A stretch of 37,229 nucleotides of DNA from an uncultured Microcaldota archaeon (GTDB lineage Archaea; Micrarchaeota; Micrarchaeia; Norongarragalinales; Norongarragalinaceae), in NCBI GenBank assembly GCA_903893865.1, contig CAITNU010000073.1:1-37229 (forward strand), read 5' to 3'. Positions 1 to 37,229 of the stretch are shown piece by piece; position 1 is the first letter of the stretch; each line of letters opens with the position of its first letter. Under the pieces are notes generated by a model. It saw nothing but the letters and a program-made list of their open reading frames with translations, had not been told where the DNA came from and did no database searches. The translations under genes were made by a program, and so were the position numbers.

Positions 1-5
1 ATCTC

Positions 6-38
6 GTGACTGGAGTTCAGACGTGTGCTCTCCGATCT
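6..38 (+). other. Residual Illumina TruSeq read-2 adapter (assembly artefact)
   Basis: gtgactggagttcagacgtgtgctctccgatct matches GTGACTGGAGTTCAGACGTGTGCTCTTCCGATCT except for one missing T; bases 1-5 may be index remnant. Confidence 0.96.
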
Positions 39-1563
39 GCTTCGTGACGACGGGCGTCGCCTCGCGCGCGAACCGCATCGCAGTCGGGCCAACGATTTCG
101 AATAAGCCAGCGTGCGTTGCTTTGTACGACTCGATTGCGTCGCAAGGAACGAGCACCGTCATGTTCGGAATAATGCTTGTTATCGTTATATCTTCTAAGG
201 CTTGGTGCGTCGCGCCGTCCGGGCCCACGCTTACTCCGCCGTGTCCGACAGCGATTTTCACGTTGAGGTTGCCGTAGCACACGGTCGTCCTCAGTTGGTC
301 CCAGTTTCTGCCAGTCGAAAAAACGCCGTAACTCCCGATTACGGGAATCTTGCCTTCCTTCGCGAGCCCTGCAGCGACAGTCGTCATATTCTGTTCGGCG
401 ATTCCCATGCTGAAAAAGCGGGGCTTGCGCTCATCGTGTTTCTTGCAGAAATCGAGAATGCAGATTGAGCCGGAAATGTCCGCGCCGAGGCACACGACTC
501 GCGGGTCGCTTCCCTCGCGGTCCAAGCACTCGCCGAAACCGAAGCGAGTCGGCTTCATTTCAGCGCGCATCGCGTGCTCGTGAGTCGGGTCGGGGTGCTG
601 ATTCCACCAAAACGGCCGCTCTTCAGGCAGAATGAGGTTTCCGTATTGTCGCGCGACGTGCGCGCGCAATTCTTTCGCGCGCCGCTCGATTTCGGGAGTG
701 TAAAGCGCTTCGAGTCCTAATTCTTTGAGTGCAGCTTTTGTTTGGTCTAGCGACTGCGCTTTCCCATGCCACTCGGCGAGGTTCTCCATAAACGAAACGC
801 CTTTACCTTTGATTGTTTTCGCGATTAACACCGTTGGCTTGCCTTTCGTCGCAGCAGCTTTCTCGAACGCGCGGAGAAGCGCTTCGAAATCGTGTCCGTC
901 GACTTCAATCGCGTGCCAACCGAAAGCGCGGTATTTCTCGGCGAGAGGCTCCACGTTCATGACTTCGCAAGTTTTGCCGTCGATTTGCAGTCCGTTGTCG
1001 TCGACTACGCCGCACAAGTTGTCGAGTTTGTAGTGCCCAGCAGCCATTACAGCCTCCCAAATGCTTCCCTCCTGCTGCTCGCCGTCACCCATAACGCAGT
1101 AGACGCGGTGCTTCGCTCCGTCGAGCCGCGCCGCAAGCGCGTCGCCCACGGCGATGCTTAAGCCTTGCCCGAGCGAGCCGCCGCTCATTTCGATTCCTTT
1201 GCATTTCTTCCAGTCGGGATGGCCTTGAAAAGGCGTTCCGAGAACGCGCAGTCCAACCGCGAAATCCTCGACAGGATAATAACCCGCAAGTCCGAGTAGT
1301 GCGTATTGCGCTGGGCACTTGTGTTGAGCGCTTAAAAACAATCGGTCGCGGTCGCTCCAACTCGGGTTTTTCGGGTCGTGACGCAAAACGTTGAAATAAA
1401 GCGTGGCGAGGTAATCCATCATCGACAGCGCGCCGCCCGGATGCCCCGAACCCGCGAAACCGATGGCGAGCAGCGTGTAAGCGCGGCCGCGCCGCGCAAC
1501 TTCGCGAATCTCGTCAGCTGAATACTTTTTTTCTTTGCCTGTTTTCGAGTCGATGATGCCCAC
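39..1563 (-). CDS. Transketolase, fused N- and C-terminal halves, 3' end truncated at contig edge
   Basis: Minus-strand translation from GTG at 1563 (GAGGTG Shine-Dalgarno 8 nt upstream): VGIIDSKTGKEKKYSADEIREVARRGRAYTLLAIGFAGSGHPGGALSMMDYLATLYFNVLRHDPKNPSW..., MSGGSLGQGLSIAVGDAL, VMGDGEQQEGSIWEA (TPP motif), and C-terminal half FFSMGIAEQNMTTVAAGLAKEGKIPVIGSYGVF. Absent from the ORF track because it runs off the end. Confidence 0.92.
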
Positions 1564-1747
1564 TCGCGCAACACCTCTTTTGAACAACGAATTCGATTTG
1601 CGACGAAGAATGCAGGAAACAAGAGCGCCCAAGCGAAATTTGGGCGTTTGCAAAAACCGCTTTTAACCCACTCCGGCGAAGGCGTTGCCGCGCAGAGAAC
1701 GCGCGCCCCGCCGCGAAACGATTTGTTTTAATTCTCCGCGCTTTTAA

Positions 1748-2563
1748 ATGCTTTTCTTAAAGACTAAATACGGTGAACAACGTTTGACAAAAAACGCTTT
1801 CAAAGCGGTTGTATTCGATCTCGACAACACGCTCGTCGACTTCGCTCACATGAAAGAGCGCGCTTGCGACGCGGCAGTCCGCGCCATGCGCTCGCACGGC
1901 CTCAAAACGAGTTTCAGCAACGCGAAGCGCTCGCTTTTCGCGCTTTACTGCGAACACGGAATAGAAAACAAAGGCATCTTCCAAATCTTCTTAAAACGCG
2001 AACTCGGCGCAGTCGACTACAAGCTCCTCAGCAATGCGATAGTCGCTTACCGCCGAGAAGAAAACGATTACGTCGTCCCGTACCCGGGCACGCGAGAGAC
2101 GCTCGCTGTCCTCAAGAAAAAGAAAATCAAGCTTGCGGTGCTAACGGATGCGCCGCGGTTGCGCGCGTGGAACCGACTCGCCGCAATGGGGTTAACGCCT
2201 TACTTCGATTTCGTGCTTACGCTCGCGGAAACCAAGCGCAGAAAGCCGCACTCCGCGCCGTTCAACGCCGTCATGAAAAAAATGAAAAAACTCGAGAAAA
2301 TCGGGGCGCCCGACGCGCCGGCGCTGCAGCCTCACGAAATCCTTTTCGTCGGCGACTCGCCAGGGCGCGACATGGCCGGCGCCAAGCGCGCGGGAATGAA
2401 AACGTGCCTCGCCCGCTACGGAATGCGGGGTTGGAGCAAGCCTGTGTGGCGCGCTGTGCGGCGTTACTTCGTTGATGCGGTGGGCAAACCGAAAGCGAAG
2501 GAAAACCGCGTGCGGCCGGATTTCGTCATCGACGACGTGCGCGAGCTCGCGAAAATAGTGTGA
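1748..2563 (+). CDS. HAD-superfamily hydrolase
   Basis: Motif I VVFDLDNTLVDF, motif II LTDAPR, motif III/IV FVGDSPGRDMAGAKRAGM. A TATA-like cttttaaat abuts the annotated ATG, so the true start may be TTG 1784, which has GGTGA upstream. Confidence 0.85.
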   Translation: MLFLKTKYGEQRLTKNAFKAVVFDLDNTLVDFAHMKERACDAAVRAMRSHGLKTSFSNAKRSLFALYCEHGIENKGIFQIFLKRELGAVDYKLLSNAIVAYRREENDYVVPYPGTRETLAVLKKKKIKLAVLTDAPRLRAWNRLAAMGLTPYFDFVLTLAETKRRKPHSAPFNAVMKKMKKLEKIGAPDAPALQPHEILFVGDSPGRDMAGAKRAGMKTCLARYGMRGWSKPVWRAVRRYFVDAVGKPKAKENRVRPDFVIDDVRELAKIV

Positions 2564-2570
2564 TTTTGAA

Positions 2571-2921
2571 ATGCCTTACAGAACCTATGAAAGAACCTAT
2601 GCCAACTATTTGTACTCGCAAGAGAAACGCAAACGATATTATTTTCTTTTAAGGCAAAGGTTGGAACAAACGGGAGCAAAAAAGATAGCCTTAGATGCGT
2701 TGGAAAGAAAGTTTTGGGAGCAGGCGGCTCATGGAGGTCGAGAATTTAGGAATGGTTCGCCTGCCTCAAGAGAGGAACTTGAAAAAATTTTGCGCGAAGA
2801 TATTCGCGAGTGCGCTCGAAACGGACACGAAGATGAGAGAAAATGTTTTGCTATTCCTGCGGCTGAATTGCTAAGCGCGATGAAAAAGGCGGGGCTTTTA
2901 AAAAGACGGAATCCTGTCTAA
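2571..2921 (+). CDS. Small hypothetical protein, charged and helical
   Basis: 116-aa ORF between HAD gene and membrane protein gene, same strand, short spacers. Confidence 0.6.
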   Translation: MPYRTYERTYANYLYSQEKRKRYYFLLRQRLEQTGAKKIALDALERKFWEQAAHGGREFRNGSPASREELEKILREDIRECARNGHEDERKCFAIPAAELLSAMKKAGLLKRRNPV

Positions 2922-2924
2922 GTC

Positions 2925-3458
2925 ATGCGTTCGGAATACTTGATGCAAGCCGCGATTGCGGTGACGCTCGCGAGCTTGTTCCTGCCGCAGTTGAAGGAAC
3001 CTCCATTCGTTTACCTCGCGTCCTTCTTCCTCGTGCAACCGCTTTACATGCTGGTTTTCTTCTTCATTTTCGTTGTGCTTTTGCGCGGCGTGGAAGAAGA
3101 AGTCGGCGAAACTGACTATTTCATAATCTATTTCGTAGGCGTCTTGCTCGGAAACCTGGGTTTGCTCACGCTCGGAACAGGAAACGCTTTGCCGACGACT
3201 GGCGCGTTAGGCGGGTTGTTCGCCGTCGCAGGCGTATTCATAGCCAAGCACCCTTACGAACTCTTCACGTACGAACTCCTTTACCCGATGCCCGCGATCT
3301 TGTGTCTCATTGCGATAGTTTTCATCAATTTTTTCACTCCCGATATGCGTTTCGACTATCTCCCACTGCTTTTCGGAGTCGCGGCTGGATACGCCATTAA
3401 CAAGAGAAACGCGGGCCGGGGTTACGGCGCGTACTCTTCCTCTCAAGGATACCGCTGA
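2925..3458 (+). CDS. Rhomboid-fold membrane protein, probably catalytically inactive
   Basis: Multiple hydrophobic segments; GVEEEVGETDYFIIYFVGVLLGN...PTTGALGGLFAVAGVF resembles rhomboid L1/TM4 (E..G....Y..g..g...GASGAifgl.G) with GALG in place of GASG. Confidence 0.6.
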   Translation: MRSEYLMQAAIAVTLASLFLPQLKEPPFVYLASFFLVQPLYMLVFFFIFVVLLRGVEEEVGETDYFIIYFVGVLLGNLGLLTLGTGNALPTTGALGGLFAVAGVFIAKHPYELFTYELLYPMPAILCLIAIVFINFFTPDMRFDYLPLLFGVAAGYAINKRNAGRGYGAYSSSQGYR

Positions 3459-3515
3459 TGCGCGTGTCGATACGCGTGCTGAAACTTTAACAAGAACCGA
3501 AAAACGGCTTGAAAA

Positions 3516-3525
3516 AGTTTTTAAA
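3516..3525 (+). promoter_or_regulatory. Putative archaeal TATA box upstream of adk
   Basis: agtttttaaac about 60-70 nt upstream of ATG 3588. Confidence 0.45.
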
Positions 3526-3587
3526 CTCGCCGCGCTTTACTAAAACCCTTTCTTATTCAAGACTATTCAAGAGGTGGATGAAAGTTC

Positions 3588-4256
3588 ATGGCAAAACAGA
3601 AACCGCAGAAACCCATTCGCGTTATAATGCTCGGAGCGCCCGGCAGCGGGAAAGGAACGATTTCGAAAAAGCTTCTCGCCGCGCACGGCGGAAACCACGT
3701 TTCAACGGGCGACATGCTGCGGCAAGCGGTTGCCGCGGCTACGCCGCTCGGGCTCGACGCGAAGCGCTTCATGGATAACGGCGAACTAGTGCCCGACGCA
3801 GTCGTCAACGGCTTGATTGCGGAGTGGCTCGACGCGCACCGCAGTGAAGGATTCATTTTCGACGGTTATCCACGCACTGTTCCGCAAGCTGATGCGCTCG
3901 GCGCGATGCTCACGCAACGAGGAATCAAAATCGACCTCGTCGCGAACCTCGCGGTTCCAAACGACGTTATAATCCGGAGGCTGACGTCGCGCCGCTCGTG
4001 CAGCAAGTGCGGGCAGCCGTTCAACCTCGAGTTCATGCCGCCGCGCGTCGCGGGCGTTTGCGACAAGTGCGGCGGCGACTTGGTGCAACGCGAGGACGAG
4101 AAGCCAGACGTCGTCAAAAAGCGGCTCGCGGTTTACGAGAAGCAAACGAAGCCGCTCGCCGATTATTACGCCGCGCGCAAAATGCTGCGCAACTTCGCTA
4201 GCGAGTCGAGCGAAACGACGGTAGCGGAAATCGAAGCTGCGCTCGCAAAAAAGTAA
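3588..4256 (+). CDS. adk: Adenylate kinase with zinc-binding LID
   Basis: MLGAPGSGKGTISKKL P-loop, HVSTGDMLRQAV, GFIFDGYPRTVPQADAL, CSKCGQPFNLEFMPPRVAGVCDKCGGDLVQREDEKPDVVKKRL. Confidence 0.95.
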   Translation: MAKQKPQKPIRVIMLGAPGSGKGTISKKLLAAHGGNHVSTGDMLRQAVAAATPLGLDAKRFMDNGELVPDAVVNGLIAEWLDAHRSEGFIFDGYPRTVPQADALGAMLTQRGIKIDLVANLAVPNDVIIRRLTSRRSCSKCGQPFNLEFMPPRVAGVCDKCGGDLVQREDEKPDVVKKRLAVYEKQTKPLADYYAARKMLRNFASESSETTVAEIEAALAKK

Positions 4257-4273
4257 TTCGGCAATCGGTCTAA

Positions 4274-6049
4274 TTAGAAAACCGAGTAGCCTTTGATTTT
4301 CTTGATTTGGCTGAGGAGTTCGCGTTCCCCGTCGCTCAACGATTTGGCGTACTTAGCTTCAATCGCGGCAACGTCTTCCTTTGACGGAGACGAAAGCAAA
4401 ACCTGCTTCTCGCAAATCTGGCGGCCGAAAAACGGTTCGGGAATGCTTATCGCGAGCTGATCGCCTTTCTTCGCTTCGTCAACGCTCTCCTTGTTGCGCT
4501 GAATGCTTTTGATTGCGCCGACCGGCTTGCCGTCCTCGGTCATTAACGGGTAATCCTTGCGTATTCGTCCCTCGAGGACTTCGATGCCGATTATGCACGG
4601 GTTGCTCACGCGGAAGCAACAGCCTTGCATTATCAAGATTTTGGCGGGGAGCACGAGATTCTGAAACGCCTCGCGGCGCTCGCCTTCGACTTCGGCGTCG
4701 CGCCACCGCTTGTAACCGTCGATGAGGTTGTAAATGATTTTCTCGTCGAAAACCTTGACGTGCGCCGCCTCCGCTTCGCTCGCCGCGTCGTCGGCCACGG
4801 GAACGTTGAAAGCGAAGATTACGCCGACGAGCTTGTTCTTATCGCGCATCGCAATCGCGTCAGCCACGTCGCGCCTGCTCACCGCGCCTATCGCGGTCCG
4901 CTTAACCGGAATTTTCTCGGCTGCGAAAAGCCGCGTAATCGCTTCTATGCTGCCGAGAGCGTCAGCCTTGATTAAAACGCCTTTGTCCTGCGTTTCAAAC
5001 AAAATTTGCTTGAGTTCTTCCTCGAGCGCTTCGCTCGCTTGGTGCGCTTCCTCTTGCGTGCGAACGACGAAGAGGCTGCTGCCTCCAATCGCGTCTTCCG
5101 CCTGCTCGCAAGCGATTTTGACTCCAGTCGCCGCGCGCACTTCATCCACGCTCTTGAATTTCTCGCGCGGGTCACGCATTTCGTCTAGGGGTTTCGGCTC
5201 GAGCAACGCCTTGACTTTCGAAGTAGCGGGACCGCTGAGAGTGTTGAACGCGATTTCGTCACCCTGCCGCAGCGAGCCGTCGTAGAGAATCACGTCAAGC
5301 GTTTTTCCGAGCCCGCGTTCCTCGCGCACTTCGAGTATCGCGCCTTTCCCGCTTTCGTCCTCGCTCGTAGTCAGAGTTTTCTCCATGAAGCGCTGCGCGA
5401 GTCCCGCGACGAAGAGCAATAGCTCTTGCAGTCCTTCACGCGTTTTCGCGCTGACGGGAACAATCGCGACTTGCTTCGTGAAATCCGCGACTCGGTCGAA
5501 CCGCTCCGCCTGGAAACCGTAGTTGTAAAGCGCGCCTATGAGCTGGTAAGTTTTTTCATCCAAGCGCTCGACGACGTCCGTCCGCTGTTTTTTGACGCTG
5601 TCCGCGAAACAGGCGCCTCGCTGAGGCAGCCAGCCGTTGAGCGCATCGATTTTGTTGAACGCGACGATGAATGGCGTCTTGTACTCGCGCAGAATTTCGA
5701 TTGCTTCGATAGTCTGCGCTTCAATTCCTTTCGTGCAGTCGATGACGAGAATCGCGATGTCCGCGATGCTTCCGCCGCGCTTGCGCAGATTCGTAAACGC
5801 CTCGTGCCCCGGCGTGTCGATGAAGAGAAGTCCCGGAATCGTTAGTTTGATGCGCATTCGATCGAGCATGGAACCGCAACTGGCGTCAAGCAAGTCGCGC
5901 GGAAAAATGCTTGCGCCGATGGCCTGCGTTATGCCGCCGTGCTCGCGCTTCGCCACGCCGGTCTCGCGTATGGCGTCGAGAATGCTGGTTTTGCCGTGGT
6001 CGACGTGACCGAGAACGCACACGATTGGTTGGCGCAACATAATCCTCAC
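4274..6049 (-). CDS. infB: Translation initiation factor aIF5B / IF-2-like GTPase
   Basis: RQPIVCVLGHVDHGKTSILDAI, GGITQAIGAS, FIDTPGHEAFTNLRKRG, AFNKIDAL; 591 aa with archaeal aIF5B-like C-terminal domains. Confidence 0.95.
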   Translation of the reverse strand: MRIMLRQPIVCVLGHVDHGKTSILDAIRETGVAKREHGGITQAIGASIFPRDLLDASCGSMLDRMRIKLTIPGLLFIDTPGHEAFTNLRKRGGSIADIAILVIDCTKGIEAQTIEAIEILREYKTPFIVAFNKIDALNGWLPQRGACFADSVKKQRTDVVERLDEKTYQLIGALYNYGFQAERFDRVADFTKQVAIVPVSAKTREGLQELLLFVAGLAQRFMEKTLTTSEDESGKGAILEVREERGLGKTLDVILYDGSLRQGDEIAFNTLSGPATSKVKALLEPKPLDEMRDPREKFKSVDEVRAATGVKIACEQAEDAIGGSSLFVVRTQEEAHQASEALEEELKQILFETQDKGVLIKADALGSIEAITRLFAAEKIPVKRTAIGAVSRRDVADAIAMRDKNKLVGVIFAFNVPVADDAASEAEAAHVKVFDEKIIYNLIDGYKRWRDAEVEGERREAFQNLVLPAKILIMQGCCFRVSNPCIIGIEVLEGRIRKDYPLMTEDGKPVGAIKSIQRNKESVDEAKKGDQLAISIPEPFFGRQICEKQVLLSSPSKEDVAAIEAKYAKSLSDGERELLSQIKKIKGYSVF

Positions 6050-6180
6050 TTTGAAGCTTGCAATCGAGTCGGAATCTTCGAGAATAGAATCGTCGAGAGT
6101 AATTAGTGACTGGCGGGGTTAATAATTTTAGGTTTTGAATAGTTTAGAGTTACTTGAGTTTTGGGTTCGTTAGAATTCGT

Positions 6181-8448
6181 TTAAGTTCTGGCTTTCGCTG
6201 CTGCGACGGCGTCCTTCACGAGTTCCTTGTTCACCCATTCGCGCCACTCCGCAAGCAACCGCTGATGCTCCACCGCACCGACTTCCTCGCGCATACGCTC
6301 AGCCATCAACGCGTACTTGTTGTGCGCGCGAACGCTGTGCTCCGCCTCGAGAATCAACGGCAAATCGAGCTTGCGCTTGACGTCCACGAGGTATTGCTTC
6401 GCGTCTCCGCGCGCCTTAATTTCCCGCCAAACGTCTTCGTAACCCAAGCCGCGCGTGCGTTTTACGCGTTCCAGCCACTCGCTCGACTTCTTGATTTCCT
6501 CTTCGTAAAGATCAAGCGCGTCCTTGTTAGCGTCGAAATCCTCCCACTCGAGAAAGCCGTTTTCTTTGCCGGGGTCGGTTTCCCAATGCTTCTTGACTTC
6601 AGTCACTTCGATGAGCCGGCGATTGCGCTTGAGCGAGCCTTTAAAGCGAATTGGCGCGCTCACAACCGCGAAATCCGTTGCTTTGAAACTCGTCGTCGGC
6701 ACCCCGAGGTCGTTCACGACTCTGTCCCAAATGCTGTAAGCGCTTTCACCGTGAATCGTCCCCATGACGACGTTCCCGACCGCGCCCACACGCATTGCTT
6801 CGTAAAGCGCCTTCGCTTCAGTCGAACGCACTTCGCCTACTACGAGCACCGAATCGCCTAAGCGCAGCGCGGTGCGCAGCGCGTCCTCGGCGCTTACTTC
6901 CGTTTCGCTTATTCCGCCGAGCGGGGGACGCGTTTTGAGCCGTTGAATGTTGAATCCGAGCTTTTTCATTTGCGGAACGGGAATTTCTTGAGTGTCCTCC
7001 TGCACGATGATGCGTAGATTCTGAGGGATTTCAAGCATCATGGCTTGCAGCATGCTCGTCTTGCCGGAGCCGCGCGAGCCGACTATAAGCATGCTCGCCT
7101 GCGCGTCGACGAAGAAAGACAGAAGTCCTGCGGTGAGCGAGTCGAACATTTTGTTTTCCACGAATTGCGCGAGAGTCCAAGGAGTTTCCTTGTGCAAACG
7201 GAAGACGAGCGCCGTGCCGTCCACGGCGAGCGGCCTGCCGATAACGCAAATGCGCGTTTGCAAGTCGGCAAGATCGAAGTCGAGTATTGGATGCGCTTGG
7301 TCGAACGGTCTGCCGCTGAGCGCGCGAAAACGCGAGACTATGCTCTTCGCTTCGTCTTCGGTGAAAATCACGTTCGTCTGGCATTGCCCGTATTTGCTGT
7401 GCACGAGGTAAACCGGTTTTTCTCCGAGCGGCGAATCGATGTAAACGTCCGTCAAGCGGCGATCGCTTAGAAAGAGTTCAAGAATGCCGTAACCGATGGT
7501 GTAACGCGAAACGATCGTCGCAAGCTCGTCCTTCTCTTCCACGCTGAGTGCGATGTTGTTCTGCAACGCGAGGTCCGCTATCGTGGCGACGTATATCTTC
7601 TGAAAATATTTGCGTGCTTGCGAAATGTTCATGAACTCGACGTGCTCGGGACGGTGCGCCGCAACGACTTCCTTGGTTTTCTCGAGCAAAAAGTATTTTT
7701 CGGGCGGCATCGCGTACTCGGGCGGGTTGATGAAGTACAAATATTCGAGTTTGTCGGGATGCTTGTAAATGCGCACTTCGCTGCCCATGACTTCGTACTG
7801 GTCGACGAGTTCGAGGTTTTCAGCGAGATTAAAGAAAATGCGGGAGCCGATGAACGACGGTTTTATCGCGACTTCGAAGAACGAGTGGTAAGCCGTGCGG
7901 CCGCTCGGGATTTCGCCGAGTTGCGACAAGTACGATTTCATTCGCTGGATTAACTGCGCTTTCTCGAAGCCTTCGCGCATGAACTGTAACGTTCCTAAAT
8001 AAATCTTTAAATCCTCGGCTCGGTCCGCGCCGAGAGACGGAATAGTCGAAATAGCGGTCTTTATTTCGCGAATAAGCATGAGGTAAGCGCGAAACGGATC
8101 GCCCGCAGTCGCCCCTAAAATCTGCAGCACCGCGTCGTGCCTCTGGGCGAGAGTGCGCGAATCAGTCGTCGTTCCCAAGTGCGCGGGACTCCATACGGTA
8201 TCAACTTCGAAGCGCGTTATGAGGTCGGCGATTTCCTTGAGTAGGCGCGTTTGTTCGGCGTCGTAAATGCGTTCGTAGTATTCGCTTAAAACGACTTCGT
8301 CTACGTCGACTTCGCGCAGTTTTTCAATGACGTCGCGCATCGCTTGCTCGTAGACGGCGATATCCGCTCCGTAAGGCGCGCCGCGCATGTCGACGACGAG
8401 GATTTTTTTCTCGCCTTCCTGGCGCACAGCGCTTTGCCCGTAAACCAT
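6181..8448 (-). CDS. Type II/IV secretion system (PilT/GspE/TadA-like) ATPase with ~330-aa N-terminal region
   Basis: ILELFLSDRRLTDVYIDSP, LIVGSRGSGKTSMLQAMMLEIP (Walker A), IIVQEDTQEIPVPQ, LRLGDSVLVVGEVRSTEAKALYEAMRVGAVGNVVMGTIHGESA (Walker B / His box). Confidence 0.92.
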   Translation of the reverse strand: MVYGQSAVRQEGEKKILVVDMRGAPYGADIAVYEQAMRDVIEKLREVDVDEVVLSEYYERIYDAEQTRLLKEIADLITRFEVDTVWSPAHLGTTTDSRTLAQRHDAVLQILGATAGDPFRAYLMLIREIKTAISTIPSLGADRAEDLKIYLGTLQFMREGFEKAQLIQRMKSYLSQLGEIPSGRTAYHSFFEVAIKPSFIGSRIFFNLAENLELVDQYEVMGSEVRIYKHPDKLEYLYFINPPEYAMPPEKYFLLEKTKEVVAAHRPEHVEFMNISQARKYFQKIYVATIADLALQNNIALSVEEKDELATIVSRYTIGYGILELFLSDRRLTDVYIDSPLGEKPVYLVHSKYGQCQTNVIFTEDEAKSIVSRFRALSGRPFDQAHPILDFDLADLQTRICVIGRPLAVDGTALVFRLHKETPWTLAQFVENKMFDSLTAGLLSFFVDAQASMLIVGSRGSGKTSMLQAMMLEIPQNLRIIVQEDTQEIPVPQMKKLGFNIQRLKTRPPLGGISETEVSAEDALRTALRLGDSVLVVGEVRSTEAKALYEAMRVGAVGNVVMGTIHGESAYSIWDRVVNDLGVPTTSFKATDFAVVSAPIRFKGSLKRNRRLIEVTEVKKHWETDPGKENGFLEWEDFDANKDALDLYEEEIKKSSEWLERVKRTRGLGYEDVWREIKARGDAKQYLVDVKRKLDLPLILEAEHSVRAHNKYALMAERMREEVGAVEHQRLLAEWREWVNKELVKDAVAAAKART

Positions 8449-8537
8449 TTTCGTCCAGTCTCCGCTTTTAATTTCCAGCGTGCAATCGGCTTACGCTTCA
8501 AGCGAATTTAAACCCGACGAGTTAGGGGACGCGGATA

Positions 8538-8599
8538 TTTTTCCCACGGAAATTGAAATTAAACCTTTTGTTTGTTTTTCTTTTTTTCCCACGGAAATT
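8538..8599. repeat. 17-bp direct repeat TTTTTCCCACGGAAATT (8538-8554 and 8583-8599)
   Basis: Two perfect copies offset by 45 bp, spanning the 3' end of the phosphoribosyltransferase gene. Confidence 0.9.
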
Positions 8600-9143
8600 C
8601 GAACCAGATATCTTGTTTTATTTCCTTCGCAGTTATTTTCCTCGCAAAATAATGCGGAGTGAAAACCGATTGACCTTCCTTGTGGAGCAAAACTGCAAAG
8701 TGCACTTTTTTGGCGCCTAGAGCGAGGAGGTGTTCCCTTATTTTGCGCAGGGTGTTTCCACTGTCAGTGAGGTCGTCAATAACTAAAATGTTTTTTCCCT
8801 TGACCGCTTCCGCCGGCACTGGCTGCGTGATTTGTGGCTCTTCACTTCGCCTATGAGTAACTGGATCGTAGTATTTGCAGACGACGGCGTAGACAGATAG
8901 AGCATCATCAAAAAGATGCGCAAGCCTGACTGCGGGGTTAAATCCACCCTTGCCTACGGCAACGATTACAAAATTTTTACGTAACTTCCTTTTTTTAATA
9001 GCGCCACTGACCTGTTCGAAAATGTTTTGGTTGTAGCGCTCTAACATAGCGTTGGTAATTATTTTTTTGTTTGCGGCGGTCTGAGTTTGGTAGTAAGCAT
9101 GCGTTATTTTAAGAAAACGCAAGTTTTTAAAACGCGCCTGCAA
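8559..9143 (-). CDS. Purine-type phosphoribosyltransferase
   Basis: PRPP loop KNILVIDDLTDSGNTLRKIREHL, VAVGKGGFNPAVRLAHLF. The ORF-track start is TTG; a TATA-like TTTTAAAAAC overlaps that end on the minus strand, so ATG at 9047 (MLERYNQNIFEQVSG) is a likelier start. Confidence 0.85.
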   Translation of the reverse strand: MQARFKNLRFLKITHAYYQTQTAANKKIITNAMLERYNQNIFEQVSGAIKKRKLRKNFVIVAVGKGGFNPAVRLAHLFDDALSVYAVVCKYYDPVTHRRSEEPQITQPVPAEAVKGKNILVIDDLTDSGNTLRKIREHLLALGAKKVHFAVLLHKEGQSVFTPHYFARKITAKEIKQDIWFEFPWEKKKNKQKV

Positions 9144-9196
9144 TGGTTAAAAGAGCGCTTTATGGCGTGTGCGTTGGATTCGGGGGAGAAGGCGGA

Positions 9197-9505
9197 ATGG
9201 ATTACTGGTATCAAATCGCAAGCATTTTTTCTCTAGTCGCGAGCGTGCTCGTAGGCGGCTACGCTGCGGTTTATTCGTACCTCTTGTGGGACGAGGCTAA
9301 GCACAAGGAAGCGCCGCGCAAAGACTGGAAAATCTCTCTGTATTTCTACGTCGGCATAATCCTCGCTATTCTCGGAAACGTCTTCAACGCCGTTGACGAC
9401 TTGTACCCGAGCGGAATACGCTACTTGTCGCCGTTCGCTTACCTCGCGGGCCTAATCTTATTCTTCCTTGGCTTCCGCAAGCGCGCAACGAAAGACGTCA
9501 AGTGA
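9197..9505 (+). CDS. Small multi-pass membrane protein
   Basis: MDYWYQIASIFSLVASVLVGGYAAVYSYLLW...; ATG 9197 follows a strong GGGGGAGAAGG; ORF track extends to 9143. Confidence 0.65.
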   Translation: MDYWYQIASIFSLVASVLVGGYAAVYSYLLWDEAKHKEAPRKDWKISLYFYVGIILAILGNVFNAVDDLYPSGIRYLSPFAYLAGLILFFLGFRKRATKDVK

Positions 9506-9534
9506 AAAACGAAAACAAAAAAGAAAAACTAAAA

Positions 9535-12483
9535 TCAGCTTAGTACTACCGCGGGTTTGCCGGGCATCGCGCGCGCGGCGCGCTCGCTCTTGCTTTCTTC
9601 TTCGCGTTCGACGCGAACGCTGCAGCCCAGCGTTTTTCCGATGAATTCGCTCGCGGCGTCGAGCGTTTCGAAATCGTTTACTTCGAGGAGCGCGGGATTC
9701 TGCTGAAACTCGAAAAACTTTTTCTGCAGGAAAGCCGTCAAACCATCGCTGCTAGCCTTCACTTGCTGGGGCGATTCGCACGCCGCAATCAAGCGCTTCG
9801 CTTCCTGCGCTTTCGCCGCGCTCGCGACGATTATCGTCACTGAAGCCGTTTTCTTTTTGAGGAGCGACGCGATTTTGCGGGAATCCGCGATTACGTTCGC
9901 GACTAGATCCTCGCTCGCCTCGGCGGCGGGGTTAATCAGTTTTTCTTGCGCAGTCGGCCACCTGCTTAAAGACACGAAGCCGCGAGATGCCAAACCTTTT
10001 TTCTGCGCTTTTTCCCACAATTCTTCGCACGCGTGCGGCGCGACGGGCGAAAGCAACGCTATCCAACGGCAGGCGCATTGTTCTGCGACGAGGCGCTTCT
10101 CTGACTCGTTCGCGCGGCGCAGGAAATCTTCAAAAAAATTGGTTTGCTTGTACAACGCTGTTTGCACGTAATCCCGCAAGCGGAATTCCTCGAGGCAGCG
10201 AGTCGAGTCGCGCACGCACGATTCAAAGCGCGACAAAGTCACGCCAACCAAACCAGTTTTTGCTTCAGCATCAATTCGCGAGCTACCGCCGTTGTTGCCG
10301 CCGTTTTTCACAGCTTCAATTAATTTTGCAGCCAAGTCGATGAACCTGCCGAGCGATTTGCGCGTCGCCTCGATGTCGTGCTTGCGGAAATCAAGCGTAG
10401 AACCGAAGTCAGCCGCGCCAACGCTGTAAACGCGGAACAAATCTGCGCCATAATCGCGCGCGACGTTATTGAGCAAAACGACGTTTCCTTTGCTCTTGCT
10501 CATCTTCGCGCCTTCCGCAGTAATCATTTCGTTCAACGAAATCGCGCGCGGCCAATGCTCGCGCTCGAAGCACGCGGCGTGCGCGAAAATAAAGAAACTC
10601 AAGTGATTCGTGATATGCGCCACTGCCGTATGCCGCAAGTCGTTCGGGTACCAGAATAAAAAGTCGTAACGCACCGCCTCCAAATCCCACGGCTTCGCCT
10701 TGATTTTCTTTGCGATTCCGCCGGCGTCGCCCTTGCCGAGGAAAACGAAGTCGAAGAATTCCAGCGTCAACTGCGCGGCCGCAAACCCCTTCTCGCGAAT
10801 GCGCTTGATTACAGTGTAAAAAGCCATATAAATCGTGGAATCGCTCAACGACTCGATAATCCACTCGGGCGCGAAAGGCAGGCGAGTGCCCAAGCCGCGG
10901 CGGCGGGCGCACGGACGCTTGTCCAGCCACTCGAAAACGTCATTGAACTGCTTGCGGTAGACGGGAGGGTAAATCGTCATCGCATCGAGGCACTCGCGCG
11001 CGGCTTGCTTCCATCCCGGCGCGTTGAAGTCGAGGAACCACTGGTCGTTCATTATTGCTACGAGCACGTTTCCGCCGCACCTGCATTCCGCGGGGCGATT
11101 CGTTTCGTAAAACCACGCCGCTTTTCTTTCCCCGACGAGTTTCTCTGCAACCGCGTCTTTCGCTTTCGTGACGTTGAGTCCCGCGAACTCGCCTGCGACT
11201 CCTTGCTTCATTTTGCCGCCGTAAAACTCGGCTTTGTAGAGTTCCTGCGTCGCTTTGTCGATTTTCTGCCGCTCGCGCGAGTTCGCGACTTTCATTCGAG
11301 CAAGGATTTCCTGCGCGGGAAACTCGCCGTATCCTTCAACGGAGATAAGCGAAATCGGCTTGATTTCGTCAAGCAGTTTTTTCAAGTTCTTGTCGGCGTA
11401 GCGCGCGAGCGTCTTCTCGTCCTTGCGCAAATCTTCTAGAGCAATCCAATCCCAAGGAGCGTGAGCCGGCACGGAGTGCACGAATCCGCTCGCGTTGTTG
11501 ACGTCGACGAACGCAGCCGGCAGAATCGGGACTCGCGCGCCGAGCGGAGTCACGCAGAATTTTCCGACGAGCGACGCGCCCAACATTTTTTCCTTTACTT
11601 CCGTCCGGTGTCCTTGCAGCCGCAGTTTTTCGAGCGCTGGCTCGCTGACGAGCCAAATTTCGCCGTCCACGCTCGCCTTGACGTATTTCGCGAGCGGGTT
11701 AACGAAAACGTTCGTGACGCCGAAAACCGTTTCAGGACGAAGCGTGCACGAAATAATGAAAGTGTTTTCTTTTTCATTTTCCAGCTTGGATTTGAATGCC
11801 GCGAACTTCAACGCGTCTACGGGCGCGGTGTCGCCTTCCTTGATGTCGTCCTCGCCAACCGCGTTGCCGCAACGCGGACAGTAAAGAACCGGATAACTCG
11901 CTTGCTTGAGATACCCCTTCTGCTTGTAGCAGCCGAACTGCCACTCGATGAAACGATTGTATTCCGGGTCGCCCGTCGTGAATTGGCGCGAATAATCCAA
12001 CGAAAAACCCATGCGTTGGAAGTCGAGAACGATTTTTTTGGAAAAGTAAGCCACGACTGCTTCGGGTTTAGCGAACGAAGCAATGAGTTCGCGCACTCGT
12101 GCTTCGTCCGTCTCGTAACAACGAACGTAATCTTCGTACATCGCGATAGTCGCAGCGTCGCCTGCGGCTATTTTCGCGCTCACTGCTAGAACAGGCGTTC
12201 CCGTAATGTGAAACGCCATCGGCCAAAGAACGCGCTCGCCGCGCATGCGGTGGAAGCGCGCGATGACGTCGCCGTTAGCGTACGTTCTGCCGTGCCCGAC
12301 GTGCAGATTGCCGGAAACGTAAGGGTACGGCACGGTAAAGAAAAACTTGTTTTTTTCGGCTTCGCCCGCCCGCGCGCGCACTTCATCTTGCGGGGTCTCG
12401 GGTTCGAACGCTTTAGCGTCGCGCCACGCCGCCTGCCATTTCGCTTCGACAGTCTTGAAATCGTAATCCATTTTGTGCGTCAA
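9535..12483 (-). CDS. leuS: Leucyl-tRNA synthetase (archaeal/eukaryotic type)
   Basis: PYVSGNLHVGHGRTYANGDVIARFHRMRGERVLWPMAFHITGTPV (HIGH variant), GAKMSKSKGNVV (KMSKS), editing-domain and archaeal C-terminal sequence; 982 aa. Confidence 0.96.
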   Translation of the reverse strand: MTHKMDYDFKTVEAKWQAAWRDAKAFEPETPQDEVRARAGEAEKNKFFFTVPYPYVSGNLHVGHGRTYANGDVIARFHRMRGERVLWPMAFHITGTPVLAVSAKIAAGDAATIAMYEDYVRCYETDEARVRELIASFAKPEAVVAYFSKKIVLDFQRMGFSLDYSRQFTTGDPEYNRFIEWQFGCYKQKGYLKQASYPVLYCPRCGNAVGEDDIKEGDTAPVDALKFAAFKSKLENEKENTFIISCTLRPETVFGVTNVFVNPLAKYVKASVDGEIWLVSEPALEKLRLQGHRTEVKEKMLGASLVGKFCVTPLGARVPILPAAFVDVNNASGFVHSVPAHAPWDWIALEDLRKDEKTLARYADKNLKKLLDEIKPISLISVEGYGEFPAQEILARMKVANSRERQKIDKATQELYKAEFYGGKMKQGVAGEFAGLNVTKAKDAVAEKLVGERKAAWFYETNRPAECRCGGNVLVAIMNDQWFLDFNAPGWKQAARECLDAMTIYPPVYRKQFNDVFEWLDKRPCARRRGLGTRLPFAPEWIIESLSDSTIYMAFYTVIKRIREKGFAAAQLTLEFFDFVFLGKGDAGGIAKKIKAKPWDLEAVRYDFLFWYPNDLRHTAVAHITNHLSFFIFAHAACFEREHWPRAISLNEMITAEGAKMSKSKGNVVLLNNVARDYGADLFRVYSVGAADFGSTLDFRKHDIEATRKSLGRFIDLAAKLIEAVKNGGNNGGSSRIDAEAKTGLVGVTLSRFESCVRDSTRCLEEFRLRDYVQTALYKQTNFFEDFLRRANESEKRLVAEQCACRWIALLSPVAPHACEELWEKAQKKGLASRGFVSLSRWPTAQEKLINPAAEASEDLVANVIADSRKIASLLKKKTASVTIIVASAAKAQEAKRLIAACESPQQVKASSDGLTAFLQKKFFEFQQNPALLEVNDFETLDAASEFIGKTLGCSVRVEREEESKSERAARAMPGKPAVVLS

Positions 12484-12628
12484 CCAAAAATCTTGCTTCT
12501 CGCTTTTCGTTTCATCGCGAGAAATCGAGAGAATTAGTTATGGAGCTGCGGCTTTTAAAACGTTAAACAAAACAGCAAAACGCAAAAAGCGAAAAACGAA
12601 AAAAAATCGGGCGCTGAAGCGAGGCGTT

Positions 12629-14368
12629 TTAGTTTGGCACTAGTTGAGTGACCGCGCGAATCTCAGGAACAAGAGGAATCTTTACCGCCGGACGCCTGCC
12701 GTTTGACTGGTAGTTTTTTTCGTTTTCTTTCTGCTTGTTCGTATCGTCTTTACCGCCAAAGTCGAGTGCTCCCCACCAATTGCAGTTCGGGCGTATGCCG
12801 TCGTCATAAAAAATATAGTAAGCCGGGTGAAGCAAATCCTCAGAACTCCTTCCCAACCAATCTCCGTAACGCGTCAGCGAAACCGCGCGAATCGAACAAA
12901 AATAGGGATAACCGTGCGCTGCATCCGCACAGTAATGAATAACGGTTCCACTGTTGTCCACGCTGTGATCACGAGCCAAAAACTTTGGCGTGAACGTCGT
13001 AGCATTGCCGCGAATGTTCTTTATTTCAGAAGTATTCATCAAATCTGAAGTAAAATATTTTTGGTAAATTACTTGCCTCGTGTACGCGACGGTATAATCA
13101 TCGTAGTGCCGGGCGTCACTATGCGTGGCGATATCGCAATCGTAGATATCCCCCTCACAGAATGCGGCGTAAAAAGGTTCGTCAGGCAAACGCACGGCGC
13201 CGTAATAATAAATCCACGCGCCCACGCTCGTACTCGCAAGATACAACGCCTTGCCGACTCCGTTAACGCCGACGCTGCCTTCCAACGCGGAACGCGATGC
13301 CTCATCAACTCCAACAAAACCATAACCATTGTTGTTGCTAATCAACTGCGCCTGCGCCGCATCAATATTATTCGCCAAAACGTATTCCTGAATACCGTCG
13401 CCGTTACCTGTAATCGAATTACCGCTGAAAGTATTCGGCTGCACGCCGTGCACCGCATCCATTGAACTGCCCGGTTGAGAAACCGAAGACAAAACTGGAG
13501 TTTTATCGTACAACGTGTTCGGCGGAACGAAATTGGGAACAACTCCCGGAACGAAACTCTTTATACCCGCCTTAACGTTACCGTGAATATTGTTGTTGAG
13601 AATCTGGTTTCCTCCCGCTCGCTCAAGCAAAACACCTACCGCATTATCATGAATATTGTTGTTCCCGCCGATTACCTGACCCCCGCTCTTAACGAGTATG
13701 CCAACCGATTGTTTTCCCGGCGCAGTACCGTAAAACTCGCTGTTTTTGACCACGTTAGACGATCTGCCGTCCCATAATTCAAGCCCAGTATTATTGTTAT
13801 CGTAAAACTTTGAAGGACGACCGTCGTAAGCATCAACCAACGCGTTTTGACCGGTTATAACCAACCCCTTCGCGTTATCGTGGTAATAAACACCTAAAAT
13901 ATTCGCGTCGCCAGCAAACAACGACTCGACAACGAACTCTGCGGAACCCGAGACGTCGGCGTTAGTCAAATTGATTATGCCTCCAGGATAAACGATGACG
14001 TGGTAACCTTGACTTGAATTGGTTTGAACGACGCCGTTATCAACCGAAAACTTTCCCGCCTGCCAAACCTCGAGAGAACTCGGCGTAGTAAAAGTCAGCG
14101 TGCCCGTAACATCAAGCCAACCACCGTGAATCACGTCCGCGTCACCAGTTACGAACGCGTTCCCGCTGCACTGCAAGTGAAAATCGAGTTCCCCACGAAC
14201 GTCATCGCAGGTAACCTCCGTCGTCTTAAACCCGGAATCGGCCAATGCTTTTTGGGCTGGCACTCGCGCCGCTTGAGCTTCAGGAACTAATGCGACTAAA
14301 AGTAGTAGCGCAACGAAAACCGTTGCAACAACGAATTTACTGGAATTGACTCGCGCCTTCAAAAACAA
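12629..14368 (-). CDS. Secreted right-handed beta-helix (NosD/PbH1-like) protein, paralog 1
   Basis: Signal peptide VVATVFVALLLLVALVPEAQA; repeats such as GNNNIHDNAVGVLLERAGGNQILNNNIHGNVKAG; ends RPNCNWWGAL...; no C-terminal TM. Confidence 0.85.
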   Translation of the reverse strand: MFLKARVNSSKFVVATVFVALLLLVALVPEAQAARVPAQKALADSGFKTTEVTCDDVRGELDFHLQCSGNAFVTGDADVIHGGWLDVTGTLTFTTPSSLEVWQAGKFSVDNGVVQTNSSQGYHVIVYPGGIINLTNADVSGSAEFVVESLFAGDANILGVYYHDNAKGLVITGQNALVDAYDGRPSKFYDNNNTGLELWDGRSSNVVKNSEFYGTAPGKQSVGILVKSGGQVIGGNNNIHDNAVGVLLERAGGNQILNNNIHGNVKAGIKSFVPGVVPNFVPPNTLYDKTPVLSSVSQPGSSMDAVHGVQPNTFSGNSITGNGDGIQEYVLANNIDAAQAQLISNNNGYGFVGVDEASRSALEGSVGVNGVGKALYLASTSVGAWIYYYGAVRLPDEPFYAAFCEGDIYDCDIATHSDARHYDDYTVAYTRQVIYQKYFTSDLMNTSEIKNIRGNATTFTPKFLARDHSVDNSGTVIHYCADAAHGYPYFCSIRAVSLTRYGDWLGRSSEDLLHPAYYIFYDDGIRPNCNWWGALDFGGKDDTNKQKENEKNYQSNGRRPAVKIPLVPEIRAVTQLVPN

Positions 14369-14377
14369 AAACCCTCC

Positions 14378-16385
14378 TCAAGCAGGCGGGTTGGTAACCG
14401 CGTTGAGTTCGGGAACTGAATCGATTTTTACTGCCGGACGCTTGCCGCTTTGTTGTGGGAGTAACGGAATTTCCGCTTCTTGCTTATCCTGTTTGTTCAA
14501 GTTGTCGCCTTTGTTTTTTTCGTATGCAAAAGTGAGCGCGCCCCACCAATTGCAATTCGGGCGTACGCCGTCATCATAAAAAATGTAATAACGCGGCATG
14601 GATGGCAACGCTTCTGAAGTCTTTCCCAGCCAATCGCCGTAACGCGTCAGCGAAACCGCTCTAATCCTGCACACGTAAGGATAACCATGCGCCGCATCCG
14701 CACAATAATGAATGACTGTTCCGCTGTTGTCCACGCTGTGGTCGCGAGCCAAAAACTTTGGAGTAAACGTAGTAACGTTGCCGAGAATGTTCCTCATTTC
14801 TGAAGTGTTCTTTAAATCCGAGTAAAAATACGCTGTTGGGTTTGAAACCTGACGGGTGTAAGCTATCGTGTAGTCATCGTAGTGACGCGCGTCGTTATGC
14901 GTTCCACCCAAGCAGTCTATATCTCCCTCGCAAAAAGCGACGTAAAACGGTCCGTCAGGCAACTGAACAAAACTATCGTAATAAATCCACGCGCCCACGC
15001 TCGTGCTCGCGAGATACAACGCCTTGCCGACTCCGTTGATGCCGACGCTGCCTTCCAACGCTGAACGCGGCGCTTCATCGATTCCAACGAAACCATAACC
15101 GTTGTTGTTCGCAACCAACTGCGCTTGCGCTGCATCAATGTTGTTCGCCAAAACGTATTCCTGAATACCGTCACCGTTCCCCGTAATCGAATTACCGCTA
15201 ATCGTATTTGGCTGCACGCCGTGCACCGCATCCATTGAACCGCCAGACTGAGAAACCGAAGACAAAACAGGAATCTTATCGTTTTCATACAACGCTTGCG
15301 GAGGAACGAAATTCGGAACAACCGCAGGCACAAAACTCTTTATGCCCGCCTTAACGTTACCATGAATATTGTTGTTGAGAATCTGGTTTCCTCCAGCGCG
15401 CTCAAGCAAAACCCCTATCGCATTATCATGAATATTGTTGTTCCCGCCGATGATTTGGTTACCGCTCTTAACGAGTATTCCGACCGCTTGTTTTCCAGGA
15501 GCGGTTCCGTAAAACTCGCTGTTCTTTATCACGTTGCCAGAACCGCCGTCGAGCGTAATTCCAGAATCGTTGTTGTCGTAAAACGTTGAACCATCAACAA
15601 TCACGCCTTGGCTCATCAAACGCAAACCTTGCTCGTTATCGTGATAATACACGCCTTGAATCGTGATTTCAGTGAGAGGCGGAGCGACAAACCCTTGAAC
15701 GATGAATTCAGCCGCGCCGGAAACGTCAGCGTTAGTCAAGCTAATGCTCGCGCCCGGGTGAACGAAAATGTGGTAACCTCCGTCGCGAGTGTCACGCGTT
15801 TTGCGCGCCGAGGCCGTTTCCGCTAAAAGCACGTCGCCGTTGTCAACCGTGAATTTCCCACTCCACACGTCAAGAGAATACGGGCCCGTAAAAGCAAGCG
15901 CACCAGTAGTAGTGACAGTGCCAGTGACTTCAAGCCAACCGCCGTAAACCAAGCTCGTCGATCCAGTTACAACCGCGTTACCAACGCATTGCAAATGGAA
16001 ATTGATTTCCCCCGTGAATATCGCTGCAAACAACATCGCGCTTTTTCTGTTTTGAAGGTTCGACGCGATTAGAATTGGACGCCGCAGTTATTTCCGAATC
16101 AATTTTCGAGTCACTCTTCGAGTCAATTTTCTGCGCTGGAACCCGTTTGACTTGCGAAAAAGGCGAGTCGCTCGAAATTTGGACGGCTTGCGAAAACTGC
16201 GGAGTATCGATTTTGGGAGCCTGCAGCGCCTGAGCGTCAGAAATCGGTGAATCGATTACAAGCGTTTTTTGCGCTTGCACCCGCGCCGCTTGAACTTCGG
16301 GAACAAAAGCGATTAAAGCAGCTAAAAGTAGGAGCGCAACGAAAACCGCCGTAGCGGCGAACTCAAATTTTTTACGCGTTTTCAC
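14378..16385 (-). CDS. Secreted beta-helix protein, paralog 2, interrupted by a +1 frameshift at a G homopolymer
   Basis: Signal peptide and N-term lie in ORF 15978-16385 (MKTRKKFEFAATAVFVALLLLAALIAFVPEVQAARV...DVVCSDIHG); the rest is in ORF 14378-16036 (TGEINFHLQCVGNAVVTG...). Removing one G at 16009-16013 restores DIHGEINFHLQC, matching paralog 1 DVRGELDFHLQC. Confidence 0.88.
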
Positions 16386-16647
16386 GCCGCCGCCTCCTTT
16401 CCTTCTTTTTCGCTTTCCTCTATCAAAGTCCTTACCACCAGCCAGTATTAAAAATTACGTTTTGCGAACTACCGAAACAATAACCCGACACACGCCACCA
16501 AACATGTTACTAGTATTAGGTAGTTACTAATATAAAAACGGGTTGGAAAAGGCGTTTTTGGCTCTAAAACGGGAGTGAGGGAAAGCAGCTGGTGCTCAGA
16601 GGCTGGCGCTAGTCTTAATGATTCAAAAGCTGAATGCTCGCCTGCAG

Positions 16648-16666
16648 GGCGCGTTTTCAACGCGCC
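16648..16666. terminator. Hairpin GGCGCGTT-TTC-AACGCGCC overlapping the stop of the 2120-aa gene
   Basis: Perfect 8-bp stem, 3-nt loop; function as terminator is inferred. Confidence 0.4.
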
Positions 16667-19600
16667 TGCTTTTTCTTTTTGTTGTAGCGCGCCAAGTAAA
16701 CGAAGATGCCTAACGCCGCGAGCACAACTAAGACTAACGGCAAGTCTGGGAAGCGTGAGGGCGGATTCGGCAAGACGTTGAAAGTGCACGACGAACTCAA
16801 GTCGCCGACTCCTGGCGCTGCTCCCGTGTGCGCGGTTAAATCGACTTTGTAAGTGCCTTGAATGGGAGTGTCAACCTTGAAAACGTTGTAGCCGACATAA
16901 TCGCACGAATCAGGTGTGGTAAGCACTGTCGGCGTGGCTTGAGGATCCGGGTTTGTTATCGTGAACGTCCAACCATTATCGCTGTCTAGGCCTAGACACT
17001 TCGGTTCCCCTTTCACGACGAGGTATCCGGTGACATTCGTGGTGTTGCCGAGAACCAAGCTCGTCGGGCAAACCGCGCTCAAGAAAGAAACCTCGGACGG
17101 GAAGTAAGTAGGTTCGGGTCCTACTCGCGTCTCAGCAGTGCAGGACGCGGGAAATTGACCTACTTGAAGCGGTATTTCCACGTCAGCAGTGTAGCTTCCA
17201 ACTTCTCCAGGGTACTGGCAAGGCGCCTCAAAAATAAGGTTGGATGGAACCCTAAATTGCAACCAGTTTCCAACTCCTCTTGCGCAAGTGTACGTTCCTT
17301 CTTTACCAGCGTAGTTGCCGTTTGGGTCGAAGGTAACACTCATCGTGTTAGTTAAAACCGGAGGATAGAGATTTTGCGGGTCGAGCGTAATCTCGCAACC
17401 GTAATTATGTAATGCGTCGATAGTTATTTCAGTTGTTGTCGAGCTGGTGATGTCCGTGAGAAGAGAGCTGCAAATGCGTCCATCTGGTCGGTTCACGCAC
17501 GCAGTCACGTTGTATTTGTTGTACAAGACTTCATTGTCGACGTTCGTTTTTTGATCGTATTGAATCGTTTCGTTAACCGGCGTAAACCCAGTCGCGTTAG
17601 TATTCGCCGTAAAATTCGTGCCGTGGAAAATTGGGGCACCCGAAGGAGGAATCGGAGCCGGATTTGAATACGATTGAGCGGGCATGATTTCGACTGCCGC
17701 ATTAGGAACGTCCACGTCATCCCTATACTTTACGTGCACGTTGTGGTACCACTCGCGCGTCACCGTCGACTCGGCATCCGTGACAATATGTGCCTTGTCG
17801 TGAACATTCTGCGGAATTCCCGAATCAAGAACAATGTTGCTCAGAGAGTAATGCTCTCCATAAACCGCTTTGTTGTTTCCGCTCGTTTCATCGAACACAT
17901 TTGAAGTCAACTTGTTTTGAGAAGATGAGTCGAACGCTACTCCAAGTGATTGGTCGTCCGGATAAATAAATTTGTTGAGCTTGATCTGGTTGTTGGTTGA
18001 CGAATCAGTTAAATAAAGCGCGTGGGCTGGATTGGCAGCACCAGCTGGTCTCTTGACTGTAATCGTGTTTCCTTCGATTTGCGCGTTGTTCACTCCCTGC
18101 AAAATCAATCCGTTTGGAGTATTGCTGATAGTGTTGTTTGTGAATACGGCGTTAGCTCCTTGCAGGTAAATGCCTCGCGCCTGGCCGCTCGGCGCTGCGT
18201 CGTAACCAACGCTGCTGACGTCATTGTTTTCGAAATCGATTTTGCCGTAAACTTGGAACAAGTAAGCGGGAGCTTGGCACCCCCCAACGCAAGAGCCCGA
18301 TTGAATAACCGAGTGCTGCGGCACACTTGGATTTAAATTCTTGACAGTAAAGGTTCCAGTCGTGTCGACAAATATTTTGCTGCTGCCGTCAACAGTCGGC
18401 ATCATTTGCAGCGTGACGTTGCTGAAAATCAGGATTCCCGCGATGTTGACGTTGCCGTCTGACGGCATCGGAATCGTCCGGTCGCGGCAGTATTGCATCG
18501 CGCCAAACGGAATAGTCCAGTTCGCGTTGGTGGCACTAGAGGCGGGCGGGTTACAGTTTTCTACTAGCTTGTGAAGGGTGACGGTGGTGTTCGCGGAAAG
18601 TTTCTTGCCGTTCGGAGCAATACCGAAAACGCTCGGGTGATACATCACTTCGCCGTCTTCAGGACCGTAAGAGCAAGGCAAAGTGTTAACATATCCTGGC
18701 GGCAATATAGTGACTTCAGGCCATTTTTCCCCGCAACTCATTTTAACTTCGGTTGGCGGCGAACTCATGCCTGAAAACGTTGCGGTAATGTTGCTCTGAA
18801 ATATGTAACCTTCTGGCGGGTAAGCATAGATTTCGACGTTCGGCGCGTCGCGAACCACTTGAAAACTCGACATACTGCTGTCATGGTAGGCATACTGCCC
18901 GTAACTGCAGTTGTAGTGCACGCTGTAATTGCCGAGATCCAAAGGCGGCGCCGTCGGCGCAGGGGCTTTGTAAACGTTTCCAGTAGTACGCGGCAACGGA
19001 ATTGAATACCACGTTTGCGGCGAAATGCCTGGGCTGAATTCAACCGCTTTAGCGTAGTACGCTTTGCAGTTACACGGGGGACTATTGTACGGAGGCGTCG
19101 GCGTAGGCACTATCGTGGGTTGTCCTCCGCCGAAATACGGCAGTACGTCCTCGGTCACAAATGAATCCAAAACGTTTTCTTTGTACTTGGCGTAGAAAAC
19201 GAGTTCGAGCTGAGCATTCTCGTTCTTAGCTAACTCTTTCAAGTCGAAGCCAAGCTTGCTCAAAGCATCGGGAACCTTTGTGACGGCAACGCGCATAACG
19301 CCGTCCTCAAAAGAAAGCGATTTTGATTCCGGAGCCTCTTCGATACCTTTTATGACAATGCCTCCGCCGCTTACGCCGCCTTCAACATTCGGTCCTTCAA
19401 TGAATTCTGGCGGAACGTCGTAATCATGGTAAGTAAGTCCGTCAGTTGATATTCTAAACATGAATTGGTAAAACGGTTTAACGCTTCCGTCAGTCACCCA
19501 CTCTTTGTCAGGGTCGGAAAAGTCGGCTGTGACGTCCACCCGCGGGTCGGAAACGCGTACGCTATTAGAACCGAATGTGAACGAACTGCCTGGTTGTATG

Positions 19601-22600
19601 TCCGCAAATATTATGCCGCCGCTCGCTAAACTCAGCGTAGGCGTGTGACCAGCGAGGTTGCACGACGTGCATTGCTGCGTCGTGTTCGCGTAGTGGACGA
19701 CGCAAGTAAGCGAGAAATTGAAGGGAGTAGCGACTTCCTGCTGATTCCAAGGATTGTAGTTTCCCATCGTAAGGTAATCCCCATTCGGGTTGTCGTAAAT
19801 CGTCTTTTGATCTTTTAATTGGAATCCGCCTTGGTTTAAGTTCATGCTCGCGGTTGCAGTGAACGGCGTGGGACTGCCGACTTGCGGGTAAAAACACGTT
19901 GTTTCGGCGTAACCGTTGTTGCCGTTCCACGTCAATATTACGACGCTTGCAGTCTGTCCGTTGTCGCAATCGAACATTACTGGACTCGAATGAAACGCAA
20001 CCGGAATATCGGTGACTGAAGCGTTGAGCCTGCTTGGAAACAGTCCAACGCCAACGTTAGGCACCGCATCAAGCGTAATTTGCGCTGAACCGGTAGACGT
20101 TTTAAACGACATAACGGGGGTAACCGCGGTTCTCGAGTAGCGCGAGCAGTAGAAGTAATGATTGTAAACCTTGTTCGCCACCAGTTGGACGCGCCCGCTG
20201 TAATACGGCGGGTGGTTTAATCCGCCGCCTGTTGTGAGGTTCAAGGTAACTTCATTCCAACTGACGATTGAGTTCGTTAGCCGGTAATACGCTTTACACG
20301 CGCAGTCGCTTAATGATGCTCCGCTGCTTATATCGAGCGCGTAGCAAGATACGTTGAAGTCGACCGCAGCGGGAACGAGCGAGTTGTCGACCGGAGTCCA
20401 ATCGCGTAACGCGAGATCGCCCGGATAACTATTCACCCACGCCCACGCCTTCAAAGGCGGGTCAAAATCGTACCACTCATTGTTAATAATTTTGTATACG
20501 TGCACACTCGCGTTGTAATCAGTTGGCTGCGACGGTTCAGGATAAACACAAACAGCGTCTACGCTCGCGAAGGTAGAGCCATTGCTATACTGCTGAATGA
20601 TGCTTGGAGAAATATAACGCACGTAGTAATTGGTGGCGGTGTCGTTCGTGCAAAAAAACACTGCAACGTAGTCCATAGTCGGGTCCAGTTCGTAGACCGA
20701 AGCTATTAGGTCGGAAGAGAACTCGCCGTAACCGAATGATGGCACCGCGGTTAACGTGACGTTCGGCGGGCTCACGACGGTAACGTTCGGGCTCACAAGC
20801 GAACCCATTTTAGTGTAGTTGCTGGCGTTAACGTAACTGTAATTGCAGTATGTGTTAGTCGGGAATACGCCGAGGCTATTCGTGGAAACGTTGAATTGCA
20901 CAACCCACGATTCGTTTAAAATTATTAAGGGGTGAGAGCACTTTAGAGTCTTTCCGACAGCGTTATAGCTGCAGTCAGACGGCACGGGACCATTGAACTG
21001 CATGTTCGTTGGAATCGCGTCGACTATTTGGGCGTTAGTCGCCACGACGTTGTTTAACTCTATAGAAATGTTAGCGAATATTGCTGCGAGTTGCGCTGCA
21101 TTCGTAGTATTATAGTATCTGCCGCCAGTGTTGTTAGCGATTTGCCGCAATAAAGTCTGATTAACAGAAGCGCTGAAACCAATAACATAGATTGGAACAC
21201 GTGCGGCGGCAGCAGTGAGCGACGCGCTTAACGCGTAAGCGGTCGCGTAAGTTTCGTTTCCGATATCGCAGCTCGTCGAGCCTTGGGCTTGCGGACAATT
21301 TGGTTTACCGTCCGTAAACAAAATAATAAAAGGCAGTCGCTGTGGGCGAGTCGATTGCAGGATGTGGTTTAAAGAGTAAAGGATTCCATCGCCGATGTTC
21401 GTGCCCGGTCGGGTGGAAATAAGGGAAGCTATTGAATTATTTACTTCTGCTTGGTTACTAGTCAGTTGTCTATTGAGGATTGCGGTGCCACCGAAAGACA
21501 CTAGGCCAACGCGGTCGTACGAGGGATTGCTTGCATTTACAAAAGTGTAGCCCGCGTTCCTGAGATCAGCTAAGTAATCATCCATAGATTCAGAAACATC
21601 AAAGGAGAGCATGACGTCTAGGAGATTTCTATAAGATCGAGGGTCGCCAGCGCCGGTTAAGTTTATTGTCAAGGTAACGTTCTGTCCTTGGTAAACGCGG
21701 CTAGGCGAAGCCGTCTTGTTCGCGTCAAGATAAGAGCCGTTCGACGCCAGTCCACCCGCGTATTGCGATATGATAACTTCGCGATACAAAGGAATGTTCG
21801 TGTAATAGCCTATATTAGTCCATTTCACCACGTGCGTGTGTATGCTATCAGAAACGTTCGTATTACCATTACTACCACAGTGGGATACGGTACTGCTTGA
21901 TGCAGGGGTAGTAGCTCGCACCTCGTCATGAGTGTGAGAGTCGGAGCCGCCGGCCAGAGGCAGGTAAGTGTCGCTACCTCGCAAAAATCTGTTGTAAAAC
22001 GGGGCGCCGTCATAAGTGGACCTGGGAACCCAAGCATTAGGATTAGTAGGATAATCGGTAAACATCGCGAACATGCCTATTGGAATATCGCCACTACTTG
22101 AAAGCTTTGCAAAAGTGACGTTAGTGTACAGCGGTAAGTTGCTACTCGGCAGCGTAGTCGCGCGCACATAGTCAGTGTCGTGGAGATGCGAATCAGAAGC
22201 TCTGCCTAAACCCGAACCGCTTGTAGAAACAACGCCTACTACGTCACGTGAGAAGCTAGCGTCTAGAGTGTGGGAATGAGTTTCTGAACCGCCAGTACTG
22301 CCCGCGTCGCTTCCGCCCATAACAAAAAACCCGTTGTTTTGCTGCGAGTAAGCAGTCCAACCGTCTGGAATGCTTTCAAACATTGCGATTACACCAGCTG
22401 GAAGCGGGGTAGTAGTAGGTATTCCAGGCTTGTACATAATTAATTTTAGCTTACGGTAAGGAGGATTGTCGCCAGCTGAAGAAAAAGTTCCGGAAAGACT
22501 AGCATGAGTATGAGCACCAGAAGCGGTGTTAGCTAGGTAGCCGGACTCACACGGATTGGTCGCGCTTGGGCCAGACATTGAAACACTGAAAGTGTGAGTG

Positions 22601-23019
22601 TGACCTAAAGATAAGTCGGTACCGTGAACATTGTTTATGCTAGTTCCACCGCGAGGAAAAAGATTATAAAACGGATCACCCCGATTACAAGAAATACACT
22701 CCCAGTCATTACCTAAAAGCCCGACATCGCCATCGTAAAAAAATATCATGCAAGGCTGATTTTGACAGTCAGAGATTGACGTGAAGCTGAGTTCGCTCGG
22801 CGTCTTCAACAAATCGGCTTTGCCTGCAACGGGAAGACTGACTTCCGCATTACTGATGACCGCACCGCCAGCGGCGTTGCTGGCTGGCGTTAAAAACCTG
22901 TTCGCCGCAACGAGCGCGAGCACAATCAGGAGAACGAAAAAAAGTTTTTGAAAGTTTTTGAAGGCGCCGCCGCGCAAAACTCGCGAAGTTTTTGAACCCA
23001 AAACTTTTGTTTCACTCAT
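16657..23019 (-). CDS. Giant multidomain surface protein (2120 aa): three tail-fibre-like HxH repeats, VWA, Ig-like/Cys repeats, beta-helix, C-terminal anchor
   Basis: Signal/TM NFQKLFFVLLIVLALVAANRF; six HxH motifs in three repeats (21760-22758); VWA MIDAS DVSES...GTNIGDG...LFTDGKPN (about 21040-21630); beta-helix about 17850-18560; C-term LPNPPSRFPDLPLVLVVLAALGIFVYLARYNKKKKQAR. Confidence 0.85.
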   Translation of the reverse strand: MSETKVLGSKTSRVLRGGAFKNFQKLFFVLLIVLALVAANRFLTPASNAAGGAVISNAEVSLPVAGKADLLKTPSELSFTSISDCQNQPCMIFFYDGDVGLLGNDWECISCNRGDPFYNLFPRGGTSINNVHGTDLSLGHTHTFSVSMSGPSATNPCESGYLANTASGAHTHASLSGTFSSAGDNPPYRKLKLIMYKPGIPTTTPLPAGVIAMFESIPDGWTAYSQQNNGFFVMGGSDAGSTGGSETHSHTLDASFSRDVVGVVSTSGSGLGRASDSHLHDTDYVRATTLPSSNLPLYTNVTFAKLSSSGDIPIGMFAMFTDYPTNPNAWVPRSTYDGAPFYNRFLRGSDTYLPLAGGSDSHTHDEVRATTPASSSTVSHCGSNGNTNVSDSIHTHVVKWTNIGYYTNIPLYREVIISQYAGGLASNGSYLDANKTASPSRVYQGQNVTLTINLTGAGDPRSYRNLLDVMLSFDVSESMDDYLADLRNAGYTFVNASNPSYDRVGLVSFGGTAILNRQLTSNQAEVNNSIASLISTRPGTNIGDGILYSLNHILQSTRPQRLPFIILFTDGKPNCPQAQGSTSCDIGNETYATAYALSASLTAAAARVPIYVIGFSASVNQTLLRQIANNTGGRYYNTTNAAQLAAIFANISIELNNVVATNAQIVDAIPTNMQFNGPVPSDCSYNAVGKTLKCSHPLIILNESWVVQFNVSTNSLGVFPTNTYCNYSYVNASNYTKMGSLVSPNVTVVSPPNVTLTAVPSFGYGEFSSDLIASVYELDPTMDYVAVFFCTNDTATNYYVRYISPSIIQQYSNGSTFASVDAVCVYPEPSQPTDYNASVHVYKIINNEWYDFDPPLKAWAWVNSYPGDLALRDWTPVDNSLVPAAVDFNVSCYALDISSGASLSDCACKAYYRLTNSIVSWNEVTLNLTTGGGLNHPPYYSGRVQLVANKVYNHYFYCSRYSRTAVTPVMSFKTSTGSAQITLDAVPNVGVGLFPSRLNASVTDIPVAFHSSPVMFDCDNGQTASVVILTWNGNNGYAETTCFYPQVGSPTPFTATASMNLNQGGFQLKDQKTIYDNPNGDYLTMGNYNPWNQQEVATPFNFSLTCVVHYANTTQQCTSCNLAGHTPTLSLASGGIIFADIQPGSSFTFGSNSVRVSDPRVDVTADFSDPDKEWVTDGSVKPFYQFMFRISTDGLTYHDYDVPPEFIEGPNVEGGVSGGGIVIKGIEEAPESKSLSFEDGVMRVAVTKVPDALSKLGFDLKELAKNENAQLELVFYAKYKENVLDSFVTEDVLPYFGGGQPTIVPTPTPPYNSPPCNCKAYYAKAVEFSPGISPQTWYSIPLPRTTGNVYKAPAPTAPPLDLGNYSVHYNCSYGQYAYHDSSMSSFQVVRDAPNVEIYAYPPEGYIFQSNITATFSGMSSPPTEVKMSCGEKWPEVTILPPGYVNTLPCSYGPEDGEVMYHPSVFGIAPNGKKLSANTTVTLHKLVENCNPPASSATNANWTIPFGAMQYCRDRTIPMPSDGNVNIAGILIFSNVTLQMMPTVDGSSKIFVDTTGTFTVKNLNPSVPQHSVIQSGSCVGGCQAPAYLFQVYGKIDFENNDVSSVGYDAAPSGQARGIYLQGANAVFTNNTISNTPNGLILQGVNNAQIEGNTITVKRPAGAANPAHALYLTDSSTNNQIKLNKFIYPDDQSLGVAFDSSSQNKLTSNVFDETSGNNKAVYGEHYSLSNIVLDSGIPQNVHDKAHIVTDAESTVTREWYHNVHVKYRDDVDVPNAAVEIMPAQSYSNPAPIPPSGAPIFHGTNFTANTNATGFTPVNETIQYDQKTNVDNEVLYNKYNVTACVNRPDGRICSSLLTDITSSTTTEITIDALHNYGCEITLDPQNLYPPVLTNTMSVTFDPNGNYAGKEGTYTCARGVGNWLQFRVPSNLIFEAPCQYPGEVGSYTADVEIPLQVGQFPASCTAETRVGPEPTYFPSEVSFLSAVCPTSLVLGNTTNVTGYLVVKGEPKCLGLDSDNGWTFTITNPDPQATPTVLTTPDSCDYVGYNVFKVDTPIQGTYKVDLTAHTGAAPGVGDLSSSCTFNVLPNPPSRFPDLPLVLVVLAALGIFVYLARYNKKKKQAR

Positions 23020-23160
23020 TAGCCTCGCCTCCCAAATACCGAAATAAAACTTTAATAAAACTTTTAGTAACGCGATTGCTCAAAGCGGTTCGAAAAGCCT
23101 TTTCCCAACCCTAGAAAAAAGGAGTTCGACGAGAAAACCACGAACACAATATGCTCTAAT

Positions 23161-23171
23161 TATATTTAAAT
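23161..23171 (-). promoter_or_regulatory. Putative TATA box for the 2120-aa gene
   Basis: Minus strand ATTTAAATATA inside a segment conserved with the upstream region of the 971-aa gene. Confidence 0.6.
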
Positions 23172-23307
23172 AAGTGCCGTCGCGCCATTCGAGATAAAAA
23201 CAAAAGAAAAAAAGCGAAAAACGAAAAAAAGCGAAGAAAAAAGCGCGGAAAAAAGCGAGCCTCGAATACGCGCGTTGTCAACGCTTTTTCGTTTTTCGAC
23301 ACATCAC

Positions 23308-26223
23308 TTATTTTTTCTTTTTGTTGTAGCGCGCCAAGTAAACAAAAACTCCTAATGCCGCGAGCACCACGACGATTAACGGCACGTCCGGGAATTGCGA
23401 GGGCGGGTTAGGCAAAACGGTGAAAGAACAAGATGAAGACAAGGAGATAATTTCTGGAAGCAGAGGATCGTTTGGATAAGCCACTAAATCAACCGTGTAA
23501 CGCCCTTTGTCCGGAGTGCCAACAATGAAAACATTGTTTCCACCAACGCAGCCCGATTGGGGAACAATTCCCAATATGCTAATAGTGGAATTCGGGTAAG
23601 TTAAATTGAACTGCCAGTTGTCAATGTTTGGTGGAATCAGGCAAGTAGGCGTCCCGTTAACTACGAGGAAACCGGTTACGTTCGTGCTCGAGCCGAGCAC
23701 GAGGCTCGTCGGGCAAACCGCGCTCAAGAAAGAAACGCCCGGAGGGTAAGACGGCGGTGTAGGCGGCGTGGGAGTTGGATTGTCGGTGACGGACGCGTTC
23801 GCGGAAAGCGCTTCACCGTTCGGCCCGACGGCTGAAACTCTGGTTTGATACGTTCTTGTTGAGGTAACGTTGGGATACGTGCAATTCTCTGTGTAAACGA
23901 AAGCCGACACTTGCAACATTGGTATCGTTTGCAGCGGGTTTTCCAGGCAGTCGAGGAGAACGTTGTTTGGTGAAATCGTCATATTCGAAAAAGTCGCAGT
24001 AAGGTTGCTTCTGAATATCCCAGTGCCTGTGCTTGGATTAGCGGTGAGTACAACTAGCGGCACCGGGCCGCCGTAAGTGTTGAAAAACCACGTGGGAGTC
24101 TGCACCGACAACGGGCGCCTCGAACAATTGAAGTACTCGTAAAACGTTGCTATCGGCAGGTTCTGGACTGTCTCGTGGTAATACGGTTCGCCACCGCTCG
24201 CGCCGCCGATCGAGTAAGCCAGCCGCAAGTGAACGGGATTTGGTGTCGTGTTGCTGCCGCTCCAGTAATAAGCCCAACAATCGCAATCCGCCAACGCTTT
24301 GCTGTCGTTTATTTCATCCGAGTAGCAAGTCGCCTTGAATTCAACTGACGAAGCGGGAACGAGAGCGCCGTTAACAGGCGCGGCATCGCGAATGCCTAAG
24401 GAGCGCGGGTAATCGCTTATCCACGTTTCATCGTAAACGTGGTTTGGCCCGCCGGGTCCGTTCGGACCGTACGATACGTTAACATTGGCTTTGTAGTCCT
24501 GGTTGGGCGGTTCTGCGACGAGCGGGTACGAGCAATTAAACGAAGCGTTCGCGAGCGTCTCGCCACCCCAGACTTGAGGGGAACTGACTTGAAACGGCGT
24601 TTGGCCGGATTGCCCGTTACCGCAATCGAATTCAGCGCGATACGAGCCTTCCGGCAAATCGTAAAACGAAGCATTTAACACGGAGTCAAACGGCCCGTAC
24701 CCCCACGACGGCTGGGCGACTAAAAGCGCGCGCGGCCTCGCGACGTAAACTATGGGGCTCAGCAGCGAACCGCTTTGCTGCGAGCCGTTTGCTGCAATGT
24801 AAGAATAAGCGCATTGCGCGTTAGTCGGAATGCGTCCGTGGCTTTCGGTCGAAACGTTGAACGAAATCAGCCACGACTCGCCCAAGGCTATCGAACCGCG
24901 AAAACACTTGAGCTTCTTGCTCGCAGCTTCGTAATCGCACTCGTGCGGCCACTCGTACGGCACCGGGCCTTGGAAGTCCACGTTAGCCGGAATTACGTCG
25001 ACTACGCTGATTCGCGTAGCCGCGCTGTTGAGTAATTCGACGGAAATGTTAAGGAATATTGCTGCGAGTTGCGCTGCGTTCGTCGTGTTATAGTATTTTC
25101 CTCCGCCGATGGCCGCGACTTGCCGGAGGAACGTCTCGTTCAAGTTGACGCCGTCGACGCCTAAGCCAATCACGTAAATCGACTGGTTTGCGTTTGCGGC
25201 AGCGCTCGCAGCGGCAATCACGTATGCGTAAGACTCGGGAGTCGGGTTGCCTTGGGGGTCGCCGTAAGGAACGTTCGGCATGCCGTCCGTCAGTAAGACA
25301 ATAACTTTCAAGGCGGAAGGGCGGCCGCGAATGCTCGCGAGTTCATTCGACGAAGCGTTTATAGCGTCGCCGATGTCCGTCAAGCCGTTAACGTACTGGT
25401 TGAGGCTTTCCAGCGAGTTGTTCACTTGCCAAAAGTTGTCCGTCAACTGGTTGTTGAGGTACGCGCTTTCGTTGAAAGAAACCAGTCCGACCTTGTCGAT
25501 CGACGAATTCAGGCTTTCTACAAAGACTTGCCCAGCGAATGTGGCGTTACGGAGTTTTGGTCCATTCATGGTGCCGGAAATATCGAGCGTCAGCATGCTG
25601 TCCAAATACCTCCTAACGGATGACGGAATGCCTGTGCCCGTAAAGTTTATCGCAACGGTGATGTTCTGCCCGATCAACACCCAGAGCGGCGAAGCCGCCT
25701 TCGACGCGTTCAAATAACGGTTGACTGGCGGAGTTGGCGAGGGACTCGGCGAAGGCAAAACGCTGGGCGACGGCAACGGCGAGGGACTCGGCGATGGAGT
25801 GCTAGTGACCGTGAAACTGAATTGAGGCGTGCCGCCGGAGGTTGTTCCGTAAAAGCACAGGTAGCCGACGTTGTAATTTCCGGGAGTGAGCGTCATCGGG
25901 TTGCTTCGGTAAACGTGGTCGGTCCTGAGGTATAACGTTACTTGCTTCGTGGTTCCGCCTCCGCTTGGCGCGTGCAACGCTTGACACTGGCATATAAGCG
26001 ACTCGTAAAACTGTCCGCCGTGGCTCCCGTCTTGAACGAAGCACCTGACTTCGAAAACGAACGGGTTCGAAACCACCGCGCCCGAATCGGGAAACCAATT
26101 CCGAGGTTCCACGGTTACGGCGTTAGCTAAAACCGAGAAGGAAAAAATCACGAGCAGCGCGATAAAACCTTTTTCGAGTACTCCGCGCGACGCGCTAGAA
26201 TCCAAAAATTTTGTTTCACTCAT
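23308..26223 (-). CDS. VWA-domain surface protein with Ig-like/Cys repeats and C-terminal anchor (971 aa)
   Basis: MSETKFLDSSASRGVLEKGFIALLVIFSFSVLANA signal; (PS)n linker; VWA LTLDISGTM...GLTDIGDAI...VLLTDGMPN; C-term FTVLPNPPSQFPDVPLIVVVLAALGVFVYLARYNKKKK. Confidence 0.85.
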   Translation of the reverse strand: MSETKFLDSSASRGVLEKGFIALLVIFSFSVLANAVTVEPRNWFPDSGAVVSNPFVFEVRCFVQDGSHGGQFYESLICQCQALHAPSGGGTTKQVTLYLRTDHVYRSNPMTLTPGNYNVGYLCFYGTTSGGTPQFSFTVTSTPSPSPSPLPSPSVLPSPSPSPTPPVNRYLNASKAASPLWVLIGQNITVAINFTGTGIPSSVRRYLDSMLTLDISGTMNGPKLRNATFAGQVFVESLNSSIDKVGLVSFNESAYLNNQLTDNFWQVNNSLESLNQYVNGLTDIGDAINASSNELASIRGRPSALKVIVLLTDGMPNVPYGDPQGNPTPESYAYVIAAASAAANANQSIYVIGLGVDGVNLNETFLRQVAAIGGGKYYNTTNAAQLAAIFLNISVELLNSAATRISVVDVIPANVDFQGPVPYEWPHECDYEAASKKLKCFRGSIALGESWLISFNVSTESHGRIPTNAQCAYSYIAANGSQQSGSLLSPIVYVARPRALLVAQPSWGYGPFDSVLNASFYDLPEGSYRAEFDCGNGQSGQTPFQVSSPQVWGGETLANASFNCSYPLVAEPPNQDYKANVNVSYGPNGPGGPNHVYDETWISDYPRSLGIRDAAPVNGALVPASSVEFKATCYSDEINDSKALADCDCWAYYWSGSNTTPNPVHLRLAYSIGGASGGEPYYHETVQNLPIATFYEYFNCSRRPLSVQTPTWFFNTYGGPVPLVVLTANPSTGTGIFRSNLTATFSNMTISPNNVLLDCLENPLQTIPMLQVSAFVYTENCTYPNVTSTRTYQTRVSAVGPNGEALSANASVTDNPTPTPPTPPSYPPGVSFLSAVCPTSLVLGSSTNVTGFLVVNGTPTCLIPPNIDNWQFNLTYPNSTISILGIVPQSGCVGGNNVFIVGTPDKGRYTVDLVAYPNDPLLPEIISLSSSCSFTVLPNPPSQFPDVPLIVVVLAALGVFVYLARYNKKKK
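25733..25803 (-). repeat. Low-complexity Pro/Ser linker coding repeat
   Basis: Encodes TPSPSPSPLPSPSVLPSPSPSPTPPVN. Confidence 0.8.
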
Positions 26224-26364
26224 ATGCTTCCCCTCAAATTAAATCGCTTGCGACGCGATTGCTCGAAAAAAGCGGTTCGAAAACCGGTTCGAAAAACCCT
26301 TCCCCGTTCCAACCAGCGAAAAACGAAAAAACGACGGTAAAACCACGAAGACAATATGCGCTAG

Positions 26365-26376
26365 TAATATTTAAAC
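26365..26376 (-). promoter_or_regulatory. Putative TATA box for the 971-aa gene
   Basis: Minus strand GTTTAAATATTA in a segment homologous to 23130-23180. Confidence 0.6.
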
Positions 26377-26443
26377 AAGTGCGGACGAGAGAAAAAAAAG
26401 GAAAAAAGCGCGCGCTTTCAACGCTTTTCTTTTTTCAACGCGC

Positions 26444-28972
26444 CTACCTTTTCTTTTTGTAGCGTGCGAGGTAAACGAAGACACCTAACGCTGCGAGCAC
26501 GACGAAGATTAACGGCACGTCAGGGAATTGCGATGGCGGGTTGGGCAAAACGGTGAAACGGCACCACGACGACAAGGGGCCTACGGCTGGGTCTCGGGGA
26601 TACGCGACTAAATCCACAGCATAAATTCCTTTATCGGGAGTTTCGACCTTGAAGACGTTGTTGCCATCTACGCAGCCGGGTTGGGGCTCTATGTTAAGCA
26701 CGCTCCATTTTCCATCCGGCGTGGTCAGGTTGAACTGCCAGTCGTCAACGTTCGGAGGAATCAGGCACTCTGGCGTCCCGTTCACTACGAGGTAACCAGT
26801 GACGTTCGTAGTCGAGCCGAGAACAAGGCTCTTAGGACAAATCGCGCTCAAGAAAGATTCGTCTGGCGGGTAAGAAGACGGCGTTGGCGGCACCGACGGC
26901 AAAACGCTAGGCAAAACAGAAGGCAGAATACTTGGACTGGGGCTGGGGGAAGGCGAAGAAGAAGGACTAGACGAAGGTGAAGGAGAAGGCGATGGGGAAG
27001 GAACTTGAGAAGAAGAAAGCAGTGGCGCGAAAACGCTGCCAAACTGCGTTATGTTCGCGTAAACATAGTTGTCCGCCGCGTTTACGCCGTGCGAACTGCT
27101 GAAGGACGCAGGGTCCGTGTTCCAAGCGCCGTTGTTGCGGGCAACGAATAGCGTGTTTTCGTCTCCGCCGTGCAAGTCTGAATCCGAGTAACTAAAGTTC
27201 AAAAACAACCAGGCATCATCCGAAAGAGGCAGTGCGTCAACGTATTTCGAAATGTTCGAGTAATCAGGCGGATCGTCTGGCGGATTGGAAACAGCGTTCA
27301 AGCCTATCGCGCCGTAATTCGTAAAATTGGTTTTCGTCGAGTAAAACCATTCGTCAACGAAGGTGTTGTTTGACGCCGCGCGGTCTATTAGAACGTCATA
27401 AGCGTCATAGGCGCCGTTAACACTGTTTCCGCTCGCGTTATTGCCAATAAAAATATTGTTTGACCCACCGTTAAGGTATGGATCTGATCCTTCATACAAC
27501 CAAAAACCCCCGTAGTTGCGAGTTACCGAATTGTTTTCGAAAACCGTGTCGTTTATCCAAGTTACTACGCCTGTGCCCGTTCCTCCTTTGCCTTCGGAAG
27601 GATTGTTGGGAATCATTTGGTTCAATCTACGCCGCACACCCATGTCCGACGTGCCGAAGCCGGATTCCGTGATTGAGTTGTTGACGAATTCGCCTCCTTC
27701 TCCTTGGTAGAGCCAGAGACCGTAAACAAAACAACTTCGAAACGTATTATTTGATACCAGCCAGTCGCGACCGCCAAAAGTGAGAAAACCAACTGGCGCG
27801 TTCTCGACCGCGTTGTTGGAAAAAGTATTCGTAGAACCCAAAACATAGAACGCCGCGACAGCGGAATTGTTGACCATGTTGTTTGAAAAAAGGTTGTTAG
27901 GCGAATAAACCAGGAAATCAATATTGGTATTGTTTTCAGCGGTATTGCGCGAAAAATTGCTTTCCTCGCTTTCAACGAAGAAACCGTTGTTGTTGCCTAT
28001 CGCCGTATTGTTAACGAAAACCGAAGAGTCTCCCCAGCTGTCGAAACCGACATTGCAGCCTGTAGCGGTATTGTTTTCTACCAGCGCATTAACGCCATTG
28101 ACGGCTAAACCAGCGGTGCCAGTCGAGTTAGAAACCATATTGTTAGCAACACTAGTATACGCGCCGCCCACGCTGATACCCGGCATATTTGATGCTCCGT
28201 CGACAATATTGTTGAAAACTTTATTGAATGCACCGCCAGTCATAATGCCGCCGTGCGGGCTATTGCTTACGTTATTGTAGCTGACGTTGTTATAGTCACC
28301 AGCAATGAAGAAACCAGAATCTGATTCTCGCACTTCGTTGAACGCGATAATCGAATTTGAACCAAAAAGCTCTACTGCTGGATAGTTGTGCAAGCAGGAG
28401 GCAAAAACGTTTCGTGTGATGCTAGAATGAGTGCAGCCGAAATAAGCTATGTCAATGCATCCGCTGTCGCCGCCAGCGTCGACTTCGAAATAATTGTCGG
28501 AAACAGAGCAGTAATCGCTTAAGGGCGCGTAGTGAATGAAAACGCCCCAGTCATTGCCGCCGGCTTCTGAAGTCAAAGTAAAAGAATTATTCGTTATATT
28601 CAGGTGCTCTACAGCAGCGTCACCAGCAACTCCAAATGAGCCAGCGCAATCTGTAGAATCACACACGATACGGCAGTTCTTTATCGCGATATTTTTCAGG
28701 CCACCGCTGTCCTTGTGCAAATAAACGCCTTTGCCGCTGCCGCCTCGCGCAAAATTAATATAGTAACCGCGACAGTCCAAAGCCACGCCGTCAGCTTTGA
28801 CGTAAAAACAATCACTATTGCTGCTAACGTTTTGAGTCAGGATATAGGTAGTGTGCGCCTCATCTAGATTGCCGCAAGCGCTGATAAAACGGTCGGACGC
28901 CGTCACCAAACCTGAAGCAAACAACAAAACCAATCCGGATAACGCCAAAACCAGCTTGACTTCACGCTTCAA
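26444..28972 (-). CDS. Beta-helix (NosD/PbH1-like) surface protein with Pro/Ser stalk and C-terminal anchor (842 aa)
   Basis: Signal LVLALSGLVLLFASGLVTAS; many N-rich beta-helix turns (NNVSNSPHGGIMTGGAFNKVFNNIVDGASNMPGISVGG); stalk at 26870-27010; C-term LPNPPSQFPDVPLIFVVLAALGVFVYLARYKKKR. Confidence 0.85.
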   Translation of the reverse strand: MKREVKLVLALSGLVLLFASGLVTASDRFISACGNLDEAHTTYILTQNVSSNSDCFYVKADGVALDCRGYYINFARGGSGKGVYLHKDSGGLKNIAIKNCRIVCDSTDCAGSFGVAGDAAVEHLNITNNSFTLTSEAGGNDWGVFIHYAPLSDYCSVSDNYFEVDAGGDSGCIDIAYFGCTHSSITRNVFASCLHNYPAVELFGSNSIIAFNEVRESDSGFFIAGDYNNVSYNNVSNSPHGGIMTGGAFNKVFNNIVDGASNMPGISVGGAYTSVANNMVSNSTGTAGLAVNGVNALVENNTATGCNVGFDSWGDSSVFVNNTAIGNNNGFFVESEESNFSRNTAENNTNIDFLVYSPNNLFSNNMVNNSAVAAFYVLGSTNTFSNNAVENAPVGFLTFGGRDWLVSNNTFRSCFVYGLWLYQGEGGEFVNNSITESGFGTSDMGVRRRLNQMIPNNPSEGKGGTGTGVVTWINDTVFENNSVTRNYGGFWLYEGSDPYLNGGSNNIFIGNNASGNSVNGAYDAYDVLIDRAASNNTFVDEWFYSTKTNFTNYGAIGLNAVSNPPDDPPDYSNISKYVDALPLSDDAWLFLNFSYSDSDLHGGDENTLFVARNNGAWNTDPASFSSSHGVNAADNYVYANITQFGSVFAPLLSSSQVPSPSPSPSPSSSPSSSPSPSPSPSILPSVLPSVLPSVPPTPSSYPPDESFLSAICPKSLVLGSTTNVTGYLVVNGTPECLIPPNVDDWQFNLTTPDGKWSVLNIEPQPGCVDGNNVFKVETPDKGIYAVDLVAYPRDPAVGPLSSWCRFTVLPNPPSQFPDVPLIFVVLAALGVFVYLARYKKKR

Positions 28973-29042
28973 TTTACATCACCAATTTTTCTATTTCCTG
29001 TTCAAAAATGATGAAAAAACGCTTAAAGAGTATTCCGTTACC

Positions 29043-29052
29043 ATATTTAAAC
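29043..29052 (-). promoter_or_regulatory. Putative TATA box for the 842-aa gene
   Basis: Minus strand GTTTAAATATGG about 70-80 nt upstream of the start. Confidence 0.5.
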
Positions 29053-29219
29053 AAAGTGAAAACAAGCGCTGCAAAGCTTGGCGGGTGTCCGCGTGATTTC
29101 GGAATTCTGAACGTAACGCGGAAAAACAGGAAAAACAAGTTATAAAAACAACGCTTTCGTTGCTTTCGTTGTGATTCATCGCGATTCGTTGCGGCAATAT
29201 TAGTTCAGACGAATTTGCT

Positions 29220-31097
29220 TTGCTTTACAGGCGATTGCTTTTGGTTGACGCAAAAAACTTGAATCCAAACGCTGCAAGCACTGCCGGCGCGGCTGGAGGC
29301 GGCGCTGACGCATTGCCTTTCGGGCCGTGGAAGATTCTTTACTCCGGCGTTTGGGCGGGACACAAGTCAAGCGTCTTTGTGAATCCAGAACGCGTGCTCG
29401 TTCTCCTCGTCAACGACGACGCGCCCGCAACCGGAGCTCTCGTGCTATTGAAAAAAACGTTCGTCCTCGACGGTGATTCGCGGGAACTCGTCGCGTTCCT
29501 GAACTCGCAGAAACGCTCGTTCAGCGTAATCGAAAAAATCGGTAGAGAAGGCAGAATCAAGTTCCTCGTCCTCGACGGCGAACCCACTTACGCGGCTAAC
29601 GCAACCCGCGATTTCGCGAATATTCTCCGCTCGCAATACCAGGCTTTGGGCGGCGTAAGCAAATCGCTGCTCGAAGTCGCCGAGTCTTACAAGACTGGCG
29701 TAACGGAACTCGCGAAAACTTCTTTTGATACTGCAGACATGCTGCTCGGCGACCCGTTGTTTCTTTTGGCGGCAAAACCCGACGCGAAGAGCACGGGCGC
29801 GGTGGGAGTCGAAGCCGCTCGCGCGCCGACTGCGGAAAAAGGAGCCGCCGACCGAGAGAAAAGCGATGAAAAACCGGAGCGGCTGGCGTTGTTGGGATTG
29901 AATTCCAACAGGGAACCGCTTGAAATCGATTTGAATTCTTTCCAGCGCGTTACCGTCGTTTCAAAAGACGCGAAGCAATCGAACCACTTGCTTCAAGTGA
30001 TTGCCGAGTCGACTTTATTGAACGGCGTCTCGTGCCTCGTTTTCGCTTCCAGCGACGCGCTGCGCGGAATAGGCGAAGCTGCTGAAAGCCGAGACGATTA
30101 CGATTATTTCCGAATGAACGGCGAGCCCCACGGTTTTCCGTTAAACGAATTCTCGCTTAATACGCTGAAAATCGATTTGGGTGCGATTGGGACTGACGAT
30201 TTCGTTGACGCGCTCGGGTTGCGCGACGCGGACTTCGCTGAAGTTATTCGCGCCGCGTTCGACGCCGCCGGCGGCAAAGCCCACGACTTAATCGCGCTCA
30301 CGCAAGCGCTGGAAAAAACGGACGCCGCGGTGTTTCCGCCGTCCAGCCGCGAGAAAGCGGTGCGCGTCATTCAGTGTCTCGAACGCGAATTCCCGCATTC
30401 TTTCGGCGAAAACAAGCCGCAGTTGTTCGAGAACGCGATTGCAGCGGCTCGCGACAAAAAACTGGCGGGCGTGCTGTGGCTCGACGCGGCGAACGTTCAA
30501 CCAATGCTCAAACAATTGCACTACTGCCAAGCTGCGGCGTTGGCGGAACGCGTTTTTTCTGCGAGCGCGAGCGCCGGAAGCGTTGGTTTCTTGTTCGTTT
30601 GCGATGAGGAAGCTGGTCAAATAGGCGAGGCTGCGAGGCGCGCGTTGGGGCGCGCGAGCGCTGCAGGCGTTGGATTCTGCGTGCGTTCGGAGTATTCAAG
30701 CGAAGCCAGCGGCATTCACGCTACGCTCAACTTCGAAATCCTCGGCGGGGACGCGTTCGCTTTGCGCGAGGGCGCTAAAACGAAATTCTCGGTTCGCCCC
30801 ACGTATTCGCGCAGCATCGACAAGGCCACGCGCATGGCAGGCAAGCCCGGCTTCTTCGCTTTGCCGGCGAAATTCGAGCAGCAGGTGACGCAACTCGAAC
30901 AAAAAGATGCGCCGAAGCAAAAGCAGGAACAGCAGCAAACGGAAAAGAAGACGTCGAGTGCTGTCAAGAATTTGTTTAGTGGATTGCGTTCCAGCGGCAA
31001 ACCAAGCGAAGCTAAGCCAAGCGCAGTCAAGCCGGCGGCGCAAGTCCAACCTGATAAAAAGACGAAAACCGTCGAGGAAGAAGAATTCATTCCCTGA
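29220..31097 (+). CDS. HerA/VirB4-like (DUF87-type) ATPase homologue with degenerate Walker A
   Basis: ALLGLNSNREPLEIDLNSFQRVTVVSKDAKQSNHLLQVIAESTLLNGVSCLVFASSDA sits where HerA-type proteins have GxTGSGKS; FLFVCDEEAGQIGEAARRALGRASAAGVGF resembles the Walker B region; C-term FEILGGDAFALREGAKTKFSVRP; low-complexity K/Q/E tail. Confidence 0.5.
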   Translation: MLYRRLLLVDAKNLNPNAASTAGAAGGGADALPFGPWKILYSGVWAGHKSSVFVNPERVLVLLVNDDAPATGALVLLKKTFVLDGDSRELVAFLNSQKRSFSVIEKIGREGRIKFLVLDGEPTYAANATRDFANILRSQYQALGGVSKSLLEVAESYKTGVTELAKTSFDTADMLLGDPLFLLAAKPDAKSTGAVGVEAARAPTAEKGAADREKSDEKPERLALLGLNSNREPLEIDLNSFQRVTVVSKDAKQSNHLLQVIAESTLLNGVSCLVFASSDALRGIGEAAESRDDYDYFRMNGEPHGFPLNEFSLNTLKIDLGAIGTDDFVDALGLRDADFAEVIRAAFDAAGGKAHDLIALTQALEKTDAAVFPPSSREKAVRVIQCLEREFPHSFGENKPQLFENAIAAARDKKLAGVLWLDAANVQPMLKQLHYCQAAALAERVFSASASAGSVGFLFVCDEEAGQIGEAARRALGRASAAGVGFCVRSEYSSEASGIHATLNFEILGGDAFALREGAKTKFSVRPTYSRSIDKATRMAGKPGFFALPAKFEQQVTQLEQKDAPKQKQEQQQTEKKTSSAVKNLFSGLRSSGKPSEAKPSAVKPAAQVQPDKKTKTVEEEEFIP

Positions 31098-31187
31098 AAA
31101 CAGTTCTTGAAAAACATTTTTTCACTTAATTCACTCAAACGCCTTAAAACCGAAATAACACTTAAATAACGTGGTGGGAGCAAACCT

Positions 31188-32276
31188 ATGTTCAATCGCA
31201 AGCGCGGCAACGGCGTTACCGCTGCCGCTCGAGCCAAGCACTCCAAGCAGTTCAACCGCTATCGAAGCGCGTTCGTTTTACTCGTCTCATCCAGCCACGA
31301 GCGCCTCGGGCAACGATTGAAGAACGAGCTCGCGCGCCGCCGCGCTGAATTCGATGCGCCTGAAATCGAGCGCTCGGTTTTCGCCGACGGCGAAAATTAT
31401 TTGCGCGTAGACTGCGGCGAATGCGGGGAACGCGGTTTCAACGGAAAAACCGTTTACGTTTTGGGTGCAGTGCATTCCCAGTCCAGCGAACAAAAAAACC
31501 ATCTACTCGAAATGCTTTTGCTTCTCAGCGCCGCGAAAGCGAACGGCGCGAGCCGAGTGTGCGCGCTTCTCCCGTTTTACGCTTACGGACGGCAGGAACG
31601 CGTGAACAAACCCGGCGAGCCGTTGAGCGCGCTCGCGGTGCGCGACGCGTTGCTCGCCGCGGGCGCAGACGAAATCGTTGCGGTCGACGTGCACGCGCCG
31701 CACGCTGTTCACGGCGTGCGCAACCTGCTGCCCACGTGGCTTTTCGCGGAGCGGGCTCGCGAATTGCTCGGCTTGAGAACGCTTCTTCTTGAGAAAATCG
31801 CGGTTTTCGCTCCAGACAAGGGTTCTTACGACCGCGCCATCGCGCTCGCGAAATTGCTCAAGTCGAGGCACGGCCCTGCGCGAGTCGCTTGGGCTGAAAA
31901 ACAGCGTCCCGAGCACGACAAGTCGTTCATCGCGGCGTTTCACGGGGAAGTGGACGGATTCGACGTCGTGACTTGGGACGACATTGCGAGCACGCTCGGA
32001 ACGCTCTCGCACGGCGTCAAGCACTTGAAGGAGCTCGGCGCGAAGCGCGTTTTCGTTTTCGCTACTCACGGCGTGCTCGTTGGGAAAGCGTGGAAGCGGC
32101 TCGGCGAGTCGCGGCTCGAGAAATTCATTATCAGCGATTCGATTCCGCTCGAGCATAGGGCGCTCTCGCTCGAAGATTCCGAAGTGCTGCGGCGCCTGGC
32201 GCGCTCGCGACGCATAGAAGTCGTTTCGCTCGCGCCGCTGCTCGCTGACTTCATCGAAGCGGATCTCGCGAAGTAA
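31188..32276 (+). CDS. Ribose-phosphate pyrophosphokinase-like protein (divergent)
   Basis: LLPFYAYGRQERVNKPGEPLSALAVRDALLAAGADEIVAVDVHA; APDKGSYDRAIALAKLL; DVVTWDDIASTLGTLSHGVKHLKELGAKRVFVFATHGVLVGKA...ISDSIP; upstream RBS ggtgggag. Confidence 0.8.
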   Translation: MFNRKRGNGVTAAARAKHSKQFNRYRSAFVLLVSSSHERLGQRLKNELARRRAEFDAPEIERSVFADGENYLRVDCGECGERGFNGKTVYVLGAVHSQSSEQKNHLLEMLLLLSAAKANGASRVCALLPFYAYGRQERVNKPGEPLSALAVRDALLAAGADEIVAVDVHAPHAVHGVRNLLPTWLFAERARELLGLRTLLLEKIAVFAPDKGSYDRAIALAKLLKSRHGPARVAWAEKQRPEHDKSFIAAFHGEVDGFDVVTWDDIASTLGTLSHGVKHLKELGAKRVFVFATHGVLVGKAWKRLGESRLEKFIISDSIPLEHRALSLEDSEVLRRLARSRRIEVVSLAPLLADFIEADLAK

Positions 32277-32309
32277 ACGCTTTTTAATTCCGAAGAGCAT
32301 GGTTTATTC

Positions 32310-32798
32310 ATGGCTACACGATTATTGATCCGTCGCACCGAAATTTCCGGGCTAAGCGACGCGTTGAAGGTATACAAAAAGAAAACGCGGACTGCTTCCC
32401 TCGGTAAGTACTTTGAAAGCGTTGTTCTTCCAAACCACGAATTTGAAGAAAAAACCGGTAAAAGCGTTTTAAGGACGGTTTCGCTTCACACGCTCAAAAA
32501 AAATCATTTCAACGAACTGGTTGGAAAATTCAACGTGGATTCAAGCGTTTTAAGCCGCTTGCACGTTGGGCAAACCGTCGGGGAACCGGATGTTTACATG
32601 ATGACGTTGCGGTTGACGCCGAAACAATTGAAGACCGCTTTTCAGAAAGCCGCTTTAAAGAAAATGGGTTTGGCGGAAAAAGATTTTAAACTCGTTTACA
32701 ATTCCGGCGGCATAGCCAACGTGCACACTGTTTTCACCAAGAATCCCAAAGCTGCTGCGTTGATGCTCGCTTACTTGCACTCGCGCTTTCCCGCATGA
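32310..32798 (+). CDS. Hypothetical protein (162 aa)
   Basis: Intact ORF in collinear cluster, lower GC composition, no recognised motif. Confidence 0.65.
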   Translation: MATRLLIRRTEISGLSDALKVYKKKTRTASLGKYFESVVLPNHEFEEKTGKSVLRTVSLHTLKKNHFNELVGKFNVDSSVLSRLHVGQTVGEPDVYMMTLRLTPKQLKTAFQKAALKKMGLAEKDFKLVYNSGGIANVHTVFTKNPKAAALMLAYLHSRFPA

Positions 32799-32869
32799 AA
32801 AAACTGGCAAGCAAAAAACGCTGCCGCTCGAATAAATACTTTCAAAAACCCCGCCGCGCTAAAGCACGC

Positions 32870-34174
32870 ATGCTTTACTACGCCGATTTGCACATTCATT
32901 CTCACTATTCGCGCGCAGTCTCCCCGAAAATGAACCTTGAAGAACTCGCTCAAGCCGCGCGAGTGAAAGGATTGCGCATTCTCGGGACGGGTGATTTCTC
33001 GCACCCGTCGTGGTACTCGGAACTCAAAACGAAGTTGACATCAAGCGACTACGAGGGTTTCTACATTTTGAAGAGCGAGGAGAACAGGCGCGAGAGTGAC
33101 GCTACGCTGTTCATGGTAACGAACGAAGTCGCCACGTTTTACTCAACTCCGAAGGGAGTCAAGAAAGTGCACCACGTCATTCACGTTCCGTCGCTCGAAG
33201 ACGCCGCGCTCGTCAACGACGTTTACGCGAAGTTCGGCTCGCTTTCAGCCGACGGCAGACCCATGTTCGGGAGCACGCCGCCAGCCGCGCTCGTTGAACG
33301 CACGCTCGCGGCTTGCGCCGACGCCGTCGTCGTGCCCGCTCACGCGTGGACTCCTTGGTTCGGGGTTTTCGGGAGCCAAAGCGGTTTCGACTCGCTCGAG
33401 GAAGCGTACGAGGATCAAGCGAAGCACGTGTTCGCGATTGAAACGGGGATGAGCAGCGACCCGGCGATGAATTGGCGGCTTTCAAAACTCGACAAGTACG
33501 CTTTAATGTCGAACAGCGATTCGCACTCGCCTTACCCGTGGCGCCTCGGCAGGGAATGCAACGCGTTCGAATTTCAGGAAAACGAATTGTCGTACAAAAA
33601 CTTGTTCAAAGCAGTCAAGGAAAAAAATGAGAAGCACTTCGCTTTCACCGTCGAAGTCGACCCCGCTTACGGAAAATACCATTACGACGGACACCGCGCG
33701 TGCGCGTTTTCGAGCTCGCCCGAGGAAACAAAGCGCTTGCGCGGCATCTGCCCCGTTTGTCGCAGACCACTCACCATCGGCGTGGAATATCGGGTGGAGC
33801 AGTTAGCCGACCGCCCCGTTGGCTTCAAGCCGCCTGGCGCGATTCCTTTTCGCGTCGTCCTCCCGTTGCACGAACTCCTCGCCGCGGCGTACGCGGCGCC
33901 CCTCGCTTCTAGGCGGGTGAACGAAGTCGGCGCGCGGCTCATTGCCGAGTGCGGTTCCGAACTGAGCATACTGTTGGATGCGGACAGAGAAAAACTCGGC
34001 CGCGTCGCGGACGACAAAATCGTTGAACTCGTGCTCGCTAACCGCGAAGGCGCGCTGCACGTCAAGCCGGGCTTCGACGGAGAGTACGGCGTGCTCGAGT
34101 TAACGAAAAAAGAGCGGGAGGAAGGCGTGGCTGCGGCGCGAAAGCAAAAGACGCTCGACGATTACGGGAAATGA
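32870..34174 (+). CDS. Endonuclease Q (EndoQ) family PHP-type DNA repair nuclease
   Basis: MLYYADLHIHSHYSRAVSPKMNLEELAQAARVKGLRILGTGDFSHPSW; PAHAWTPWFGVFGSQSGFDSLEEAY; SNSDSHSPYPWRLGRECNAFE; GICPVCRRPLTIGVEYRVEQLADRP. ORF track start 32795; ATG 32870 fits family N-terminus. Confidence 0.88.
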   Translation: MLYYADLHIHSHYSRAVSPKMNLEELAQAARVKGLRILGTGDFSHPSWYSELKTKLTSSDYEGFYILKSEENRRESDATLFMVTNEVATFYSTPKGVKKVHHVIHVPSLEDAALVNDVYAKFGSLSADGRPMFGSTPPAALVERTLAACADAVVVPAHAWTPWFGVFGSQSGFDSLEEAYEDQAKHVFAIETGMSSDPAMNWRLSKLDKYALMSNSDSHSPYPWRLGRECNAFEFQENELSYKNLFKAVKEKNEKHFAFTVEVDPAYGKYHYDGHRACAFSSSPEETKRLRGICPVCRRPLTIGVEYRVEQLADRPVGFKPPGAIPFRVVLPLHELLAAAYAAPLASRRVNEVGARLIAECGSELSILLDADREKLGRVADDKIVELVLANREGALHVKPGFDGEYGVLELTKKEREEGVAAARKQKTLDDYGK

Positions 34175-34229
34175 TGAGAACAACAGCGTTTGAGAAAAAC
34201 AAAAATTTTTTTGGGAGGGTGAATCGGGT

Positions 34230-34910
34230 TTGGCTAAAATCGATTTGGATTCATTGATGGACGGGCCGACGCTGCTGGATTACAAGCGCGCGGACGAAAA
34301 AAACTACGCCGAGCGAGGCGCGCGCGGCGCGGGCGAAAAAGCGAAGAAGGAAATCCGCAAGGCGGCGGAGTTCGTCGGCTGGTTCGCTGCTTTCGCGCTC
34401 CTCGCGTTCGCCGCGCTTTCGCTGCAACCCGTCGCAATGGCGCTCTCGGGCCTCGCTGCGGCGCAATCCTCGTTTTTTTTGAGCGTTGCCGGCGTGCACA
34501 ACAACATCGAGTGGACGGACGGCGTGCCGCACATCATTGGTAACGTCGGCAACGTTGTCGACGGCGACGCGCAAAACGCGGGAAACACGGGTTTCGACGC
34601 TGAAATCGGGGAATTGTGTTGGGGCAAGATTGAATTCGCGGTTCTCTTCGGAATACTCGCCGCTTCCTTCGACCGCTCGCGGCGCCAGCGCTTGTTTGGC
34701 TTCGTCGCGGGATTCATTTTCTTCGCGTTGTTCTTCAACCCGCTGCGCATCACGCTCTCGATATTGTGGCAGAGCCCGCTTGTTCACGACGTCTTGTTCC
34801 GCGTCACGCTCGCCGCGGCAATCGCGTTCTATTATTTCTTGTGGTACGCGCTTACGGGGCGCCGCAGCGCACGCAAAAATTATTCGGAAGGCGGAGTGTT
34901 CGAGTTTTGA
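34230..34910 (+). CDS. Archaeosortase/exosortase family transpeptidase (candidate)
   Basis: Multi-TM 226 aa; FDAEIGELCWGKIEFAVLFGILAAS (Cys130), FFNPLRITLSILWQS (Arg173), LVHDVLFRVTLAAAIAFYYFLWY (His186) in exosortase order; TTG start after GGGAGGGTGA. Confidence 0.75.
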   Translation: MAKIDLDSLMDGPTLLDYKRADEKNYAERGARGAGEKAKKEIRKAAEFVGWFAAFALLAFAALSLQPVAMALSGLAAAQSSFFLSVAGVHNNIEWTDGVPHIIGNVGNVVDGDAQNAGNTGFDAEIGELCWGKIEFAVLFGILAASFDRSRRQRLFGFVAGFIFFALFFNPLRITLSILWQSPLVHDVLFRVTLAAAIAFYYFLWYALTGRRSARKNYSEGGVFEF

Positions 34911-34923
34911 GCGATTTTTTTTG

Positions 34924-34970
34924 TTTACTCGCGCGGATTCCCGCGGGTTTTTTAACTCGGCGCGAGTAAA
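34924..34970. terminator. Perfect 11-bp inverted repeat with internal GC hairpin followed by T-run
   Basis: TTTACTCGCGC (34924-34934) ... GCGCGAGTAAA (34960-34970); inner CGCGG-ATTC-CCGCG then GGTTTTTT; sits between two coding regions. Confidence 0.5.
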
Positions 34971-34984
34971 GCCTTGCGATTGCG

Positions 34985-36826
34985 ATGAACCGTTTTTCCC
35001 GCCGTATCGATTGGGTGAAGCGAAACCGCGCGTTCATTGCGGCGCCGCTGCTCGGCACAATAATTTTTCTCGCTTGCGTCATTTTCATAATCAACTTGAA
35101 CAAGATCGAGAGCGCGAACGTCGTGCTCGCCGAGGGAGACGCTTACCACAACCGAATGGTTTCGCTCCTCGAAATGTACCGCAGCGACGTGGCGAGCATG
35201 TTCCGCCAGCAACTGACTTTCCTCACCGAGAATTATTTAGCCAGCCAGTGTTGGGTTAACTTGTTCGACATCAAAAACAGCAAGCCTTCGGGCGACAACC
35301 CGTCGTACGATAACGCAATTATTCAGCGGCTGCCAGAGCCTTACGGCTACGCTGGCATCGCGCCTGAAGAAAAAGATTACACGATGGCTGAACTGCGTTA
35401 CGCCAAGTGCAAGTACGTCAACTACATAATCAACTCGATGGGGCGAAGCGTCATCAGCTGCAAGACAAGGTGCCTTCCAGAGTCTCAAGGGGGGCCTTGC
35501 AAACCTCCGTGCACCGACCAGACTTCTTGCATGAATCCGGATAATGGGTGCGCAACCTGCCAGGAGTGCATGAACAAGCTGTACGGGTTGTCAAAAATTC
35601 TCGGGGACTTGAGCCACGACAAAACGTTCGAAGGAATCGACTTCAAGGTTTCGAACCTCAACGAATTCAAATTCGTTTTAGAATCCGACACCGCGGTAAA
35701 CACTCGCGCGGAACAATTTACTGGCACGCTACTGGGCGGCTCGTTGTTCGACTGCGGCGCTTTCGCGAAAGACGGCAAGCTGCAGTGCTGCTCTGTTTCC
35801 GGCGACATGCTTTCAGACACGTCCACTGGCACCGGCCACAAAGAGTATGAATACGACATGATGAATTCTTGCGGAGAAAGGCAAGGAAGACTCATTAGCG
35901 ATACCTCCACGCCAGTTACAGGAGACGTCGTCCCTGGGTGTGAAGACGGCTCGTTTTTCATGAAAATCTCGATGCAGAACAGCATCGTCTTTCCCGTAAT
36001 GCCTCGCTTCAGCGCGGACGACGCAGTCGGAAACCAGCTGCGCACGGGCGCGCTCGGCGACAGCGACTTCAACATTCCGATTTCGTACCCGTTATACCGT
36101 TACTTGAACTACGCTTTCCAAGTGTACGAAGATTTGGCGAACGGCGGTCCGGGCAGTTCAGGCGATAAAGACAACGGAATCGCGCAAGGATTGTGCGCTC
36201 AAAGTCCAGCCGATTCAAGCTCAAACGGCAATACGTTTGAGGGAGACTGCAGCTACGAAACGCCTTTCTACCACGACGTCGGCTATACTCCAAGCGAACC
36301 GTGCACTGACGCGAATAGTTGCGAAGACGCGGTTTTGAAAGCTTTCGTCACGAACCGCTTGAAGAACTCTTGCGACAAATTCAATGATGTTCACGGAGGC
36401 GTTGCTAGCAGCGAGCCAGCAGCAATCTATGTTTGTTCCGGCTACGATCAAGGAAGCGGCGGAGATTCAGGCGCCTGCACGGTGGACAAGGACTCGTGGA
36501 GCACGCTTTGCGGCGGCTCAAACCCCGGTGACGATAACCCTAGAACGCCAGTAAACTTGTTCGATTCAACAGATCCGACAAATCAACTGTTTGCCGGCTC
36601 TAACAACCAGAAGACTCTGTTTACCAACAACACTTGCAGCCGAGATATTTCTTCTTCGTTGCCTTCGTCGCAACACGCGTACTGCAGTTTCATTGATGGC
36701 GTTGGTTTGTGGCTGCGCTTCAATGATTTGAGCGAGGAGCATCGCGTGAACCCGTCAGCGCAAAACAGGTTATGCGCTAACATTTACATACAACACTATC
36801 CTAAACCTTTAACCTCTGGAACATAA
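34985..36826 (+). CDS. Cys-rich membrane-anchored extracellular protein (613 aa)
   Basis: N-terminal TM FIAAPLLGTIIFLACVIFIINL after basic stretch; many Cys including CKTRCLPESQGGPCKPPCTDQTSCMNPDNGCATCQEC; no C-terminal TM. Confidence 0.75.
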   Translation: MNRFSRRIDWVKRNRAFIAAPLLGTIIFLACVIFIINLNKIESANVVLAEGDAYHNRMVSLLEMYRSDVASMFRQQLTFLTENYLASQCWVNLFDIKNSKPSGDNPSYDNAIIQRLPEPYGYAGIAPEEKDYTMAELRYAKCKYVNYIINSMGRSVISCKTRCLPESQGGPCKPPCTDQTSCMNPDNGCATCQECMNKLYGLSKILGDLSHDKTFEGIDFKVSNLNEFKFVLESDTAVNTRAEQFTGTLLGGSLFDCGAFAKDGKLQCCSVSGDMLSDTSTGTGHKEYEYDMMNSCGERQGRLISDTSTPVTGDVVPGCEDGSFFMKISMQNSIVFPVMPRFSADDAVGNQLRTGALGDSDFNIPISYPLYRYLNYAFQVYEDLANGGPGSSGDKDNGIAQGLCAQSPADSSSNGNTFEGDCSYETPFYHDVGYTPSEPCTDANSCEDAVLKAFVTNRLKNSCDKFNDVHGGVASSEPAAIYVCSGYDQGSGGDSGACTVDKDSWSTLCGGSNPGDDNPRTPVNLFDSTDPTNQLFAGSNNQKTLFTNNTCSRDISSSLPSSQHAYCSFIDGVGLWLRFNDLSEEHRVNPSAQNRLCANIYIQHYPKPLTSGT

Positions 36827-36991
36827 ACCGCTTGAACCGCTCGCAATCGCCAGCGACTTCTCGCGACTCGCGCAATCCGCAACCCTAGGGTTTTTAATCT
36901 ACGACGCGCCTTAATTCTGCAACGCAAAAAACGTTTCAGCGCTAAAACTGAAAATAAAAATAAAACTTTTAAAATCAAATCGGGTGGTAGA

Positions 36992-37229
36992 ATGAGCATT
37001 GCGGAACAATACGAAGACTTTTTGCTTTCCCTCGAAGAAAAAGGCGTTCCCAACCCGCGTTTGCTCGTTCCCGTCACCGCAGCCCTCGTCATCATAATAA
37101 TAGGCTTTTTCGCGCTGCAAGGCGGCTTGCCGGCAGGCGTTCCAGGCGGAGGCGGCGGAAAGAAAAGCATAACACTTTACGTCAAAGATTATTCCACGGG
37201 CGCCGGCGTTTACGGAGCCGTAGTAGAAA
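36992..37229 (+). CDS. N-terminally anchored surface protein, 5' part only
   Basis: MSIAEQYEDFLLSLEEKGVPNPRLLVPVTAALVIIIIGFFALQGGLPAGVPGGGGGKKSITLYVKDYSTGAGVYGAVVE; gggtgg RBS; runs off the window. Confidence 0.7.
   Translation, partial: MSIAEQYEDFLLSLEEKGVPNPRLLVPVTAALVIIIIGFFALQGGLPAGVPGGGGGKKSITLYVKDYSTGAGVYGAVVE

Follow-up and report, generated by a model that had tools for sequence, protein, structure and literature searches.

A candidate single-chain form of the trimeric viral tail tip on an archaeal surface protein

In phage fibres, three HxH motifs make an octahedral iron site (PMC6116203), and in the DSLV2 virophage three consecutive collar proteins assemble as a heterotrimer (PMC12724248). 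We found neither a fused form of such a tip nor a cellular use of it described in the open-access literature, where three-gene heterotrimers are already known from DSLV2. Here we analyse a 2,120-aa surface protein encoded on the minus strand of the window, which is the whole stretch of 37,229 nucleotides studied. Its region from aa ~84 to 422 is likely to be a tail-fibre tip in a natural, single-chain and pseudo-trimeric form, carried by an anchored VWA/beta-helix adhesin and holding two stacked metal ions with 12 histidines. The fixed number of three copies, in this protein and in its relatives, is the main point of the analysis and is missing from the sequence-only reading that preceded it.

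Repeats and architecture of the surface protein

The features of the protein, all on the minus strand, are the following:
16657..23019, minus: surface protein carrying the tip, 2120 aa (open frame from ATG)
22879..22965, minus: N-terminal signal-like hydrophobic segment, ~aa 19-47 (hydropathy scan)
22423..22770, minus: tip repeat 1, aa 84-199, HxH at aa 140 and 170 (profile matches and alignment)
22594..22602, minus: HxH 1a, HTH, aa 140-142, proposed metal site I
22504..22512, minus: HxH 1b, HTH, aa 170-172, proposed metal site II
22096..22422, minus: tip repeat 2, aa 200-308, HxH at aa 248 and 278 (profile matches and alignment)
22270..22278, minus: HxH 2a, HSH, aa 248-250, proposed metal site I
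22180..22188, minus: HxH 2b, HLH, aa 278-280, proposed metal site II
21754..22092, minus: tip repeat 3, aa 310-422, HxH at aa 362 and 394 (profile matches and alignment)
21928..21936, minus: HxH 3a, HTH, aa 362-364, proposed metal site I
21832..21840, minus: HxH 3b, HTH, aa 394-396, proposed metal site II
21073..21618, minus: VWA domain, aa 468-649, with a DVSES MIDAS motif (Pfam PF00092, E 3.9e-18; motif by reading)
17887..18189, minus: beta-helix/NosD stretch, aa 1611-1711 (Pfam PF05048, E 2.7e-9)
16660..17097, minus: C-terminal domain with TM anchor and KKKK tail, common to the 971-aa and 842-aa proteins upstream (alignment and hydropathy)

The sequence-only reading had placed six HxH motifs at aa 140, 170, 248, 278, 362 and 394, with within-pair spacings of 30, 30 and 32, and had mapped aa 88-420 to 21760-22758; both are exactly right. 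Its repeat consensus fits repeats 2 and 3 well and repeat 1 less so, which is without P.G.I and reads QPCMIFFYDG...WECISC there, with HGTDLSLGHTHT standing where GGS..HTHT would be expected. The HxH motifs are far beyond chance in number: there are six, all inside 257 aa, and 2,000 shuffles of the whole protein gave a mean of 0.63 and a maximum of 4. A profile made of other proteins' repeats only finds the tip region at E 4e-56, against 0.27 for the best of the shuffled copies. The repeat is ~110 aa long, and its profile detects exactly three copies in the ORF, only 22-27% identical to one another.

The signal sequence, VWA domain and C-terminal TM anchor are together those of an archaeal VWA-type anchored surface protein, and the presence of VWA and beta-helix modules and a membrane anchor in the same protein, as read earlier from the letters, is borne out by Pfam (PF00092, PF05048) and hydropathy. 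The signal sequence would export the protein and the TM segment would anchor it. Because the signal-like segment is N-terminal and is followed by the VWA domain, the beta-helix stretch and the C-terminal TM segment, the tip repeats should be the outermost part. The C-terminal ~145 aa, TM segment included, align with those of the upstream 971-aa and 842-aa proteins. The three surface-protein genes are consecutive (16657-28972, minus strand), all with this one C-terminal domain, its TM segment and its basic tail, and the 2,120-aa and 971-aa proteins have identical start residues, MSETK. in both. Elsewhere in the window (12629-16036, minus strand), two adjacent beta-helix proteins of 579 and 552 aa have YYIFYDDG.RPNCNWWG in a common C-terminal segment and seem to have arisen by recent tandem duplication. 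The genome bin of the window measures 1.0 Mb and is 78% complete.

Kinship with viral tail tips

Direct searches with the window repeats gave no match in Pfam, PHROG, the PDB (phmmer) or phages (tblastn), and profile A1 gave only a chance match against the PDB. The repeats do not match the Pfam Collar family (PF07484), whose gathering score they do not reach; the viral bridge proteins likewise stay below this cut-off. The remote homology to tail-collar/short-tail-fibre tips that had been suspected was found through archaeal-virus tail tips. The profile of the cellular repeats aligns with these tips from end to end (hhalign 98.7%, E 3.5e-16, 108 columns), with HxH at matching positions and two HxH pairs also present in the virus tips. 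The archaeal-virus tips match the PDB tail fibres 9qgo (E 2.3e-18), 6ov6 and 9nxk, and T4 gp37 and gp12 weakly. By this whole-domain profile comparison, the window repeats are true relatives of the tail-tip (collar) domains of tailed viruses, and a viral origin of the cellular tip would be the simpler reading.

Two viral settings are of particular use for comparison. A contig from the same archaeal class (G116) carries minor-tail and tape-measure genes together with three adjacent short genes matching tail-collar/short-tail-fibre PHROGs, and in the Methanosarcinales virus vir515 three 'tail protein' genes lie side by side, the tip of each having two HxH.

Three copies in cellular and viral relatives

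The triple is also found in a 3609-aa ORF of the window's own genome, in G002, a genome of the same family, and in G007, where a contig end interrupts the first repeat yet three copies are visible. It occurs, too, in an Aenigmatarchaeota contig (L021), again interrupted by the contig end, in G374 and G383, which came from a phylum-wide search around that contig, and in G511 and G469. A fused triple is encoded as well on contig C11 of the G718 genome bin, which also encodes Mu-F-like head, capsid, neck and tail-sheath proteins and therefore belongs to a tailed virus. In this virus, an ADP-ribosyltransferase domain is fused to the Mu-F-like head protein (L136:1395-3695).

Across ten triples with a mean pairwise identity of 34%, 10 of the 12 histidine columns are invariant; one of the six HxH is lost in G374. 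In a tree, most repeats cluster with those of the same position (1, 2 or 3) from other lineages, which makes the triple old and inherited as a unit. Within G383 (L119:4213-5064) the three repeats are near-identical to one another in their cores and unlike at their starts, a pattern resembling homogenisation by gene conversion. The protein that bears them (L119:1390-5457) joins DUF2341 and LamG modules to an archaeal type IV pilin-like N-terminus (KGVSPIIAVILL), suggesting a pilus-borne version; across the relatives the modules are LamG, DUF2341, Ig-like and this one type-IV-pilin-like N-terminus. In G340, a 205-aa protein (L121:840-1454) combines a hydrophobic N-terminal segment with just one tip domain, which has three HxH, and is possibly a homotrimeric cellular version.

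The copy number is three in all nine proteins counted (W, B, C, D, G374, G383, G511, G469 and G718), which are the eight cellular proteins with countable copies and the one tailed virus. Three copies are also present in 104 viral ORFs (25 clusters), gathered with the triple profile or Pas29 in a local search able to return two-copy and four-copy proteins too. The only apparent four-repeat ORF (L155) has its third repeat split into two HMM pieces, and the apparent two-repeat ORFs are contig-end cuts, single domains split in two, or the L195 gene. The last belongs to a 2+1 form, in which a two-repeat gene overlaps the one-repeat gene that completes it (L195:3431-5223, viral contig). In eight viral loci the tip domain takes the form of three adjacent genes (L009, L034, L039, L040, L042, L048, L066 and L113). 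Two-gene arrays of single tip domains also occur (L063, L064, L050, L160, L211 and L209/L210), and viral gene arrays are therefore not always of three.

The number of HxH per repeat is 2, 3, 4 or 7 between proteins and is equal or nearly equal across the three repeats of one protein, an agreement with permutation p<5e-5 over 32 clusters formed at 50% identity, units that are not fully independent. Three viral single-chain triples (L155, L159 and L162) have ~7 HxH per repeat (7, 7 and 6 in L155), which is the number reported for the T4 gp37 iron sites.

One chain probably in place of three

An AF2 run with the window triple first and four alignment rows gave a pLDDT of 32 and was discarded. The G511 triple, 36% identical to that of the window, was modelled from ten alignment rows with pLDDT 84.2 and pTM 0.78. 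Confidence is high in the linkers between repeats and low only in the HxH-HxH loops, and this relative's triple is predicted to fold as one compact unit. In Foldseek, the model found nothing in the PDB, and the whole unit matched models of Pas28 and Pas29 from phage phiAsp2 (E 2e-15, TMq 0.63), two proteins that each carry three repeats, with four HxH in every repeat.

We favour a single-chain pseudo-trimer because the copy number is always three, three-gene and 2+1 forms exist, HxH counts match within proteins and the AF2 model is a confident single unit; the whole-unit match to Pas28/Pas29, the DSLV2 heterotrimer and the HxH iron site of phage fibres point the same way. Three tandem, diverged copies of a tail-collar/fibre-tip domain would fold together, all in one chain, to give a pseudo-trimeric fibre tip to which each copy contributes two HxH pairs. 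The first pairs, one from each copy, would together form one six-histidine metal site, probably for Fe(II), on the pseudo-threefold axis; the second pairs would form another site stacked on it, and in each copy the variable loops that separate the HxH pairs would offer a distal contact surface. The kinship with tail-collar tips that was proposed earlier is supported by profile homology and by HxH at matching positions, with one refinement: the HxH residues probably converge within one chain, not in a trimer of chains. Placed at the outer end of a VWA/Ig-like/beta-helix stalk, the tip may act as a receptor-binding adhesin of a Micrarchaeota-related cell, a role suggested by the architecture, with signal and anchor here and LamG, DUF2341, Ig-like modules and a pilin-like N-terminus in relatives. 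One chain, then, probably does the work of three and aids the cell in holding on to something. It is plausible, if somewhat short of probable, that a viral three-gene tip was fused into one polypeptide and captured by small-genome archaea, which carry it on anchored or pilus-like proteins as a metal-stiffened adhesin to partner cells.

The repeats could instead be independent tips strung as beads, with three chains trimerising at each. T4 gp12, gp37 and R-pyocin fibres are homotrimers (PMC6116203), and single-copy tips do exist, in viruses and in one secreted G340 protein. We regard such beads as unlikely, since they leave unexplained the constant three copies per single chain, the 2+1 and 1+1+1 gene arrangements, and the confident AF2 fold of one G511 chain as a single unit with rigid linkers. 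Alternatively, the tip might serve as a structural cap or spacer stiffened by metal, or as a module that binds iron, rather than as a receptor-binding surface. The metal sites of phage fibres are thought to aid folding and stiffness (PMC6116203), and a role as marine iron ligands has been proposed for the HxH sites of fibres (PMC11705849). Recognition, however, fits better with a tip that lies outermost, is homologous to receptor-binding tips and has fast-changing loops between its HxH pairs, and the neighbours scanned showed no iron-uptake gene, so that this role too seems improbable.

That the domain family is viral, and that the same fused triple sits in the tailed virus of the G718 bin, could make the 2,120-aa gene a provirus gene for a virion tail protein. 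Its neighbours, however, are cellular (tRNA synthetase, adenylate kinase, initiation-factor and phosphoribosyltransferase genes and the surface-protein cluster), and on them a provirus reading of the window was rejected; the protein has a signal sequence, and a TM anchor in common with its neighbours, and the ORFs scanned included no virion gene, which leaves this origin extremely unlikely. Related tips on the virus-like G116 contig would also suit a decoy or competitor, occupying receptors on the cell or its partner against viruses with the same type of tail tip. We hold this to be very unlikely, as cellular tips are distant from viral ones (about 20-30% identity) with no sign of mimicking one virus, and relatives bear other adhesin-type modules (LamG, DUF2341) or a pilin-like N-terminus.

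If the single-chain pseudo-trimer is correct, cells have reused a host-recognition tip of viruses, in small-genome archaea whose attachment to partners is poorly understood, and the protein is a clear example from nature of a trimer converted into a single chain, with metal sites per repeat that vary freely and a repeat number that stays three. The single-chain form is amenable to expression and structure determination on its own, so that iron content, receptor binding and partner recognition can be tested directly. The three-gene, 2+1 and fused viral tail tips suggest a reading as one family, of which the fused forms are at present outside Pfam and at best weakly covered by PHROGs.

Among known systems, the T4 gp12 and gp37 tips have in common with the window tip the Collar start P.GaI.MW, HxH motifs (in gp12 the metal-binding HKH 445-447) and a C-terminal return strand, but they are homotrimers with one tip per chain, and gp12 aligns with the cellular profile only over the P.GaI.MW stretch, its first ~25 aa. 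The 971-aa and 842-aa neighbours carry the same C-terminal anchor domain as the 2,120-aa protein, and the 971-aa protein a VWA domain as well, but both are without tail-tip repeats. Pas28 and Pas29 of the Actinoplanes phage phiAsp2 likewise have three tandem HxH tip repeats per chain and a predicted structure that matches the whole unit; they are phage tail proteins, with four HxH per repeat and about 21-24% identity. The tips of vir515 and the G116 contig (phrog_5795 / phrog_1800 type) agree with it in end-to-end domain homology, two HxH pairs, a PPYY...I.K end and three adjacent copies. Their copies are separate genes, however, and their domain is longer, with a GW..C.G collar motif after the P.G.I start that is lost in the cellular repeats, which have W...S or W.C.SC instead. 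The tripartite DSLV2 tail, like the window tip, has three paralogous gp37-like collar/tip domains, which in DSLV2 assemble 1:1:1 into one trimeric tip (PMC12724248). The window copies are likewise position-specific, clustering mostly by position, but unlike the three separate viral genes of DSLV2 they lie in one ORF, as three domains of a cell-surface polypeptide with two HxH pairs each. The most fitting description of the window tip is a heterotrimeric collar tip in a fused, single-chain variant, used on a cell surface.
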